A stretch of 64,000 nt of DNA from Corallococcus soli (lineage in GTDB: Bacteria; Myxococcota; Myxococcia; Myxococcales; Myxococcaceae). Shown piece after piece: positions 1 to 64,000 of this stretch; the first letter of the stretch is position 1, and the number at the start of each line of letters is the position of its first letter. Below the pieces are notes generated by a model. The model had not been told where the DNA came from and did no database searches. It saw nothing but the letters and a program-made list of their open reading frames with translations. The stretch covers positions 930,001 to 994,000 of the forward strand of contig NZ_JAAIYO010000003.1 in assembly GCF_014930455.1 (NCBI RefSeq), in the 5' to 3' direction. The translations under genes and the position numbers were made by a program.

Positions 1-170
1 AGCTGCTGGAGGCCTTCCACACCACCTTCGGCCCCGCCCGCCAGCGCTACGCGGAGCTGCGCGCGGACACCGGGGAGCTGGAGCGCATCCTCCAGGACGG
101 CGCCCAGCGCGCCCGCGCAGAAGCCCACCGCCTGATGGACCAGGTGCGCAGGGCCGTGGGAATCCCCTGA
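1..170 (+). CDS. trpS: Tryptophanyl-tRNA synthetase, C-terminal end (partial)
   Basis: Only the last 55 codons are present; the frame begins before the window and ends at TGA 168-170. The tail reads LLEAFHTTFGPARQRYAEL, then ADTGELERIL, then a run ending in VRRAVGIP. This matches the C-terminal helix bundle of class I TrpRS, where a 'DP-x-L-x-x-IL-x-x-GA-x-x-AR' stretch and a final 'VR-x-A-x-G' are typical. The enzyme charges tRNA-Trp in the cytoplasm. The catalytic HIGH and KMSKS motifs lie outside the window, so identity rests on the tail only. scpA-scpB follows on the same strand after 96 bases. Confidence 0.75.
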   Translation, partial: LLEAFHTTFGPARQRYAELRADTGELERILQDGAQRARAEAHRLMDQVRRAVGIP

Positions 171-216
171 ACACGCGTTCCTGTTCGAATGTTTGACCCA
201 CCTGGAAGGCACTGTT

Positions 217-224
217 AAGGAGGT
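217..224 (+). promoter_or_regulatory. Strong Shine-Dalgarno-like AAGGAGGT far upstream of scpA
   Basis: AAGGAGGT is a near-perfect anti-16S match directly after an in-frame TAA at 216-218. The first usable scpA start (TTG 267) is 42 bases further on, and the next (GTG 315) further still. In the scpA frame the codon just after it is CTG 225. Either the site is not used for scpA, or scpA starts at an unusual codon near 225. Confidence 0.3.
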
Positions 225-266
225 CTGTCCCCCCCGGCGCGCGCTAAAGGCCGGAAATTCGGGCCC

Positions 267-1190
267 TTGCGCGATGACGAAGCCCCTCCCTACACCCCCG
301 AAGGACGCCGTCCGGTGAGCGAAGGTCGTAAGCCACCACCGCCGGACGACCTCCCTCCGGACCCGGACGGGGAGGGGACGCCGCGCACGCCCGCCGACGC
401 CTTCCGGGTGGCGCTGCCCAACTTCGAGGGGCCCCTCGACCTGCTGCTCCATCTCATCAAGGAGCACCGGGTTGACATCTTCGACATCCCGCTGGCCCTC
501 ATCACCGCCAAGTACCTGGAGTACCTGGAGCGGATGCGGGAGCTGAACCTGGACATCGCCGGGGAGTTCCTGGTGATGGCCTCCACCCTCGCGCACCTGA
601 AGAGCCGCATGCTCCTGCCCCGGCAGGACGCGGCCCAGGTGCCCGAAGGGGCGGACGCGCTCGCGGCGGTGGAGGAGGCCCAGGACCCTCGCGCGGAGCT
701 GGTGCGCCGGCTGTTGGAGTACCAGAAGTACAAGGACGCCGCCGAGCACATGGCCAAGCAGGACATCCTGGACCGGGACGTCTTCACGCGCCGAGTGCCG
801 GTGGAGGCCGTGCCCATCCCGGACGACGAAATCGGGCTCCAGGAGATTTCCGTCCTGAAGCTGGTGGAGGCGCTCGACCGGGTGCTCGAGCGCCTGACGC
901 CCAAGGTGCAGCACGAGGTGGTGCTGGAGCGGGTGAGCCTGTCGGAGGCCATCCTCCGGATGGCCGAGCGCCTGCGCAAGGACGGGCAGGTGGTGTTCGA
1001 GGCGCTGTTCACGGAGGCGGCCACGCGCCAGGAGGTGGTCATCACCTTCATCGCCATGCTGGAGATGGTGAAGCGCCGCCTCATCCGGGTGTCCCAGGCG
1101 GAGCCCCTGGGCCCCATCCAGGTGATCCCCAACGGGGACGCGCTGGACACGCTGCTCCCCACGGAGGTTGACGAGAGTGACTACCGGTAA
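267..1190 (+). CDS. scpA: Segregation and condensation protein A
   Basis: ScpA is the kleisin that bridges SMC heads and, with ScpB, condenses and segregates chromosomes. After a Pro-rich N-terminus of about 45 residues the classic ScpA N-domain appears (FEGPLDLLLHLIKEH, then DIFDIPLALITAKYLEYL). The winged-helix C-domain ends near VVITFIAMLEMVKRRL. Length (307 aa) is somewhat above usual because of the N-terminal extension. The start is uncertain: TTG 267 gives the whole extension and GTG 315 removes 16 residues. The best ribosome-binding sequence (217-224) is too far from both. The 3' end overlaps scpB, as expected for a coupled scpAB operon. Confidence 0.93.
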   Translation: MRDDEAPPYTPEGRRPVSEGRKPPPPDDLPPDPDGEGTPRTPADAFRVALPNFEGPLDLLLHLIKEHRVDIFDIPLALITAKYLEYLERMRELNLDIAGEFLVMASTLAHLKSRMLLPRQDAAQVPEGADALAAVEEAQDPRAELVRRLLEYQKYKDAAEHMAKQDILDRDVFTRRVPVEAVPIPDDEIGLQEISVLKLVEALDRVLERLTPKVQHEVVLERVSLSEAILRMAERLRKDGQVVFEALFTEAATRQEVVITFIAMLEMVKRRLIRVSQAEPLGPIQVIPNGDALDTLLPTEVDESDYR

Positions 1191-2172
1191 CGGTCCCGAC
1201 GACGGTGACGAGACGCCCGCCCCCGGCACGCCCGGAGGCCCCGGCCCGTTCTCCGAGGAGGAGATCGCCGCCGTCACCGGCCCCGGTCCCGACGACGCGG
1301 AGCTGGACGGGGTGGAGCCCGCCGCCATCGAGGAGGACTCGGACGACAGCGTCCCGGACCTCCAGAGCTCCTTCGAAAAGCTCGTCTCCAAGAGCCGCAA
1401 CCTGTCCGCGGACCGCATCCGCACGGTGCTGGAGAGCGTGCTCTTCGTCGCCGAGCGGCCCCTGTCCGTGGATGAGCTGTACCAGGCCACCGGCATCCAC
1501 CGGGACGCCATCACCCAGGCGCTGGATCAGCTCTCCGGCATCCACAGGGAGGGCATCAGCGGCGTCGTGCTGTACGAGGTGGCGGGCGGGTGGCAGTTCC
1601 GCACGGACCCCCACTCCGCGGAGTACGTCCGGCGCTACCTGCGCGTGAAGCCGCAGCGGCTGACGCGGGCCGCCGTGGAGACCCTGGCCATCATCGCCTA
1701 CCGGCAGCCCGTCACCCGGCCGGAGCTGGAGGACATCCGCGGCGTGGACTGCGGCGCCGTCCTCAAGGCCCTGATGGACCGCAAGCTGGTGAAAATCCTG
1801 GGCAAGCGGGAAGAAGTCGGCCGCCCCATTCTTTATGGAACCACGCGCGAGTTCCTGGAGTTCTTCGCGCTGAAGGACCTGTCAGCGCTCCCCACGCTGC
1901 GGGAATTCCATGAATTGACCCAGGAGCACCGGGACATCGTGGAGAAGGAAGTGGCGCCGCCCGTACCCGTGGCGTCGGGGACGGTCCAGGCGCTGTCGGA
2001 CCCGGGTTTCACGAAGCGGATGGAGAAGAACGAGGCGGCCAGTGAGGCCGCCCTGGAGGAGCTGGAAGAGGCCATGGCCGCCGCGGAGCGGACCCAGAAG
2101 GTCAGTTCCAGCGCCCTGGAAAGCCCCCCATCACCCGTGAAGGGTGATAGCGAGGGCCCCAAGCCCGAGTGA
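1177..2172 (+). CDS. scpB: Segregation and condensation protein B
   Basis: ScpB is the winged-helix partner of ScpA in the SMC complex. The core reads ESVLFVAERPLSVDEL, then KPQRLTRAAVETLAIIAYRQ, then QPVTRPELEDIRGVD and GRPILYGTTREFLEFF, all signature ScpB stretches. I chose GTG 1177 over the in-frame TTG 1168: GGAGG at 1163-1167 is 9 bases before the GTG but abuts the TTG. This gives a 14-base overlap with scpA and 331 residues. The protein has an acidic, disordered N-terminal extension of about 65 residues and a Glu-rich tail after the second winged helix, both longer than in Bacillus ScpB. Confidence 0.93.
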   Translation: MTTGNGPDDGDETPAPGTPGGPGPFSEEEIAAVTGPGPDDAELDGVEPAAIEEDSDDSVPDLQSSFEKLVSKSRNLSADRIRTVLESVLFVAERPLSVDELYQATGIHRDAITQALDQLSGIHREGISGVVLYEVAGGWQFRTDPHSAEYVRRYLRVKPQRLTRAAVETLAIIAYRQPVTRPELEDIRGVDCGAVLKALMDRKLVKILGKREEVGRPILYGTTREFLEFFALKDLSALPTLREFHELTQEHRDIVEKEVAPPVPVASGTVQALSDPGFTKRMEKNEAASEAALEELEEAMAAAERTQKVSSSALESPPSPVKGDSEGPKPE

Positions 2173-2204
2173 CGGGCCGAATTGGAATGGAAGAAGGCTA
2201 AGGC

Positions 2205-4778
2205 ATGGCGGCGGAACGTTTGCAGAAGTACCTGGCTCGCGCGGGAGTGGCATCGCGCCGGCACGCAGAGGAACTCATCACCAGCGGTCGGGTGGGAGTC
2301 AACAACGAGACGGTGACGGAGCTGGGCAGTCGTGTGACGCCGGGCGAGGACCTGGTCACCGTGGATGGGAAGCTCGTTACGCCGCCGGAAGAATCGTCGT
2401 ACTACCTGCTCTACAAGCCCATTGGCGTCGTGACGACGCTGTCGGATCCGCAGGGTCGCCCCACCGTCGCCAACTACGTGGAGGAGACGGGCAAGCGCCT
2501 GTTCCCCGTGGGCCGCCTGGACTACGACGCGGAGGGCGCGCTGCTCTTCACGGACGACGGGGCGCTCGCGCACAAGCTCACGCACCCCAGCTTCCAGGTG
2601 CCGCGCACGTACCTGGCGAAGGTGAAGGGCGTGCCGGACATGCCCACGGTCGAGAAGCTGCGCGGCGGCGTGCGTCTGGAAGACGGCATGGCGACGCCCG
2701 TGTACGTGGGCCTCTTCGAGAAGGCCGAGCGCAACACCTGGCTGAAGATCGTCGTGGCCGAAGGCCGGCCGCACCTCATCAAGCGCCTGTGCGCGGCGGT
2801 GGGCCACCCGGTGGTGCGCCTGTTCCGTCCCGCCTACGCGGGCATCGGCGTGGAGGGCCTGCGTCCCGGCCAGCTGCGGCAGCTGAAGGTCTCGGAGGTG
2901 ATGCAGCTCCAGGAGGTCGCGGATGGTCGCGCGCAGCCCGCGGAAGCGGAGATGAAGCTGCCGCCGCGTCGCCACGGTCGTGCCGCGCCGGGCTTCGACG
3001 GGCCGGATGACGACGACGTCGAGCTGTCCATGGACGACGAGCTGCCGCCGCCTCCGCGCAAGTCCGCGGGCAAGGCGGAGCGCGCGGAGAAGAAGGCCCC
3101 CACGGGCCCGAAGACCCGCGAGGCCCGTCCGGAGCGCAAGGAGTGGAAGGGCGTGCAGGACGGTGGCACGCGTCCGCCGAAGTTCGCCGTGCGCGGGGCG
3201 ACGCTGCCCGCGGAGGACGAGGAGATCGAGGACGGCTTCGATGACTCCGATGTTCCGACGTTCGACGACGAAGGCGAGGCGGTGGCGGCGCCGAAGGCCG
3301 CGGCGAGCCGTGGCGCGGGTCGCGCGTCCGAAGGCAGGTCCGAGCGTGCGCCTCGCGGTGCCGGGGCAGGGCGCTCCGGTGGCGACGAGGGCGGTGCTCC
3401 TCGCGGCGGCGCGCGGTTCGGCAAGCCGGCGGGCGCGGGTCGTGGCGGTGACGAAGGCGCGCCTCGCGGCCGCTTCGGCAAGCCGGAAGGTGAGCGTGCT
3501 CCCCGGGCCGGTGGTTTTGGCAAGCCGGCCGGTGGCGCTCGGTTCGGCAAGCCCGCCGGTGATCGCGCGCCTCGCGCGGGTGGCTTCGGCAAGCCTGCCG
3601 GTGGCAGCCGCTTCGGTGGTGACGAGGGCGCTCCTCGCGGGCGTTTCGCGAAGTCGGACGGTGACCGGGCGCCTCGGTCTGGTGGCTTCGGGAAGCCGGC
3701 CGGCGCGGGTCGTGGCGGCGACGAGGAAGCTCCTCGGGGCCGCTTCAGCAAGTCCGAGGGTGATCGCGCGCCTCGCGCGGGTGGCTTCGGCAAGCCCGCC
3801 GGTGATCGCGCGCCTCGCGCGGGCGGCTTCGGCAAGCCCGCCGGTGGCAGCCGCTTCGGTGGCGATGAGGGCCGTGCGCCTCGCGCGGGCGGCTTCGACA
3901 AGCCCGCCGGTGGCAGCCGCTTCGGTGGCGACGAGGGCCGTGCGCCTCGCGCGGGTGGCTTTGGCAAGCCCGCCGGTGGCGCTCGGTTCGGCAAGCCCGC
4001 CGGTGATCGCGCGCCTCGCGCGGGTGGCTTCGGCAAGCCCGCCGGTGGCAGCCGCTTCGGTGGCGATGAGGGCCGTGCGCCTCGCGCGGGCGGCTTCGGC
4101 AAGCCCGCCGGTGGCAGCCGCTTCGGTGGCGACGAGGGCCGCGCGCCTCGCGCGGGTGGCTTCGGCAAGCCCGCCGGTGGTGCTCGGTTCGGCAAGCCCG
4201 CTGGTGGCAGCCGCTTCGGTGGCGACGAGGGCCGCGCGCCTCGCGCGGGTGGCTTCGGCAAGCCCGCCGGTGGTGCTCGGTTCGGCAAGCCCGCCGGTGA
4301 TCGCGCGCCTCGCGCGGGCGGCTTCGGCAAGCCGGCGGGCCGGTTCAGCCGTGACGAGGGCAGCGCGCCTCGCGGCGGCGCTCGCTTCGGCAAGCCGGCC
4401 GGTGGCAGCCGCTTCAGTCGTGACGAGGGCGGTGCTCCTCGCGGCGGTGCTCGCTTCGGCAAGCCGGCCGGTGGTGCCCGGTTCGGCAAGCCCGCTGGGG
4501 CGGGTGGCGCATCGCGCGGCGAAGGCCGTCCGGAGCGCCGCGAGTGGAAGCCCCGTGGCGAGGACTCCGGCAGCCGGGGTCCGCCGCGCACGAGCCGTGG
4601 TGGCGTGGGCCGTACCTCCAGCGCGAGCCGTGGTGGCGTGGGCCGTACCTCCAGCGCGAGCCGCCCTGGCGACTCCGCCCGGCCCACTGGCGAGCGCATC
4701 GTGCGCGCCGGCATCCGCAAGGGACCGCCGGGCGAAGGGGGCAGCGCCAGCAAGGGCCCCCGCCGTCCTCCTCGCTAG
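2205..4778 (+). CDS. RsuA/RluB-family pseudouridine synthase with very long Gly-rich repeat tail
   Basis: The enzyme converts a uridine in rRNA to pseudouridine. An S4 RNA-binding domain (residues 3-50, RLQKYLARAGVASRR) precedes the catalytic domain (about 65-240). That domain carries the family motif VGRLDYDAEGALLFT with catalytic Asp106, and also LLYKPIGVVTT and RPHLIKRL. RluB/RsuA enzymes are normally 230-300 residues; this one is 857. Residues 260-400 are charged and disordered. Residues about 395-765 are a degenerate repeat of GGFGKPAG, RFGGDEG and DRAPRAG blocks, followed by an exact duplication of an SRGGVGRTSSA unit. The tail is rich in Gly, Arg, Phe and Lys, like RNA-binding disordered proteins. 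ATG 2205 follows a GAAGG-type site. The natural rRNA target cannot be read from sequence. Confidence 0.9.
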   Translation: MAAERLQKYLARAGVASRRHAEELITSGRVGVNNETVTELGSRVTPGEDLVTVDGKLVTPPEESSYYLLYKPIGVVTTLSDPQGRPTVANYVEETGKRLFPVGRLDYDAEGALLFTDDGALAHKLTHPSFQVPRTYLAKVKGVPDMPTVEKLRGGVRLEDGMATPVYVGLFEKAERNTWLKIVVAEGRPHLIKRLCAAVGHPVVRLFRPAYAGIGVEGLRPGQLRQLKVSEVMQLQEVADGRAQPAEAEMKLPPRRHGRAAPGFDGPDDDDVELSMDDELPPPPRKSAGKAERAEKKAPTGPKTREARPERKEWKGVQDGGTRPPKFAVRGATLPAEDEEIEDGFDDSDVPTFDDEGEAVAAPKAAASRGAGRASEGRSERAPRGAGAGRSGGDEGGAPRGGARFGKPAGAGRGGDEGAPRGRFGKPEGERAPRAGGFGKPAGGARFGKPAGDRAPRAGGFGKPAGGSRFGGDEGAPRGRFAKSDGDRAPRSGGFGKPAGAGRGGDEEAPRGRFSKSEGDRAPRAGGFGKPAGDRAPRAGGFGKPAGGSRFGGDEGRAPRAGGFDKPAGGSRFGGDEGRAPRAGGFGKPAGGARFGKPAGDRAPRAGGFGKPAGGSRFGGDEGRAPRAGGFGKPAGGSRFGGDEGRAPRAGGFGKPAGGARFGKPAGGSRFGGDEGRAPRAGGFGKPAGGARFGKPAGDRAPRAGGFGKPAGRFSRDEGSAPRGGARFGKPAGGSRFSRDEGGAPRGGARFGKPAGGARFGKPAGAGGASRGEGRPERREWKPRGEDSGSRGPPRTSRGGVGRTSSASRGGVGRTSSASRPGDSARPTGERIVRAGIRKGPPGEGGSASKGPRRPPR
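3394..4515 (+). repeat. Degenerate in-gene tandem repeats coding GGFGKPAG/RFGGDEG blocks
   Basis: About a dozen near-identical copies of a block coding GGFGKPAG alternate with blocks coding GGSRFGGDEGRAPRA, GARFGKPAGDRAPRA and similar. Some neighbouring copies are identical at DNA level over tens of bases (for example 3841-3960 against 4081-4200), which points to recent expansion or gene conversion. The repeat is in frame throughout and creates long open frames on the opposite strand. Confidence 0.9.
4592..4657 (+). repeat. Exact 33-base tandem duplication
   Basis: Two identical adjacent 33-base units (4592-4624 and 4625-4657) near the 3' end of the pseudouridine synthase gene, each coding an SRGGVGRTSSA-type unit. 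It is in frame and independent of the larger repeat array. Confidence 0.9.
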
Positions 4779-4875
4779 GACACCCTTCCTCCCGGGTCGT
4801 GCCGTCGGTGGGCGGCCCGGGGGGGCGTTGATATAACCGCCGCCTACCTCCACCGTCCGCCTCTTCGGGAGAACG

Positions 4876-6987
4876 ATGCGACCCAGCGTGCGCCCCCTCT
4901 TCCTCGCCCTGGCCCTGCTCGCCGGGTGCCATGGCAACAGGGATCAGCTCCTCGCGGAGATCCAGGACCCCCGTCCGGAGATCCGCGCCGCGGCCGTGAA
5001 GAAACTGGCCGCCCAGAACAACGCGGACGACCTGGTCCTCTTCACGCGCGCGGCCAAGGATCTCTCCGCCATCGTTCGCGGTGAGGCTGCGGGCGCGCTC
5101 GGCGAAAGCCAGGACCCCCGCGTGGTGGACCTGCTCGGCGAGCTGCTCGAGGACGCGGACGAAGCCGTGCAGGGGCAGGCCGCGCTGGCCCTGGCCAAGG
5201 TGAAGAGCGACAAGGCCAAGGCGTACCTCACGCTCCAGTACGGGCGCCGGGGCCGCGCCACGCGACAGATCATCGTCCAGGCCCTCAAGAGCGCGAACGT
5301 CCCCAACCCCATGGCGACCGTCGTCGCCGCCGAGTCCAAGGGCCTCTGGGAGCGCAACCTCCTGGCCCTCACCGAAGGCGCGCTCCCGGAGCGCGTGGGC
5401 GCGGCGGAAGAGCTGGGCAGGAGCGGACGTCCCGCGGCCGTCAACCAACTGCTGCCCATGGTGCGCGACAGCCAGGTCCTCCTCGCCGCCGCCGCCGTGC
5501 GCGGGCTGGGAGACGCGGGCGATCCGCGCGCCGTGGCGCCCATCGCGCTGCTGCTCGACGAGAGCTTTCCGGAGCTGCGCGAGTCCGCCATCAGCTCCCT
5601 GATGAAGCTGAAGGATCCGACCGCTGCCACGCGGCTCCAGGCGGTGGCGGTGGAGAAGAGCGCGGTGAGTCCGCTCGCCACCGACGCCATCCTGACCTTC
5701 CAGCGCACGCCCTCGACGGACGCCGCGCTGTGCGCCATCACGCTCGACGGCGCCCGTGGGGAGGCCGTGAAGGCCGGCCGCGCCATGCGTTCTCGCGGCG
5801 GTTGCCCAGTGGACCCCATCGCGGACCGCCTCTCCCGGCCGGCCTCCGCGGCGGCGGGACTCCACGCGGTGACGGGCCTGGGACCGGCGGCGCGCGCGCT
5901 GCTGCCCAAGGTGACGCCGTGGCTCAACCAGCCGGACGGCGCGCTGCGCTCGCTGGCGGTGGAGGCGGTGACGAGCGTGGGCGATGCGTCCGTCGCCCCC
6001 GCGCTCCAGAAGCTCTACGAGCAGGAGGTCGCCGGGCTCGCGACGCTGCGCGCGGACTGGGTGCCCAACGCGCTGCCCCTGAAGTACAGCGCGGACCTGG
6101 ATCCGGCCGCGCCGCGTGCGGCGTCGGCGAAGGCGGACAGCAAGGCCGGCAAGCACGCGCAGCTCTTTGATCGGCTCCAGGCCCTGAACGCGACGCGGGC
6201 GAAGGATGCCGGGCGGGTGGTGGTGCCTCCGCGCATTCCGTCGGAGCTGAGTGACGACGTGGATCCCGCGAAGCTCCAGCCGCTGGCCACGCTGCTGACG
6301 GGGCTGGGCGCGCTCAAGGCCCCCGGTGCGCTGGAGATCCTCAAGGGCTACGCGGACGACGAGAGCCCCGTGCTGCGCGCGGCGGCCCTCGTCGGCCTCA
6401 CCCATGTGGGGCCGGAGGGCATGGAGATCGCCCGCACGGCGCTGCTGGAGCCCGACCGCGAGCTGCAGAAGACGCTGGCGCTGGCGCTGGCGGAGCAGGG
6501 AGAGGGCGGGCAGCTGGCGCTGGTGGCCGCGCTGCCGAAGATGGGCAGCGAGAAGCTGGTGGTCCTGGATGCGCTGACGCGCGTGGGGCCTCCGCCGGCG
6601 TCGGCATCCGAAGTGCTCCAGGTGCTGGTGAAGGAGGGTGGGGCGGAGGCGGCGCTCGCGGCCATCCTGCTGGGCCGGATGGGCGCGAAGGACGCGGTGC
6701 CCACGCTGCTCAAGTCGCTCGACGACTCCAACAGCGTGGCCCGGCGCGACGTGCTGCTGGCCCTGGGCGCCATCGGCGATGCGAAGTCGGCGGAGAAGGT
6801 GGGCCGCGACCTGTACCACGACCTGCCGGAGATCCGCGCCGCGGCGGCCACGGCGCTGCGCAAGATGAACACGGGCGCGGAGGCCGAGCCGCTGGAAGCG
6901 CTCAAGGGTGACTACTTCCGCGAGGTCCGCGTCGCCGCGGGCGAGAGCCCGACGAAGGACGACAAGGTCGCTGACGGAGCGCGGTGA
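4876..6987 (+). CDS. HEAT-repeat lipoprotein
   Basis: The N-terminus is a lipoprotein signal (FLALALLAGC) with the lipid-attachment Cys at residue 18. The mature part is a solenoid of HEAT/PBS-lyase-like repeats: DPRPEIRAAAVKKLA, DPRVVDLLGELLEDADEAV, DDSNSVARRDVLLALGAIG and others spread over the full length. Such scaffolds bind other proteins; no catalytic motif is visible. It is 703 aa. The start follows GGGAGAAC. The next gene starts immediately after its stop (TGA ATG), so the two are co-translated. The partner and exact role are unknown. Confidence 0.8.
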   Translation: MRPSVRPLFLALALLAGCHGNRDQLLAEIQDPRPEIRAAAVKKLAAQNNADDLVLFTRAAKDLSAIVRGEAAGALGESQDPRVVDLLGELLEDADEAVQGQAALALAKVKSDKAKAYLTLQYGRRGRATRQIIVQALKSANVPNPMATVVAAESKGLWERNLLALTEGALPERVGAAEELGRSGRPAAVNQLLPMVRDSQVLLAAAAVRGLGDAGDPRAVAPIALLLDESFPELRESAISSLMKLKDPTAATRLQAVAVEKSAVSPLATDAILTFQRTPSTDAALCAITLDGARGEAVKAGRAMRSRGGCPVDPIADRLSRPASAAAGLHAVTGLGPAARALLPKVTPWLNQPDGALRSLAVEAVTSVGDASVAPALQKLYEQEVAGLATLRADWVPNALPLKYSADLDPAAPRAASAKADSKAGKHAQLFDRLQALNATRAKDAGRVVVPPRIPSELSDDVDPAKLQPLATLLTGLGALKAPGALEILKGYADDESPVLRAAALVGLTHVGPEGMEIARTALLEPDRELQKTLALALAEQGEGGQLALVAALPKMGSEKLVVLDALTRVGPPPASASEVLQVLVKEGGAEAALAAILLGRMGAKDAVPTLLKSLDDSNSVARRDVLLALGAIGDAKSAEKVGRDLYHDLPEIRAAAATALRKMNTGAEAEPLEALKGDYFREVRVAAGESPTKDDKVADGAR

Positions 6988-8967
6988 ATGCAGCTGCGCG
7001 CGCTCAAGGACAAGGCGACCGAGGCCTTCACCAAGGGCCGCTTCTCCAAGGCCGCGGAGCTGTACGAGGACTACTGCCGCGCTGAGCCGAAGGACCACCA
7101 GAGCCGCCTGCGCATGGGCGACGCCTGGGCCAAGGCGGGGCAGCGCGGCCGCGCCGTCACCGCCTACCAGTCCGCGGCGGAGGGCTTCGCGAAGGAGGGC
7201 TTCCTGCCGCGCGCCATCGCCGCGAGCAAGCTGATCCTCGAACTGGATCCGGCCCATCAGGGCGTGCAGCAGATGCTCGCGGACCTGTACGCACGAAGGG
7301 GCACGCCGACCACGTCCCGGGCGAAGCCGAAGGACGGCGCGCCCGCGACGCCCCCAGGCACGCCGGGCCTCGTCAGCCAGCGCGAAGCCACGGCCTCCGA
7401 CGTGCCGCCGCCACCCGCGAAGGAGGCCGCGCGTCCGGCCCCCGAAGCGCGGAGCCGCCCGGAGCCGGAGGACACCGAGGTGGTCCTCTCCGTCGAGGTG
7501 GAGATCGAGCCTCAACACGACGGTCCTGGCTGGACCCTGACGCCCGAAGCCCCTCCGGAGCCGGAAGCCACCGCGCGCCCCATGGCGGAGGCAGGCCCCC
7601 AGACCTCCGGCGCCCTCCCAACGCCCCCCATTCCCACGTCATCCGCCGTGGCCCAGGACCGCACGCCTCCAGGCCTGTCCGTCCGCGTGGTGCCGCCGCG
7701 AGCCCCGTCGTCCCCATCCTCCATGCCCGAGCTTTCCCAGATCCGGACCCCCAGCGGACGTTGGCAGGCCCTCGCGCCGCCCATCGCCGGGACCGACATG
7801 CCCGCGGAGCCGGCTGCCGCCGAGCCCAGGCCCTCCGCGCCTCCAGGCCTGCGCCCGCGCCGCACCGACGCGCTCCCCACACAGGCCGCCCCCCCCACGC
7901 CCGCGGCCGGCGCCACGGTCGTGTCCACCCGCGCTGGCGCACCGGAGCCCTGGCGCGCGTCCGTGCGCGTCTCCAACTTCACGGAACTGGAGATCGAAGG
8001 GGACTCGCTGCTGCACGCGGTGGAGCTCGCGGCCCAGCGCGGGCTCGCTGACGGCGCACCGGAGGAGGAGCCCGTCCTTGAGCTGACGGAGGAAGCCCCT
8101 CCCGCGGGCGAAGGCTGGGACGCGCTGCCGGCCATCCCGCTCTTCTCCGACCTGCCGCGCGAGGCGTTCATCCAGCTCTTCGAGCGATGTCCGCTGCGCC
8201 GCTTCGGACCGGGCGAGCGCATCCTCGCGCAGGGCAGCCACGGCGACGCCTTCTACGTCATCTGCGAAGGCAGCGTGCGCGTCTTCCGCGAGGACGACGG
8301 CCACCGCCAGGACCTGGCCACGCTGGAGGGTGGGGCGTTCTTCGGGGAGATGGCGCTGCTGTCCGGTGCCCCGCGCGCCGCGTCCGTGGAGTCCGCGTCC
8401 GACGACACGCAGGTGCTGGAGATCTCCGCGTCGGTGCTGGCCATGCTGTCGCACGGCCACCCGTCCGTGGCCCAGGCCCTCAAGAAGTTCTGCCGCGAGC
8501 GCCTGCTCACCAACGTGATGAACGGCTCCGCGCTGTTCCGCCCCTTCAACCGCAAGGACCGGCGCGGCCTGGTGGAGCGCTTCCGCGCCCGCGACGTGGA
8601 GCGCGGCGACGTCATCATCCGCGACGGAGACCCCACGGACGGCCTCTACGTCGTCCTCTCGGGCGAGGTGGACGTGCTCAAGAACGGGCACGTGCTGTCG
8701 CGCCTGAAGGAAGGGGACCTCTTCGGGGAGATCTCCCTGCTCCAGAAGACGCCGGCCACGGCCACGGTGGAGGCCGCGCGCCACACCACGCTCCTGCGCC
8801 TGCCGCGCGAGGACTTCGACTCGCTCATCTCCAGCCATCCCCAGGTCCTGATGCTCGTCTCGGACCTGAGCGACCAGCGCCTGCGCCGCACCCAGGGCCT
8901 GCTGGACGCCGCGATGGACGCCGCCAGTCGCGCGGAGGACGACGAGGACGATCTCATCCTCGTCTAG
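6988..8967 (+). CDS. TPR protein with two C-terminal cyclic-nucleotide-binding domains
   Basis: Residues 1-105 form TPR-like helices (KGRFSKAAELYEDYCRAEP, KEGFLPRAIAASKLILELDP). A Pro-rich linker of about 270 residues follows, then two cNMP-binding beta-rolls. Domain 1 starts near residue 383 (IPLFSDLPREAF) and has GERILAQGSHGDAFYVICEG and FFGEMALLSGAPRAASV. Domain 2 starts near 514 and has GDPTDGLYVVLSGEV and LFGEISLLQKTPATATV. The phosphate-binding cassette (GE-x-x-L-L-x-x-x-x-R-x-A-x-V) is well kept in domain 1 (R, A present); domain 2 has T in place of the key Arg. No DNA-binding helix is present, so it is a ligand-responsive scaffold rather than a CRP regulator. It ends in an acidic tail. 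The start codon abuts the stop of the HEAT lipoprotein. Confidence 0.85.
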   Translation: MQLRALKDKATEAFTKGRFSKAAELYEDYCRAEPKDHQSRLRMGDAWAKAGQRGRAVTAYQSAAEGFAKEGFLPRAIAASKLILELDPAHQGVQQMLADLYARRGTPTTSRAKPKDGAPATPPGTPGLVSQREATASDVPPPPAKEAARPAPEARSRPEPEDTEVVLSVEVEIEPQHDGPGWTLTPEAPPEPEATARPMAEAGPQTSGALPTPPIPTSSAVAQDRTPPGLSVRVVPPRAPSSPSSMPELSQIRTPSGRWQALAPPIAGTDMPAEPAAAEPRPSAPPGLRPRRTDALPTQAAPPTPAAGATVVSTRAGAPEPWRASVRVSNFTELEIEGDSLLHAVELAAQRGLADGAPEEEPVLELTEEAPPAGEGWDALPAIPLFSDLPREAFIQLFERCPLRRFGPGERILAQGSHGDAFYVICEGSVRVFREDDGHRQDLATLEGGAFFGEMALLSGAPRAASVESASDDTQVLEISASVLAMLSHGHPSVAQALKKFCRERLLTNVMNGSALFRPFNRKDRRGLVERFRARDVERGDVIIRDGDPTDGLYVVLSGEVDVLKNGHVLSRLKEGDLFGEISLLQKTPATATVEAARHTTLLRLPREDFDSLISSHPQVLMLVSDLSDQRLRRTQGLLDAAMDAASRAEDDEDDLILV

Positions 8968-9049
8968 CGTCGGCGGGGGACCCGACCCCGTCGGTCGGCA
9001 CCGCGCTTCCTCCCCATGGTCCGGCCGCGCGGAGGGGCAGGGTGGCGGG

Positions 9050-9078
9050 TTGTGGCCCAGAGGGGGGCCCGCTATCCT
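9050..9078 (+). promoter_or_regulatory. Candidate promoter of the T6SS 5' operon, with a leaderless start
   Basis: TTGTGG (9050-9055), a 17-base spacer and TATCCT (9073-9078) resemble a housekeeping promoter. The next gene's ATG lies only 7 bases after the -10 hexamer, and no Shine-Dalgarno sequence separates them. Transcription from here would give a leaderless mRNA. Confidence 0.45.
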
Positions 9079-9085
9079 TCCCGAC

Positions 9086-10030
9086 ATGGCTGGAGGCCAG
9101 GGCGGGGCGCCGCACGCGATAGCGGGACTGGGGCCCGACGATATCGCCGAGCTGGAAGCCCTCGGCTCGCAGCCCGGCTATGACGTGTTCCTCGCCCCGG
9201 CCCGCGCGCTCGAAGGCTCCGTGGACGAGTGCCGCTCCAACATCGCGCTCGCCTTCCACAACACGAAGCGCGGCGTGGACAACGTGCTGGGCCACGAAGC
9301 GGAGGTCGCCACGCTCCCGGGCGTGAACGTGGAGCACCTGCGGGAGCTGCCGCTGCTCGCGCAGGGGCTCGCCTGGGCCGCCTTGCAGGTGCAGCGCGAC
9401 CTGCGCGCCAGCGCCTTCGGCGCGCTCTTCGAGCGGGCCCAGCACCTGCGCCGCAAGCTGCTCAAGACCGCCGAGGCGCTCGCCGAAGCGGCCTTCCTCG
9501 CGCCCGCCGACGTGGAGGCCAGCCGCGGCGAGGGCCACCGCGACGTGGTGGGGGACTGCCTGGGGCTGGTGGCGTTGTTCCGGCGCAACGAGGAGAAGCT
9601 CACCGGCCGCTCTCCGGTGACGCCCGACGACGTGAACGAGGCGGAGCGCGTCGCGGAGCAGCTGCGCGCGCTGCTCGCGTCCCCCGGCGAGGCGCGCGAG
9701 CACGAAGGCTCGCCCCTGCTCTTCGAGGCCACCGAGGTGCGGGATCGCTTCTGGACGCTGCTCACCCGGCGCCACGACGTCCTCTGGCGTTGCGGCGCGT
9801 GGCTCTTCGGCCGCGACGTGGACATGCACGTCCCGCCGCTCCAGTCCCGCCACCCGCTGGTGCGCGCCGTCGTCCCCACCTCCATTGAACGCGCGCAGCA
9901 GCAGCAGACGCTCCGGCGCGCGGACTCCCGGGGCCAGGGCTCCTCCAGCGGCCCCGCGCCGGAGACCGGCTCCATGCGCTCCAAGGTCCGCTTCATGGTG
10001 AAGGTCGGCTTCGACTTTCCCTCCCGCTAG
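9086..10030 (+). CDS. Uncharacterised helical protein, first gene of the T6SS locus
   Basis: Not recognised as a named family. At 314 aa it is mostly predicted alpha-helical (DDIAELEALG, LRASAFGALFERAQHLRRKLLKTAEALAEAA) with no signal peptide or membrane span, and a polar Gln/Ser-rich segment before a short C-terminal strand (KVRFMVKVGFDF). I chose ATG 9086; a TTG 36 bases upstream is in frame but overlaps the likely promoter. It is followed after 6 bases by the adenylation-like gene and looks transcribed with the whole T6SS set, so a cytoplasmic accessory role in secretion or effector loading is a reasonable inference. Confidence 0.7.
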   Translation: MAGGQGGAPHAIAGLGPDDIAELEALGSQPGYDVFLAPARALEGSVDECRSNIALAFHNTKRGVDNVLGHEAEVATLPGVNVEHLRELPLLAQGLAWAALQVQRDLRASAFGALFERAQHLRRKLLKTAEALAEAAFLAPADVEASRGEGHRDVVGDCLGLVALFRRNEEKLTGRSPVTPDDVNEAERVAEQLRALLASPGEAREHEGSPLLFEATEVRDRFWTLLTRRHDVLWRCGAWLFGRDVDMHVPPLQSRHPLVRAVVPTSIERAQQQQTLRRADSRGQGSSSGPAPETGSMRSKVRFMVKVGFDFPSR

Positions 10031-10036
10031 ACACCC

Positions 10037-11755
10037 ATGCCTTTCGACGTGAAGGACATCCTCCGGCAGTTGGACGCGGGCTTCTCGCACGAGGGCGGCG
10101 CGCCGCCCTGGTGGCAGGAGAGCTGGGAGGACCCGGAGGGGTTCGCCAACGCGCTCGCGGAGGCCCACGCGGGCCGGGGCGTGCCGCCGCCCAAGAGCCG
10201 CCCGGGCCAGCAATACGACTTCTTCCACGACCTGGTGGTGCGCCACGTCGCGCTGGAGCGCCCCGCCTTCCGCACCCACGCGCGCATCCAGGGCTGGCAG
10301 AACCTGGGCTACCGCGCCCTGCACGACCAGGCCTCGCGCCGCGCCAGCGAATGGGCGGAGCAGGGCGTGGAGCCGGGCATGAAGGTGTGCCTGGTGTATG
10401 GCGTGGGCCAGGAGCTGCTCGTGTCGCTCATGGCCACGCTCCAGTTGGGCGGCTGCTTCACGCTGCTGCCGCCGCTGGGCCCCCGCGCCATGGCCGCCCG
10501 GCTGGAGGCCCTGGCGCCGGACTTCATCGCCGCGGAGCCGCACCAGCTCCCCATCCTCCGGGGCCACGAGAAGCTCCTGCTCCAGAGCCGGGGAGGGGGC
10601 TCTCCCGGCTTCAGCTCGCACACGTACAAGCCCGGGGACGTGGTGGGGCTCATCTTCTCCCCGCTGGTGGATCCGCCGCACACCCCCGTGCCGCTCACCG
10701 CCGGGGACGCCTGGAAGGGCGCGCTCGGCGACGGGCTGCTCACCTTCGGGCTCGCGCCGGGAGAGGTGCTCGCGGCGCCGGACTTCCCGGTGCTCCAGCA
10801 CCTGCCGGCCCTGCTCTTCGCCACGCTGCTCCGGGGGGCCACGTACCTGCACCTGGACATGGCGGACCTGGAGCAGAACCCGGCGCCCCTCCTGGAGCAG
10901 CCGCTGCGCTCCCTGGGCGTTACGCCGCGCCTGCGCGACCTGCTGCTCAAGCACCGCACCGGCGCGATGCGCAACGTGCTGCACTGGTTCCGCAACCCGG
11001 AGGAGCCCTACGACGCCCAGGCGTGGCGCGCGTGGGTGAAGCAGTGCGGCCTCCAGGCGGTGCCCTCGTCCAACGTCCTCATCGACGCGGCGGCCGGCGG
11101 CGCGGTGCTCGTGTCGTCGCGCGGGGTGAATGATCCGCAAGCGGACGTGCACACGGACGTCTTCCCCGTGCCGGGCCGCGCCTGGACGCTGAAGGATCCG
11201 AACCAGAGCGGGCAGGGCGCCCCGACGGACGTGGGCGTCTTCACGCTCCTGCCCGACAAGGGCCGTCCCCCCGGCCACGTCCTGCTCGCGCGGATCCGCT
11301 CGCGCTACCACTACGGCGGCACGCGGGGCTTCCGGCACGACGGCCGCGCCTACCCGGTGAAGGAGGTCACCGCCGCGCTGGAGGGCGTGAGCTTCCTCGT
11401 GGGCACCAGCGTGGTGCCCGTCTCCACCGGAGGGCTCGCCAGCCACGCGCGCTTCGTCCTCCTGGCGTTCACCGGCCACGAGCCCGCTCCCCCGGAGGGC
11501 GAGCAGGAGATCAGGCGTCGCATCGAGATGCTCCTCGGCGGGGACTTCCTCCCGGACCGGATCGCGTTCTTTCCGCTCTTTCCACACCGCAAGAAGGGCG
11601 CCGTCGACGACGCGTGGTGCGCCTCGCAGTTCTTCACCGGCGCGCTGCACCGCAAGTCCACGGATCCAATGTTCCAGGCCCTCACCGCCCTGCGTGGACG
11701 GCTGCTGGAAAGCGCGGGCAACCCGGGCGAAGATGGCCCGTCGTCAACGAGCTGA
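10037..11755 (+). CDS. ANL-superfamily (acyl/amino-acid adenylation) homologue, probably catalytically altered, in T6SS locus
   Basis: The middle and end read as an AMP-forming ligase fold. GYRALHDQASRRASEWAEQG and GMKVCLVYGVGQELLVSLMATLQLGGCF align with the N-domain of ANL enzymes. FLPDRIAFFPLFPHRKKGAVDD resembles the C-terminal 'LP-x-x-x-IP-x-x-x-x-x-x-x-LP-x-T-x-x-GK-x-D' segment. The usual Ser/Thr/Gly-rich ATP loop (SSGTTG-x-PKG type) is not visible: the corresponding place reads LIFSPLVDPPHTPVPLTAG. Whether it still adenylates anything is therefore doubtful. It sits 6 bases after the first T6SS gene and 12 before the PAAR-like gene, so it is part of the secretion operon. Its product could modify, bind or chaperone an effector; that is inference. 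Confidence 0.6.
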   Translation: MPFDVKDILRQLDAGFSHEGGAPPWWQESWEDPEGFANALAEAHAGRGVPPPKSRPGQQYDFFHDLVVRHVALERPAFRTHARIQGWQNLGYRALHDQASRRASEWAEQGVEPGMKVCLVYGVGQELLVSLMATLQLGGCFTLLPPLGPRAMAARLEALAPDFIAAEPHQLPILRGHEKLLLQSRGGGSPGFSSHTYKPGDVVGLIFSPLVDPPHTPVPLTAGDAWKGALGDGLLTFGLAPGEVLAAPDFPVLQHLPALLFATLLRGATYLHLDMADLEQNPAPLLEQPLRSLGVTPRLRDLLLKHRTGAMRNVLHWFRNPEEPYDAQAWRAWVKQCGLQAVPSSNVLIDAAAGGAVLVSSRGVNDPQADVHTDVFPVPGRAWTLKDPNQSGQGAPTDVGVFTLLPDKGRPPGHVLLARIRSRYHYGGTRGFRHDGRAYPVKEVTAALEGVSFLVGTSVVPVSTGGLASHARFVLLAFTGHEPAPPEGEQEIRRRIEMLLGGDFLPDRIAFFPLFPHRKKGAVDDAWCASQFFTGALHRKSTDPMFQALTALRGRLLESAGNPGEDGPSSTS

Positions 11756-11767
11756 AAGGGGCAGGAC

Positions 11768-12154
11768 ATGGGTGTCCAGGTCGTGATGGGAGCGATGCTG
11801 CAATGCAGCTTCGGGGTGGCTCCCTCATCGTTGATGGTGCTCCCGGCGAACAAGGTGCTGGCGACGACCCCCGCGGCGAACATCATGGACAACAAGCCGT
11901 TCATGAACGTGCTACCCTTCGGCATGTGCTCGTCCATGGCGAACCCCATGGTGGCGGCAGCCACCGCGGCGGCCCTGGGCGTCCTCACCCCCATGCCCTG
12001 CATCCCCGCGACCGCGGCGCCCTGGGTGCCCGGCTGCCCCAAGGTGCTCATCGGCAACATGCCGGCGCTGGAGAGCAACTCCAAACTCATGTGCAGCTAC
12101 GGCGGCGTCATCCAGGTCGTCTCTCCCGGGCAGATGGTGGCCATCGATGGGTGA
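11768..12154 (+). CDS. DUF4280 PAAR-like spike-tip protein
   Basis: A 128-residue DUF4280-type protein with the recurring features of that family: VVMGAMLQCSFG near the N-terminus, then NIMDNKPFMNVLPFGMCSS, then the closing stretch LMCSYGGVIQVVSPGQ. DUF4280/PAAR-like proteins cap the VgrG spike and can carry or recruit effectors. Cysteines recur at positions expected for this family. This copy has no toxin extension, so it would act as a plain tip or adaptor. It overlaps the next gene by 8 bases. Confidence 0.8.
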   Translation: MGVQVVMGAMLQCSFGVAPSSLMVLPANKVLATTPAANIMDNKPFMNVLPFGMCSSMANPMVAAATAAALGVLTPMPCIPATAAPWVPGCPKVLIGNMPALESNSKLMCSYGGVIQVVSPGQMVAIDG

Positions 12155-13208
12155 CGCGGCGCTGGCCATTGAAGCCGTCGACTTCTCGCTGCTCGACGCC
12201 CCGTTCACCGGCACGCCCGTGCCCATCGACGAGGCGGAGGGGCCGGATCCGCGCATGGAGGCCATCACCGGCCTGGTCGCCAAGGGCTCCTACGCGGAGG
12301 CGGCCCGCGCGGCCGAAGCGCTGTTGCGCGGGGGCGTGCGCGACGTGCGCCTGCTGGGGCCGTACCTCTTCGGCCACTTCGTGTCGGACGGCATGAAGGC
12401 GCTGCCCGTGCTCTTCCGCTCCCTGTCGCTGAGCCTCACGGAGAACTGGGACCACTTCGGCCCGGCGGGCAAGAAGCCCATCTTCCTGGACACCGGCCTG
12501 CGCTGGTTGCTCAAGATGATGAGCAAGACCCTGGAGCACCACACGCGCCTCAAGGACGCGCAGTGGCAGGCGTGGAACGCCGCCGGCAACCGCGAGCCCA
12601 TGGAAGAGGCCCTGCGGATGGGCGACCCGCTCATCGCCACGCTCTCCGCGCTGCCGAAGAACGCGAGCGCGGACGCCTTCCGCACGCTGCTGGGCAACCT
12701 GCGCTCCCACGCCCAGGGCGTGCCGTACCTGCCCCCGCCCGAGGACCCCCAGGCCCAGGCGCTCGCCCTGGCCCCGGACGAGGACGACGACGACGAGGAT
12801 GCCGGCGACGACGAGGAGGAGGCCCGCCCCACCAGGGCCCGCCGCGCCGCCGCCGCCCCGGACGCGGACGCGGGACCGACCGTGCCCATGTCGCCCGCGC
12901 TCGCGCAGCTGGTGCGCAAGCTGTCCGCCTTCGAAGCGCTGGTGGCGCGCGAGGACTTCGTCAAGGCGAGCGTCATCGCCGTGGACGTGCTCGCCACCGT
13001 GGAGCGCTTCGATCCGCGCGTCTACCTGCCCATGCTCTTCTCCGGCTTCTTCAACGGCCTGAGCCAGCACGCGGACGCCATCGAACCGATGCTGCACGGC
13101 ACGGAGTCCCTGGGCTTCCGCGCCCTGGATCAGCTCTACCGCGTGGACCTGGACGCGTTCCTCGTCGCCCCGCAGCGCCAGCCCCGCGGCTCCGGATACG
13201 AGGAATAG
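12147..13208 (+). CDS. tssA: TssA-like T6SS baseplate/cap protein
   Basis: The N-terminal third resembles the ImpA/TssA N-domain: a short LLDAPFTGTPVP start, a GSYAEAARAAEALLR helix pair, then RDVRLLGPYLFGHFV and a segment ending NWDHFGP. This matches the TssA order 'L-x-x-P-I', 'DLR-x-x-x-x-L', 'W-x-x-x-x-P'. A very acidic linker (DEDDDDEDAGDDEEEA) divides it from a helical C-terminal half. TssA organises baseplate docking and tube polymerisation. It is 353 aa. The start overlaps the DUF4280 gene and the neighbour is TssG-like. The assignment is by fold-level resemblance and context, not close identity. Confidence 0.6.
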   Translation: MGDAALAIEAVDFSLLDAPFTGTPVPIDEAEGPDPRMEAITGLVAKGSYAEAARAAEALLRGGVRDVRLLGPYLFGHFVSDGMKALPVLFRSLSLSLTENWDHFGPAGKKPIFLDTGLRWLLKMMSKTLEHHTRLKDAQWQAWNAAGNREPMEEALRMGDPLIATLSALPKNASADAFRTLLGNLRSHAQGVPYLPPPEDPQAQALALAPDEDDDDEDAGDDEEEARPTRARRAAAAPDADAGPTVPMSPALAQLVRKLSAFEALVAREDFVKASVIAVDVLATVERFDPRVYLPMLFSGFFNGLSQHADAIEPMLHGTESLGFRALDQLYRVDLDAFLVAPQRQPRGSGYEE

Positions 13209-13223
13209 CGCCTGGTCCCCCCC

Positions 13224-14120
13224 TTGGAAGCGGAGCGCGAGCAGCCGGGCCGCAAGCTCACCGTCGAGGAGCGCATCAGCGAGCGCATCCGCAGCTTCGA
13301 CGTGCCGGCCCTGTTGGATCTGCTCGCCAAGGAGGGCTACGGCGACGCGGAGGTGGAGTTCCGCAGCCACCGCAGCACCCTGCACCAGCAGCACCTGGTG
13401 CACGCCATCGAGTTCACCCGCCAGCCGCGCAAGCGCGTGGTCATCACCGTCAACCTGGGCCTGCTCAGCGTCCAGACGCCGCTGCCGTCCTTCCTCTTCC
13501 AGGCCATGGACCGGCTGGAACACGACGCGATGGCGGACTTCCTGGGTTACTTCGACCACCTGCTGCTGCGGACGCGCTTCGCGGGTCAGTTCCCGGATCG
13601 CGACGAATCCCTGCTGCCCGGCTGGGAGCACTCCACCTTCCACCGCCTGCGCCTGTTGCGGCTCGCGTGCCCCAGCAGCCTGCACTGGCTCTTCGCCAAG
13701 GTGTTCCCGGAAGCGGAGGTGGTGGTGCGCCGCGAAACGCGCCGCCAGCGCATCGAATCCAAGGGCATCCGCCTGGGCGCCGCTGCGCTCGGGGACGGCA
13801 GCGCGGTGGGCGGCTTCGCCACCGTGCCGACGGGCGGCGTGGAGGTGCGGCTGTACCTCGACGAGCCCCACTCCGGCGCCGGCATCCCCTGGGCCGTGGA
13901 GGCCCGACGGCGCCTCAACACCCGCATCTTCCCCAGCCTGGCGGAGACCCCGCTGGCGCTCGCCGTCATCCTCGCGCTTCGTGATCAGTCCAGCCACGCG
14001 AAGCTTCAGAAGGGCAGTCACCTGGGTTACGAACCGTTGGTTGGCGGTCCGGAACAGACCCAGGAGGTCCTCCTGTTTTCGGGGGACACCGCTCAATTGC
14101 GATCAGCTGAATCCCGCTAG
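13224..14120 (+). CDS. tssG: TssG-like T6SS baseplate protein
   Basis: The central region VVITVNLGLLSVQTPLPSF followed by DAMADFLGYFDHLLL is the TssG hallmark ('NF-x-GL-x-G-x-x-x-PLP' and 'D-FLD-x-FNHR'). TssG pairs with TssF to form baseplate wedges around the spike. At 298 aa it is near usual length (about 320-350). The likely start is TTG 13224 after a weak site; no better in-frame ATG is seen. Its partner tssF lies 7 kb downstream rather than adjacent, unlike the common tssF-tssG pairing. It is the last gene before a 134-base gap holding a likely promoter. Confidence 0.7.
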   Translation: MEAEREQPGRKLTVEERISERIRSFDVPALLDLLAKEGYGDAEVEFRSHRSTLHQQHLVHAIEFTRQPRKRVVITVNLGLLSVQTPLPSFLFQAMDRLEHDAMADFLGYFDHLLLRTRFAGQFPDRDESLLPGWEHSTFHRLRLLRLACPSSLHWLFAKVFPEAEVVVRRETRRQRIESKGIRLGAAALGDGSAVGGFATVPTGGVEVRLYLDEPHSGAGIPWAVEARRRLNTRIFPSLAETPLALAVILALRDQSSHAKLQKGSHLGYEPLVGGPEQTQEVLLFSGDTAQLRSAESR

Positions 14121-14138
14121 ACCTGTGATGTCGCTTGG

Positions 14139-14168
14139 TTGACTGGATTTCCTGATCGCGCCTACGCT
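14139..14168 (+). promoter_or_regulatory. Candidate sigma-70-type promoter before tssB
   Basis: TTGACT (14139-14144), an 18-base spacer, and TACGCT (14163-14168) lie in the only sizeable gap of the plus-strand T6SS locus. The tssB start is about 87 bases downstream, leaving an untranslated leader. It would give the sheath, tube, baseplate and membrane-complex genes their own transcription start. Confidence 0.45.
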
Positions 14169-14254
14169 GTAAATGTTCACAGGCAGGGCGCACTCCCGGG
14201 GCGGCTCCATCAGGACGGGGGGAATCAGCGCACTGCGAATGTCAGGGAGTCACC

Positions 14255-14893
14255 GTGGCCATTCAGGACCAGCTTCCCAAATCCCGCATCACCCTCACGT
14301 ACCGCACCACCATCAACGGAGAGCAGGAGACGGTGAACCTGCCGTTGCGCCTGCTGGTGATGGGGGACTTCTCGCTGGGGTCCTCGGAAGACCGCAAGAG
14401 CGACCTGGAGACGCGCCGCCTGCGCTCCATCGACGGGCGCAACCTGGACGAGCTGATGAAGGACATGAAGATGTCCGCCAGCTTCCAGGTCCCCAACCGC
14501 ATCAACCCGGACGTGGAGTCGGAGCTCAACGTCACGCTCCCCATCGACCGGATGAAGTCGTTCCACCCGGACGAGGTCGTCAAGCACGTGCCGAAGCTCA
14601 AGGCGCTGCTGCTGCTCAAGACGCTCCTGGTGGAGATGCAGTCGAACATCGACAACCGCAAGGACCTGCGCCGCGAACTCTACGAGCTGTTCTCCAAGCC
14701 GGAGGCGCTCAAGGAGCTGCTCAACGAGCTGAAGGGCTACGAGAGCATGCGCCTGCCCGCCGGTGAGGCCGCCGCCGCCACCACGACGCCCGCCGCCGCG
14801 CCTGCCGCGGGCAAGCCCACGGGGGCCGCCGCCGCGACCGCCGCCGTCGCCGCCACCGTCGCCGCCGGGGCCAAGCCTCCGGCCGCGTCCTGA
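14255..14893 (+). CDS. tssB: T6SS sheath small subunit TssB (VipA)
   Basis: TssB pairs with TssC to build the contractile sheath. The N-terminus fits the family (VNLPLRLLVMGDFSLG, then RSIDGRNLDELMKDM), as does the helical core (SFHPDEVVKHVPKLKALLLLKTLL). The conserved part ends near residue 165. The last 45 residues are an unusual Ala/Thr/Pro tail (TTPAAAPAAGKPTGAAAAT) absent from typical 165-180-residue TssB. The start is GTG 14255 after CAGGGAG. It is followed by tssC after 38 bases. Confidence 0.93.
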   Translation: MAIQDQLPKSRITLTYRTTINGEQETVNLPLRLLVMGDFSLGSSEDRKSDLETRRLRSIDGRNLDELMKDMKMSASFQVPNRINPDVESELNVTLPIDRMKSFHPDEVVKHVPKLKALLLLKTLLVEMQSNIDNRKDLRRELYELFSKPEALKELLNELKGYESMRLPAGEAAAATTTPAAAPAAGKPTGAAAATAAVAATVAAGAKPPAAS

Positions 14894-14931
14894 TCCTCCT
14901 TCCCCTCTTCGACTTCTAAAAGGACTCCGCC

Positions 14932-16419
14932 ATGGCCGAGACCACCTACCTGAAGCGCCTGTTCACCAGCGTTCGCCTGGATCCGCCCCAGTCGTCCGAG
15001 CCGATGATCCTCAGCAACTTCGGCGCCGTCGTCGACGAGCAGCAGGTCACCCTGGAGAGCCGGTTCCTCTCCAGCGTCGCCGCGCTGCTCCAGAACGTCG
15101 CGCCGGTGGAAGGACCGGACAACACCGCCCGCTTCGACAAGGGCCAGGTGCTGGACGTCATCAGCCGCATCGACCGCATGATCGACGCGCAGATGAACGA
15201 GATCCTCCACAACGAGACCTTCCAGAAGATGGAGTCGTCGTGGCGTGGCCTGGAGGACCTGGTCAACCACACCAACTTCAAGGCCAACATCGCCATCGAC
15301 GTGCTGGACGTGGCGAAGGAGGAGCTGGCGGAGGACTTCGAGAACAACTCCAGCAACATCTTCGCCGGTGCGCTCTTCGACAAGGTCTACATCCAGGAGT
15401 ACGACCAGTACGGCGGCCGTCCCTTCGGCGCCATCGTCGGCCTCTACGACTTCTCCTCCACGCCCGCGGACCTGACGTGGCTGCAGCGCATGGCGAAGGT
15501 GTCCAACGCGGCGCACGCCCCGTTCATCTCCGCCGTCAGCCACACGTTCTTCGGCTGTGAGACCATCGAGGAGATGGAGGCCATCAAGAACCTGGAGGGC
15601 GTGCTCGCGCACCCCCGGTTCGGCCGCTGGAACGCGTTCCGTGAGACGGAGGAGGCCGCCTACGTGGGCCTGACCTTCCCGCGCTACGTGCTGCGCCTGC
15701 CCTGGCACCCGGACAAGAACCCCTGCGACGTCCTGAACTTCACGGAGACGGCGCGCGGCGAGTCGGAGAAGTACCTCTGGGGCAACTCCGCCATCCTGCT
15801 CGCGCGCAACATGGTGAAGGCGTTCGAGATCTCCGGCTGGTGCCAGTCCATCCGCGGCCCCAAGGGCGGCGGTCTCATCTCCGGCCTCCCGGTGGACACG
15901 TTCTCCTTGCGCGGCCAGGACGAGATCAAGGCCCCCGTGGAGATCGCCATCCCGGACTACCGCGAGTACGAGTTCGCGCGCTCGGGCTTCATCCCGCTCG
16001 TGTACCGGAAGGGCTCCAGCGACGCGACGTTCTTCAGCACCCAGTCCGCCAAGGTCGCCAAGACGTTCAAGGACCCCAAGGACTCGGAGAACTCGCAGCT
16101 CGTCACGAACCTGGCCTACACGTTCTCCATCACGCGGCTGGCGCACTACGTGAAGTGCATCATGCGTGACAACATCGGCAACACGGCGGACGCGGACTAC
16201 ATCCAGCGCCAGCTGGACTCCTGGCTGTCCAACTACGTCACCACCGTGGCGAACCCGGACGACCTCACCGTGCGCCGCTTCCCCTTCAAGGCGAGCAGCG
16301 TCGTCGTGTACCCGCGTCCCGGCGAAATCGGCTGGTACGACTGCAAGCTGGCGGTGCTGCCGCACATCCAGTTCGAAGGCCTCAACGTGGAGCTGATGCT
16401 CGAGTCGCGGCTCGGTTAA
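14932..16419 (+). CDS. tssC: T6SS sheath large subunit TssC (VipB)
   Basis: At 495 aa this is the usual TssC length. Recognisable blocks are IDRMIDAQMNEILHNETFQ, ESSWRGLEDLVNHTNF, YGGRPFGAIVGLYDF, FISAVSHTFFG and EYEFARSGFIPLVYRKGS. The C-terminal part, including YDCKLAVLPHIQFEGLNVE and ELMLESRLG, forms the sheath shell domain. Normally ClpV recycles the contracted sheath through TssB; no clpV is in this window. An AAAAGGA site precedes ATG 14932. Confidence 0.95.
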   Translation: MAETTYLKRLFTSVRLDPPQSSEPMILSNFGAVVDEQQVTLESRFLSSVAALLQNVAPVEGPDNTARFDKGQVLDVISRIDRMIDAQMNEILHNETFQKMESSWRGLEDLVNHTNFKANIAIDVLDVAKEELAEDFENNSSNIFAGALFDKVYIQEYDQYGGRPFGAIVGLYDFSSTPADLTWLQRMAKVSNAAHAPFISAVSHTFFGCETIEEMEAIKNLEGVLAHPRFGRWNAFRETEEAAYVGLTFPRYVLRLPWHPDKNPCDVLNFTETARGESEKYLWGNSAILLARNMVKAFEISGWCQSIRGPKGGGLISGLPVDTFSLRGQDEIKAPVEIAIPDYREYEFARSGFIPLVYRKGSSDATFFSTQSAKVAKTFKDPKDSENSQLVTNLAYTFSITRLAHYVKCIMRDNIGNTADADYIQRQLDSWLSNYVTTVANPDDLTVRRFPFKASSVVVYPRPGEIGWYDCKLAVLPHIQFEGLNVELMLESRLG

Positions 16420-16433
16420 GCCGCACCCCCATT

Positions 16434-16453
16434 GGGCAGGTGAGAGCCTGCCC
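16434..16453 (+). other. Hairpin between tssC and hcp-like gene
   Basis: GGGCAGG (16434-16440), a 6-base loop, and CCTGCCC (16447-16453) form a perfect 7-bp stem in the 52-base gap. Only two T residues follow. It may stabilise or define the 5' end of a processed hcp transcript. Confidence 0.5.
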
Positions 16454-16471
16454 TTCACCCTGGAGTGACAG

Positions 16472-17053
16472 ATGCCCCAGTTTTCGCGCAACCTGGACGT
16501 GTATCAGGGCTTCAACTTCAAGAAGGACAAGCAGACCCCGGTTGGCTACATCACCGCGCTCACCATTGGTGGCGTGGCGCTGAAGGCGGACCAGGAGACC
16601 ATCAAGGATCCTGAGAACCCGGACGCGGCCATCGCGGACAAGGTCGTCGCGGTGCTCAACCACTACCTGTGGGACACGGGCGTGACGGACGCCATGTACT
16701 TCTCCGGGCAGGTGTCCGTGGCCAACAAGCAGGCCGTGGCGGAGATGCTGCTGGGCAAGTTCAGCAACATCGAGGTCGTCATCAAGTACGTCGTCTACGA
16801 GTACGACCCGCTCGGCAAGAAGTACTTCAAGTCGAACTTCCTCGACGCGGAGATCAAGGGCCTGCTGGAGAAGAACGGCGATGAGCTGAACATGGCCGTC
16901 GCGGACAACGAGTCCCGCGAGGTGCAGTCGCCCAAGAACTACACGTTCACCCTGGGCGTGAAGCCGCAGGCGCTGGAGCAGTCGCTGAACCTGGCCACCT
17001 CTTCGACGAAGAAGTTGGCCAAGAAGTGGGGCGTCACGGAGACGGCCAGCTAG
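16472..17053 (+). CDS. Hcp-like T6SS tube protein
   Basis: A 193-residue beta-rich protein placed directly after tssB-tssC, where the inner-tube gene hcp (tssD) often sits. Strands alternate (YITALTIGGVALKAD, DAMYFSGQVSV, IEVVIKYVVYEYDP, YTFTLGVKPQ) with a helix (NKQAVAEMLLGKF), compatible with the Hcp barrel. The usual proteobacterial Hcp motifs are not obvious and it is a little longer than the common 160-170 aa, so it is a divergent Hcp or a functional equivalent. The start is ATG 16472 after TGGAGTG. It is flanked by hairpins on both sides, which suits a highly expressed tube gene. Confidence 0.6.
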   Translation: MPQFSRNLDVYQGFNFKKDKQTPVGYITALTIGGVALKADQETIKDPENPDAAIADKVVAVLNHYLWDTGVTDAMYFSGQVSVANKQAVAEMLLGKFSNIEVVIKYVVYEYDPLGKKYFKSNFLDAEIKGLLEKNGDELNMAVADNESREVQSPKNYTFTLGVKPQALEQSLNLATSSTKKLAKKWGVTETAS

Positions 17054-17082
17054 CATCCCGTACCGGTAACAAGTCGCGCCCG

Positions 17083-17108
17083 GGCCGGGAGCACCCTCGC
17101 TCCCGGCC
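17083..17108 (+). terminator. Strong 10-bp hairpin between hcp-like gene and tssK (attenuator or 3' stabiliser)
   Basis: GGCCGGGAGC (17083-17092), a 6-base loop, and GCTCCCGGCC (17099-17108) form a perfect GC-rich stem. Only TT follows, so it is not a full intrinsic terminator. Partial termination or exonuclease blocking here would raise hcp mRNA relative to the downstream genes. Confidence 0.6.
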
Positions 17109-17138
17109 TTGCTGGCGCGAAAGAAGAGAACGAGGCAC

Positions 17139-18389
17139 ATGCAGCGGTACAAGCTCGCACGGGTCCGCTGGCACGTGGGCCAGACCCTCCTCCCCGAGCA
17201 CTTCATCGCGCAAGAGGATGCGGTGGACGCCGAGATCCGGCTCCACGCGACACTGTCCGGCCTGCCGTCCCACGGCGTCGCGTACCTGGCCTGGAACGAG
17301 TCGCTCCTGCTGGGCGGCAGCCTGTCCATCTCCGCGCTCACCGTCGTCACCAAGACGGGGGAGCTGCTGGACGTGCCCGGCAACGCCGTCATCGCCCCCC
17401 TGGCCCTGGACGCCATCGGCAAGTCGGAGTTCATCATCTACCTGCACGTGCTGAAGGAGACCGTCAGCGCGGAGGGCATCCGCCTGTACGCGGATGATCC
17501 GCCGGTGCTCCAGCGCGTGCTCAACAAGCTTCAGCTGTCGTCGGAGCCGGTGATGGACGGCGCCGTGGCGTCCTTCGGGCTGGCCGCCGTTTCGCAGGAC
17601 GAGGACGGCGCGTGGCGCACGTCGCCGGACTGGGTGCCCGCGCTGCTGCTCGTGGGGCCCAACCCCTTCCTGGAGACGCTGCTCACGTCGCTGGACGACC
17701 TGTTGGACCAGGTGCGCCAGCAGCTGCTCACGCACATCTCGGACACGTACCTGCGCACGGACCGGCTCACCAACGCGCGCCGGGCGCTCTTCGAAGTCCA
17801 CCACCTGCTCGCCCTGCGCAAGGACATGTTCCGGCAGGTGTACGTGCACCCGTACCACCTGTTCGACGGGCTGCGCCGGCTGTACTTCGAGGCGTGCTGC
17901 TACCTGGAGATGCTCCCGGACGACCAGATGCCGGTGTACCAGCACGAGGAGCTGGCCACGGGCCTGGGCGGGTGGATCCGCCTGCTCACGCGCAGCTTCC
18001 AGCCAGAGGCCACGCGCTCCACGCACAAGGCCTTCCAGGTGAAGGACGGCCAGTACGTCTGCTCTCCGCTGCCGCCGGAGGTGAGCGCCGCCAGCGAGGC
18101 GTACCTGCTCGTGCAGCGCACCAGGCCCGGGGAGCGCACGCCCATGGACGGCGTGAAGCTGGCCAGCCCCTCACGGCTTCCGCTGGTGCGCCGTCAGGCG
18201 CTGAAGGGCGTGCCCTACACCCACGTGCCGTACCCGTCGTTCCCGCACGCGCTGGGGCCCGAAATCGACTGGTACCTGCTGGGCAAGGGCGAGGAGTGGC
18301 AGCACTCGCTGCGCGAGGACGGGGTGGCCTTCTACGTGACGCCCGCGCTCAAGGGCGCCCAGACGTCGCTGTTCTGGCGGAGGAGCTGA
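17139..18389 (+). CDS. tssK: T6SS baseplate protein TssK
   Basis: TssK links the baseplate to the TssJLM membrane complex through TssL and TssM. The N-terminal RVRWHVGQTLLPEHFIAQE is the family's 'W-x-G-x-x-L-x-P-x-HFQ' region, with FIAQE in place of FQ. The shoulder and C-domain segments (RLRRLYFEACCYLEMLPD and PYPSFPHALGPEIDWYLL) also fit. It is 416 aa from ATG 17139, preceded by GAGG. An in-frame TTG at 17109 touches the hairpin and is rejected. tssE follows after 4 bases. Confidence 0.85.
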   Translation: MQRYKLARVRWHVGQTLLPEHFIAQEDAVDAEIRLHATLSGLPSHGVAYLAWNESLLLGGSLSISALTVVTKTGELLDVPGNAVIAPLALDAIGKSEFIIYLHVLKETVSAEGIRLYADDPPVLQRVLNKLQLSSEPVMDGAVASFGLAAVSQDEDGAWRTSPDWVPALLLVGPNPFLETLLTSLDDLLDQVRQQLLTHISDTYLRTDRLTNARRALFEVHHLLALRKDMFRQVYVHPYHLFDGLRRLYFEACCYLEMLPDDQMPVYQHEELATGLGGWIRLLTRSFQPEATRSTHKAFQVKDGQYVCSPLPPEVSAASEAYLLVQRTRPGERTPMDGVKLASPSRLPLVRRQALKGVPYTHVPYPSFPHALGPEIDWYLLGKGEEWQHSLREDGVAFYVTPALKGAQTSLFWRRS

Positions 18390-18393
18390 CGCC

Positions 18394-18783
18394 ATGGCGC
18401 GCGCGCCCTTCCTGGACAAGTTCGCGGCCCGCTCCCAGCGGCCCAACGTCCGGGACAGCCTGGAGCACGTGATGCGCAACATCGAAGCCGTGCTCAACAC
18501 GAAGAAGGGCTACGGCTTCTTCATGCACGACTTCGGCCTGGGCGGGTACACGGAGAAGCTGGGCACGCGCGAGCTGGTGGAGGCGCTCACCGCGGAAATC
18601 CAGCAGGAGATCACCCAGCACGAGCCCCGGCTGGTGGGCCCGGAGGTGAAGCTGCGCGGCCGCGACAGTGGACTGTGGCTGCACTTCGACTGCAAGGGCG
18701 CCTTCGACGACGTGCCGTGCCACCTGCGGCTGGTGTTCCACACCGTCACCGGCCAGGTGCGCGTGCACGTGGAGGACACCTGA
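18394..18783 (+). CDS. tssE: T6SS baseplate protein TssE (gp25-like)
   Basis: A 129-residue protein with the gp25/TssE layout: an N-terminal RDSLEHVMRNIEAVLNTKKG helix, then FFMHDFGLGGY (the family's 'DYGL-x-D' position), then helix TRELVEALTAEIQQEITQHEPRL and closing strands. It is a lysozyme-like baseplate wedge protein without lytic activity. Its stop overlaps the vgrG start by one base (TGATG), so the two are translationally coupled. Confidence 0.88.
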   Translation: MARAPFLDKFAARSQRPNVRDSLEHVMRNIEAVLNTKKGYGFFMHDFGLGGYTEKLGTRELVEALTAEIQQEITQHEPRLVGPEVKLRGRDSGLWLHFDCKGAFDDVPCHLRLVFHTVTGQVRVHVEDT

Positions 18784-20447
18784 TGGCACCCCACGCCGAG
18801 CGGCTGGACCTGACGCTCACGCTCACCATCGCGGGCAAGGCGCACGCCATCGCCTCGGCGGACGTGCTCGCCTTCGAGCTGGACCTGCACGGGTGGGGGC
18901 ACGAGGGGAGGGTGGAGTTCCGCGTCCTCGACGAGACGGCGCACGGCGGCCAGAAGAAGGACAAGCTGCTCGCGGACTTCCTCAAGCCGGACCTGGTGGA
19001 GGTGGCGCTGGAGCTCAAGGCGGTGCACTCCGACACGGCGACGAAGCCGACCTTCACCTCCCTCAAGGTGAAGGGGCTGGGGCTGGACAAGGCCCTCACG
19101 GAGGAGACCGTCGCCCAGGTGAAGGGCGCGGGCATCACCTACCGGCACTACACGCTGCGCTTCGTGGATCCCGCGCGGCTGCTGTGGACGCAGCACTTCC
19201 CGTGCGCGCTCTACACGCAGAAGACCCTGCAGGACGTGCTGGACGCGCACAAGGGCGACAAGATCGCCCTGGCCAACGACTGGGACGCCCAGTTGGGGGT
19301 CACCTGCCCGTTGATCTTCCTGGGCCTGTCCCCGGAGTCCGGCGCCAGCTTCTACGACTTCGTCGTGGCGTTCGTGCACGCGCGCAACGGCGTGCTCGCG
19401 TACGACTACACCGCGCAGGGCTACCAGCTCCGCGCGGCGAAGGCCGCCACCGGCACGCCGCTGGAGCTGCGCTCACAGGACGTGGACGCGGTGACGGTGG
19501 TGTTCCCGGAGGTGGCCCGCCACGACGTGGCCATCCTCAACGCCGCCGCGGAGAGCCCGAAGAACCAGGCCATCACCAACGCGCAGGCCGTCACCGGCGT
19601 CCGCCAGGACGTGCTCCTGCGCACGGACATCGCCAATGACGTGCAGAAGCGGGTGACGCTGGAGACGGCGCGCCTCAAGGTGCGCGGGCTGGAGGTGGAC
19701 CTCTCCTGGAACCGCTTCCCCACGGTGGCGTTCGCGCCCGGTGCGCTGGTGAAGCTGCCCAAGACGGCCGGGTGGGTGGCATCAGGCGTGCCCGGCACGG
19801 ACACCTTCCGGGTGCGCCGGATGACGCTCCGCGCGGAGCCGCTGCCGCCCGAGGACCTGGAAGCCGACGGGGAAGGGGAGGCGCGCCGGCCCTCGCCGGA
19901 GAGCCGCTACCTCTTCACGCTCACCACGCGGCTGGAGCGCAAGGACGAACTGCACGTGGACCTGCCGGCCTTCACGCCGCCGGTCTACCCGCGCTTCGTC
20001 GAAGGGCTCATCGTCAGTGAGGTGGGCGAGACGAAGGACGAGACGTGGCAGGCGTACACCGACAGCGCCACGTCCCTGGACGGCTACAAGGTGAAGATGC
20101 CGCTCTTCGCCAACCAGATCATCCAGGTGCCCTTCAACGCGAACCTGCTGCCCGGGCACTTCTACTTCCCGGCCTACAAGGGCGCGCGGGTGCTGGTGGC
20201 GCTGGACTTCCAGCGCGCGTGGCTCAAGCGCTACCTGGACTGGCGCGCGGGCGCTCGGCTGCCGTCGGACGGGCAGGGCGTGCACCTGCTCGTGGGCAAG
20301 ACGACGGAGAATGGCACGTCCATGCGCCACTTCTACGACGACAACAAGCCGCTGTTCCGGCTCCAGCGCACCCACGACACGGACACGGAGAAGATCGAGC
20401 TGAAGGAAGGCACGCTGCTCATCCTGGTGAAGGAAGAACCCGCGTGA
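18783..20447 (+). CDS. vgrG: VgrG-like spike protein 1 (hub and OB part, no needle)
   Basis: VgrG trimers form the T6SS spike. This 554-aa protein has the gp27-like hub domains (LTLTIAGKAHAIASADVLAF, VKGAGITYRHYTLRFVDPARLLW) and an OB/gp5-like end (KVKMPLFANQIIQVPFNA, LLPGHFYFPAYKGARVLVAL, LRLQRTHDTDTEKIEL-type close). It stops at GTLLILVKEEPA, exactly where the beta-helical needle usually begins. The needle appears as the next gene. It is clearly paralogous to the minus-strand VgrG at 30239-32170. The true start is ATG 18783, overlapping the tssE stop. Confidence 0.8.
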   Translation: MAPHAERLDLTLTLTIAGKAHAIASADVLAFELDLHGWGHEGRVEFRVLDETAHGGQKKDKLLADFLKPDLVEVALELKAVHSDTATKPTFTSLKVKGLGLDKALTEETVAQVKGAGITYRHYTLRFVDPARLLWTQHFPCALYTQKTLQDVLDAHKGDKIALANDWDAQLGVTCPLIFLGLSPESGASFYDFVVAFVHARNGVLAYDYTAQGYQLRAAKAATGTPLELRSQDVDAVTVVFPEVARHDVAILNAAAESPKNQAITNAQAVTGVRQDVLLRTDIANDVQKRVTLETARLKVRGLEVDLSWNRFPTVAFAPGALVKLPKTAGWVASGVPGTDTFRVRRMTLRAEPLPPEDLEADGEGEARRPSPESRYLFTLTTRLERKDELHVDLPAFTPPVYPRFVEGLIVSEVGETKDETWQAYTDSATSLDGYKVKMPLFANQIIQVPFNANLLPGHFYFPAYKGARVLVALDFQRAWLKRYLDWRAGARLPSDGQGVHLLVGKTTENGTSMRHFYDDNKPLFRLQRTHDTDTEKIELKEGTLLILVKEEPA

Positions 20448-20472
20448 GCGCGGGTTCGGACGGAGAGGACTG

Positions 20473-21075
20473 ATGGGAACGCTGGTTTGCAAGATCGAGC
20501 TGGACAAGGTGAAGGGCATCACCGTCCAGGTCGACAACGCGGACGATCAAATCACCCAGACCGTGGTGATGGACGGCACCAGCATCACCATCACCGTGAA
20601 GGGCCCCCAGGAGACGAGCACCTACGTGCAGAAGCAGGACAGCATCGTCGTCACGGTGAAGGACCTGACCTTCGACACGGACACCATCACCATGAAGTCC
20701 AAGGGCGTGTCGCAGTGGACCAGCCAGGACACGCTCACGGTGAAGAGCACGAAGGACATGACCCTCAACACCAGCGCGAAGCTGACCCAGACGGCCACCA
20801 GCGACGCGAAGCTGTCCTCCAGCGCCAACGTGAACATCGAGGCGACGTCCAAGCTGGCCATGAAGGGCAACATGGGCGCGGAGATGGTGACGTCCGGCGG
20901 CGAGGCGAAGGTGGACGGCGTGACGCTGAAGCTCGCCGGCAAGACGACCGCGGAGATGTCCGGGGCGATGACGAAGGTGACCGCCACCGGGAAGCTCGAC
21001 CTGGAGGCCAGCGGCATGGCCAACCTCAAGGGCTCCATCACCAGCGTGGGCGGCGCGCTGGTGAAGCTGGGCTGA
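20473..21075 (+). CDS. Separate VgrG needle-like beta-helix protein
   Basis: A 200-residue protein built almost wholly from short alternating strands: TQTVVMDGTSITITVKG, DSIVVTVKDLTFDTDTITMK, DTLTVKSTKDMTLNTSAKL, SANVNIEATSKLAMKGNM, TGKLDLEASGMANLKG. This matches the gp5C/VgrG C-terminal triple beta-helix (DUF2345-type) that forms the spike shaft. It begins 25 bases after vgrG, which itself ends just before its own needle would start. The best reading is a VgrG split into two polypeptides. The PAAR-like DUF4280 protein upstream would cap it. Low-complexity Thr/Ser/Lys use makes family assignment by eye less secure. Confidence 0.65.
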   Translation: MGTLVCKIELDKVKGITVQVDNADDQITQTVVMDGTSITITVKGPQETSTYVQKQDSIVVTVKDLTFDTDTITMKSKGVSQWTSQDTLTVKSTKDMTLNTSAKLTQTATSDAKLSSSANVNIEATSKLAMKGNMGAEMVTSGGEAKVDGVTLKLAGKTTAEMSGAMTKVTATGKLDLEASGMANLKGSITSVGGALVKLG

Positions 21076-21124
21076 CGCGATGCACGGAATCCTCTTTGAC
21101 TGACGGACGGCGGGAGAGCGGGCG

Positions 21125-22771
21125 GTGAAGGACTTTTCAGAGAAGATCTACCTCGACTTCCTGTCGGAGCTGGACGGGCTGGAGCGCTTCCGGCAGCGCT
21201 TCCAGGAGCGACACCCCGCCGCCCCGCTGGACCGCGAAGACCCGGACGTGCGCCGCCTCATCGAGGCGATGGCGTTCTTCTCCGTGCAGACGCGGCACGC
21301 CACGCTGCACAACCTGCGCTCCACCTGGCGGAGGCTCTTCGCGGGCTTCTTCGACTTCCTGCTGGAGCCCGTGCCCGCCGCCGCCATGGCGCAGGCCGTG
21401 CCCACGGAGAAGATGGTGGAGCCGGTGCTGCTCACCCGGGGCACGGAGCTGCGCCTGACGCCCGCCGAAGGGGTGGCCGGCTCCTTCCGCCTCCAGCGCG
21501 ACCTGCGCGTGCTGCCCATCTTCCTGAAGGGCACGGACGTGGTGCCCCAGGTGCGCAGCGGCCACCGGCTCATCCTGCGCTTCGAGTCCCGCTTCGCGCG
21601 CAAGGACGCCATCGACGTGCTCAGCCTGCACGTGCGGCACCTGGACGAGTACCGCTCGTCGCTGGCCGTCTTCCACGCGCTGCGCAAGCACCTGAAGCAG
21701 ATCAGCGTCGTGTACGACGAGTCCGCGGACGAGCACTCGGTGGGCAGCCCCTGCGAGGTGTCCTTCAACCGCGATCCGCCCGCGCCGGACGACGGGACCG
21801 TCTACGCGCACCCGTTCCAGCGCCTGCGCGCCTTCTTCCAGTTCCCGGAGCAGCAGCTGTTCCTGCACGTCAAGGTGCCGCCGCCGCGCGGCAGTTCCTG
21901 GATGAAGTTCTGCCTCTGCCTGGACCTGGACAAGGACTGGACGGTGGGCAAGTCGCTGCACCCGGACTTCTTCCAGCTCTTCACCGTGCCGGTGGTGAAC
22001 CTCAAGGCGGAGCCCGCGCAGGTCGTCGTCGCGGACGGCACGCGGGCGGAGCACCCCATCCTGAGCATGAGCGCGGGGCGCGAGTTCAGCCTGCACTCGG
22101 TGACGGGCGTCTTCGAGATGACCAAGGCGGGGCTGTCCCCGCTGCGCCCGGCCTTCCTGCCCGGCAAGGGGCCCAGCTACGAGGTGGACGAGACCTTCGA
22201 TGAGAAGCTCACGTCCCGGCAGAGCCTCATCGTGCGCATGCCGGAGGCGTTCACCGCGCCCCGGAAGATCGTCCTGGAGGCGCTGTGGCACCAGCCGCAG
22301 TTCTCGTCGCAGGCGGCGGGCAGGGTGGAGGTGTCGGTGCCGGGCCGGCACATCGAGGGCTTGAAATGGCAGACGGTGGGCAGCCTGCAACCCCACCGCG
22401 ACAGCGTGCTACGGGATGACGTGGAGGCCCTGACGCAGTTCCTCGCGTGGAAGGCGAAGGCAACGCTGGGTCGGGATGAAGTGGTCGCCCTGTTGGGTCA
22501 CCTGGGCACCCCGGCGGAGAGCCCGTTCCGCCGCGTCCTTCCCTGGCTCAAGGAGTTGAAGTTCAGTGTGGTCCCCGACAGCGCCATGAAGGGCTCCGGG
22601 ATCCGCCACGCCTACGAGGCCGTCATGGAGCCGTTCGACTTGAGCTTCGAGCCTGTCGTCATCTGCTTTCTTGAGCAGCTGCGGGACCTGCTGGATGCTT
22701 GGAACAATGAGGCCTCGGTGGAACTGCGAGCCTCCGTGGCGGGACTGGGGCCGCTGCAGCTTCCAACGTAG
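21125..22771 (+). CDS. tssF: TssF-like T6SS baseplate protein
   Basis: TssF forms the baseplate wedge with TssG. The start matches family logic: YLDFLSELDGLERFRQRF, then HPAAPLDREDPDVRRLIEAM (the 'P-x-x-A-x-x-L-x-x-x-x-x-DP-x-V-x-RL-x-E' block) and FFDFLLEPVPAAAMAQ. A beta-rich middle and a C-terminal helical part follow. At 548 aa it is slightly short of the usual 580-620. The start is GTG 21125. tssL follows after 12 bases. Confidence 0.78.
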   Translation: MKDFSEKIYLDFLSELDGLERFRQRFQERHPAAPLDREDPDVRRLIEAMAFFSVQTRHATLHNLRSTWRRLFAGFFDFLLEPVPAAAMAQAVPTEKMVEPVLLTRGTELRLTPAEGVAGSFRLQRDLRVLPIFLKGTDVVPQVRSGHRLILRFESRFARKDAIDVLSLHVRHLDEYRSSLAVFHALRKHLKQISVVYDESADEHSVGSPCEVSFNRDPPAPDDGTVYAHPFQRLRAFFQFPEQQLFLHVKVPPPRGSSWMKFCLCLDLDKDWTVGKSLHPDFFQLFTVPVVNLKAEPAQVVVADGTRAEHPILSMSAGREFSLHSVTGVFEMTKAGLSPLRPAFLPGKGPSYEVDETFDEKLTSRQSLIVRMPEAFTAPRKIVLEALWHQPQFSSQAAGRVEVSVPGRHIEGLKWQTVGSLQPHRDSVLRDDVEALTQFLAWKAKATLGRDEVVALLGHLGTPAESPFRRVLPWLKELKFSVVPDSAMKGSGIRHAYEAVMEPFDLSFEPVVICFLEQLRDLLDAWNNEASVELRASVAGLGPLQLPT

Positions 22772-22783
22772 CGCTCGAACATC

Positions 22784-23425
22784 ATGAAACTGGAGCATTG
22801 GAATTTCCTCCTGGCCGCGCAGCGACGCGTGCGCCAGCTCCTCGACCGGGCCCTGCCCGCCGAGCCCGCCCCCGGCGCGCGCCGTCCGCAGGGCAGGGTG
22901 GGGCAGGAGGCGCTGGATCACCTGGAGCAGGCGCTGCTCGTGGAGCTGGAGAAGCTGCGCGCGGCCTTCGGGGAGGACCTGCGTCCGGACGAGGTGGAGG
23001 ATCTGATCCGCCCCTTCGTGTACTTCCTGGATGAATGGGTGCTGCGCCGGCTGTCGGACGCGGAGCAACAGCTCTGGCCGCTCCTGCAGCAGAACCTGTT
23101 CCAGGTCGACTCGGGTGGCGACCTCTTCTACGACTTCGTGGAAGAGAAGTTGCGTCGCAATGAGACGCCGCCCATCGTCTTCGAGATGATCCGTTTCTGC
23201 CTCGCCGCGGGATTCACCGGACGCCTGGTGGGGCAGCCTGAGCGGATCCGCGACTTCTCGAATCGCATCTCCGAGCGCATCCCCCAGCCCGCATCGCTGA
23301 TGCAGCCCGCGCCCGTGGTGCCGCTGGGGCCGCCCACCGTCTATGACTTCCCGGTGCGCTACTACGCCGTGACGGCCGCCATCGTGCTGGGGCTCCCCGT
23401 CCTCCTGTGGTGGGCGTCCAATTGA
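22784..23425 (+). CDS. tssL: T6SS inner-membrane protein TssL (DotU/IcmH)
   Basis: TssL is a tail-anchored inner-membrane protein of the TssJLM complex. This 213-residue copy has the DotU fold signals DLIRPFVYFLDEWVLRRL, LFQVDSGGDLFYDFVEEKL and EMIRFCLAAGFTGRLVG (the family's 'E-x-x-x-x-CL-x-LGF-x-G-x-Y'). A single C-terminal span is present (VTAAIVLGLPVLLWW, residues about 193-211). No peptidoglycan-binding OmpA extension is present. It is followed by a small overlapping gene and tssM. Confidence 0.9.
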   Translation: MKLEHWNFLLAAQRRVRQLLDRALPAEPAPGARRPQGRVGQEALDHLEQALLVELEKLRAAFGEDLRPDEVEDLIRPFVYFLDEWVLRRLSDAEQQLWPLLQQNLFQVDSGGDLFYDFVEEKLRRNETPPIVFEMIRFCLAAGFTGRLVGQPERIRDFSNRISERIPQPASLMQPAPVVPLGPPTVYDFPVRYYAVTAAIVLGLPVLLWWASN

Positions 23426-23772
23426 AGCCCATCGTGCTCCGCGCGCCCGTCGCCCCCGTGGAGGCGCCCGGCATGTCCCGTCGCCTGGGGGCTCCGCCCG
23501 CGCCCCCCGCGCCGAAGCCGCTGACGCTGCTGACGGCGCTGGAGCAGCGGGTGGAGGAGGCGCTGGGCCCCCTGCGCGAGGGCGCGCAGCCGCTGCTGGA
23601 TGACGTGCGCCAGGCGCTGGTCGCGTTGGATCCGCCCGGGGACACGATGCTGCCGTCGCCCCAGGAGCAGCAGAAGCTTCGCGCGAAGGTGACCGCCACC
23701 CTGGAGGAGGCGGAAGACGTGCTGGAGGCGCTGCAGCTGGGCGCCCGCTCCGGCGGACGGGGAAGCGACTGA
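23422..23772 (+). CDS. Small uncharacterised protein between tssL and tssM
   Basis: Not recognised. About 116 aa from TTG 23422, which overlaps the tssL stop as TTGA; in-frame GTG codons at 23407/23410 would lengthen it by five residues. The first 40 residues are Pro/Ala-rich. The rest is a pair of amphipathic helices (LTALEQRVEEALGPLREGAQ and QEQQKLRAKVTATLEEAEDVLEALQL). There is no signal peptide or membrane span. Tight packing (2 bases before tssM) suggests a cytoplasmic accessory of the membrane complex. Confidence 0.6.
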   Translation: MKPIVLRAPVAPVEAPGMSRRLGAPPAPPAPKPLTLLTALEQRVEEALGPLREGAQPLLDDVRQALVALDPPGDTMLPSPQEQQKLRAKVTATLEEAEDVLEALQLGARSGGRGSD

Positions 23773-23774
23773 CC

Positions 23775-26700
23775 GTGGGCGTGATCCAGTCCATCCTGGC
23801 GGCGCTGAAGGCCCACTGGGTGCTCGTGTTGGGCATCCTGGTGGTGCTGGGCGCCATCGGCGTGGGCGCGTGGTACTGGTGGCGCAAGCGGCGGGAGCCG
23901 GCGGCGCTCGCGGGGGGGCAGAAGCCGCTGGCGTCCTGGCAGCTGCTGGCCATCCGGACCCGGTTCCTGCGCAGGCTGCCCTGGCGCTACCGCGCCTCCG
24001 TGCGGGACTTCCCCACGCTGGTGGTGCTGGGGCCCGCGGGCAGCGGCAAGTCGGAGCTCATCAGCGCGGAGGTGGACTGGAAGCGGCAGAAGCACCAGTT
24101 CATGCCCAGCCTCCCGGACGAGCCGCTGGTCCAGATGTACCTGGGGCCGGACGTCGTGGTGCAGGAGGTGGCCGCGCCCGTGCTGGAGGACGACTCCCGC
24201 CACGCCCGCGCCGCCCTCCGGCGCCTGTGGAAGGCCAGCTTCGGCCGCCGGCACGTGGGGCGGGTCGCCATCGTGCTGGACGTGAGATGGCTGCTGGACA
24301 AGTCGCCGGACGAGGTGAAGCGCGTCACCCAGCTCCTGCGCGGCAAGGTGAACCTGCTGGCGGAGGTGTGCCAGGCGTCCGTGGAGACGCGGCTGTCGCT
24401 CACGCACATGGACTCGCTGGTGGGCTTCACGGACTTCGCGCAGCTGCTGCGCAAGCACGGCGTGCCGCTGGAGCTGACCGTGCCTCCGCCGGGGAGGGAA
24501 GGGGAGCTGGCGAACGCGCTCCAGCCGCTGGAGAAGTACCTGGCGCTGGGCCTCACCACGCTGTCGCCGGAGGCCTTCGAGCGGCTGGCGTCGTTCTACT
24601 CGCGCGGCGGCGAGGCGTTCGCGGTGCTCGCGCGCTTCGTGTCCACGCTGGTGGAGAGCGGCTCGCTGGTGTTCCCGCTGAAGCTGGAGCACGTGTACCT
24701 GTCGTCCCGCGCGAAGGACGAGCGGGCGGCGGGCGCGCTGGCGGTGCACTCGGATCAGCCGGCGGATGAGCGGATCGCGCGCTACCGCTGGACGCACCTG
24801 CGCCGGTGCGCGGTCATCGTCGCGGTGGGGTGCCTGCCCGTCATCCTGGCGTATGCGCACTTCTACCGGCTGCTGCTGCGCGCTCAGGACAGGCTGGACG
24901 CGTTCCAGGTCACCGTGCAGCGGCTGGAGGAGCGCAACCAGAGCGTCTCCGGCTCCGTGGTGGAGGGGCAGACCACCGAAGCGGTGAAGGCGATGGAGGC
25001 CCTCTGGGGCGCCACGCGCTACTGGCCGCCCCTGGCCCACAGCTTCACGGACGAGTGGGAGGAGCTGCGGGCCCGGCTCGCGCGCAGCATCCGGATGTCC
25101 TACCTCAAGCCGATGCTGGAGCGGTGCCAGGAGCAGTGCCGGCGGTGCTCCGGACGGGTCCCCGGCTGCCAGCCGGCGCCGGCCTTCAACACCCGCTCGA
25201 CGCGCGCCACGCCCCTGGCGGCCTCCGCGGAGAACGAGTCCTGCCACCAGGAGACGCTGTGTCGTCCCGAGCAGGCGCTGTACACGCTCGGCATCCTCTA
25301 CGCGTCGCGCAACGAGGACCTGGGCCGCTTCGTGCTGCGCAGCGTGCGCGGCGCGCACAAGAAGCAGCTCGACTGGACGACGGAGGCCTACGGGCTGAGC
25401 CTGAACGGCGGGGAGCCGGAGACCAGCTGGCTGGAGGCCATGGGGCTGGCGGAGCCGATGATCGCCAACTACGTCATCGCCAGCGACAAGCCCTTCGACG
25501 AGAACGTCCCCTGGACCCGCTGGCCCTACGTGTGGCTGACGATGGACGGCCTGCTGGGGCCCTGGCGCGAGCACTTCATGAACCTCCAGGCGGTCCTGGA
25601 GGCCAAGGACCTGGACCTGCCCCGCTGGTACGCGCTGCGCGACGAGCGGGAGCACCTGCGGGCCTCGCTGGAGCGGAGCGCGCCGTTCAGCAACGCCCGG
25701 CAGGTGATGGACCTCATCAACGCCTCCGACGCGGAGCCGGACGCCAGCCAGTTGAAGGGCGTGGGCAACCTGCTGGACTCGCTGGACTGGATGCGCCTGA
25801 ACCGCCAGACGCTGGAGGCCATCCTGCACATGGAGGACGAAGCGGACGCCGCGCTGCGCGCCGCCGAGCGGATGACCCCCGCGGAGCTGCTGACGCGCGC
25901 GGACGGCCTCTTCGCCCCCAGCGACGGTGACGCGCGCTACGCCGTGGAGGTGCTCAAGCGCGACTACGTGTTCCGCCCGGTGGACGTGTCGCGGCAGCTG
26001 CTGGACAAGGTCCTGCGCTCGCTGAAGGAGACGGGCCGCTCGCCGTTCATGGGCCGCCCCTTCAACCCCGGCACGGGGGAGACCACGTCCGAGGTCGCCT
26101 CCGAGGGGGCAGGGGACGACGACACGGAGTTCGCCAGCGCGCAGGCCCCGGTGGTGGGCAAGGTGCTGGGCCGGGCCGCGTTCGACGCGCAGCTCAGCCC
26201 GTTGGTGGACGAGTTCACCGAACGGCTGGCCAAGTCCCGGCTGTCGCGCGAGGAGGCCGTGGAGCGCGCCACCTTCGTGCAGAACAAGGTCCAGACGTTC
26301 GCGAAGCGCTACGGCCAGGACCTGTACGCCAGCTACCGGGGCTACCGCTTCCGCACGTCCCGGGGCGCGCTGACCTCCGACCTGGCCGCGCTGCTCCAGC
26401 CGTCGTCCGCGCTGGAGGCGATGCTGCGCGACGTGGCGGGCCGCGCGAGCGTGGGCCCCCTGGACAGCGAGTACTACGCGCCCATGCGCGACGCGGTGGC
26501 GCCCTTCAAGCCCATCGTGCAGCTGATGACGCCGGACAAGAGCGGCGCCCTCACGGAGCTGGCGGCCTACACCACGCTGGTGTCGCAGCTCCAGCAGGAG
26601 CTGTCCGGCGTGAAGCCCGCGGTGGTGAAGCCCGCCGCGCCCAAGGACCCCGCGGCGCCCGGAGCCGCGGGCGCTACGATGACCGCGGGGGGCTCGCAGC

Positions 26701-27593
26701 TGGCGGAGATGCTGTCGCCGGTGGGGCGCGTGGCGCTGAGCATGTTGCTGGAGGAGGAGGACTCCTACCTGCGCCGGGTGGATGCGTGGCTGGACGCGCA
26801 CGGCCTGGTGGGGGAGTTCCGGCTGCCCTTCCGCCAGCCCTTCGTCGTCGTGCGCAACCGGGGCCGCGCGGAGGTGGAGCGTGTCATCGCGGAGCAGTGG
26901 GCGTACCAGTCCCGGCGCACGCTGGAGCCGCTCGTGCGGCGCTACCCGTTCAACCCCAGCGCGTCGCAGGAAGTGGATCCGGTGGAGCTGGAGGTGCTGC
27001 GCCGCAAGGACGGGGCCTTCTGGCAGTTCGTCACCCAGGTGCTGTCGCCGGTGGTGGAGGAGCGCGGGACGGACTGGTCGCTGCGCTGGCCCCTGAAGTC
27101 CCGGCTGCTCCTGCCGCCGCGCATGCTGGCGGTGCTGGGGCAGATGGGCCGCCTGTCGCGGCTCTTGTGGGATGACGAGGGCAAGGTCCGGCCCATCAAC
27201 ATGCAGGTGCGGCCCCTGCCGCTGCCCTCGGCGCCCACGCCGGACAGCTTCGTGACGCTGTCCTACCTGAAGTGCGGTGGGGCGTCGTCGTTCGGGTTCA
27301 ACCAGCGCCCGGCGTGGGGCGACTTCCCGCTGAGCTGGTGGAGCCCGCAGCCGTCGTCCATTGGCGTGGAGCTGCGCTCGCCGGCGCGCGAGGGCAAGCG
27401 CTACCGCTCCATGGAGATGTCCGAGTCGTCGTGGAACTGCTTCCGCCTCCTGGAGTCCGCCACGCTGACGGATCAGCAGAACGTGGTCTGGGTGCTGCCG
27501 GGGCGCGGGCTGGCGGCGAGCGAGCGGGTGCTGGAGATCAGCTTCGGGCTGCGTGGTGAGCCGTGGGCGCCATTCCGTGGGGTGGTGCCATGA
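23775..27593 (+). CDS. tssM: T6SS inner-membrane protein TssM (IcmF)
   Basis: TssM is the large inner-membrane component that spans to the periplasm and contacts TssJ and TssL. It is 1272 aa with an N-terminal span (VLVLGILVVLGAIGVGAWYWW, residues 16-36). A cytoplasmic NTPase-like domain carries Walker A GPAGSGKS (86-93), and a second span lies near residues 343-363 (CAVIVAVGCLPVILAYAHF). A long periplasmic region follows. Many TssM proteins have two N-terminal spans; only one is seen here. A short Cys-rich patch (CQEQCRRCSGRVPGC) in the periplasmic part is unusual and could form disulfides. GTG 23775 starts 2 bases after the preceding stop; the end overlaps tssJ by 4 bases. Confidence 0.9.
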   Translation: MGVIQSILAALKAHWVLVLGILVVLGAIGVGAWYWWRKRREPAALAGGQKPLASWQLLAIRTRFLRRLPWRYRASVRDFPTLVVLGPAGSGKSELISAEVDWKRQKHQFMPSLPDEPLVQMYLGPDVVVQEVAAPVLEDDSRHARAALRRLWKASFGRRHVGRVAIVLDVRWLLDKSPDEVKRVTQLLRGKVNLLAEVCQASVETRLSLTHMDSLVGFTDFAQLLRKHGVPLELTVPPPGREGELANALQPLEKYLALGLTTLSPEAFERLASFYSRGGEAFAVLARFVSTLVESGSLVFPLKLEHVYLSSRAKDERAAGALAVHSDQPADERIARYRWTHLRRCAVIVAVGCLPVILAYAHFYRLLLRAQDRLDAFQVTVQRLEERNQSVSGSVVEGQTTEAVKAMEALWGATRYWPPLAHSFTDEWEELRARLARSIRMSYLKPMLERCQEQCRRCSGRVPGCQPAPAFNTRSTRATPLAASAENESCHQETLCRPEQALYTLGILYASRNEDLGRFVLRSVRGAHKKQLDWTTEAYGLSLNGGEPETSWLEAMGLAEPMIANYVIASDKPFDENVPWTRWPYVWLTMDGLLGPWREHFMNLQAVLEAKDLDLPRWYALRDEREHLRASLERSAPFSNARQVMDLINASDAEPDASQLKGVGNLLDSLDWMRLNRQTLEAILHMEDEADAALRAAERMTPAELLTRADGLFAPSDGDARYAVEVLKRDYVFRPVDVSRQLLDKVLRSLKETGRSPFMGRPFNPGTGETTSEVASEGAGDDDTEFASAQAPVVGKVLGRAAFDAQLSPLVDEFTERLAKSRLSREEAVERATFVQNKVQTFAKRYGQDLYASYRGYRFRTSRGALTSDLAALLQPSSALEAMLRDVAGRASVGPLDSEYYAPMRDAVAPFKPIVQLMTPDKSGALTELAAYTTLVSQLQQELSGVKPAVVKPAAPKDPAAPGAAGATMTAGGSQLAEMLSPVGRVALSMLLEEEDSYLRRVDAWLDAHGLVGEFRLPFRQPFVVVRNRGRAEVERVIAEQWAYQSRRTLEPLVRRYPFNPSASQEVDPVELEVLRRKDGAFWQFVTQVLSPVVEERGTDWSLRWPLKSRLLLPPRMLAVLGQMGRLSRLLWDDEGKVRPINMQVRPLPLPSAPTPDSFVTLSYLKCGGASSFGFNQRPAWGDFPLSWWSPQPSSIGVELRSPAREGKRYRSMEMSESSWNCFRLLESATLTDQQNVVWVLPGRGLAASERVLEISFGLRGEPWAPFRGVVP

Positions 27594-28108
27594 AGGGCAG
27601 GGGCATTCGGTTGGCGGCGGGCGTCGTCGCGGCGGTGGTGGGCGGCAGCTGCGCGTCCCCCAGCCTGACGGTGAACATCAAGGCCCCGGCGGGCACAAAC
27701 CAGGGCCGGCCGCTGTACATGCTCATCCGCACCGTGTCGAAGACGACGATGACGGAGGGCTACGCGGACGTCGCGGCCAAGGTCATCAGCCCGGACGACT
27801 CCGTGTTGCAGACGGTGGTCATCTACCCGAGCCGCACGAAGCAGGTGAAGATCCCCCTCCCGCCCGAGCAGGCCGTGGCGGTGAGCTTCCTGTTCACCAC
27901 GCCCAACGGCGCCTGGCAGGCCCTGCTGGACGTGCCGGTGCCCAAGACGGTGGACATCGAGCTGCAGGAGAGCCGCATCCGCACGGACCTGCCCCGGCAG
28001 ATGTCCACCCAGGAGTCCGCGCCGTCGGTGCCCGAGGTCCCGGAGGCGCCCAAGGCCTCCGCGCCCAAGGCGCCCGAGCCTCCGACGTCGCTCGCCTCCC
28101 CCAAGTAG
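27590..28108 (+). CDS. tssJ: T6SS outer-membrane lipoprotein TssJ
   Basis: TssJ anchors the TssJLM trans-envelope complex in the outer membrane. The signal peptide ends in a lipobox-like VVGGSC with the lipid Cys at residue 21. The mature domain is a small beta-sandwich (LTVNIKAPAGTNQGRPLYML, VVIYPSRTKQVKIPLPPEQA, VSFLFTTPNGAWQALLDVPV) as in TssJ. A Pro/Ala-rich C-terminal tail of about 40 residues is extra. ATG 27590 overlaps the tssM stop (ATGA). It is the last plus-strand gene of the T6SS locus. Confidence 0.85.
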   Translation: MKGRGIRLAAGVVAAVVGGSCASPSLTVNIKAPAGTNQGRPLYMLIRTVSKTTMTEGYADVAAKVISPDDSVLQTVVIYPSRTKQVKIPLPPEQAVAVSFLFTTPNGAWQALLDVPVPKTVDIELQESRIRTDLPRQMSTQESAPSVPEVPEAPKASAPKAPEPPTSLASPK

Positions 28109-28115
28109 GGGAGGC
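28094..28115. terminator. Bidirectional hairpin between convergent T6SS operons
   Basis: GCCTCCCC (28094-28101), a 6-base loop holding part of the tssJ stop, and GGGGAGGC (28108-28115) form a perfect 8-bp stem in the 10-base space between convergent genes. There is no T tract, so it would act as a weak or factor-assisted terminator. Confidence 0.5.
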
Positions 28116-28118
28116 CCG

Positions 28119-30242
28119 TCAGGTGGCGAGCGCGTCCAGCTTCGGCCCCAGGGCCTGGAGCGCCGCCGTCACCCGCCCGTTCGCCGCGCCCACCGGCTTC
28201 GCGAAGACGCCCGCCTGGAGCTGGGCGCCAATCGCATCAAGAGGGGAGAGCAGCTGCGGCTTCGACGCGGTGGCGTTGCTGGTGACGGCGTCCACCTGCG
28301 TCTGCGCACCTGACTTCAGGGCCTCCGCGCGCTGCTTGAAGGCCGCCAGCGCCTTGTCCACCTGGCCCGCGAGCGTCGTCTCCGCGCTGGCGCGGGCCGT
28401 CTCCAGGGACTTCAGCGCGGCCGCCACCGACGTGTTCGTCGCGCCCAGGTGCGAGTCCAGCTGGCCCTTCGCCGCCGTCACCTGACCCTCCGCCGTCGCC
28501 CGCGTCGTCTTCATCGCCTGGACGGCCGCGGCGACGCCAGCGCCCACCTGGGTGTCCAGGGCCTTGAGGCGCTCGGGCACCTGCGTGTCCAGCGGTGCCA
28601 CCTGGGCGGCCACCTGCTGCTGCATGGCCTTTATCTGCTGCACGCCCTGGTCGCGCGCCGCGCCAATCTGCGTCACGCCCGTGGCGATCACCTGCCCTAC
28701 CTGGGCCGTGGCCTGCTGGATGGCCTGGAGCACGGACTGCGTCAGCGTGCCCATCTGCGTGACGACCTGGGTCGTGGCCGTGTCGATCTGCGTCTGCGCC
28801 TGGGTCTGCACCGTCTCCACCTGGGAGACGATGGTCTTCTGCACCGTCTGGAGCTGGGTGCCGACCTGGGAGGAGAGGGTGCCCAGCTGCGTGGTGATCT
28901 GCTGCACCACCTGGCTGATGCCCTGCACCGCCGGGTTCACCAGCGGCTTGGGCAGGTCCGCGGCGGGGATGGCGTCCAGCAGGCCGACCGCGCGCTCCAG
29001 CAGGGCCTCCAGCGAGCCCACGAGCTGCTGGAAGAGGGCCTGCAACTGCTCCAGCTTTTGGGGCAGCAGGTCGAACATGGCCATCACCTGCTGCTTCAGC
29101 GCGCTGACGCTGGCCACCAGCGTGTCCAGCGTCGTGAAGGCCGCGTCGAGCGTCTGCTTCAGCGGCGCCTTGAGCGTCTCCACCGCCGTGAGCGTGCCCT
29201 GCACCAGGCCGTCGATGGTGGTGCTCACCTGGGTGATGGCGGCCTCGATGCGCGCCTGCACCTGGTCGATGAGCTTCTCCACCGCCGCGAGCTGCGCCGT
29301 CACGGTGGCCACCTGACCCGCCACCGTCTTGCCCAGCGTCTCCAGCGTCCCGGACGCCTGCGTCTTCCCCGCCGTGAGCGAGGGGGCCACCTGCGCGTCC
29401 ACCGGGTCCACGATGCCGGCCGCCGCCAGCGCCGCGGCCTTCACCTGCGCCACGAGCGCCTTCTGCTGCGTCTCCAGCGCCGCCTGCTGCTGCTGGTGGG
29501 CCTGCTGCGTCGTCTTGCCCGCGCTGACGATCTCCTGGTGCAGCGTCGTCAGCGCGCGCACCGGGTCGTTGATGGCGCCGTCCAGCGTCCCGGTGAGCTG
29601 AGTGCTGCGGCCCGTCGCCGCGTCGCGCGAGGTGGCCAGCCGCACCAGCACCGCCGCGAGCGCCGCGGCGAGCGTCGTCCCCACGCCCTGGAGATCCTGG
29701 GTGAGCTGCGCCTTCGTCTGGTCGATGAGCGCGTGGCCCTGCGCGCGGCGAGCCTCGGTGTCCGCCTTGGCGCCCTTGCGCGCCTTCAGCTTCGCGTCGA
29801 AGGCCTGCTTGTCCGCGTCGCAGCGCTGGGCCACCTGCTGCTGGAGCGCCGTGAGCTGCCCCTGGGACGACTCCGCGGACGCCTTGGCCTGGGCCTCCAG
29901 CCCCTGGCCCTTCGCCGCCGCCTCCTTGCCCAGGGACTCCGCGGACGCCCGGGCCTTCGTGCCCGACGCCGTCAGCGCCTGCTGGTGGCCCTGCACCTCC
30001 GCGGCCAGCGCCTGGAAGCGGGGGGAGGGGTCCAGCACCTTCACGTTCGCGGCGCTCGCCTGCGTGAGCAGCTTGCCGACGGTGCCGTCCACCGTCGGGC
30101 GCAGCGTGGCGACGAGCGTCAGCACGCCCTGGGCCAGGGCCTCCACCTCGCCCTTCGCCGTGGTGAGGCGCGGCGTCACGCTGGAGCCGAAGCCCTGGAC
30201 GGTGGCCTTGTGCTTCGCGACGGTGGCTCTCAAGTCGTTCAT
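28119..30242 (-). CDS. Long coiled-coil protein in second VgrG operon
   Basis: Not a recognised family. All 707 residues are helical and rich in Ala, Gln, Thr and Val with one Cys and little aromatic content. Long heptad-like runs include QVGTQLQTVQKTIVSQVETV and TQMGTLTQSVLQAIQQATAQ. There is no signal peptide, membrane span or catalytic motif. The pattern resembles tape-measure or apolipoprotein-like rods. It starts at ATG 30242, overlapping the VgrG-2 stop as ATGA, so the two are co-translated and probably act together. Possible roles are spike shaft, cargo carrier or pore-forming effector; none can be chosen from sequence. Confidence 0.75.
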   Translation of the reverse strand: MNDLRATVAKHKATVQGFGSSVTPRLTTAKGEVEALAQGVLTLVATLRPTVDGTVGKLLTQASAANVKVLDPSPRFQALAAEVQGHQQALTASGTKARASAESLGKEAAAKGQGLEAQAKASAESSQGQLTALQQQVAQRCDADKQAFDAKLKARKGAKADTEARRAQGHALIDQTKAQLTQDLQGVGTTLAAALAAVLVRLATSRDAATGRSTQLTGTLDGAINDPVRALTTLHQEIVSAGKTTQQAHQQQQAALETQQKALVAQVKAAALAAAGIVDPVDAQVAPSLTAGKTQASGTLETLGKTVAGQVATVTAQLAAVEKLIDQVQARIEAAITQVSTTIDGLVQGTLTAVETLKAPLKQTLDAAFTTLDTLVASVSALKQQVMAMFDLLPQKLEQLQALFQQLVGSLEALLERAVGLLDAIPAADLPKPLVNPAVQGISQVVQQITTQLGTLSSQVGTQLQTVQKTIVSQVETVQTQAQTQIDTATTQVVTQMGTLTQSVLQAIQQATAQVGQVIATGVTQIGAARDQGVQQIKAMQQQVAAQVAPLDTQVPERLKALDTQVGAGVAAAVQAMKTTRATAEGQVTAAKGQLDSHLGATNTSVAAALKSLETARASAETTLAGQVDKALAAFKQRAEALKSGAQTQVDAVTSNATASKPQLLSPLDAIGAQLQAGVFAKPVGAANGRVTAALQALGPKLDALAT

Positions 30243-32170
30243 CGCAGTGCCGCCAGCGCGGCCTTGGCTTCGGCGGCGGATCCGGAAAGTGCGCCCGTCT
30301 GTCCATCCAGGCCGTTGAGCGCGCCCGTCAGCTTCGCGCGGGACTCCGCGGCCTGGCCCTTCACCTTCGCCTCCGCGGCGGCGAGCGCCGCCCCCGTCTC
30401 CTCCGACGCCGCGTTCAGCTTCGCGTTCACCGCCGCCGTGGACGCCGCATAGGCGGCCGTCGTCTCACCGACCGCGCCCTCCACGCCCGCGGTGAGGTCG
30501 CCCTTGGCGGTCTCCACCTGCGGCGTCACGTCGTAGGTGGGCGTGGTCGCGGCGCCCCCGGGCTCCTCCTTCGTCTGGATGAGGAGCCGGCCCTCGGAGA
30601 GGCGGATGATCTCCGTGTCGTTCGAGTTCACCCGCCCCAGGTTCCACACCGGCTTCGCGTCCTGGAAGTCGTGCGTCATCGCCGTCTGGTTCGCGCCGTT
30701 CTTGCCGAAGAGCAGCTGATCGCCCTGGCTGTCCTGGGGCATGCGCACGCCCTCGCCCCAGTCCAGGAAGCGGTGCAGCGCCGCGTGGTCGAAGTGCAGG
30801 GCCACCAGCGCGCGCTCGTTCTTGTACGGGGGGAAGTAGAACGTGCCCGGGAACAGGCCGGGCTCCGCCGGCACGCTCACCGTCTTGTTCCACAGCGGCA
30901 CCGTCACCCGGTAGTTCGTCACCGACGTCTTCGGATCATCCACCTGGAGGTAGATGCGATCGTTGGCCTCGCCGCCGGGGCTGTGCACCTTGCCCTCGAC
31001 GTAGATGGGGTAGCGGGGCGGCCGGTACGCGGGCAGCTCCGGCACCGGATCCGACTTCTGCTCCAGGAGCACGGACAGGTGGACCTCGTAGCCCTCCGTC
31101 GCCTCCTGCTGTCCGTCGTGTGGGCCGACCTGGAGGCCCACGCCGTCGAAGGACAGCTCCGCCACGCGCAGGTCCTCGCCCAGGCCGGTGAGGTCCGGGC
31201 TCCAGAGCGGCCCGTCCAGCTTGATGAGCGCCTCCGGGTGCAGGGCGACGGGCGGCACGTCCAGGAACGTCAGCCACAGGCGGCGCTTGCGCAGGCGCAG
31301 GCGCTCCTTCTCCAGCGACTGGCGCTTCTCCGCCTCCGCCGCGATGGGCGTGCGCACCAGCATGTCGTGCTGGATGCCCGCGACGGCCTGCGCCTGGGGC
31401 AGGGCCACGGTGGTGGGCGCGGCCCCGAAGCCGTTGAGCACGCGCGTGCCGTGCCGGATGACCGGGGGCAGCTCCACGTCCACGCGCTCCACGTGCTTGC
31501 GGCTGAGCGCGGTGACGGTGCCCGTGGCCGGCTTCTTCGCGGAGAACGTGTACGTGTCCTTGGGGCTGTCGTACGTCAGCACGCCGCCGCGCGTGTCCAC
31601 GAACCAGAGGACGAAGTCGTAGAAGCTGGCGGACGGCTGGTCCTCCCCGATGCCCAGGCACACCAGCGCCTGCTTCGACTCCAGCGCGTCCCAGTCGTAC
31701 TTGAGCAGCAGGCCGCCCGGCTTGTGCAGCTCCAGCAGCTCCGACAGCTTCTTGCCGGTGTGCAGCTCCACCGGGCGGTGCTGCGTCCACAGCACCCGCG
31801 CCGGATCCGCGAACTCCACCGTGTACTCGCGGAACGCCACCGCGACGCCGTCCTTCTGGCCGTGCGCCACGCCCCGCAGGCGCTTGGACGTCACGATGCC
31901 CTGCACCAGCAGCGGCGCGGGCGGCGGGTCGTACACGCCGGAGAGGGCCAGCCGCACGCGGACGAGGTCCGGCTTGCTGAAGGCGGTGAACAGCTTCGCG
32001 TCCGCCTTCTCCAGCGACGTCCAGAACGTGAGCGACCCGGTGAAGCCGGTCGCCGTCATCCGCAGCGAGAAGGCCTGCACCTGGCCGCCGGGGAGGGTGA
32101 ACGGCTGCTCCCCCACGGTGAGGGTCAGCTCCAGCTTCAGCTTCTCTTGGAACGGGAAGGGGAGCGCCAT
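30239..32170 (-). CDS. VgrG-like spike protein 2 with helical C-terminal tail
   Basis: This is a clear paralogue of the VgrG at 18783-20447: REYTVEFADPARVLWTQHRP, PGTFYFPPYKNERALVALHF and GRLLIQTKEEPGG match the same places in copy 1. After about residue 545 the beta-helix needle is missing. Instead there is a tail of about 95 Ala/Glu/Lys-rich residues predicted helical (GAALAAAEAKVKGQAAES, GSAAEAKAALAAL). It is 643 aa, and starts at ATG 32170 just after the MshEN gene stop. The co-translated next gene is an all-helical 707-residue protein, so this spike seems built with coiled coil rather than beta-helix. Confidence 0.78.
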   Translation of the reverse strand: MALPFPFQEKLKLELTLTVGEQPFTLPGGQVQAFSLRMTATGFTGSLTFWTSLEKADAKLFTAFSKPDLVRVRLALSGVYDPPPAPLLVQGIVTSKRLRGVAHGQKDGVAVAFREYTVEFADPARVLWTQHRPVELHTGKKLSELLELHKPGGLLLKYDWDALESKQALVCLGIGEDQPSASFYDFVLWFVDTRGGVLTYDSPKDTYTFSAKKPATGTVTALSRKHVERVDVELPPVIRHGTRVLNGFGAAPTTVALPQAQAVAGIQHDMLVRTPIAAEAEKRQSLEKERLRLRKRRLWLTFLDVPPVALHPEALIKLDGPLWSPDLTGLGEDLRVAELSFDGVGLQVGPHDGQQEATEGYEVHLSVLLEQKSDPVPELPAYRPPRYPIYVEGKVHSPGGEANDRIYLQVDDPKTSVTNYRVTVPLWNKTVSVPAEPGLFPGTFYFPPYKNERALVALHFDHAALHRFLDWGEGVRMPQDSQGDQLLFGKNGANQTAMTHDFQDAKPVWNLGRVNSNDTEIIRLSEGRLLIQTKEEPGGAATTPTYDVTPQVETAKGDLTAGVEGAVGETTAAYAASTAAVNAKLNAASEETGAALAAAEAKVKGQAAESRAKLTGALNGLDGQTGALSGSAAEAKAALAALR

Positions 32171-32177
32171 GGCGTCT

Positions 32178-32939
32178 CTACCGGGCCTTCGCCTGGACCT
32201 CCTCGCGCGTCAGCGCGCCCCGGGCCTCCAGCGCATCCATCATCGCGCGCATCACCCGGGCCTGCTGCGCCACCATGCGCTCCAGGTCCGCCACCTGCTG
32301 CGTGAGCGCCTCCACCTTCGACGTCAGCTCCGTGTCGCGTGGCGCCGGGCCCTGCGCCCTGGGGGGCGGGGTGGGGGCCACGGGCTCCGCCTGCTGGGGC
32401 GGGGCCAATTCGAAGGTGGACTCCTCCATGCCGAAGCTCAGGGGCGTGGCGGCCGTGGAGGTGATCTCCCCGTGGTAGTGGTGCCGGATGGCGCGCTCGA
32501 TGGAGGACGCGGTCGCGACCACCACCTGGAGCCGCTGGCCCGCGTGGAAGCCCAGCTCCTGGAGCGACTCCACGTTGGTGGGATCCGCCGTGGCCACGGT
32601 GAGCGTCTTGTTCGCCGGGTCCGCGCTGATGGGGAAGACGGTGTAGCGCTCCGCGATGTCCACGCGCAGCGCCTGGAGGGCGGGCGGGGAGGGGACGTGC
32701 CGGTCCAGGTCCACCGTGGGGATGGCCAGCTGGCGCGACAGGGCGTGCACCATGGAGTTCTCGTCCACGTAGCCCATCTGCACCAGGGTGAGGCCCAGGC
32801 GGCCGCCCCACTTGCGCTGTTCAGCGAGCGCCGTGCGCAGCTGGGTTTCGGTGAGCAGGCCGGCGTCCATCAGGATCTCCCCAAGCCGCCGCTTGCGGTT
32901 GGGGCCCGGGCCGGGAGGAACGGAAGGGGGGGGATTCAC
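32178..32939 (-). CDS. Stand-alone MshEN (GspE/PilB N-terminal) domain protein, candidate c-di-GMP receptor
   Basis: Residues 18-41 and 47-70 are two tandem copies of the MshEN motif (RLG-x-x-L-x-x-x-G-x-x-x-x-x-x-L-x-x-x-L-x-x-Q), joined by a 5-residue linker. Copy 1 runs RLGEILMDAGLL then TETQLRTALAEQ, and copy 2 RLGLTLVQMGYV then DENSMVHALSRQ. In MshE-type proteins this pair binds cyclic di-GMP. A GspE N-domain segment follows (RYTVFPISADPANKTLTVA) and a coiled-coil tail (KVEALTQQVADLERMV), but there is no ATPase domain. GTG 32939 is preferred; a TTG at 32990 would add 17 unlikely residues. It is the first gene of the VgrG-2 operon (7-base gap), which suggests second-messenger control of that spike. 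Confidence 0.8.
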   Translation of the reverse strand: MNPPPSVPPGPGPNRKRRLGEILMDAGLLTETQLRTALAEQRKWGGRLGLTLVQMGYVDENSMVHALSRQLAIPTVDLDRHVPSPPALQALRVDIAERYTVFPISADPANKTLTVATADPTNVESLQELGFHAGQRLQVVVATASSIERAIRHHYHGEITSTAATPLSFGMEESTFELAPPQQAEPVAPTPPPRAQGPAPRDTELTSKVEALTQQVADLERMVAQQARVMRAMMDALEARGALTREEVQAKAR

Positions 32940-33028
32940 GGCCGGGCAGCATAGCAGCCAGCCCCCGTCCCGGGCTTCGGTGGGTCGCAAAGAGGCCAGG
33001 GGCGCCGGGATGGGTTAGCCTTGCCACC

Positions 33029-33862
33029 ATGGTGCGTAGCCCCCTTTTCGCGGCAATCCTCCTGGCCTTCACCGTTGGTTGCGCCTCGCAGCGACTCTCC
33101 GGAGCGGATCTGGATCGGGTCCATCGGCCCGCCTTCATCTCCCGCATCGAGGACGGCGCGGGGCCCAAGAGCCTCGTGTTCCGCGAGGACGGCGCCTACT
33201 CCGGCAAGCTCAAGAAGCTGGAGGACAAGGAGGCGGACCGGCGGCTCACCGTGAAGCTGCAGCAGGCGGTGACGCGCTTCGAGCTCTCCGAGCGCCTGCG
33301 CGTCACCACCCTGTCGCGCCTGCCGGAGGAGGCCCCGTGGACGGACGCGGTGGACCCCGCGCGGGTCGCCACCGCGCTGGAGAGCTTCCTGGTGGAGGAG
33401 GTGCCCGCCAACGCCCCGGACTATGACTTGATGGGCCCGCTGGGCGCGGACACGGTGGTGGAGTTCGTCATCCAGGACTTCGGCATGCGCAGCGAGGACG
33501 GCCACGCGGGGGCCTACCTCAAGGGTTACGGGCGCATGTTCCGGCTGGACGGGCGCTCGGAGCTGTGGCGCCGGCCGTTCGACATGGACGCGGTGGACCA
33601 GGGCGCGCCGCACCTGGACCCGTTCAAGGTCGGCAAGGAGCCGGAGCTGTTCCGTCTGGCCATGACGGCGCTGCTGGACAAGGTGGCGGACATGTTCGTG
33701 AAGGACCTGACGCCGCAGAACCGCAGGGGCGCTGGGCCCACCGGTGACGCGGCGCCGGACACGGTGCCCTCGGCCGTCACCCCCACGGCCGCGCCAGCGC
33801 CGCTGCCCACCCCGCCCGAGCGTCAGCTCCCGCCGGGCGAGCTGCCGGATCCGGACGCCTGA
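33029..33862 (+). CDS. Uncharacterised lipoprotein
   Basis: A signal peptide with lipobox (LLAFTVGC, Cys at residue 18) opens a 277-aa protein. The mature part (DYDLMGPLGADTVVEFVIQD, GAYLKGYGRMFRLDGRSELW) looks like a beta-rich periplasmic domain ending in a Pro-rich tail. No catalytic motif or named family is recognised. A TAGCCT hexamer 7 bases before the ATG and the absence of a Shine-Dalgarno site hint at a leaderless transcript. It is divergent from the MshEN-VgrG-2 operon and convergent with the permease gene. Confidence 0.75.
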   Translation: MVRSPLFAAILLAFTVGCASQRLSGADLDRVHRPAFISRIEDGAGPKSLVFREDGAYSGKLKKLEDKEADRRLTVKLQQAVTRFELSERLRVTTLSRLPEEAPWTDAVDPARVATALESFLVEEVPANAPDYDLMGPLGADTVVEFVIQDFGMRSEDGHAGAYLKGYGRMFRLDGRSELWRRPFDMDAVDQGAPHLDPFKVGKEPELFRLAMTALLDKVADMFVKDLTPQNRRGAGPTGDAAPDTVPSAVTPTAAPAPLPTPPERQLPPGELPDPDA

Positions 33863-33878
33863 CGGCTCCCATTGACGC

Positions 33879-35129
33879 TCAGGGAAAGAGGGCGTGCTCC
33901 GCCAGGAGCACGCCCAGCCCCACGGCGAAGCTGACCAGGGTGACGGGCACGCCCACGCGCAGGTAGTCGACGAAGCCCATGCGCACCTTGCCGCGCGCGG
34001 CCTCGAAGACGATGAGGTTCGCCACGCTGCCGACGAGCGTGAGGTTGCCCGCCAGCGTGGAGCCCAGCGCGAGCACGTGCCACGCGAGCTCCGGCTGTTG
34101 CATGGCCGGCACCCACGCGCGGGCCAGCATCACGAAGGGCACGTTGCTGAAGAGGTTGGAGGCCACGAGCGTGAGGAACGCGAAGCCCAGCGTCTCGCGC
34201 CACGGCGGCCCGGCCATCAGCGGGGAGAACACCTGGCGGATCTCCTCCGCCCAGCCCGCCTTGTGCACCCCGTGCACGACGACGAAGAGGCTGGCGAAGA
34301 AGAGCAGCAGCACCCAGTCCACGCGCTCCAGCGCCTCGCGCGAGTCGTGCCCGGACAGCGTCATCACCAGCACCCCGCCCGCGAGCGCGCTCCAGCTCAT
34401 GGGCAGGCCCGCGAAGAACGCCACCACCACGCCCAGCAGCACCCCGAGCGACAGCGCCAGCAGCTTGCGGTCCACGTCGATGGGGGGCGGGTGCGCGTCG
34501 AAGCGGGCGGCGGGCAGCTCCTTGCGGAACAGGTACAGGAGCGCGAGCGCGACGATGGCGGTGGAGAGCAGGGCGGGCAGGGCCATGTACCCGGCGAAGC
34601 GCGCGTAGCCCAGGCCGGACGCGCCTTGAATCAGCATGTTCTGCGGGTTGCCGGTGAACGTGGCCACCGAGCCGCTGTTGCTGCCCATGCACACCGCGAG
34701 CAGGTACGGCACGGGCGGCAGGCGCGCGTCCTCCACCACCACGAGCACCAGCGGCGTGAGGAACAGGCACACGGTGTCGTTGACGAGGAACGCGGACAGC
34801 ACGGCGCTGACGAACGTGACGGCGACGAGCAGCACGCGGGGCGTGTGGGCGACGCGCAGCGCCTTCGCGCCGGTGGCGCGGAAGAACTTCGCCTGGGACA
34901 GGTACGCGGCCAGCAGCATCATCCCCAGCAGCAGGACGAGCGTGTCCATGTCGATGGCCTGTTCGGCCCGATCCGCGCTGTGGCCGAACACCTCCGCGGG
35001 GGTGACGACGCCCGCGACGACCATCAGCGTGGCGCCCAGCAGCGCGCCTCCGGGACGGTCCAGCTTGAGGAAGGGCAGCCTCGCCCCGGCGATGAAGATG
35101 TACGTGAAGAGGAAGATCGCGAGCGCCAC
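33879..35129 (-). CDS. ArsB/NhaD (ion transporter superfamily) permease
   Basis: A 416-residue polytopic membrane protein with about 10-12 predicted spans. Typical superfamily blocks are SAFLVNDTVCLFLTPLVLVV, SGSVATFTGNPQNMLI and the pseudo-repeat LAGNLTLVGSVANLIV near the C-terminus. Members export arsenite or exchange Na+/H+ or dicarboxylates; the substrate cannot be read here. No arsR or arsC is nearby. The start is GTG 35129. Confidence 0.82.
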   Translation of the reverse strand: MALAIFLFTYIFIAGARLPFLKLDRPGGALLGATLMVVAGVVTPAEVFGHSADRAEQAIDMDTLVLLLGMMLLAAYLSQAKFFRATGAKALRVAHTPRVLLVAVTFVSAVLSAFLVNDTVCLFLTPLVLVVVEDARLPPVPYLLAVCMGSNSGSVATFTGNPQNMLIQGASGLGYARFAGYMALPALLSTAIVALALLYLFRKELPAARFDAHPPPIDVDRKLLALSLGVLLGVVVAFFAGLPMSWSALAGGVLVMTLSGHDSREALERVDWVLLLFFASLFVVVHGVHKAGWAEEIRQVFSPLMAGPPWRETLGFAFLTLVASNLFSNVPFVMLARAWVPAMQQPELAWHVLALGSTLAGNLTLVGSVANLIVFEAARGKVRMGFVDYLRVGVPVTLVSFAVGLGVLLAEHALFP

Positions 35130-35176
35130 GGGCGCGGGACACTAAGCCAGTTCGAAGGACAACGCCGCTGCCATCC

Positions 35177-35647
35177 TCAGGCGTCCTCGTCAGGCAGGAG
35201 CGTGCGGAGCAGCGCGTCGTCAGGACCGAGCGGACGCCAGCCGGGCGGGGGCGGAGTCGCGCGGAGTGTGGCCCTGGCCTGCCTGACCCGCTCCTTATGG
35301 GTTTCTGGGGTGTACGCCGACCACTGACTGAGCGCCATGGCAACCTCCATCCGAACGTCGTCATCCAGCGCTGCCGGCCACCCGTTTGGGAGGTACGTGC
35401 ACAGTTCGCGCACGAACTGCCCGCGAACCAGGCGGGTGACCTGATGGCTGCGCTCCGCCTCGGCCACCAGACCGCTGAATACCTGCACACCGGCGATGTC
35501 ATCCCGTCCAAGCTCCTCGGCCAGCGCCACCAGCGAGGCGGTAGGGCGTGCCTCGGCAAAGGCGATCAGCGAATCGTAGCCGCGTTCGCGGACGCGTTCG
35601 TACAGGCGGGCCTTCCAGTTCCCCTGCCACGAACGTCCGTCGGTCAT
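35177..35647 (-). CDS. Candidate immunity protein to the adjacent SitA-like toxin
   Basis: A 156-residue cytoplasmic helical protein starting MTDGRSWQGNWKARL and ending in an acidic LLPDEDA. There is no signal, span or enzyme motif. ATG 35647 overlaps the toxin stop as ATGA, the usual coupling of toxin-immunity pairs. A 23-codon relic beginning MSDGRSWQGRWRVRL at 42142 shows that this family recurs in the region. Immunity function is inferred from position and coupling, by analogy with SitI partners of SitA toxins in Myxococcus. Confidence 0.65.
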   Translation of the reverse strand: MTDGRSWQGNWKARLYERVRERGYDSLIAFAEARPTASLVALAEELGRDDIAGVQVFSGLVAEAERSHQVTRLVRGQFVRELCTYLPNGWPAALDDDVRMEVAMALSQWSAYTPETHKERVRQARATLRATPPPPGWRPLGPDDALLRTLLPDEDA

Positions 35648-37182
35648 CGGCTTCTCCCCTTGGTGAAATTCATCGGGATGTCGTAGAGCTTCATGTTGTT
35701 TCCGACGATCCTCAGGACCGCATTCCGCGTCAACTGCCGGCCAGCTTCGGCCTCAGCATCGCGCAGCACCTCCATGATCATCCGGTTCCATTCGCCGGGC
35801 CATGTGCGCCCCAGGCGCCAGTTGCCGCCGCCGTGAATCGCCTCGTGGTGTGCCTGCTCCAACCGGACGCAGAAGTTGTCGATGTCCAGGTCGTCCCTGA
35901 AACCGCGCTGCGCGAACCACTCGCGGTGCTCTTGCGGCAGGACGTGGTGTTTCGGTGCCTTGGACATGCCCGCCCCAGCTCTGTCCGTCACCTGCATGCC
36001 GCGCACCTCGGGGCTGTCCCCCAGTGCGTCGCGCACGCCCTTGGGCAGGTCCTGATGTGCTTGGGCCATCAGGACCTGTCCGCCATGGATGCGGACGGCC
36101 GCGCTGACGGCAGGAACGGAGAGGACGCCCGCCTGCACGAGCCTTCGCATCATCTCCACCCACTCGGCGGAGACAACCATCCGCGAGCCCACCATGACTC
36201 CCCCCGAACTCATCACGAGGCCCACGCCGAGCGTGGCGGGAGTGGAGGGCGGCAGCCGTGGCAGCGACATCTTCAGCGTGGAAATCAAGGTGAGCGCCTC
36301 CACTGCCTGCATCGCCGCGATGACCTGCCCACCGAGCTTCATCGTCGCGCGGGTCTCTCGATGGAGCGCGTCGAACTCACGGGTCAGCTTTCCCATCAGC
36401 TCGGGCATCGCGGTCGCCGCCACCTCCACCCGCGCCGGGTCCAGAGAGGAGAGGCCCGTCAGCGTGGGCTCCATCATCCCCTGCACGCGATGAAGGTCGG
36501 CGAACAGCTTCTCGACACTGCACATCGGGCAGTGGCGGAGCACCGCGTCCGAGAGGTGGAGGAAGTCAACCCAGGTGGCCAGCAGCAGGGTGCCGAACAA
36601 AGCCGCCTGGAGTCGGGGCCCCGTCATGCCGAGCAGGCCCAGTTCCATCCCCGAATCGCCGACTTCCGAGGCTGCATCCGTCAGCGCGGTGGCGCTCCCG
36701 AGCGCACCCTGAAGCCACGCCAATTGATGGGAGCCCTGGTCGAGATAGCGGGTGAAGACGCCGTTGAGGCCCCATCCCCCGAGGGCCGGAGGACGGGCCG
36801 CGAGCTTGGAGAACGCGGCTGCGACGCCGCCCCTGGAGTCCTTCATTTCGTCAATGGCTTCGAGGATTGCTTGACGCGTCAGCTCGGGACGCGGCTCCCC
36901 ACCCCCAACGGCACCCGCCACGCCGCCATGACTTGCTCCCGTCGCGTCGTCACGTAGCCCCTGGCGACGTAGCAGCCGTTGTTGCACTTCGGGTCCCGCG
37001 AGGGAGGACGGCGGGGAGGACTCAGCGCGCGGGGGCTCCTCCCCCGGAGCCTCGCCCCACGCGGACGCAGGAGTCACATGCTGCGCATGGCTCAAGCTCC
37101 GGCCCCGCCCGGGAGCCCGCGGCGCGGAGGCGCATCCCGTGGCCAGCAGCACCACGGCGAGCACGAAGGCATCAGTGCGCAT
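35644..37182 (-). CDS. SitA-like lipoprotein toxin with DUF2380-type C-terminal domain
   Basis: The 512-aa protein has a lipoprotein signal (FVLAVVLLATGC, Cys 17). A long middle has hydrophobic helices (GPRLQAALFGTLLLATWV, ATLGVGLVMSSGGVMVG), followed by a His-rich C-terminal domain from about residue 405: HHVLPQEHREWFAQRGF, then AHHEAIHGGGNW and WPGEWNRMIMEVLRDAE. The latter matches the Myxococcus paralogous lipoprotein family (DUF2380/TIGR02269) and resembles HNH/GHH-type nuclease sites. SitA toxins pass between siblings by TraAB outer-membrane exchange. The start is ATG 37182, overlapping the upstream small gene by 11 bases; ATG at 37209 is not needed. Nuclease activity is inference. Confidence 0.72.
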   Translation of the reverse strand: MRTDAFVLAVVLLATGCASAPRAPGRGRSLSHAQHVTPASAWGEAPGEEPPRAESSPPSSLAGPEVQQRLLRRQGLRDDATGASHGGVAGAVGGGEPRPELTRQAILEAIDEMKDSRGGVAAAFSKLAARPPALGGWGLNGVFTRYLDQGSHQLAWLQGALGSATALTDAASEVGDSGMELGLLGMTGPRLQAALFGTLLLATWVDFLHLSDAVLRHCPMCSVEKLFADLHRVQGMMEPTLTGLSSLDPARVEVAATAMPELMGKLTREFDALHRETRATMKLGGQVIAAMQAVEALTLISTLKMSLPRLPPSTPATLGVGLVMSSGGVMVGSRMVVSAEWVEMMRRLVQAGVLSVPAVSAAVRIHGGQVLMAQAHQDLPKGVRDALGDSPEVRGMQVTDRAGAGMSKAPKHHVLPQEHREWFAQRGFRDDLDIDNFCVRLEQAHHEAIHGGGNWRLGRTWPGEWNRMIMEVLRDAEAEAGRQLTRNAVLRIVGNNMKLYDIPMNFTKGRSR

Positions 37183-37408
37183 GGTCCACCCCCAGGCCCA
37201 CCGAGGCAAAGGCCCCCGGTCGCAGCGTCCCTTCCTCTGTCGGGAACAGCCGCGTGCCGCCTGTGCCCAGCGCTTCCAAGCGCGTCAGGAAGTGCCACGC
37301 ACGGGTCGGTGCACGCTCCTTCGCCGCGGGCGCCGTAACGTCCTTTGCCCACGCGACTGCCGGCCACACCTGCCACAGCCAGACAGCCACGCTTCGCATC
37401 CTTCGCAC
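37172..37408 (-). CDS. Small exported protein upstream of the SitA-like toxin
   Basis: 78 aa from GTG 37408. The first 21 residues look like a signal peptide (SVAVWLWQVWPAVAWA), and the rest is short and polar with LTRLEALGTGGTRLFPTEEG. It is unrecognised; the end (LRPGAFASVGLG) is reminiscent of a beta-strand of a larger outer-membrane protein, so it could be a truncated gene. A strong ribosome site (GGGAGG, 37416-37421) and 11-base overlap with the toxin gene argue that it is translated. Some sit loci carry an accessory sitB gene in this place; homology cannot be claimed. Confidence 0.5.
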   Translation of the reverse strand: MRRMRSVAVWLWQVWPAVAWAKDVTAPAAKERAPTRAWHFLTRLEALGTGGTRLFPTEEGTLRPGAFASVGLGVDHAH

Positions 37409-37615
37409 TCACACACCTCCCTGGAATGCCCCAGCCAAGGGAGCAAAGGCCACACGTCTGACATTCAGCCCCTCACGGGCCAGCTTCGCGTCGCTGCTCT
37501 GGGGCGAGGTGAATAGAGACGGGCCGACGGGGGCCAGGTCCGGCGAAGTGATTCCGTTCAGGGGATGGGCTGCGGTGGTGGTGGCCGCCGCTGCCTGCGA
37601 GGAGTGGCGCTGCAT
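37409..37615 (-). CDS. Possible small ORF at head of the toxin operon
   Basis: 68 aa from ATG 37615, Ala/Thr/Ser-rich, unrecognised, without a clear signal peptide. Its stop overlaps the start region of the 78-aa gene and its 3' end contains that gene's ribosome-binding site, which suits leader-peptide-like coupling. It begins just after the AT-rich promoter segment. Coding status is uncertain. Confidence 0.3.
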   Translation of the reverse strand: MQRHSSQAAAATTTAAHPLNGITSPDLAPVGPSLFTSPQSSDAKLAREGLNVRRVAFAPLAGAFQGGV

Positions 37616-37627
37616 GCCACGGAGAAG

Positions 37628-37665
37628 ACTTTAAAAGTTTTTGATAAATGGACTTTTAAGGTTCA
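37628..37665. promoter_or_regulatory. AT-rich divergent control region with repeated ACTTT-type palindromes
   Basis: About 38 bases of strikingly low GC in a roughly 70% GC window. It contains the odd palindrome ACTTTAAAAGT (37628-37638) and a related GACTTTTAAG (37651-37660) about two helical turns away, with TTGATA between. It separates the minus-strand toxin operon from the plus-strand kinase-like gene and probably holds promoters and a repressor or silencer site for both. Confidence 0.45.
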
Positions 37666-37714
37666 TTGCGCACAGACTCACAGGGTCGCTGTCGCCCTTG
37701 CACCTTGAGGAGCC

Positions 37715-38867
37715 ATGTCCACCTCGACCACCAGCGCGCGGGTGAGCACCCGGTCGGCACCGCGCCGAAGCGTCCCTCCGCCAACGCCTGACAATCCAAG
37801 GCCCCTCTTCACCGTGGATGGCATCCGCCATGAGGCGATCCGCGAGCTGGTTCGGATGCAAACGGGGGAGCTGCTCCTGCTCGCCCGGCGCTACCCGGAG
37901 AAGGGCAGCGCGCTTCCCGGGCTCTGCTTCGTGCGACGACTGGCCAACCCCTCCACCTTCATGCGCCGCACGCGACTCGGGGAGGAGATTCAACTGGCCT
38001 TCCGCCTCCGCCATCGCGCAGGTGTTCCACCGCAAGGTGCACCTCGACGCCCTGCACGTCGTGATGGAGTCCGTGGAGGGGCCCTCGCTGGAGACGCTGG
38101 TGAGCGCGGGGGTGGCGCGCGGCCGGCCTGTTTCGGAGGCATTTGCCCTCTACGTCGGCGCGGAGCTCGCGGAGGCCTTGCACCACGCGCACACCCTGAC
38201 GCGCGAGGACGGTCAGCCGCTGGGCATCATCCACCGCGACGTCAATCCCCGGCATGTCTACGTGGGGGCGCATGGCGAGGTGAAGCTGACGAACTTCGGC
38301 GCGGCGTACTCCCTGGTGATCGGGCGGGAGGAGTCACCCGCGAGCCTCGTCCGGGGCGACGTGGCCTATGCCTCGCCCGAGTACCTGGAGCGGCTGCCGC
38401 TCACGCCTCGCTCCGATGTCTTCAGCCTGGGCGTCCTGCTGGTGGAGCTCTTCACCGGCAAGCACCCCTTCGACGTGGAGGACGTGCCCCGAAGGCCCCC
38501 GGGGCTGGAACCCCTGCACACGGAGATCACGCCCTCGCTGCCGCTGACGCAGATGCGGGTGCTGCTCGCGAGCTTTGGCCCGGAAGAGGTGGAATCCGCC
38601 GTGGAGATGCTTTCTCCAGACGTGAAGGAACTTCTGCACGCGGCGCTTCGCGCCAACCCGGACGAGCGCTTCGCCACGGCGGAGGCCATGCGCGATGTCA
38701 TGCGGGTGGCCCTGGCAAGGCGACACCCGGGATACGGGCGCCAGGAGGCCGCCGTGGAGTGGACCCGGGTGCTGGCCGAAGGCAGCGTGCTTCGCGACGC
38801 GGTGGAGTTCGGCGAGGGCGGCCTCTTCCCGGAGGGACTGGAGGCGCACGAGCTGGGAAGGAAGTAG
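37715..38867 (+). pseudogene. Frameshifted Ser/Thr pseudokinase
   Basis: Two overlapping frames make one kinase-like product. From ATG 37715 (after GAGGAG) the frame gives a start, then RRLANPSTFMRRTRL and GEEIQLAFRLRH. Sense then continues in the next frame from about 38010 as AIAQVFHRKVHLDALHVVME through LGIIHRDVNPRHVYVG to the end at 38867. The junction holds a single CGCCATC (38009-38015) where a tandem pair would restore the frame, so an 8-base slippage deletion is likely. The HRD motif remains, but DFG reads NFG and the glycine loop and lysine are poor, so even the intact form looks like a pseudokinase. A sequencing error cannot be excluded. Confidence 0.75.
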
Positions 38868-38871
38868 TGCG

Positions 38872-39225
38872 TCAGCGCGCCAGCGCGGAGGCGACGTGGA
38901 GGAGGGCGTCCAGGTCCTCCTCCTCCAGCTTCTGTGCGAGGTGGAGGAGCCGGCGCAGCTTGGGCGTCTCTTCTTCCTGGGATCGCTGAGCCTTTCGCCC
39001 GCGGGCTCTGGGTGTCAGACCCATCAACGTCTCAGGGGAGACCCGCAGCTCCTGACAGAGGCGATGGAGGGAGGGGACGCTGGGCAGCATCTTGCCGCGC
39101 TCCAGACGGCTGTAGACGGCAGGGACCAGCCCGATGCGTTCGGCCACTTCGGCCTGCATCAGTCCCAGGTGCTCACGGGCGGCGCGGGCCGCGGTGCCAA
39201 TGGTGATGGCCAGTTCTTCGTTCAT
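38872..39225 (-). CDS. XRE-family (HTH_3) transcriptional regulator
   Basis: 117 aa. The N-terminal half is a lambda-Cro/XRE helix-turn-helix: IGTAARAAREHLGLMQAEVA, ERIGLVPAVYSRLERGKMLP, SVPSLHRLCQELRVSPETLM. A basic linker (RARGRKAQR) and an acidic, helical tail (LEEEDLDALLHVASALA) follow. The start is ATG 39225; the longer open frame upstream is antisense to the kinase gene. It is convergent with the broken kinase (4 bases apart) and divergent from the intact kinase at 39292, so it may control that promoter. Confidence 0.85.
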   Translation of the reverse strand: MNEELAITIGTAARAAREHLGLMQAEVAERIGLVPAVYSRLERGKMLPSVPSLHRLCQELRVSPETLMGLTPRARGRKAQRSQEEETPKLRRLLHLAQKLEEEDLDALLHVASALAR

Positions 39226-39291
39226 GGAGGGCGCGCAGCGTAACCGAGAAGTCCGAGCCCGGGCCGTCAGGGCGTGCGAAGGAAGAATGCC

Positions 39292-41136
39292 ATGAGACCA
39301 CCGCCGGCCCTCTGGGCGCCCGGTGCCCGGGTGCTGGGCTACACGCTGGAGCGACAGTTGGGGCAGGGCGGCTTCGGCACCGTGTACCTCGCGCGATGTG
39401 AAGGCCTGCCGTGCGCGGTGAAGCTGCTGCACCTCCGGCGCGTGGGCGAACGGGCGGAGCGCGAAGTCTCCATCCTTGCCCGCCTGCACCACCCCAACGT
39501 GGTGAAGATCCTGGGCCATGGATACTGGCCGGTGGCGGAGCCGCAGTTCGCCGTCATCGCCATGGAGTACGTGGACGGGCGCCCGCTGGACGCGTGGGCC
39601 TGGGAGGAGAACCCCACCGCGCGGCGGGTGGCGGACGTGGTGCTGGACGTGGCCCGGGCGCTCGCCGCCGCCCACGCGGACGGGGTGGTGCACCGGGACG
39701 TGAAGGAGGCCAACGTCATGGTGCGCACCTCGGATGGCCTGGCCAAGTTGGTGGACTTCGGCGTCGGCGACTACGAGGGGGCGCGCTCGCTGACGCAGGA
39801 CATCCTCCCGCCAGGGACGCCGGACTACCGCTCGCCGGAGGCGTGGAGGTTCCTGCGAAGTCACCGCGACGTCCCGGGGGCCCGCTTCACCGCGGGACCG
39901 TCGGACGACTTGTGGGCGCTGGGGCTGGTCCTCTACCAGCTGTTGACGGCACGCTTCCCCTTCGACGGGCCGGATGCCCACGCGTTGACGGAGGCCATCC
40001 TCTCCAGCGTGCCCACGCTCCCCCACGAGCTGAACGCCCGCGTGCCCCGGGCCCTGAGTGACGTGTGCATGCGGCTCTTGGAGAAGACGCCCGAGGCGCG
40101 TACGTCGAGCGCCCAGGCCGTCTGCGAATCGCTGGTGGAGGCGCTGCGCGAGGCGGATGAGACGTGGGAGGTGCCGCTCTGCGATGCCTACGACGAGGAC
40201 TCCGCGACGACGGAGGGCGGTGGAGACAGCTTCGAGAAATGGCGGAATCGGCCACGGCACCGGCCCCGCCGGGGCAAGCGGGCTTCTCCTCGGAAGCCGC
40301 CAGCGCAGCCCGGGGACGCGGCCCCGGCGGCGGGGGCTGAAGCACCTCTTCAAGGGACGACGGTGCGGGGGGCACCATGGAGGGGCTGGCCCTCCCGTAC
40401 CCTGGCAGCGCTGGCCCTGGTGCTGGTGCTGATCACGATGGGGGCGGCGCTGGCGCGGTGGGCTCCACGCGCTTCGGGTTCCGCTCCGGCCCGTCAGGAA
40501 GTAGCGCCATCCGGCAAGGCGCCGCAAGGTGGTCTGGCCGCGGCTCCCAACAGGCCGGAGGCCGTCGCTCTTCCCCCGACGCTCCAGGAGGTTTCAGCCA
40601 CCGTGACGACGCAGACCACAGACACCCCGTCCCTTCCGCCCCCGTCGAAGCCCATGAAGAAGGGCATGACCGTCATGGCCCGCGCGGTGGGGACCGTCGC
40701 GACCTGCGCGGCCCTCGGGTGCCCCTCCGGGCCCCAGCTCCGCTCCCCGCCTCCGCCCGAGCCATGTCCCGTGGGGGCCGTGAAGGCCATGGAGAAGCTG
40801 GGGATCGACCTGGAGGACAAGCATCCCGCGCTTTTTGTCTTCAGTCGGCCTCACGTCATCTCCGTGCGCGAGGGACCCACGGAGCTGATCCTGGCAGGCC
40901 ACTGGGCGGACATGCCGAGCATGACGGTGCTGTCGGGCCGGCTCATCATGAGGGACCGCGTCTATGGGCACCTGACGTGGGCGACGACGCCGAAGGGTGA
41001 CAGCTTCCCCGTGTGCATGGAGGTCTATGCGGAGGAAGGGCAGCGAGGGATGGCCCGCGAGCCCGGAGACGATTCGCCCTCCAGTGCCCGCATCTTCACG
41101 ACCGCCAGAGTGAAGGCGGTCGGTGGGTTCGAGTAG
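39292..41136 (+). CDS. Membrane-anchored Ser/Thr protein kinase
   Basis: A 614-aa Hanks-type kinase. It has glycine loop LGQGGFGTVYLAR (residues 23-35), Lys44 in CAVKLL, HRDVKEANV catalytic loop, and LVDFGVGDYEG with intact DFG. PPGTPDYRSPEAW follows in the activation/P+1 region, so it should be active. A basic Pro-rich linker leads to one membrane span at about 369-388 (LAALALVLVLITMGAALA) and an outer domain of about 225 residues, beta-rich, with HPALFVFSRPHVISV and ELILAGHWADMPSM. The start is ATG 39292, 6 bases after GAAGGA. The DUF2381 gene follows after 26 bases. Kinase-DUF2381 neighbourhoods recur in myxobacteria. Confidence 0.9.
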   Translation: MRPPPALWAPGARVLGYTLERQLGQGGFGTVYLARCEGLPCAVKLLHLRRVGERAEREVSILARLHHPNVVKILGHGYWPVAEPQFAVIAMEYVDGRPLDAWAWEENPTARRVADVVLDVARALAAAHADGVVHRDVKEANVMVRTSDGLAKLVDFGVGDYEGARSLTQDILPPGTPDYRSPEAWRFLRSHRDVPGARFTAGPSDDLWALGLVLYQLLTARFPFDGPDAHALTEAILSSVPTLPHELNARVPRALSDVCMRLLEKTPEARTSSAQAVCESLVEALREADETWEVPLCDAYDEDSATTEGGGDSFEKWRNRPRHRPRRGKRASPRKPPAQPGDAAPAAGAEAPLQGTTVRGAPWRGWPSRTLAALALVLVLITMGAALARWAPRASGSAPARQEVAPSGKAPQGGLAAAPNRPEAVALPPTLQEVSATVTTQTTDTPSLPPPSKPMKKGMTVMARAVGTVATCAALGCPSGPQLRSPPPPEPCPVGAVKAMEKLGIDLEDKHPALFVFSRPHVISVREGPTELILAGHWADMPSMTVLSGRLIMRDRVYGHLTWATTPKGDSFPVCMEVYAEEGQRGMAREPGDDSPSSARIFTTARVKAVGGFE

Positions 41137-41162
41137 CAAGCCTGCCCGGGAGCCATCGTCGA

Positions 41163-42077
41163 GTGCCTTCTTCTTCCTTCTTTGTTCTCCTGGGATTCCT
41201 GTTCGCGAGTGGAGCCGCTGTCGCTCAGGCGGAATCCCCTTCCACCGTGCCGGGGGCACGCCGCATTGAACTGGCCCCTGACGAAGCTCCGCCTCCATCC
41301 GAGATCTCGGTGAGCCCAGGGTTGTCCTCTGGCTTCTATTTCGATTCAGACCTGCTGCGCGAGGGCATCGAGTTGGAAGGCCGGGAGCGCTTCTCACTGG
41401 TGGATGTGGGGCAAGCCACCCTCCGACTGGTTCCTTCGTCGCGCGTGATTCCCGGGGAGACGTTTCGGCTGGTCGTGCGTTTCAGGGATGGAGCGGCGCC
41501 GGTGAGTGCCTCCTTCCTGCTGCGAGTCCATCCCGCGAAGGCGGAGCCACTCGTCGAGGTCTATCGTGGGAAGCGGACGATTGAGGCCTACCAGCAAGAA
41601 GCCAGGGAGGCTCACGCGAAGCTGTTGATCTGCCAGGGAGAGAACGCGCAATTGAGTGCCGAGCACGATGCGCCAGCGGGCTTGACAGGGCTCATCTCCA
41701 CGGGAGCACTGGATGAGTCGGGAGTGGCCTCCAGGGTCGTGAGCAAGGACGTGGTCCAGACGGCTGGGAGCGGGCTCGAAGCAACCCTGGTTCAAAGCTT
41801 CCGCTCCAAGAAGGGCGTTGCCGTGGAACTCTTCCTGAAGTTGAAGTCAGGCGCCCAGCCTTGGAGCGCGAAGGGCGCATTGCTTCGAGGCAGAGCCGGC
41901 ACGGACTTGAAGGTGATCCGTGTGTGGCAGGAGCAACCCATTCCCGTGGGAGGGGCCAGTCGCATCGTCGTCGAGGCCGAGGCCACGGCCGCTGCTGCCC
42001 AGGGGGCCTTCTCGCTCAAGCTCTGGGAGGAAGGCGGCCCGCGCACCGTCACGATCAGCAACGTGACGTTCCCGTAG
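41163..42077 (+). CDS. DUF2381-family secreted protein
   Basis: 304 aa from GTG 41163, which begins a good signal peptide (FFVLLGFLFASGAAVAQA). The mature domain carries the Myxococcus paralogous-family pattern: RRIELAPDE, GFYFDSDLLREGIELEGRER, LRLVPSSRVIPGETFRLVVR, SFLLRVHPAKAEPLVEVYRG and a later Cys (LLICQGENAQL). The fold looks like two beta-sandwich domains. Function is unknown. It shares a probable transcript with the upstream kinase and is followed by the immunity relic. Base composition is visibly less GC-rich than the T6SS genes. Confidence 0.8.
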   Translation: MPSSSFFVLLGFLFASGAAVAQAESPSTVPGARRIELAPDEAPPPSEISVSPGLSSGFYFDSDLLREGIELEGRERFSLVDVGQATLRLVPSSRVIPGETFRLVVRFRDGAAPVSASFLLRVHPAKAEPLVEVYRGKRTIEAYQQEAREAHAKLLICQGENAQLSAEHDAPAGLTGLISTGALDESGVASRVVSKDVVQTAGSGLEATLVQSFRSKKGVAVELFLKLKSGAQPWSAKGALLRGRAGTDLKVIRVWQEQPIPVGGASRIVVEAEATAAAAQGAFSLKLWEEGGPRTVTISNVTFP

Positions 42078-42141
42078 GATGGCGGTGGAGTGGAGAAGCC
42101 CTCCAGGTAGAGGGGCTCCGGTCTACTCCAGGGAGGTGTCG

Positions 42142-42210
42142 ATGAGCGATGGACGGTCCTGGCAGGGGAGGTGGAGGGTTCGACTGCTGGCCGAGGAACT
42201 TGGCAGGGAC
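42142..42210 (+). pseudogene. Relic of a SitI-like immunity gene with internal deletion
   Basis: Starting at ATG 42142, behind a GGGAGGTG ribosome site, the frame reads MSDGRSWQGRWRVRL and then jumps to LAEELGRD. The candidate immunity protein at 35177-35647 has MTDGRSWQGNWKARL at residues 1-15 and LAEELGRD at 42-49. The relic therefore lacks 26 codons in frame and loses all similarity after codon 23, where a minus-strand terminator begins. It is the stump of a second immunity gene; no toxin gene is left beside it. Confidence 0.7.
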
Positions 42211-42216
42211 GCGCAA

Positions 42217-42247
42217 AGGCCCGCCCCGGTTTCCCGGGAGCGGGCCT
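42217..42247 (-). terminator. Intrinsic-type terminator of the minus-strand secreted-protein gene
   Basis: On the minus strand AGGCCCGCTCC pairs with GGGGCGGGCCT (11 bp, one wobble) around a 9-base loop, followed by TTTGCG. It lies 26 bases past the stop of the gene at 42274-43065. Confidence 0.65.
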
Positions 42248-42273
42248 CGTTCAACGGGCTGCGCGCAGGTGGA

Positions 42274-43065
42274 TCAGCAGCCGCTGCCGTCGTGGCCGCC
42301 GGGGTTGTTCGGGCGCTGCATGAAGTGCAGCGCGCGGGCGCCCTGGACGGCGTCGGGGGTGCTCACCGCGCCCTGCGCTTCGTCACCCCCGGTGGACCAC
42401 ACGGCGATGAGGGACTGGCCGGGCTGCACCTCCACGGGAACGGACAGGCGCACCTCCTGGCCAGGGGCCACGGTGAACGAGCCCTCCTTCACGGGACGCA
42501 GCATCTGGAGCAGCTCGACGTTCATGGAGGACAGGGCCTCCAGCGGCAGCGCGCCGTCCACCACGGCGAAGCGCACGTCCCGGACCAGCACCGCCGCATC
42601 GTGGGCCTGATGGTTCGTGAGCACGACGTCAGGGAAGCGGCCCGTCGTGTAGACGATGTTGTGCGTCAGGTTCTTGATGACGCTGTTACGCAGCCGGCCG
42701 TGGGACTTGTTCGTCCAGTACATGTCCTTGATCTGGCTGGCGCAGTCCGCGGAGCTCCAGCCCACGTGGATGACCTTGCCCGGCGGGATGGGCGCGTCCC
42801 AGCCGTCCATGTTCATCCAGTGGATGACCGTGTCCCCGCTGGCCGTCGGCGTGAAGGTCGGGGCATCGAAGCGGCCCGCGAGCGCTCCGCTGGTGTAGCC
42901 GTCGAACGTGCGGGTGATGTTCTCCGTGCCGCTCAGGACCACGGCGATGTCGTACGCGGTGGTCGTGCCCGTGTTCTCCAGGTCGACGTTGTACTCGAAC
43001 GCCGTCGCACCCTGGGCAGCGAGCGCGAGCACCAGCGCGGACATCCGGAAGCTGAACGTCTTCAT
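42274..43065 (-). CDS. Uncharacterised secreted protein
   Basis: 263 aa. A Sec signal peptide (FRMSALVLALAAQGATA) is followed by a beta-rich mature protein beginning FEYNVDLENTGTTTAYDIAV, which reads like an immunoglobulin-like or adhesion-type strand pair, with TVIHWMNMDGWDAPIPPGKV in the middle. It ends in a Gly/His-rich GGHDGSGC. Two cysteines are present (mid-protein and last residue), and could form a disulfide. No named family is recognised. It has its own terminator downstream. Confidence 0.75.
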   Translation of the reverse strand: MKTFSFRMSALVLALAAQGATAFEYNVDLENTGTTTAYDIAVVLSGTENITRTFDGYTSGALAGRFDAPTFTPTASGDTVIHWMNMDGWDAPIPPGKVIHVGWSSADCASQIKDMYWTNKSHGRLRNSVIKNLTHNIVYTTGRFPDVVLTNHQAHDAAVLVRDVRFAVVDGALPLEALSSMNVELLQMLRPVKEGSFTVAPGQEVRLSVPVEVQPGQSLIAVWSTGGDEAQGAVSTPDAVQGARALHFMQRPNNPGGHDGSGC

Positions 43066-43297
43066 GGGTCATCCGCCATTGCATGCGCCACGGGGAGGAA
43101 CGCGGAAGCGCGTTGACCGGAAGCATGAAGGCAAGAAAAACAAGTGCATCCTGGATGCCAATGATTCCCCGAGAGGGCGGACCCAGGGACGGGGGCAGGG
43201 GCTTGTGGCGGAAACGTCCACAGGGGCGCGCCCGCTTGTAGCGTGGGCGGTCAGTCCGGGTGCGTTGGCTCGGCGCGACAGGAGGGGCTGACGCGCG

Positions 43298-43326
43298 TTG
43301 TCCTTCCCGGTACACGTCTGTACAGT
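43298..43326 (+). promoter_or_regulatory. Promoter of the MrfAB-like operon
   Basis: TTGTCC (43298-43303), a 17-base spacer, and TACAGT (43321-43326) end 10 bases before ATG 43337, and no Shine-Dalgarno site lies between. The transcript would be almost leaderless. Confidence 0.45.
43310..43323. promoter_or_regulatory. Inverted repeat overlapping the -10 region: candidate operator
   Basis: GTACACGTCTGTAC is a perfect 5-bp inverted repeat (GTACA/TGTAC) with a 4-base centre. It covers the spacer end and the -10 of the likely promoter, a classic repressor position. It does not match LexA boxes I know. Confidence 0.35.
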
Positions 43327-43336
43327 GCCCGGCCCT

Positions 43337-45757
<2,421 letters not shown>

Positions 45758-45773
45758 GGAGCACGGGCGCCGC

Positions 45774-47366
45774 ATGGACCTGAAGCGCAAGCTGTCGCGA
45801 TTGACCAGCGCGGGCCCCGGCGGTTCGCGGGGGCCTCCGGCTCCGGTGAACGCCGTGGTGGAGGCACGCGCCGGGGAGCCGGTGCCGGACGCGCAGGTGG
45901 CACTGCGTCAGGCGGTGATGCGCGCAACGGTCGCGGAGGCACAAGGCCAGCGCGAGGTGTTGGAAGAAGCCGGGACGACCACCGTCGCGGAGGTTCTGGT
46001 GGAGGCGCTGCGCAAGCGCCTCTCGATGGACGGCGACGCGTCGCCCCCGCTCCCCTCGTCAGGGGCGGATGAGTCCGGGGAGGCTTCGGGCCTCGTGGAC
46101 CTGCGCGAGGAAGCGCGGCGGCGGTTCGCGGTCCGGAAGGCTGGCGTCGCGGACGGCCCGGCGGATCCCCGGGTGGAGTCGCTGCGCCAGATGCTGTCCT
46201 TCTGGGCGGAGCGTCAGGGCACGGCCTCCGCGCGGCGGGCGGTGGCCCCGGTGCCCGAGCCCCGGGCGCTGCCGGTGGAGGCGCGCACGACGTCGTTCGG
46301 CACGGTGCACGTCGCGGAGCAGGTGTATCCGCCAGAGCATCGTCACGGCACGGCGCCGGTGGCGGCGGCGCTCGACGTGGAGTCGCGGCTGGTGGCGAGC
46401 CTCGCGCTGCACCCGGAGCTGGAGTCGGTGGACTTCACGCGGATGCTGATGCTGGACACGGAGACGACGGGGCTCGCGGGTGGCACGGGCACGGTGCCGT
46501 TCCTGGTGGGGCTCGCGTGGTTCGAGGGTCGCTCGCTGCGCGTGCAGCAGCTCTTCCTGCGGCGCATGGGGGAAGAGGCGCCCATGCTGCGCCTGCTGGC
46601 AGAGCGCATGGCGTCGTCGTCCTGCCTCGTCACGTACAACGGCAAGAGCTTCGACTGGCCGCTGTTGCGCACGCGCTTCGTGCTCAACCGGGTGCCGGTG
46701 CCGAAGGAATTGCCGCACCTGGACCTGCTGCACTGCGCGCGGCGCGTGTTCAAGCACCGGGGCGAGGGCGCGAGGCTGGTGCACCTGGAGTCGAAGGTGC
46801 TGGGGCACCACCGGGTGGATGACGTGGACGGCTCGCTCATCCCGGAGCTGTACTTCCGCTTCCTGCGCGGCACGGACGGCTCGGAGCTGGTGCCGGTGCT
46901 GGAGCACAACCAGAAGGACCTGCTGCTGCTGGCGGCGCTGCTGGGCGACCTGGTGCGCCGCTTCAAGGCGGAGGGCACGGAGCGGCAGGATCCCCGGGAT
47001 CTGCTCGGCTTCGCGCTGGTGGCGGAGCGGGCAGGGGACCCAGCGCGGGCGCTGAGCTTCGCGGCGGCGGCGGCAGAGGGCGGCGGCCCGGTGGGGATTG
47101 AAGCGCTGGTGGTGGCCTCGCGGCTCTCACGACGGGCCGGGGACTGCGAGACGGCGGTGGCGCACCTGCAACGGGCCCTGACGTTCGCGCGGCCCGGACA
47201 GGGCGCGACGCTGCACCTGTCGTTGACGAAGCTGTATGAGCACTCGCTGAAGGACCTGCCCCGGGCCCTGTTCCACGCGCGGCTGGCCGCGCCGGTGGAG
47301 CTGCCCGCGGACCACCAGCTCCGGCTGGAGCGGCTGGAGCGCCGGCTGTCACGTCAGGGCGCCTGA
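45774..47366 (+). CDS. mrfB: MrfB/YprB-like 3'-5' exonuclease with TPR tail
   Basis: 530 aa. After a disordered N-terminal region of about 150 residues, an RNase H-fold exonuclease domain starts near residue 222. It has LMLDTETTGLAGGTGTVPF (DxE pair), CLVTYNGKSFDWPLLRTRF (third Asp) and LEHNQKDLLLLAALLGDL (last Asp), which is the YprB DEDD pattern. A TPR-like tail follows (GFALVAERAGDPARALSFA, AVAHLQRALTFARPGQGATL). The start is ATG 45774 with GAGGAG 12 bases upstream, 16 bases after the helicase stop. Excision repair of crosslink or bulky lesions with the helicase is the likely role. Confidence 0.82.
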   Translation: MDLKRKLSRLTSAGPGGSRGPPAPVNAVVEARAGEPVPDAQVALRQAVMRATVAEAQGQREVLEEAGTTTVAEVLVEALRKRLSMDGDASPPLPSSGADESGEASGLVDLREEARRRFAVRKAGVADGPADPRVESLRQMLSFWAERQGTASARRAVAPVPEPRALPVEARTTSFGTVHVAEQVYPPEHRHGTAPVAAALDVESRLVASLALHPELESVDFTRMLMLDTETTGLAGGTGTVPFLVGLAWFEGRSLRVQQLFLRRMGEEAPMLRLLAERMASSSCLVTYNGKSFDWPLLRTRFVLNRVPVPKELPHLDLLHCARRVFKHRGEGARLVHLESKVLGHHRVDDVDGSLIPELYFRFLRGTDGSELVPVLEHNQKDLLLLAALLGDLVRRFKAEGTERQDPRDLLGFALVAERAGDPARALSFAAAAAEGGGPVGIEALVVASRLSRRAGDCETAVAHLQRALTFARPGQGATLHLSLTKLYEHSLKDLPRALFHARLAAPVELPADHQLRLERLERRLSRQGA

Positions 47367-47382
47367 GCGTCCGACACGCTCA
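47364..47382. terminator. Bidirectional hairpin containing both convergent stop codons
   Basis: TGAGCGT (47364-47370), a 5-base loop, and ACGCTCA (47376-47382) form a 7-bp stem. Its left arm begins with the exonuclease stop TGA, and its right arm ends with the complement of the HlyD-like gene's stop. Confidence 0.5.
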
Positions 47383-48162
47383 CGGCAGTACACGGCGCAG
47401 CTCCGGGAACCACGCGCCCAGCAGTCGCTGGGTGCCCAGCCTCACCCGGGCGCTGCCGATCATCCCGTCCTGGTAGACGCGGCCCTGTGTGTCGTCGCGC
47501 GGCGGCACCTGCGCTCGCACCAGCACGGCCCCGTGCTCCAGGGACACCTCCGAGAACTTCCGCCGCTGGGCGTACCGGAGCGACGCCTCCGGCCCCTCCA
47601 CCGACTCGATGACCGTTTCGATGGGCTGGGGCACGCCGTCCAGTTGCAACTCCATCGGCACCCCGGGCGCCAGCTCCGCGCGAAACTCCCCTGGAAAGAG
47701 CACGAAGAGGGACACCACCGTGTCTGGGAGCCGCAGCGCCGCGACCGGCTTGCCCTCCGCGACCTGCGTCTCCGGCTCCAACAAGAAGTACACCCGCGCC
47801 GGCTGGGGGGCCGTGACCTCCACCGGCCCCGAGCCCGTCTCCAGCCGCGCCAGCACCTGTCCGACCGTGACGTCCTGACCCAACCCCACGTCCACCGACA
47901 CCACCCGCCCCGCGGCGGGCGCCAGGACGTCCACCGACTCGCCCAGCCGGAGCTGAGCCGCCCCATCGGCCGTGCGATCCATCCGCACCATCGCCGACAG
48001 GACACAGAGCGTGAACACCGCCCCCAACACGCTCCACGCCCATGCTCTGCGTGAAAACGAGGGGGACCTGGGAACGGACGGATCCATGCCCTCCCAAGGA
48101 TGATCCATCCGGGCCCCCCCACGCCAGGGCGCACGCCGGGCGGGGTGGAACGTTGAATTCAT
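47380..48162 (-). CDS. HlyD-like membrane-fusion/adaptor protein
   Basis: 260 aa from ATG 48162 (GAAGG 7 bases upstream; longer starts exist). One N-terminal span (WAWSVLGAVFTLCVLSAMV) is followed by half-lipoyl-type segments (DVLAPAAGRVVSVDVGLGQD, VTVGQVLARLETG) and a beta-barrel part ending near RVYQDGMIGSARVRLG, as in HlyD/MFP adaptors. It lacks the long coiled-coil hairpin of full-size HlyD, like the short adaptors of peptide-export systems. No ABC transporter or peptide precursor is adjacent, so its partner is unknown. Confidence 0.65.
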   Translation of the reverse strand: MNSTFHPARRAPWRGGARMDHPWEGMDPSVPRSPSFSRRAWAWSVLGAVFTLCVLSAMVRMDRTADGAAQLRLGESVDVLAPAAGRVVSVDVGLGQDVTVGQVLARLETGSGPVEVTAPQPARVYFLLEPETQVAEGKPVAALRLPDTVVSLFVLFPGEFRAELAPGVPMELQLDGVPQPIETVIESVEGPEASLRYAQRRKFSEVSLEHGAVLVRAQVPPRDDTQGRVYQDGMIGSARVRLGTQRLLGAWFPELRRVLP

Positions 48163-48291
48163 GGCGAAGCCTTCAAGCCGGGGAGGGGGAGCAGGCCGCG
48201 CTCCAGGCCTGTGGCGCCCGCCTGCACCCTCTACAGCGATGTATCCCTGCATCGTCCGGAGGCCACCTTGTGCCATGCTGCATGGCGCCTC

Positions 48292-49590
48292 GTGGATTCC
48301 TCCTTCCTCAAGATTGGATCACTCGTCCTCGCGGGACTTCTCGCCCCGGCTGCGCTCGCGGCGGAGCCGACGCGCGAGGACCAGGTGCGCGCGGAGCTGG
48401 AGCGCCAGCTGCGCGCCATGGTCCCGGAGTCTCCCGCCGAAGTGCAGCTGCTCTTCGAGGGCTTCAAGCCCGAGGACGGCTACCGCCTCGTCGAGTCGGA
48501 CTTCCTCCTGGACGGCGAGCCGCTCGCGGTGCCGTCCATCGAGGAGCTCAACGCGCCCGGCGTCCACCGGCTCGCGGTGATGAAGGTCGAACCGGGGGAG
48601 CACACCCTCGTGTCGCGCGTCACGTACACGAACGGGTCGTGGAGCCTCTTCAGCGAGTCGAACGGCTTCCTCTGGAAGATCACTGCGTCCGTCGGCTTCC
48701 AGACCCAGCGCGGCTTGCGCGTGTCGGTGAAGGCGTCTCCCAGCGTCGTGCCCAACGCGCCGGATCCGCGCCTCAAGCTCAAGCTCACCCACGCAGTCAC
48801 CGCGGAGATGATCCAGCCTCCGCAGGACGAACCCGCCGTGGCCGTGAAGACCGGCCCGGTGGACGCGGGCGCGCCCGTGAAGGTCGCCCAGCCCGCGGCG
48901 CCGGATGCGGGCGTGAAGCCCACGACCACGGTGGTCTCCGTGACGCCGCCCGTGGAGCGCACGCCGCTGCCCACGGGCCGCCTGCGCCTCCAGGTCACCT
49001 CCAAGAAGCCTTCCTCCGCCACCGCCTTCGTGCGGGGAACGGGCGAGCCGCTGAAGCTGGTGGTCCCCGGCCGCAAGCCCAAGGAAGTGCCCCTGTCCGC
49101 GGGCGCGTACACCGTGGACCTGCTCGCCGACGGCTTCCTCGCCCAGACGCGCCAGGTGGAGCTGGCCGCCGGCGCGGATGCCTCGCTGGACTTCGCCCTG
49201 GTGCCCGCGCCCAAGAAGGCCAAGGCGGCCAAGGTGCAGGAGGGCCGCGTCGAGCTGCCCCAGCCCCTGGGCTTCGAGGAGACGAAGCCCCTGCCCAACA
49301 AGGCCTCGCTCGGGGGCCTGGACCTGCTCGTGGACCTGCTCGTGCGCGACCCCAAGGCCCGCCTGCGCGTCGAAGGCCACACCGACGGCCGGGAAGTGCC
49401 CGCGCCCGCCCGCCAGGGCCTGTCCGATGCCCGCGCGCGCGCCGTCGCAGACCTGCTCATCCGGGCCGGCGTGGCCCCCTCCCGCGTGGACGTCGTGGGC
49501 CTGGGCGACCGCAGCCCCAAGGCTCCCAACCTCATCCCCCGCGGGCGCGATCTCAACCGCCGCGTGGAGCTGGTGCTGCTGCGCCCCTGA
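48292..49590 (+). CDS. OmpA-like peptidoglycan-binding envelope protein
   Basis: 432 aa from GTG 48292, giving a signal peptide (LKIGSLVLAGLLAPAALA). The N-terminal half is a beta-rich domain of unknown type. The middle (residues about 220-320) has a PEGA-like segment (KLVVPGRKPKEVPLSAGAYT, VDLLADGFLAQTRQVEL). The last 110 residues are an OmpA domain: LGGLDLLVDLLVRDPKARL, VEGHTDGRE, LSDARARAVADLLIRAGV and GRDLNRRVELVLL, with the Asp and Arg residues that hold diaminopimelate. It probably links an outer-envelope complex to the cell wall. It is divergent from the HlyD-like gene. Confidence 0.82.
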   Translation: MDSSFLKIGSLVLAGLLAPAALAAEPTREDQVRAELERQLRAMVPESPAEVQLLFEGFKPEDGYRLVESDFLLDGEPLAVPSIEELNAPGVHRLAVMKVEPGEHTLVSRVTYTNGSWSLFSESNGFLWKITASVGFQTQRGLRVSVKASPSVVPNAPDPRLKLKLTHAVTAEMIQPPQDEPAVAVKTGPVDAGAPVKVAQPAAPDAGVKPTTTVVSVTPPVERTPLPTGRLRLQVTSKKPSSATAFVRGTGEPLKLVVPGRKPKEVPLSAGAYTVDLLADGFLAQTRQVELAAGADASLDFALVPAPKKAKAAKVQEGRVELPQPLGFEETKPLPNKASLGGLDLLVDLLVRDPKARLRVEGHTDGREVPAPARQGLSDARARAVADLLIRAGVAPSRVDVVGLGDRSPKAPNLIPRGRDLNRRVELVLLRP

Positions 49591-49624
49591 GCTCCTGGGC
49601 TTCGGCGTCGGCCCCTGGCCGCGC

Positions 49625-49653
49625 TTGAGGTTGTGGGAGGGCTCCTCTAGCGT
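49625..49653 (+). promoter_or_regulatory. Candidate promoter of the WGR-LRR/STM4014 operon
   Basis: TTGAGG (49625-49630), a 17-base spacer, and TAGCGT (49648-49653), 38 bases before the ATG at 49692. GGGAGAG serves as ribosome site. Confidence 0.4.
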
Positions 49654-49691
49654 CCGGGCCGTTCGCTTCGCCGCCTCGGGAGAGTCGCGCC

Positions 49692-51044
49692 ATGCCTCGG
49701 TACGAGTTCACGGAAGGCAGCTCCAGCAAGTTCTGGGAGATCACGCTCGAAGGCACGACGCTCACCAAGCGCTGGGGCCGCATCGGCACCGACGGCCAGG
49801 AGAAGACGGAGGACTTCGAGTCCAAGGCGGAGGCGAAGAAGGCCTTCGCCGCGCAGGTGAGGGAGAAGGAGAAGAAGGGCTACGCGCTCGTCGCGGGCTC
49901 GGCGGATGGCGGGGGGGCGGCGGCGGTGTCCGCGACCGATCCGGCCCTGGAGGCCGCCATCCTCGCCGCCCCGGACGACGTGAAGGGCTACCTCGCGTAT
50001 GCCGCGTGGCTCAAGGGCAAGGGCGATCCTCGCGCGGAGCTGATCCAGCTCCAGCACGACACCCTGGAGGCGTCCGCCGCCTCCGCCACGCTCATGCGCA
50101 AGCGGGCGGCGAAGTACATCGCGGAGCACGCGGACTCGCTGCTGGGCGACGAGCTGACGGAGGCGATCGCCGGGGAGGCCCTGAAGCTGGAGTGGCACCT
50201 GGGCTTCATCCGCGAGGCCCATCTGGGTCAGGTGGACTTCGACTCGAACGAGGACATCCCGGAGCTGCTGGGCGTGCTGCTGGCCCACCCGTCCGCGCGG
50301 TTCCTGCGAAGCCTGACCATCGGCATGGCCTGCTTCGACGGCGAGAACGAGTACCACGACACGCTCAAGGTGCTCGGCAAGGCGAAGCCGCTCACGACGC
50401 TGCGCCACCTGTTCATCGGCGACTTCGAGTACCCGGACGACACGGAGATCTCCTGGACCCACGTGGGCGACCTCCAGCCCCTCTACGCCGTGTTCCCGGG
50501 CCTGCGGGAGCTGCGCGTGCGCGGCGGTGAGATCGAGCTGGGGAAGATCGACCTGCCGGAGCTGCGCGCCTTCACCGTGGAGACGGGCGGCCTGCCGCTC
50601 AAGGCGGTGAAGTCCATCGTGAAGGCCCACTGGCCGAAGCTGGAGGCGCTGGAGATCTGGTTCGGTTCGGAGAACTACGGCGCGGGCGGCGGGGTGAAGG
50701 ACCTGCAGCCCCTGCTCGACGGCGAGGGCGTGCCGAACCTGCGCAAGCTGGGCCTGCGCAACGCGGAGTTCACCGACGCGCTGTGCGCGGTGCTCCCCAA
50801 TGCGAAGGTGGTCGCCCGGCTCCAGGAGCTGGATCTGTCCATGGGCATGATGACCGACGAGGGCGCGGAGGCGCTGGCCTCGAACGCGAAGGCCTTCCAG
50901 CACCTCAAGACGCTGGACGTCTCCAACAACTTCCTGACCCAGGCCGGGCAGAAGCGGGTGGCCACCGCCGCTCCTTCCGTGGTGCGCGGCAACCAGCGCG
51001 AGCCGTACGACGAGGACTCGCGCTACGTCGCCGTGGGCGAGTAG
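49692..51044 (+). CDS. WGR-domain leucine-rich-repeat protein next to the STM401x cluster
   Basis: 450 aa. Residues 1-70 are a WGR domain (KFWEITLEGTTLTKRWGRIG, with a WGR core), a nucleic-acid-associated module also found in PARPs. Residues 83-125 are a TIGR02996-type repeat-companion domain (DPALEAAILAAPDDVKGYL, GDPRAELIQLQ). The rest is leucine-rich-repeat-like (LQPLYAVFPGLRELRVRGGE, LRKLGLRNAEF, LKTLDVSNNFLTQAGQKRV). In Salmonella-type clusters an LRR protein (STM4015) lies beside STM4014; this gene sits in the same place and may be its counterpart, but direct family membership is not certain. The STM4014-like gene follows after 14 bases. Confidence 0.75.
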   Translation: MPRYEFTEGSSSKFWEITLEGTTLTKRWGRIGTDGQEKTEDFESKAEAKKAFAAQVREKEKKGYALVAGSADGGGAAAVSATDPALEAAILAAPDDVKGYLAYAAWLKGKGDPRAELIQLQHDTLEASAASATLMRKRAAKYIAEHADSLLGDELTEAIAGEALKLEWHLGFIREAHLGQVDFDSNEDIPELLGVLLAHPSARFLRSLTIGMACFDGENEYHDTLKVLGKAKPLTTLRHLFIGDFEYPDDTEISWTHVGDLQPLYAVFPGLRELRVRGGEIELGKIDLPELRAFTVETGGLPLKAVKSIVKAHWPKLEALEIWFGSENYGAGGGVKDLQPLLDGEGVPNLRKLGLRNAEFTDALCAVLPNAKVVARLQELDLSMGMMTDEGAEALASNAKAFQHLKTLDVSNNFLTQAGQKRVATAAPSVVRGNQREPYDEDSRYVAVGE

Positions 51045-51058
51045 TCCCTCCCACGCCC

Positions 51059-52198
51059 ATGTCCGCCGCGCCGCCGTTCCTGCTCATCGGCAACCCCGGG
51101 AACCGGCGCGTCACGCTCTTCCAGGAGGCCCTGCACCACGCGGGGCTTCCTCCCGCGCTCGTGGTGTCCTGGGAGACGGTGGCCCGCGAGCCGGACGCGC
51201 TGCTGGAGCTTCCCGACTCGGAGGAGCGCATCGTCCGCATCGACGCGGCGGGAGAGGATACCGCCGTGGAGCGGGCCCTCCTGAAGCGGGGCCACGCGGA
51301 TGCGCTTGGCGCCGGCTGTGAGGTCCTGACGCCGGAGCAGGTGGACGCCCTGCCTCCCGAGCACGGCCGAGTGCTGTGCCCCAGGCAGCACCACCTGGGC
51401 TTCCTGCGCGTGCTGGAGGACCTGACGGAGCGCTTCGCCCTGCGTCCGCGCTGGCGCGTGCTGTCGAAGCCGTCCGCCATCGCGGACCTGTTCGACAAGC
51501 GCGTCACGTCGCGCCGGTACGCCGCCCTGGGCATCCCCGTGCCGCCGTACCTGGACGACATCGCCACCCCGGAGGCCCTGCGCCACGGCATGCGCGAGGC
51601 GGGCTGGCGCGAGGCCTTCGTGAAGCTGTCCTGCGGCTCGTCCGCGTCGTGCCTCGCCGTCTACCGGCCGGGGCGCTCACCAGGCTCGGCGGGTTCGCTG
51701 CTCACCAGCCTCCACCGGGGGCCCACCGGCTGGTTCAACTCCCTCAAGCTCCGGCGCGTGTCGGGCGTGGGGGAGGTGGACGCGGTGCTGTCCTTCCTCC
51801 TGCGCGAGGGCTCCCAGGTGGAGGAGTCCCGCCCCAAGGCGCGGCTGGGCGGGGACGTGTTCGACTGCCGCATCCTCACGGTGCGCGGCGAGCCCGCCTT
51901 CACGGTGGTGCGCCAGAGCCGCCACCCCATCACCAACCTCCACCTGGGCGGCTATCGCGGCGACCTGGACGACCTCCACGCGGCGGTGCCCGCGCGGGAG
52001 TGGGAGGCCGCGCTGGAGAGCTGCCGCGCCGTGGCCCGCGCGCACGACTGCCTCCACGTGGGCATCGACCTGATGTTCGAGGAGTTCTTCCACGGCCACC
52101 GCGTGCTGGAGGCCAACGCCTTCGGGGACCTGCTCCCCGGCCTCACGCGCGACGGCCTGTCCGTCTACGGCTGGGAGCTCCGCGAAGCGCTGCGCTGA
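51059..52198 (+). CDS. STM4014-family ATP-grasp-like protein
   Basis: 379 aa. The N-domain has LLIGNPGNRRVTLFQEAL. A central part has ATP-grasp features: LSKPSAIADLFDKRVTSRRY then LGIPVPPYL, AFVKLSCGSSASCLAVY for the nucleotide-binding strand pair, and GIDLMFEEFF...VLEANAFGDLLPGL, the acidic-Asn metal site of ATP-grasp ligases. It matches the uncharacterised STM4014 family. The reaction would be ATP-dependent carboxylate ligation; the substrate is unknown. It overlaps the 3' end of the opposing radical SAM gene by 34 bases. Confidence 0.75.
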   Translation: MSAAPPFLLIGNPGNRRVTLFQEALHHAGLPPALVVSWETVAREPDALLELPDSEERIVRIDAAGEDTAVERALLKRGHADALGAGCEVLTPEQVDALPPEHGRVLCPRQHHLGFLRVLEDLTERFALRPRWRVLSKPSAIADLFDKRVTSRRYAALGIPVPPYLDDIATPEALRHGMREAGWREAFVKLSCGSSASCLAVYRPGRSPGSAGSLLTSLHRGPTGWFNSLKLRRVSGVGEVDAVLSFLLREGSQVEESRPKARLGGDVFDCRILTVRGEPAFTVVRQSRHPITNLHLGGYRGDLDDLHAAVPAREWEAALESCRAVARAHDCLHVGIDLMFEEFFHGHRVLEANAFGDLLPGLTRDGLSVYGWELREALR

Positions 52199-53064
52199 CC
52201 TCCGCCGCGCCACAGCCGCGCCGTCGGCACGCGCTCCAGCAGCCCGGAGCCGAACACGCGATCCAGCTCCAGGTAGTCCAGGTGCACGTAGCCGATGTGG
52301 CAGCCGCACGTGTCCTTCGAGCACGCGCGCGGCTTGAGCGCCTGTTCGAAGCCCGGCGCGTAGAGGTTGCCCAGCGGCTCCTTGATGAAGTGGCACCGGT
52401 AGGCCGTGCCATCGCCGTCCACCGACAGCACGGACTCGCCCGCGCGGCACGCCTTGCCCCGGCTGGGGTGGCGGGTGTTGTTCACCGGGAAGAGCGGGTC
52501 GATGCGGGTGAAGCGCTCCACGTCCTCGGGTGAGTACGCGTCCAGGCCGTCCTTCACCGCGTTGATCCACAGGTACGTGTCTTCCGGCAGCTCGCGGCGC
52601 AGGGCCTCCGCCTCGTCCGCGAAGCGGCGGAAGCCCACCATGCCCGCGCTGTGGCGCACGCCGTGTTCGCTCAAGCGTTCGCACTGCGCCAGGAAGCGCG
52701 CGCGCTTCATCCACTCCGGGTGGTACGTGGCCCAGATGCCCAGCTTGTCGGTGCGGCAGTCGGTGAGCCAGTCCAGCCGGCAGGAGAGGTTGGTCTGCAC
52801 CGCCGCGCGCTCCACGTGGGGCAGGTGCGTCAGCCGGGCCAGGGCCTGCTGATACCAGGGCCAGATGAGCGCCTCGCCCCAGGGCGTGAAGAAGACGGAC
52901 ACGGTGTCCTGGGTGCGCGACTCCACCCACTGGAGGAACCGCTCCAGGTCCGCGCGGTCCTTCGTCAGCTCCTCCTCGCTCTGCTTCCACTTGCCGAAGG
53001 GGCAGTACTCGCAGCCGTAGTTGCAGCCGGACAGCGGGCCCCGGTAGAGCACGGTGAGCCTCAT
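52165..53064 (-). CDS. STM4011-family radical SAM protein
   Basis: 299 aa from ATG 53064 (ATGA overlap with the preceding gene). The radical SAM cluster motif is CNYGCEYC at residues about 14-21, right after LTVLYRGPLSG. Other cysteines late in the protein (YRCHFIKEPLGNLY, then ACSKDTCGCHIGYVHLDYL) could bind a second iron-sulfur centre. This is the size and style of STM4011 proteins. It probably performs radical chemistry on an unknown product of the cluster. The longer open frame upstream is a shadow of the next radical SAM gene. Confidence 0.8.
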   Translation of the reverse strand: MRLTVLYRGPLSGCNYGCEYCPFGKWKQSEEELTKDRADLERFLQWVESRTQDTVSVFFTPWGEALIWPWYQQALARLTHLPHVERAAVQTNLSCRLDWLTDCRTDKLGIWATYHPEWMKRARFLAQCERLSEHGVRHSAGMVGFRRFADEAEALRRELPEDTYLWINAVKDGLDAYSPEDVERFTRIDPLFPVNNTRHPSRGKACRAGESVLSVDGDGTAYRCHFIKEPLGNLYAPGFEQALKPRACSKDTCGCHIGYVHLDYLELDRVFGSGLLERVPTARLWRGGGQRSASRSSQP

Positions 53065-54374
53065 CGCCAGGCGTACTCCTGCTTGCGCCGCCGCACGGCC
53101 TCGGAGTCCAGCCAGGGGCCGATGAGATCCGAGCGCTCCACGCCCGCGCCCGTGAGCTGGAACACACCGTCCACGTCCCGCGCCAGCCCGTGCGCCTCCA
53201 GCTCCGCGAGCATCGGGAAGTCCTCGCGCGCGTCCGTGCCGAAGCGCTGGCGGTACGCGCCCGGACACACGCCCTCCGCCAGCAGCGACAGCACCAGGTG
53301 CCGGTGGCGCTGCTCGGCCTCGTCCAGCACGAACCCGTAGCGCACCTCGCCGAAGGACGCGGTGTCGCGCTCGATGTACGCCTGGATGATGCCGCGCACC
53401 TCGCGTGAGGCGACCGCGTACTCGGACGAGTAGTGCACGTCGCCCGCGTACGAGCGCGCCCCCACGCCCAGCCCCACCATGCCGTCCTCCTGGCAGCGGT
53501 ACACCGCGCCCCGAGCGGCCGGCGCGTGCTTCGCGCGGAACATCCGCATCGACACCTGCGTGTAGCCCTGCGCCAGGAGGAAGTCGCGGCCCGTGCGGTA
53601 CAGCGACAGGCGCAGGTCGTCCCACGCGCGCGACTTCTTGCCCAGGAAGGTGAGGGGCCGCACGTAGAGCGGGTAGAGGTACAGCTCCTCCGGCGCGTAC
53701 CGGAGCGCCGCCTTCAGCGAGCGCAGGAAGGTGTCCGGCGTCTGGCCCTCGATGCCGTAGATGAGGTCCAGGTTGAGCGTGGGGAAGCCCGCGCTCCGGA
53801 GCAGGTCCAACGTGGCCTCCACCTGCGCCGTCTTCTGCGGCCGCGCCACCGCCGCGACCTCCGACTCCAGGAAGCTCTGCACGCCCATGCTCACCCGGTC
53901 CACGCCCCGGGCCTTGAGCACCGCCACCTTGGCCGCGTCCACCGTCTCCGGCGACACCTCCACGGACATGGGTACGGCGCGAGGGTCCACGCCCAGCTCC
54001 GCCGCCAGGTCGAACACCGCCTCCAGGCCGGGCACGTCCAGCAGGGTGGGGGTGCCTCCGCCAATGGCGGCGCGCGCGAACGTGGCCGGGCCCAGCGCGG
54101 CCTTCACCCGGCGGGCCTCGCGCTTCAGCGCGGACAGCCACGCCTGGACAACGTCCTCCTTCGGGCCCGCGGCGGTGAAGAGGTTGCAGAACCCGCAGCG
54201 CATCTCGCAGAAGGGGACGTGCAGGTAGAGGAACAACGCGTCCCGCCGCTCCTTCGCCCAGACGTCCTCCAGCGGCAGCGCGGGGGTGAGGGGGCGGTAG
54301 GCCGTCTTGTGCGGGTAGCCGTAGAGGTACGCCACGTACGGCGTCCCTTCGAGCATCGACTCCAGGCGCGTCAT
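53061..54374 (-). CDS. STM4012-family radical SAM protein (HemN-like fold)
   Basis: 437 aa from ATG 54374. The HemN/HemW-like architecture is clear: LYLHVPFCEMRCGFCNLF (C-x3-C-x2-C), AAIGGGTPTLL, SVEVSPETVDAAKVAVLKA, GVDRVSMGVQSFLESEV, LNLDLIYGIEGQT. A C-terminal winged-helix part follows. The family has not been given a reaction. Both ends overlap neighbours as ATGA, so STM4013, STM4012 and STM4011 are translated as one coupled unit. Confidence 0.85.
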   Translation of the reverse strand: MTRLESMLEGTPYVAYLYGYPHKTAYRPLTPALPLEDVWAKERRDALFLYLHVPFCEMRCGFCNLFTAAGPKEDVVQAWLSALKREARRVKAALGPATFARAAIGGGTPTLLDVPGLEAVFDLAAELGVDPRAVPMSVEVSPETVDAAKVAVLKARGVDRVSMGVQSFLESEVAAVARPQKTAQVEATLDLLRSAGFPTLNLDLIYGIEGQTPDTFLRSLKAALRYAPEELYLYPLYVRPLTFLGKKSRAWDDLRLSLYRTGRDFLLAQGYTQVSMRMFRAKHAPAARGAVYRCQEDGMVGLGVGARSYAGDVHYSSEYAVASREVRGIIQAYIERDTASFGEVRYGFVLDEAEQRHRHLVLSLLAEGVCPGAYRQRFGTDAREDFPMLAELEAHGLARDVDGVFQLTGAGVERSDLIGPWLDSEAVRRRKQEYAWR

Positions 54375-55183
54375 GGTGTGGAGTCTAGCGGCAGCACGAA
54401 CTCCCCATACGGGACAGTCCACACCACCGGGTGCCCCAGCCGGTGCCCCGAGTGGCCGTCCTCGCCATAGGCCGTCCCGTGGTCCGAGCACACGATGCAG
54501 AACGCCGGCCCCCGCCGCCGCAGCGCCTGGAACAGCCGGGGGAGCTGGCCGTCCACGTACGCCAGGGCCGCCTCCTGCGTCTCCCGGGAGTCCTCCCGCG
54601 CGCCGGGGACATAGTGCCGGTTGGGCTGGTGCAGCGCGGAGACGTTGATGAACAGGAACACCCGCTGCTCCCGGGGCAGCGCCTCCAGGATTTTCACTGC
54701 GAGTGATGCCTGAAATTCCGTGGATTTCGGGTCTGTCACCCCCAGCTCGGGGGACCAGTGGGACTCGGCGAAGAGGCCTGGGAGCACGCGGCCCAGGGGG
54801 TTCTTCAGGTTGAAGAAGCCGGTCCCGCCAATACACACCGTGTGATAGCCGCGCCCCGCGAGCCCCGTGACGATGTCCGGCGCATCCAGCACGCAGGTGC
54901 CCGGGCCCGTCGTCTCGCTGCCCTCGAAGCGCAGGGCGAACGGGCGCGGGTGCCGGCCGGGTGCGGCGGGGGTGGGGAAGAAGCCCGCGAAGAAGGCCTG
55001 GTGCGCCGCGTAGGTGAAGCTGCCCGGGCTGTGGCGCTCCTCCCACCGGCCCCCCGGCAGCAGCGCTCCCAGCGTGGGGGTGAGGCCGCGCTCCAGCGCT
55101 TCCCGGGCCACGTCGTACCGCAGCGTGTCCAGCGTGAGGAAGAGCAGGTCGTGCGTGCCGACCAGCGTGTTCAGGTCATGCAT
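54371..55183 (-). CDS. STM4013-family hydrolase (alkaline-phosphatase/sulfatase fold)
   Basis: 270 aa. The N-terminal metal-binding strand LLFLTLDTLRYDVA and the C-terminal CSDHGTAYGEDGHSGH-type site match the phosphatase/sulfatase superfamily, and the remaining lines (SPGSFTYAAHQAFFAGFFPT) fit STM4013. A Thr in LDTLRYD may be the nucleophile. There is no signal peptide, so a cytoplasmic substrate is likely. It is the first gene of the minus-strand operon. Confidence 0.8.
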   Translation of the reverse strand: MHDLNTLVGTHDLLFLTLDTLRYDVAREALERGLTPTLGALLPGGRWEERHSPGSFTYAAHQAFFAGFFPTPAAPGRHPRPFALRFEGSETTGPGTCVLDAPDIVTGLAGRGYHTVCIGGTGFFNLKNPLGRVLPGLFAESHWSPELGVTDPKSTEFQASLAVKILEALPREQRVFLFINVSALHQPNRHYVPGAREDSRETQEAALAYVDGQLPRLFQALRRRGPAFCIVCSDHGTAYGEDGHSGHRLGHPVVWTVPYGEFVLPLDSTP

Positions 55184-55248
55184 GGGCGCCAGGATCGGGG
55201 CAGGGGGCCCCTGGCTTCAAGGCCCCCGTCCCGCTCCATGGCTGGGAG

Positions 55249-56628
55249 CTACGAGATGTTCGGCGCCGGCTCGAACTCGGGCTGGGTGGGCCCGGGGGGC
55301 GGCGTCGGGGCCGGCGTCGAGGCGAGCGGCCGGCGCGAGCCGTCGGGGTTCATGGTCGCGTTGTACAGCGACGTGGCGAAGGCCTCCTGCCCCCGCTGCG
55401 ACAGCGCGCGGAAGGCCTGATCCATGGGGCGCTGCCCGCCGGCCATGTCCGGCCCCAGGGTGCGGCCCAGCAGCTCCCGGGCCTGCGACTCGTTGAGGCG
55501 CACCGAGTACGGGGCGCCGTCGTTCATCGCCGCGTCGTCGGCGGAGAAGGCGCCCCGGGCGATGCGCGCGGCGTTCGGATCCGTGAAGGTCAGCTCGTAG
55601 TTCGTCTCCGCGGGCTGCCCGGGCCGCGTCGTGGTGGTCGCGCGCACGGAGTCGTTGATGCGCGTGTCCCCCTGGCCGGTGCCGTCCGGGTTCAAGCGCA
55701 GGTCGGTGCTCTGGGTGCTGCCCGCCACGTCGCGGTCCGTCTGGCGCACGGTCTGGTTGCCGTCACCGTCGCCCGTGAGGTTCGTGCGCCGCTCGGAGGT
55801 GGCCACGCGCTGGCCCAGCACGCGCCCCTCGCCGTTCTGGCTCAGGCCGTCGGTGGTGCGCACGTTGCTCACGCCCGGGCCGTTCTCCGCGGGGAGCTGG
55901 CCGGTGCGCAGGAACTGCTGGTACGCGGCCTGGCCCTCCGGCTGGGTGATGTTGAAGTCGGCCGTGCGGGTGCGCTCCATGCGCTGATCCTGCCGGCCCT
56001 CCAGGCCCCGGACGTTGGCGGCGTCCCGCTGACGCTCCTGCGTCGTCACGCTGGCGCGCAGCGTGTCCGGCGACGTGCGCTCCAGTTCGAAGCGCTGCGT
56101 CTGGGTGTGGTCGTACGACGCGCCCATCCCCAGCGCCTTGCCCGCCCGGCCCGGCCCTCCGGAGAGCCCGGCGTTGAGGCCCTCCTGTCCGGTGCCCTCC
56201 GCCCGGGCACGGGTGCCCACCGGCCACGTCTCCGGCGCGGCGGGGTCGGGCAGCTGCCCGTTGCGCATGGCCTCCGTCGCGGCCTGGCGCGGCACCTCCA
56301 CGCGCACGGAGCCGGTCTCGCTGGACGACGCCCCCACGGACAGCCGCCCCGCGCGCTGGGAGCCGCGGTCGCGCGCCTGTCCCTGGGACTCCATCACGAA
56401 GGTGTCACCCTCGGTGCGCACGCTCGCGCGGCCCGAAGGACGCATCGCCTCCACGGGCGTGAACGTGGAGCGCTCCCGCTCGGCGAGCGCGGCTGCGGCC
56501 TGCTGGGCGCCGTCGACGGGCTGCTCGGCGGGAGCCTGGGGCGGGTCCGCGGGCGTCTGCCGCTCGACCGGAGCGACCGGGGTCCGGGGCTGAGAGGACG
56601 AAACGGGGCGGTTGGGGATGGAAGTCAT
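55249..56628 (-). CDS. Uncharacterised disordered/beta-rich protein
   Basis: 459 aa, not recognised. No signal peptide or span is seen. The first 60 residues are Pro/Ala/Gln-rich. The middle alternates short strands and polar turns with many Thr, Arg and Gln (SYDHTQTQRFELERTSPDTL, RMERTRTADFNITQPEGQ, NLTGDGDGNQTVRQTDRDVA). The end has an ordered helical stretch (LSQRGQEAFATSLYNATMN). It resembles the polar scaffold proteins common in myxobacteria and could be exported by a non-Sec route. It is divergent from the protease gene. Confidence 0.7.
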   Translation of the reverse strand: MTSIPNRPVSSSQPRTPVAPVERQTPADPPQAPAEQPVDGAQQAAAALAERERSTFTPVEAMRPSGRASVRTEGDTFVMESQGQARDRGSQRAGRLSVGASSSETGSVRVEVPRQAATEAMRNGQLPDPAAPETWPVGTRARAEGTGQEGLNAGLSGGPGRAGKALGMGASYDHTQTQRFELERTSPDTLRASVTTQERQRDAANVRGLEGRQDQRMERTRTADFNITQPEGQAAYQQFLRTGQLPAENGPGVSNVRTTDGLSQNGEGRVLGQRVATSERRTNLTGDGDGNQTVRQTDRDVAGSTQSTDLRLNPDGTGQGDTRINDSVRATTTTRPGQPAETNYELTFTDPNAARIARGAFSADDAAMNDGAPYSVRLNESQARELLGRTLGPDMAGGQRPMDQAFRALSQRGQEAFATSLYNATMNPDGSRRPLASTPAPTPPPGPTQPEFEPAPNIS

Positions 56629-56816
56629 ATGTACCCAGTTTATCGGGACTACCGACCTGATTGTTTCCGCTCAGGCTGTAGGACTCGGCCTCCCGAAAGC
56701 TGAGAGAGCACCACTCCCAGTGAAAAAAACACGCCCTGATGCAACTCGGTGGCATGACTTGAAATGCGGCCTATTTACGTATTACAGGTTTATCTCACCT
56801 TGAAGGGAGTGCCGAC
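56629..56816. promoter_or_regulatory. AT-rich divergent intergenic region before the subtilase
   Basis: 188 bases of lower GC between two divergent genes. Toward the protease there is TTGAAA (56759-56764) with TATTAC (56780-56785) 15 bases later, and an AAGGGAG ribosome site before ATG 56817. Toward the other gene a TAAACT hexamer lies 8 bases from its ATG. Promoters in both directions are likely, exact hexamers uncertain. Confidence 0.4.
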
Positions 56817-59105
56817 ATGCAGAACATGCGGAAGCGCTTCTCGACGTCCCCTCGTAGCTGGCAGCCGTTCACGGCGCTGGTGCTGGGTTGCACCCTCGCG
56901 GTTCCCGCGGGCGCGCTCGCCGCGAACCCGACGCCTCCGGCGGCCTCGCGGGCCGTGGCGGCTCCGGGCGCGGCGGTCGTCACGGCGCTGAAGGCGGGTG
57001 GCAGCACGCTGGCGACGCCCTCGGGGCTGGTGTTCCACCAGACGGCGCGGCCGGTGAGCGCCCTGCGCACCCTGAACGTGGTGGCGGACAGGGGCGTGCA
57101 ACTCCACGTCTGGCAGGAGCGTCAGGCGGACGGCACGCAGCAGGCCTATTCGGCCTATACGCGCGGCGGCACGGAGCTGATGGGGCGCGTGCAGGAGGAG
57201 CAGTACCTCATCCGGCTGCAGGAGGCGTCGTTCGACCCGCTCGCGCGCAACGCGCCGCTGCTGGGCAACGCGCTGGTGGCGGACCGGGACAACACCCTGT
57301 CGCTGGTGCAGTTCCACGGCACGCCGCTGCCGGAGTTCCGCGAGACGATCCAGAACGCGGGCGGCAAGGTGCTGCGCTTCCTGTCGGATCACACCTACCT
57401 CGTCGAGATGGACTCGGAGATCCGCGCTCGCGTGGCGCAGCTCCCCGCCGTGCGCTGGGTGGGGGACTACCACCCGGAGTACCGCCTGGAGCCGGCGCTG
57501 CGTGACGCGCTGCTGGGACGGGCGGAGGGGCTCGCGCCCCAGCGCTACTCCATCATGCTGGGCGAGAGCGGCCCGGCGCGGCAGGCCCGCGTGTCAGCGC
57601 TGGTGCAGCGGCTGGGCGGCAAGGTGGACCTGGTGGAGCCGGGCGGCCTGCGCGTGGAGGCCACGCTCAGCCAGGAGCAGCTGGCCCAGCTGGCGCGCGC
57701 CAACGAGGTGCAGTTCATCGACCGGTGGGGCGGGCCCGGCGAGACGGACATGAACATCGTGCGCGAGACGGGCGGCGCCAACTACATCCAGGGCCTCAAG
57801 GGGTGGACGGGGCAGGGCGTGCGCGGGGAGATCTTCGACACCGAGCTGCGCACCACCCACCGCGAGTGGCCCACGCCGCCCATCATCCACAGCACGGGGA
57901 CGACGGGGTCGCTGCACGGCACCAGCTGCTACAGCCACAACTTCGCGCAGGGCATCGATCCGCTGGCGAAGGGGCTGCTGCCGAGCGGGCAGGGCATCTT
58001 CTTCCTGTACTCGGAGTCCACGCAGTTCGGCGGCACCAAGTCGCGCTACACGATGAACCAGGAGCTCATCAACCCGACGGGGCCCTACCGCGCGGTGTTC
58101 CAGACCTCCAGCGTGGGCAGCACTTTGGGCACCGCGTACACCACCATCTCCGCGGAGGTGGATGACTACCTGTTCAAGGCCCCCCTGCTGAGCACCCAGT
58201 CCCAGAGCAACTCCGGCACGCGCAACTCGCGCCCGCAGGCCTGGGCGAAGAACATCGTCTCCGTGGGCGGCGTGCGGCACTACAACACGCTGGCGCGCAC
58301 GGACGACCGGTGGAGCGCTGGCGGGAGCATCGGCCCGGCGGCGGACGGCCGCATCAAGCCGGACCTGTCCTTCTACTACGACTCCGTCCGGGGCGCGTCC
58401 GGCTCCAGCGACAGCAGCTACACGGAGTTCGGCGGCACCAGCTCCGCGACGCCGCAGACCGCGGGCCACTTCGGCCTGATGTTCCAGATGTGGCACCAGG
58501 GCGTGTGGGCCGGCAAGGGCGGCAAGGCGGACGTCTTCACCAGCCGTCCGCAGATGGCCACCGCGAAGGCGCTGATGATCAACGGCGCCGCGAAGTACAA
58601 CTGGCTGGCCGGCGGCGCCAACGCGGACCTGGACCGCTACAAGCAGGGCTGGGGGACCTCCGACCTCAAGCGCCTGTACGACCGCGCCGCGAAGACCTTC
58701 GTCGTCGACGAGACGGACGTCCTCACGCCCCTGGCCACCAAGGCGTACAACTTCACCGTGGCCACCGGTGAGACGGAGCTCAACGTCACCCTGTCCTACA
58801 AGGACCCCATGGGCACCGTGGGCGCGGCCCGCGCGCGCATCAATGACCTGTCCCTGCGCGTCACGTCGCCCACGGGCGTCGTGTACTGGGGCAACAACGG
58901 CCTGACCGCGGGCAACGTCTCCACCGCCGGTGGCGTCTCCAACAAGGTCGACACCGTGGAGAACGTCTTCCTGGCGAACCCCGCCGCGGGCACCTGGAAG
59001 GTGGAGGTCCTGGCGGATGAGGTGGTCCAGGACGGTCACCCGGCGACGACGGCGGTGGACGCCGTCTACGGCCTCGTGGTGAGCGGCGGCGTCCTCAAGC
59101 CGTAG
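56817..59105 (+). CDS. Secreted subtilisin-like (S8) serine protease
   Basis: 762 aa. A long signal peptide (residues 1-36, ending LAVPAGALAAN) is followed by an inhibitory-type prodomain of about 270 residues. The S8 catalytic triad is spread as expected: Asp in VRGEIFDTELRTTHREW, His in GSLHGTSCYSHNFA, Ser in EFGGTSSATPQTAGHFGL. The C-terminal P-like/beta domain (LNVTLSYKDPMGTVGAARA) continues to the end. It is an exported protease, plausible for predation or nutrient release. ATG 56817 has AAGGGAG 7 bases upstream, and a strong hairpin follows the stop. Confidence 0.85.
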   Translation: MQNMRKRFSTSPRSWQPFTALVLGCTLAVPAGALAANPTPPAASRAVAAPGAAVVTALKAGGSTLATPSGLVFHQTARPVSALRTLNVVADRGVQLHVWQERQADGTQQAYSAYTRGGTELMGRVQEEQYLIRLQEASFDPLARNAPLLGNALVADRDNTLSLVQFHGTPLPEFRETIQNAGGKVLRFLSDHTYLVEMDSEIRARVAQLPAVRWVGDYHPEYRLEPALRDALLGRAEGLAPQRYSIMLGESGPARQARVSALVQRLGGKVDLVEPGGLRVEATLSQEQLAQLARANEVQFIDRWGGPGETDMNIVRETGGANYIQGLKGWTGQGVRGEIFDTELRTTHREWPTPPIIHSTGTTGSLHGTSCYSHNFAQGIDPLAKGLLPSGQGIFFLYSESTQFGGTKSRYTMNQELINPTGPYRAVFQTSSVGSTLGTAYTTISAEVDDYLFKAPLLSTQSQSNSGTRNSRPQAWAKNIVSVGGVRHYNTLARTDDRWSAGGSIGPAADGRIKPDLSFYYDSVRGASGSSDSSYTEFGGTSSATPQTAGHFGLMFQMWHQGVWAGKGGKADVFTSRPQMATAKALMINGAAKYNWLAGGANADLDRYKQGWGTSDLKRLYDRAAKTFVVDETDVLTPLATKAYNFTVATGETELNVTLSYKDPMGTVGAARARINDLSLRVTSPTGVVYWGNNGLTAGNVSTAGGVSNKVDTVENVFLANPAAGTWKVEVLADEVVQDGHPATTAVDAVYGLVVSGGVLKP

Positions 59106-59130
59106 CAGGCGCAGGCGCCCCTCAAGGCGG

Positions 59131-59156
59131 CGCGGGCCCTCCTCAAGGGGCCCGCG
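59131..59156. terminator. Strong GC hairpin between convergent genes
   Basis: CGCGGGCCC (59131-59139), an 8-base loop, and GGGCCCGCG (59148-59156) form a perfect 9-bp stem after the protease stop, with the convergent lipoprotein gene ending at 59175. It lacks a T tract. Confidence 0.6.
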
Positions 59157-59174
59157 TCCGCGGCGCGCGGTCCG

Positions 59175-60647
59175 TCAGGGCGTCGGCGCGGGCGGCGCGC
59201 CTTCCTCCTGCGGGACTGCGGGGCGGGGCGCGCTCGCCACCGCGCGCTGGATGACGGGCGGTGACGCGTTGAGCGCCCCCACGTAGATGCGGCCGTGGAA
59301 GCCCTTGTCGCTGGGCGCGGAGAAGAGGGCCACCTTGCGCGGCGTGCCCGGCTCCTGGCGCACGTCCGCGGACGGGCTGAGCGCGTACACGTTGCACTCC
59401 ACCTGCTCCCAGACGTTGAAGCGGCAGGAGAACTGCGAGCCGCGCGTGAAGCCCACCTCCAGTGCCTTCACGGGGGAGGAGGGCACGGCCTTTGTCAGCC
59501 GCGAGCCCAGCGGTTCGAAGTCCTTGTTCCAGCTCACCGGCTTCGTGCGCACGTGCACGTCGCCCGCGAGCGCCAGCAGCCACACGTCCGGGTTCGCCTT
59601 CCGGTACGCGATGAGGTTCTTGGCCATCTCCTCCTCGCGTGCGTTACCGGACGCGGTGTTGGAGTCGAACGCCAGCACCGTGACGGCGTTGCCCCGGGCG
59701 CGCAGCCGGCGGGCCTGCTCAATGAGGCGCAGGAGCGCGCCGCTGCTGCGGCCGTCCTGGTACACCCGGCGCCAGAAGGAGCTGACCACCAGCAGGCGCT
59801 CCAGGTCCGAGTTGGTGCCCGCGCTCGCCAGGTACTCGTCCAGCGCGGGCTGATCCTCAGACGGCAGGGACAGCGCCAGCGCCACCGACAGCTTCTTCTC
59901 CGTGGCGTCGCAGAGCATCCGCGTGGCGGCCTCCGGCAGCTCGCGCGTGCCCAGCGGATCCGCCACCAGCAAGGACTGCCCGGCCACCAGCAGCGGCTCC
60001 ACGCCCTGGAGGGGCTCACCGCAGCGCACGTCGCCCCTCTGCGCGTCCTCGTCCCAGCCGTCCACCGTCACGGAGCGCACCGGCGCGGACGTCTTGCCCC
60101 CCACCAGCTCCAGCGACGGGACCATCTCCAGCTTCGACAGCAGCCGCCCCTCCAGCTTGAGGTCGCGGATGCCGCGCACCATCGTGAAGCCCTCCATGTC
60201 CGGCACGCCCTCGAAGGTGAAGCGCTCGAAGGTCTTGCGCGCCAGGTACTTCTCCTCCTCCTGGACGCGCTCGTTGAGCCACTTGGGCTTCTGCTCGATG
60301 TTGGTGTCCTGCTCGCGGTAGCGCAGGCGGAAGACGCGGATGATGGACTGGCGCGGGCCCACCTGCGCGCCCTTCACGAAGTAGCGCTCGAAGGTGCGGT
60401 TGCCGGGCCGGTTCATGCCGGGCTCGTGCGCGGAGGTGTACAGCTCGTGGTGACCCTCGCGCGTGAAGACGTCGTAGCGCTGCTCCTCGAAGATGTGGCG
60501 CATGGTGAGCAGCGCCTCGTCCAGCGGCACCAGGTACACCGTCTCCGCGGTGGGCGCCTCGCCCTGCTCCATGCCCTCGTCGTGGAGGTCGCGGGTCAGG
60601 CTGGCGCAGCCAAAGCACATCAGTCCCAGCATCCAATGCCACCGCAT
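59175..60647 (-). CDS. Uncharacterised lipoprotein, possibly ChaN/Tiki-superfamily
   Basis: 490 aa. A short lipoprotein signal (WMLGLMCFGC, Cys 14) and a very strong ribosome site (AGGAGGT) support ATG 60647. The C-terminal half contains NAVTVLAFDSNTASGN, IAYRKANPDVWLLALAGDVH and VRTKPVSWNKDFEPLG. The 'GD/N-x-H' element at that place is reminiscent of ChaN/TraB/EreA-type proteins, but the catalytic Glu/His set cannot be mapped with confidence. The N-terminal half is unrecognised. Outer-membrane lipoprotein is the safe call. Confidence 0.65.
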   Translation of the reverse strand: MRWHWMLGLMCFGCASLTRDLHDEGMEQGEAPTAETVYLVPLDEALLTMRHIFEEQRYDVFTREGHHELYTSAHEPGMNRPGNRTFERYFVKGAQVGPRQSIIRVFRLRYREQDTNIEQKPKWLNERVQEEEKYLARKTFERFTFEGVPDMEGFTMVRGIRDLKLEGRLLSKLEMVPSLELVGGKTSAPVRSVTVDGWDEDAQRGDVRCGEPLQGVEPLLVAGQSLLVADPLGTRELPEAATRMLCDATEKKLSVALALSLPSEDQPALDEYLASAGTNSDLERLLVVSSFWRRVYQDGRSSGALLRLIEQARRLRARGNAVTVLAFDSNTASGNAREEEMAKNLIAYRKANPDVWLLALAGDVHVRTKPVSWNKDFEPLGSRLTKAVPSSPVKALEVGFTRGSQFSCRFNVWEQVECNVYALSPSADVRQEPGTPRKVALFSAPSDKGFHGRIYVGALNASPPVIQRAVASAPRPAVPQEEGAPPAPTP

Positions 60648-60768
60648 GACGTGACCTCCTGCCGCCCCTCGCGTTCCATGATGCCCGCGAGAGGGGGTGG
60701 GCGTCCCGACCCCCGCAGCCGGGACGCCTGGAATCAGTCTACCGGGAAACGGCTGGCCACCGCGGAGG

Positions 60769-61263
60769 TCACCCCGGACGGGCGGGGGTGCCCCCCTGGC
60801 CCGTGAGCGACCGGACGACGTCCAGCGCGCCCGTGACGTGCTTCTTCACCTGCACCTGCGAGTCGAACGCGTAGCGGATGGTGCCCTCGCGGTCGGCGAT
60901 GAACGTCACCCGCCCCGGCAGCAGGCCCAGGAAGTTGGTGCCCACCCCGAAGGCCTTGCGCGCCGCGCCATCCGGGTCGCTCAGGAGGCGGAACGGGAGC
61001 CGGTACTTGGCGACGAACTTCTCATGCGACTCCGCGGTGTCGCTGCTGATGCCCACCACGTCCGCGCCCGCGTCCGTGAAGTCCTGGTACTGGTCGCGCA
61101 GGCTGCAGGCCTGGACGGTACATCCCGGGGAGTCATCCCGGGGGTAGAAGTAGATGACCAGCGCCTTGTCACCCAGCAGGTCGCGCAGACGCACCGGCGT
61201 GTTGCCCGGCCCCTGAAGCGTGACGTCCGGAACGGCATCCCCTTCTTGCAGCGTCTTCGCCAT
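60769..61263 (-). CDS. bcp: Bcp/PrxQ-type peroxiredoxin
   Basis: A 164-aa thiol peroxidase of the Bcp/PrxQ group. The active site is YPRDDSPGCTVQACSLRDQY: the peroxidatic Cys lies in PGCT and a resolving Cys five residues later (C-x4-C), as in PrxQ. Thr before the Cys pair and Arg in SDPDGAARKAFGVG are also conserved. It reduces peroxides in the cytoplasm with thioredoxin. The start is ATG 61263 after GAGGGAG; the longer frame upstream is not needed. It is divergent from the sigma-54 activator gene. Confidence 0.92.
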   Translation of the reverse strand: MAKTLQEGDAVPDVTLQGPGNTPVRLRDLLGDKALVIYFYPRDDSPGCTVQACSLRDQYQDFTDAGADVVGISSDTAESHEKFVAKYRLPFRLLSDPDGAARKAFGVGTNFLGLLPGRVTFIADREGTIRYAFDSQVQVKKHVTGALDVVRSLTGQGGTPARPG

Positions 61264-61335
61264 GGCACCCGTCTCCCTCTTGCTGCCGGCGAGCATGGAC
61301 CGCGCCCGGCCTGACCCGCAAATCAATCGACCGGG

Positions 61336-61365
61336 TTGCCCGGACTTGAAGGGCCTGGGCATTCT
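61336..61365 (+). promoter_or_regulatory. Candidate promoter just before the sigma-54 activator gene
   Basis: TTGCCC (61336-61341), 18-base spacer, CATTCT (61360-61365), then ATG 61374 only 8 bases on, with no good Shine-Dalgarno sequence. A leaderless transcript is possible. Confidence 0.3.
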
Positions 61366-61373
61366 TTCAGGCA

Positions 61374-63179
61374 ATGGCGTCTCGCGAACTGATGGACACC
61401 GAGGAACCCCGGCGGGGGCCCGCGCGCGCCGCCCCTCCGGAGCGGCTGTACCTGCTGCTGTTGGAGGGCAACACGTCCACGCTGGTGCCGCTGCCCCGGG
61501 AGGGGGCGGTGGTCATCGGGCGGGCGGTGGGGGTGGACGTGGTGGTGGAGGACGCGTCGGTGAGCCGCCAGCACGCGAAGGTGGGGGTGGCGGACGGGGA
61601 GGCGTTCATCGCGGACCTGGGCAGCCACAACGGCGTGCGGGTCAACGGCGAGCGCGTGCAGGGCACCCGGCCGCTGGACGGCGGGGACGTGGTGACGCTG
61701 GGCAACGTGACGCTGGTGTTCCACCGGGGCGAGCGGCCTCCTCCGGCCCGGCGGGCGCTGGAGACCGAAGGGCTGCGGACGCGGCTGTCGGAGGAGCTGG
61801 ACCGGGTGCGCAGCTACGAGCGCGCGGTGAGCGTCCTGGCGCTGGAGGTGGAGGCGGCGTGGGTGTCGCAGGCGGAGCTGGTGCAGGCCCTGCACGGCGC
61901 GCTGCGGTTGATGGACGGGGTGGGGCTGGTGGGGGGCACGCTGGTGGTGCTCCTGCCGGACCTGTCCGGCGAGGAGGCAGAGGCGATGGCGGCGCACCTG
62001 GTGTCGGTGCTGTCGCCGCTGGCCGGCCGCGTGCGGGCGGGCCTGGCATCGGCGCCGGGGGATGGGCTGCAGGGGGATGCGTTGATTGGCGCGGCGCGGG
62101 CGGCGGCCCTGGCGGCGGACCCGGGCGAGACGCGCGTCAGCGGGCCCTCGCTGTACCGGCTGTCGCTGGGCGAGCGCTCCGTGGTGGTGGCGGACGCGGC
62201 GCTGGTGCGGCTGTTTGAGCTGCTGCGACGGCTGGCGGCGAGCTCGCTGCCGGTGCTGGTGCACGGGGAGACGGGCGCGGGAAAGGAGAACGCGGCGTGG
62301 GCGGTGCATCACTGGTCGCCGCGCTCGGCCCAGGCGTTCGTGGCGCTCAACTGCGCGGCGCTGCCGGAGAGCCTGGTGGAGGGGGAGCTGTTCGGCCATG
62401 AGCGGGGCGCCTTCTCCGGCGCGGACCGGGCGCGGGCGGGACTGCTGGAGCGGGCCAGCGGCGGCACGCTGTTCCTGGACGAGGTGGCGGAGCTGTCGCT
62501 GCCCATCCAGGCGAAGCTGCTGCGCGCGTTGGATCAACAGGTCATCACCCGGCTGGGGGATTCACGCGAGCGACCGGTGGACCTGCGCGTGGTGGCGGCC
62601 ACGCACCGGGTGCTGGCGGACGAGGTGAAGGCAGGGCGGTTCCGGCAGGACCTGTTCTTCCGGCTGTCCGCGGCGGTGGTGGTGCTGCCGCCCCTGCGCG
62701 ACCGGCCCCGGGAGCTGCCCCTGCTGGCACGGGCCTTCCTTGAGGACGCCTGCGCGAGGGCAGGGCGACCGGCACTGCACCTGTCCGCAGCGACCATGGC
62801 GCTGCTGGGCGCGCACGCGTGGCCGGGCAACGTGCGCGAGCTGAAGCACGTCCTGGAGTACGCCGCGGCCACCTCACCGGGCCCGGTGGTGGAGCCTTCG
62901 CACCTGCCGGAGTCGCTGCGGGAGGGACTGGAGCGGATGGACGTGGAGCCGGTGGAGGGGCTTCGCGAGGGCACGGAGACGACCGTGCCGCGTGCGTTCC
63001 AGAACCTGGCGGAGGAGCTGCGGACGCTGGAGCGGCAGCGGATGGTGGAGGCGCTGGAGGCGACGGGCGGGGTGCAGACGCGCGCGGCGCAGCTGATCGG
63101 CATGCCGCTGCGCACGTTCGCGTTCAAGCTGAAGCAGCACCGCATCGCCTCGCGAGGACGGGGCCCGGCGGTGGAATGA
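61374..63179 (+). CDS. FHA-domain sigma-54 activator with degenerate GGDEF-like middle
   Basis: 601 aa. An FHA phosphothreonine-binding domain (residues about 45-115: VVIGRAVGVDVVVEDASVSR, SHNGVRVNGERVQG) is followed by a region, about 125-255, like a worn nucleotide-cyclase/GGDEF fold (LRTRLSEELDRVRSYERAVS, then GLASAPGDGLQGDALIGAAR). A sigma-54 AAA+ domain comes next: Walker A GETGAGKE from residue 298, GAFSGADRAR, Walker B GGTLFLDEV, and the Arg-finger region. A Fis-type HTH follows (ATGGVQTRAAQLIGMPLRTF). The RpoN-contacting GAFTGA loop reads GAFSGA. The next kinase gene overlaps by 4 bases, so that kinase may phosphorylate a partner read by the FHA domain. Confidence 0.9.
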   Translation: MASRELMDTEEPRRGPARAAPPERLYLLLLEGNTSTLVPLPREGAVVIGRAVGVDVVVEDASVSRQHAKVGVADGEAFIADLGSHNGVRVNGERVQGTRPLDGGDVVTLGNVTLVFHRGERPPPARRALETEGLRTRLSEELDRVRSYERAVSVLALEVEAAWVSQAELVQALHGALRLMDGVGLVGGTLVVLLPDLSGEEAEAMAAHLVSVLSPLAGRVRAGLASAPGDGLQGDALIGAARAAALAADPGETRVSGPSLYRLSLGERSVVVADAALVRLFELLRRLAASSLPVLVHGETGAGKENAAWAVHHWSPRSAQAFVALNCAALPESLVEGELFGHERGAFSGADRARAGLLERASGGTLFLDEVAELSLPIQAKLLRALDQQVITRLGDSRERPVDLRVVAATHRVLADEVKAGRFRQDLFFRLSAAVVVLPPLRDRPRELPLLARAFLEDACARAGRPALHLSAATMALLGAHAWPGNVRELKHVLEYAAATSPGPVVEPSHLPESLREGLERMDVEPVEGLREGTETTVPRAFQNLAEELRTLERQRMVEALEATGGVQTRAAQLIGMPLRTFAFKLKQHRIASRGRGPAVE

Positions 63180-64000
63180 AGCGCGAGGACCCTTCACCGT
63201 GGCAGCCTCCCGCGACGTTCGGTGAGTACCGACTGGTGCGGCCGCTGGGGCGTGGCGCGATGGGGGAGGTGTACCTCGCGCATGACACGGTGCTGGACCG
63301 CTGGGTGGCGGTGAAGTTCATCACGGGCGTCGCGCCCGACGAGGTGCAGCGCGAGCGCTTCCGCACCGAGGCCCGCGCGATTGCCCGGGTGCAGCACCCG
63401 AACGTGGTGGGCATCCACCGGGTGGGCGAGGTGCGGGATCGCCCGTACCTGGTGTCGGAGTTCCTGCGCGGCGAAAGCCTGGATCGCCTGGCGCGACCGG
63501 TGCCGTGGGAGCGCGTGCTGGAGCTTGGCATCGGGCTGTCGCGGGGCCTGGCGGCGGCGCACCGGCAGGGGGTGCTGCACCGCGACCTCAAGCCCGCGAA
63601 CGCGCTGCTGACCAAGGACGGGCAGGTGAAGCTGCTCGACTTCGGCGTGGCGAAGCTGCTCGACGTGGCGGGGGGGAGCGCAGGGCCCGCAAACCTGTCC
63701 GACAGTCGGACAGATTTGGCAGAGGGCCTACCGGAGGGCGGCGAGGAGGCTTCGCGGCGGAGCATGGCGACGGGGCATGGCGGCGGTGACGGCCCGGAGG
63801 CTTCGCGTTGGGCGGCGGCGGCTGCGCGTTCAGATGTCGATGCCGTAGGAGCCACGCCAATCCTTGCGTCCGCGAACCGGGCCACGCTGGCTTCAGTTGG
63901 GTCCCTCCCCAGGAGTGCGCCGGAGCAGGCGACGGCCGACCTTCCACGCGATGGAGCCGCAGATGCCGCTCATCGCACCGCGACCATAACCCCGCCAGCG
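63176..64000 (+). CDS. Ser/Thr protein kinase, N-terminal part (runs off window)
   Basis: Start ATG 63176 overlaps the activator stop (ATGA). The first 275 residues are visible. Kinase motifs are intact: PLGRGAMGEVYLAH glycine loop, WVAVKFI lysine, VLHRDLKPANALL catalytic loop and LLDFGVAKLLD with DFG. Between DFG and the expected APE there is an insert of about 80 residues, rich in Ala/Gly/Ser/Asp and carrying a perfect DNA palindrome at 63695-63713. SAPEQATADL then appears at about 63915, where the APE motif would be. The downstream half is missing, so substrate-binding and C-terminal domains are unknown. It probably pairs with the FHA activator. Confidence 0.88.
   Translation, partial: MKREDPSPWQPPATFGEYRLVRPLGRGAMGEVYLAHDTVLDRWVAVKFITGVAPDEVQRERFRTEARAIARVQHPNVVGIHRVGEVRDRPYLVSEFLRGESLDRLARPVPWERVLELGIGLSRGLAAAHRQGVLHRDLKPANALLTKDGQVKLLDFGVAKLLDVAGGSAGPANLSDSRTDLAEGLPEGGEEASRRSMATGHGGGDGPEASRWAAAAARSDVDAVGATPILASANRATLASVGSLPRSAPEQATADLPRDGAADAAHRTATITPPA
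63695..63713. repeat. Perfect 19-base palindrome inside a kinase gene
   Basis: CTGTCCGACAGTCGGACAG has 9-bp perfect arms around a central A. It lies in frame within the activation-loop insert, so it codes LSDSRTD. It looks like a dispersed palindromic element of the kind found in many copies in some genomes, but only this copy is in the window. Confidence 0.6.

Follow-up and report, generated by a model that had tools for sequence, protein, structure and literature searches.

Five intact genes lie at 49692-55183 of the window, the 64,000-nucleotide stretch of Corallococcus soli DNA analysed here (Table 1). Four of the encoded proteins belong to curated NCBIfam families, with scores above the cut-offs: STM4014 (NF038074, 363.7 bits, cut-off 175), STM4011 (408, cut-off 200), STM4012 (592.4, cut-off 380) and STM4013 (415.3, cut-off 250). 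The first-pass annotation, which read them as two radical SAM enzymes, an ATP-grasp-like ligase and a hydrolase of phosphatase/sulfatase fold, was right about all four. It also placed a WGR-LRR protein beside them as an additional partner. That protein is present, but it is no addition: it is STM4015, the fifth family of the NCBIfam set STM4011-STM4015, because its match to NF038076 (E 4e-73) extends to the last position of the model. At 245.9 bits the match misses the curated threshold of 275, a score reached in 0 of 195 Myxococcota genomes. The window protein is a divergent branch, homologous to and syntenic with the family.

Table 1. Features of the cassette and its surroundings in the window.
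Feature	Position	Strand	Remarks
STM4015-family LRR protein	49692-51044	+	450 aa; WGR, TIGR02996, LRR, C-terminal tail
Conserved tail RYVAVGE	51021-51041	+	aa 444-450; Glu450 is the proposed attachment site
STM4014, ATP-grasp ligase, ArgX/LysX/RimK fold	51059-52198	+	379 aa; proposed loader of the terminal Glu
STM4011, radical SAM enzyme, Twitch/SPASM-like	52165-53064	-	299 aa
STM4012, HemN-like radical SAM enzyme	53061-54374	-	437 aa
STM4013, alkaline-phosphatase-superfamily hydrolase	54371-55183	-	270 aa
OmpA-like gene			neighbour of cassette; matches only Corallococcus loci L041-L043 (among L034-L120)
Subtilase-like gene	56817-59105		matches only L041-L043 (among L034-L120)
ORF	55249-56628		matches only L041-L043 (among L034-L120)
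ORF	59175-60647		matches only L041-L043 (among L034-L120)
ORF	45663-47366		matches only L041-L043 (among L034-L120)

The genes are tightly packed. A gap of 14 bases separates STM4015 from STM4014, and all other cassette genes abut or overlap: STM4014 and STM4011 converge with a 34-base overlap, and on the minus strand the neighbouring pairs of STM4013, STM4012 and STM4011 share 4 bases (ATGA). The surrounding genes were considered as parts of the system and dropped; among loci L034-L120 they match only those of Corallococcus (Table 1).

STM4015 combines a WGR domain (aa 6-65, 68.3 bits, cut-off 22), a TIGR02996 domain (aa 83-122, 45.1 bits, cut-off 29.05) and leucine-rich repeats at about aa 185-430. 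Within the family, WGR is an optional decoration. The AlphaFold model (pLDDT 94.1) has an LRR fold, and its top Foldseek match is PDB 2ra8, the Bacteroides fragilis WGR-LRR protein Q64V53_BACFR. This solved relative (phmmer E 2.6e-46) differs in status, being a structural-genomics entry, and our literature search turned up no paper mentioning it by name.

The STM4015 family shares a conserved C-terminal tail with the consensus R-Y/F-x-A-V-(G/S/A)-E, in which the glutamate is the final residue of the protein; the window copy ends in EDSRYVAVGE. A copy was counted as cassette-adjacent when its stretch also held one or more enzyme genes; of the 105 distinct copies of this kind, 102 end in E and 80 fit the pattern R[YF]xx[VILM][GSAT]E. 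Glu450 ranks 7th in conservation among 298 scored columns, with only six Leu/Gly columns higher. The R and the Y/F of the tail are conserved as well in the alignment. Position -2 is variable (S 44%, G 30%, A 11%, T 10%, weighted), and no column holds a conserved nucleophile. Alignments were built from 44 of the 87 loci L034-L120, and long or odd rows were removed (STM4014 1/44, STM4015 1/59, STM4013 2/42, STM4011 3/44, STM4012 2/43). In the model the tail has a fair pLDDT (83), which suggests that it may be docked on the LRR rather than free.

An ATGA overlap with STM4014 could in principle have produced the terminal Glu incidentally. We reject this explanation because the Glu is also kept where the fetched stretch shows no STM4014 downstream; in the window the gene ends in GAGTAG, and the gap precedes the next ATG. 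A separate short precursor peptide, suggested in the first pass, finds no space between the five genes, where the largest gap is 14 bases. It is also superfluous, the conserved peptide being the C-terminus of the LRR protein itself.

Some STM4015 copies lie away from the enzyme genes. Remote copies, found in cassette genomes with no enzyme gene in the fetched stretch, end in E in 48 of 60 cases. This count was first 53 of 66, a group that included the gene of the window (L001) and five others whose neighbouring STM4014 is cut by the locus end. Of these five, four end in E; three come from L211 and the remaining two from L215 and L216. All six were then taken out. Twelve remote copies have no final Glu, two of them broken genes (G122, G218). 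Hence, the tail with its final Glu is not universal among remote copies in cassette genomes. The 8 homologues from cassette-less genomes include 2 with a final E; since that of G303 is a broken gene, one intact gene with a tail-like end is left in this small group of hand-picked loci. G153 (L193), whose RYVAVGE fragment had been picked by the pattern, is not part of this group. A count with a looser tail (164 of 190 copies) was left unused, since the tail pattern itself had served to select some of its loci (L121-L150 and others).

Across whole genomes the tail tracks with the cassette. Counting only matches that end at a true stop codon (those ending in a TGG codon were excluded), the pattern occurs in 57 of 61 Myxococcota genomes with the cassette vs 5 of 134 without it. 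For Streptomyces the numbers are 60 of 70 and 4 of 80. The genomes are related and the counts are not independent, so Fisher p-values overstate independence. A reversed control pattern occurs in 22 of 195 Myxococcota genomes (5 of the 61 with the cassette) and 12 of 150 Streptomyces genomes; in the 9.4-Mb genome of the window itself the tail pattern and the control each occur once. The four Myxococcota cassette genomes missing the pattern have variant tails, all ending in E. Among the five cassette-less Myxococcota genomes with matches, only that of G153 (89% complete, RYVAVGE fragment, no STM4011 above the cut-off) lies within an STM4015 homologue. Matches in G009 and G065 fall in unrelated frames, and the sites in G063 and G175 showed no frame that resembles STM4015 or ends in the motif. 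Three Streptomyces genomes (G261, G304, G331) have STM4015 without an intact STM4011 and have lost the tail, which suggests that the radical SAM enzymes have some bearing on it. One genome, G015, keeps a tail-like end (FYVSVSE), yet has zero STM4011 match.

The STM4011-STM4015 set is present in many phyla, Salmonella included, and its genes co-occur closely, as the first-pass annotation had supposed. STM4011 and STM4014 are both present in 60 of 61 Myxococcota genomes. In 14 control genomes, E. coli among them, nothing scores above the NCBIfam cut-offs of STM4011, STM4013, STM4014 or STM4015. The STM4015-STM4014 pair can stand apart from STM4013-4012-4011. In four genomes (G150, G151, G152, G154) STM4015 lies together with STM4014, and STM4011 is on a separate contig. 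For G068 and G147 there is no STM4015 on the contig of STM4014 among the matches listed. Three planctomycete-labelled genomes with STM4011 (G199, G207, G209) match STM4015 only weakly, with best E values from 1e-16 to 4e-11. Some genomes hold several tailed STM4015 paralogues, whose numbers per genome are minimum values, as scoring was limited to 11 candidates in each. Six annotated loci, with an incomplete gene table, contain no recurrent protease or exporter. A single S41 peptidase sits at the edge of the Bacteroides locus.

STM4014 has no match in a Pfam search, and its PDB profile matches, to LysX and RimK, are weak. Its structural model (pLDDT 94.1) points in the same direction. The ArgX-LysW complex 3vpb ranks first in both Foldseek and VIA-align (Z 23.3), and the first nine rows of VIA-align contain nothing but ArgX, LysX and RimK (Z 23.3-21.3; RimK 22.8). 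Glutathione synthetase, D-Ala-D-Ala ligases and PurT follow at Z 20-21, a modest gap; rows 9 and 10 are tied, and identities are 15-22%. As modelled, STM4014 has the ATP-grasp fold of the LysX/ArgX group, with the next ATP-grasp groups close behind. Residues K147, K189, D269, R271, R285, D337, E351 and N353 are invariant.

The cysteines of STM4011 include a CX3CX2C motif (C14, C18, C21) and five further invariant positions among 42 rows (C206, C224, C248, C253, C255), with the spacing C206-x12-G219-x4-C224. SPASM/Twitch clusters are bound by the pattern CX9-15GX4C. Judged by its motifs, STM4011 follows this pattern, with CX3CX2C and further cluster cysteines; matches to SPASM enzymes are weak (SkfB, E 0.0077, PDB profile; PapB, 0.013). 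STM4012 carries CX3CX2C at C56, C60 and C63, followed by N-L-F, and matches HemN (1olt, E 2e-58) and NocN (1e-37). The HemN motif, CX3CX2CXC, has a fourth cysteine. This cysteine is absent from STM4012, and TIGR00538 scores 121.2 bits vs a cut-off of 324.95, so we do not class STM4012 as a HemN coproporphyrinogen dehydrogenase. Nor do we read STM4013 as a sulfatase, given a weak Pfam Sulfatase match over partial length (27.0 bits, cut-off 25) and no invariant Cys (Cys117 is nearly so). Its invariant columns include Asp19, Thr57, His185, Asp211, Asp234, His235 and His247, and by these motifs STM4013 would rather resemble a phosphoryl-handling member. A role in phage defence, also raised in the first pass, gains no support: all PADLOC matches are weak and partial (WGR_XIII 22 bits, pVip 20 and 18, PDC-M51A 26).

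To explain the cassette, we propose that it is probably a post-translational carrier-type assembly system. STM4015 would be an LRR carrier with a conserved C-terminal tail ending in Glu. STM4014 would activate a carboxylate of this Glu and attach an amine-bearing molecule via an amide bond. By radical chemistry, STM4011 and STM4012 would next remodel either the attached group or residues of the tail, and STM4013 would remove or transfer a phosphoryl-type group. Where a genome has several paralogues, the enzymes would act in trans on several tailed LRR proteins, targeting being provided by the LRR and the optional WGR or BRCT parts. More likely than not, the product remains attached to the protein and serves as a prosthetic or effector group, since the cassette has no recurrent protease or exporter next to it and its LRR carriers are diversified. 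The earlier suggestion that the WGR-LRR protein serves as substrate or carrier now has evidence behind it. More tentatively, LRR recognition-protein families of many phyla, some with WGR/BRCT, may all receive the same radical-SAM-built group on the C-terminal Glu, one enzyme set arming many of them in trans; this would be a new kind of prosthetic group on proteins.

STM4011-STM4015 are annotated by locus tag in many phyla with no assigned function found. Our literature search, in line with the first-pass annotation, found no functional paper on the set. New here are the conserved tail with its terminal Glu, its retention in remote paralogues and the fold likeness of STM4014 to ArgX, LysX and RimK. 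For an orphan cassette it is now possible to name both a likely substrate (Glu at the end of STM4015) and a likely first enzyme (the ArgX/LysX-like STM4014). If the proposal is true, biosynthesis on carrier proteins, so far described for a small zinc protein and for short peptides, would reach large repeat proteins with recognition domains, and a widespread post-translational modification would be added.

Alternatively, the tail could be the core peptide of a RiPP. STM4011 and STM4012 would alter residues such as the conserved Tyr, STM4014 would close a graspetide-type ring or add a cap, and cleavage would free the product from the LRR protein. The graspetide ligases PsnB (a peptide macrocyclase, third in Foldseek, just above RimK) and MdnC match STM4014, and the SPASM/Twitch-like cysteines of STM4011, its weak SkfB and PapB matches and the R and Y/F conserved alongside Glu fit as well. 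However, the tail has no conserved Lys, Ser or Thr as a ring partner, and the six annotated loci share no protease; we regard this reading as unlikely. That peptide macrocyclases are absent from the best 50 VIA-align rows carries no weight.

Still less probable is a tail that is merely a recognition tag or degron for the enzymes or a common partner, with the modification elsewhere or on a small molecule. A short terminal motif common to diverged paralogues does suit a linear motif, and the model positions the tail with fair confidence; but the strongest constraint within the tail falls on the terminal residue, and STM4014 has the fold of ligases that act on a C-terminal Glu. That STM4014 only adds Glu or poly-Glu to STM4015 as a regulatory mark, the radical SAM enzymes serving a separate small-molecule pathway, is improbable: RimK is nearly as close in fold and the STM4015-STM4014 pair is separable, but STM4011 accompanies STM4014 in all but one of the 61 Myxococcota genomes, and in the three Streptomyces genomes named above, which lack an intact STM4011, STM4015 no longer has its tail.

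The proposed carrier system is best read as working like LysW/LysX without being a member of that system, because the LysW motif and fold are absent. According to PMC10433800, LysX acts on the C-terminal Glu of LysW, whose C-terminal motif is EDWGE. LysX/ArgX ligases form their amide bond at the gamma-carboxyl of the terminal Glu. Like LysW, STM4015 has an acidic stretch followed by a final Glu; the ligases share a fold (top match 3vpb), and here the genes of the proposed carrier and ligase are often adjacent. LysW is a small zinc protein with Zn-binding Cys, whereas STM4015 is an LRR protein with the tail RYxAVxE. The LysX loop that reads the LysW tail is GSWGR; STM4014 has GSSAS at residues 193-197, and its HMMER alignment to LysX extends to the GS. 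Unlike the LysW system, some STM4015 genomes have several carriers. The LysW pathway employs a kinase, a reductase and an aminotransferase, whereas the STM4011-STM4015 set has radical SAM enzymes instead.

Two other systems bear comparison. Pearlins, as outlined in PMC9303977, are PEARL-loaded carrier peptides in which a group is built at the carrier C-terminus via an amide bond, with radical SAM tailoring in one case. The proposed STM4015 system resembles what is outlined there in both its amide-linked C-terminal group and its radical SAM tailoring. It differs in its large folded carrier and in having no recurring protease or exporter in the six annotated loci, and no PEARL ligase family is among the matches to the five cassette proteins. 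RimK, which acts on ribosomal protein S6, shares the ATP-grasp fold of STM4014 and a protein C-terminus as the proposed substrate. STM4015 is not S6, however, and radical SAM and hydrolase genes co-occur with STM4014.

All five genes that the first-pass annotation had placed in the window are intact and at the positions it gave. STM4013, STM4012 and STM4011 form a compact minus-strand run with overlaps of 4 bases, and STM4015 and STM4014 are a plus-strand pair oriented towards it. The annotation had added the WGR-LRR protein to the STM4011-STM4014 families as a partner. The co-membership holds, but the separate partner does not: the protein matches NF038076 (STM4015) to the last model position (E 4e-73, score under the cut-off) and is an STM4015 family member. 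Hence the supposed five families are one named set. A nearby ORF, subtilase-like by a motif read by eye, lies beside the cassette only in Corallococcus loci among the 87 loci compared.

The cassette genes had been expected to co-occur. Among 195 Myxococcota genomes, STM4011, STM4014 and STM4013 exceed the cut-off in 61, 60 and 61. The three lists name the same genomes, except that the fragmentary G106 lacks STM4014. Among 150 Streptomyces genomes, 70 have STM4011 and 71 have STM4015 over the cut-off; STM4011 stands alone in two (G251, G337) and STM4015 in three (G261, G304, G331). The near-identical Myxococcota lists and the 68 Streptomyces genomes with both STM4011 and STM4015 bear the expectation out. 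In four genomes (G150, G151, G152, G154) STM4014 adjoins STM4015 and STM4011 lies on a different contig, a gene arrangement that points to a direct relation between a putative STM4014 ligase and its STM4015 carrier. In G068 and G147 the STM4014 contig has no listed STM4015.

Scanning one genome per species for STM4011 gave at least 582 relatives. The best 80 were retained; their record titles name Myxococcota, Cyanobacteria, Chloroflexota, Planctomycetota, Verrucomicrobiota, Bacteroidota, Actinomycetota and others, and among these 80 the named loci nearest to that of the window genome (9.44 Mb) are from Corallococcus (94-97% identity over STM4011). A plasmid search gave 13 STM4011 records, from Deinococcus, Streptomyces, Embleya, Nonomuraea, Methylobacterium, Paenibacillus, Bacteroides and Salmonella. 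Seven were opened, of which six are annotated. Five of the six have the order 4015-4014-4013-4012-4011; the sixth, from Bacteroides, keeps 4015, 4014 and 4011, with remnants of the remaining two. The 80 scan relatives and 7 plasmid records make up 87 loci. All five genes are present in 65 of them, and in 44 of the 53 that span 16 kb or more; some of the incomplete loci are cut contigs. For L054, L061, L065, L074 and L081, STM4015 lies elsewhere in the same genome, as a broken copy for L081. Three genomes (G199, G207, G209) have STM4011 and weak STM4015 matches only. The cassette STM4011 of L050, whose record bears the title Comamonas sp. KCTC 72670, is 78% identical to the window's and stands among Myxococcus relatives; this looks like a wrong label or a mixed assembly. 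A 5.9-kb record labelled Salmonella phage (OR850900.1, H14) holds STM4011 and is probably host DNA.

The STM4015 proteins share a C-terminal tail. Eight of them, taken from seven sources, can be aligned only poorly over their N-terminal parts, yet each closes with an acidic stretch followed by a short motif that has Glu last (RYVAVGE, residues 444-450, in the window). Across loci, 121 of 124 STM4015 matches end in Glu, redundancy included. When redundancy and all tail-selected loci are removed, 105 copies beside cassette genes remain: 102 end in Glu, 80 match R[YF]xx[VILM][GSAT]E, and the three exceptions have D, G and D as last residue. Weighted alignment of 59 sequences gives 99% Glu at the terminal position, which ranks 7th of 298 scored columns, behind six Leu/Gly columns, with Arg444 at 87% R and Tyr445 at 75% Y and 13% F. 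The window genome has one match to the tail pattern and also one to the reversed control. Weak relatives in planctomycete-labelled records have a different tail, GD[YWIF]E, with Glu also last.

The tail tracks the cassette. The pattern occurs in 57 of 61 Myxococcota genomes with the cassette versus 5 of 134 without, and in 60 of 70 versus 4 of 80 for Streptomyces, though the p-values are not independent evidence because the fetched loci are hand-picked and the genomes related. The reversed control has no such link (5/61 versus 17/134 in Myxococcota; 12/150 Streptomyces overall). The four Myxococcota cassette genomes missed by the pattern have HYAAVGE (two), RYSVLGE and RYTSIAE. There are natural losses too: three Streptomyces genomes whose STM4015 exceeds the cut-off lack an intact STM4011, and their STM4015 proteins have the ends PSISVGPLTY, RYVSIAV and RSICVEGLP; in a fourth (G303) the cassette is broken.

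Four STM4015 copies sit in each of two of the 87 loci and three copies in each of another two. Paralogues away from the cassette are numerous in some genomes. In G068 all 10 fetched homologues above 200 bits end in RYxxxxE and lie on contigs that carry none of its enzyme genes. Remote copies in cassette genomes, that is, homologues with no enzyme gene in the fetched stretch, end in Glu in 48 of 60 cases (the window's own gene and five genes beside an STM4014 cut at the locus end are left out). The other 12 run counter to the tracking; among them are a group from Myxococcota with the end [TN]VA[YH]RD, two Streptomyces copies with VGP[LV]SY and two genes that are broken. Also counter to it are two genomes: G015 carries the end FYVSVSE with no detectable STM4011, and G153 (89% complete) an RYVAVGE fragment with no STM4011 over the cut-off. 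A Streptomyces group with ends VGP[LV][ST]Y or related (L227, L229, L231, L232) lacks the Glu tail and may have a different role.

A Pfam search of STM4014 gave no match. In the PDB its profile ranks LysX at the top, ahead of RimK and biotin carboxylases, every match being weak; in one of the comparisons no individual stretch of the LysX or RimK alignments is significant. The AlphaFold model (37 sequences) has a pLDDT of 94.1. Foldseek ranks ArgX in complex with the carrier LysW first (E 2e-12), with the peptide macrocyclase PsnB and then RimK next. VIA-align places ArgX, RimK and LysX entries at ranks 1-9 (Z 23.3-21.3), then glutathione synthetase (Z 21.1, tying rank 9), and D-Ala-D-Ala ligases and PurT/PurK (about 20-21). 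Among the conserved residues are two lysines, D-x-R, an R further on, T292, D337 and E-x-N; LysX aligns over D-x-R...TN and RimK over GVD...EVNA. By predicted fold and weak profile matches, STM4014 would be a carrier-loading type of ligase.

According to PMC10433800, LysX/ArgX attaches an amino acid to LysW through the gamma-carboxyl of its C-terminal Glu; the motif that holds this Glu, EDWGE, is recognised by GSWGR of the ligase, and an E54A change in this system makes a haloarchaeon an arginine auxotroph. In contrast to this EDWGE tail and GSWGR loop, the cassette has RYxAVxE and GSSAS. Hence the analogy is one of mechanism, not of membership.

The most economical reading is that STM4014 would load the terminal Glu of STM4015, STM4011 and STM4012 would remodel the added group by radical chemistry, and STM4013 would carry out a hydrolytic step. 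Pearlin pathways (PMC9303977) are a precedent for building on an amide tether at a carrier C-terminus with tailoring by radical SAM enzymes. They rely, however, on a tRNA-dependent ligase and a protease, and neither is seen among the five cassette proteins. No recurring protease or exporter was found in the six annotated loci, for which the gene table is incomplete. Since some genomes also hold many LRR paralogues, we lean slightly towards a group retained on the protein rather than a released product.

STM4011 has CX3CX2C and five more invariant cysteines with SPASM-like spacing, and matches SkfB and PapB only weakly. STM4012 aligns with HemN over almost the whole protein (E 2e-58) and also matches the methyltransferase NocN, but it scores far under the HemN and HemW cut-offs. 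STM4013 has weak matches to arylsulfatase, nucleotide pyrophosphatase/phosphodiesterase and phosphoethanolamine transferase chains. The STM4015 model (pLDDT 94.1, tail block 83) best matches PDB 2ra8, a WGR-LRR protein of Bacteroides fragilis; a literature search found no paper naming this entry. The N-terminal part is variable: in a scan of ten relatives, WGR occurs twice in one and once in two, a further one carries a BRCT within the LRR part, and the other six lack both domains.

The annotation had supposed that the set lacks an assigned product, and this stands for the literature searched: locus tags and family names returned no assigned function for STM4011-STM4015, LRR, radical SAM and RiPP terms combined returned no paper, and a further search gave only unrelated-looking titles, most subscription papers lying outside all of these searches. 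A sigma-54 binding-site table lists STM4013.S and a table in a positive-selection study lists STM4015, in both cases in passages that assign no function.

Coordinates of features in the window and in fetched loci (L numbers)
Feature	Location	Strand
Five-gene cassette	window 49692-55183	
ORF presumed subtilase-like	window 56817-59105	+
STM4015 protein with BRCT inserted in LRR part	L091:2904-4211	
DUF6745 genes, examples	L034:7884-8885; L035:424-1512; L036:1619-2641	
HAD-type features of the Salmonella and Bacteroides loci	L039:6965-8530; L038:7834-8568	
Weak STM4015 relatives ending GD[YWIF]E	L059:8797-10308; L071:8961-10187 and 10160-11638; L222:412-1683	
Tailed STM4015-like protein	L194:6262-7389	

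In 32 of the 87 loci the cassette has a DUF6745 gene nearby, accompanied at some of them by a short hypothetical gene. The DUF6745 protein ends in a conserved sequence of its own, mostly ...[EQ]T, and is possibly a sixth component. In the Salmonella locus a HAD-type hydrolase gene overlaps STM4011, and in the Bacteroides locus STM4011 has a long C-terminal extension that is HAD-like by eye, both hinting at a phosphatase step. The tailed protein of L194 comes from a genome with no STM4011 match, and its adjoining genes resemble, by eye, those of poly-glutamate synthesis.
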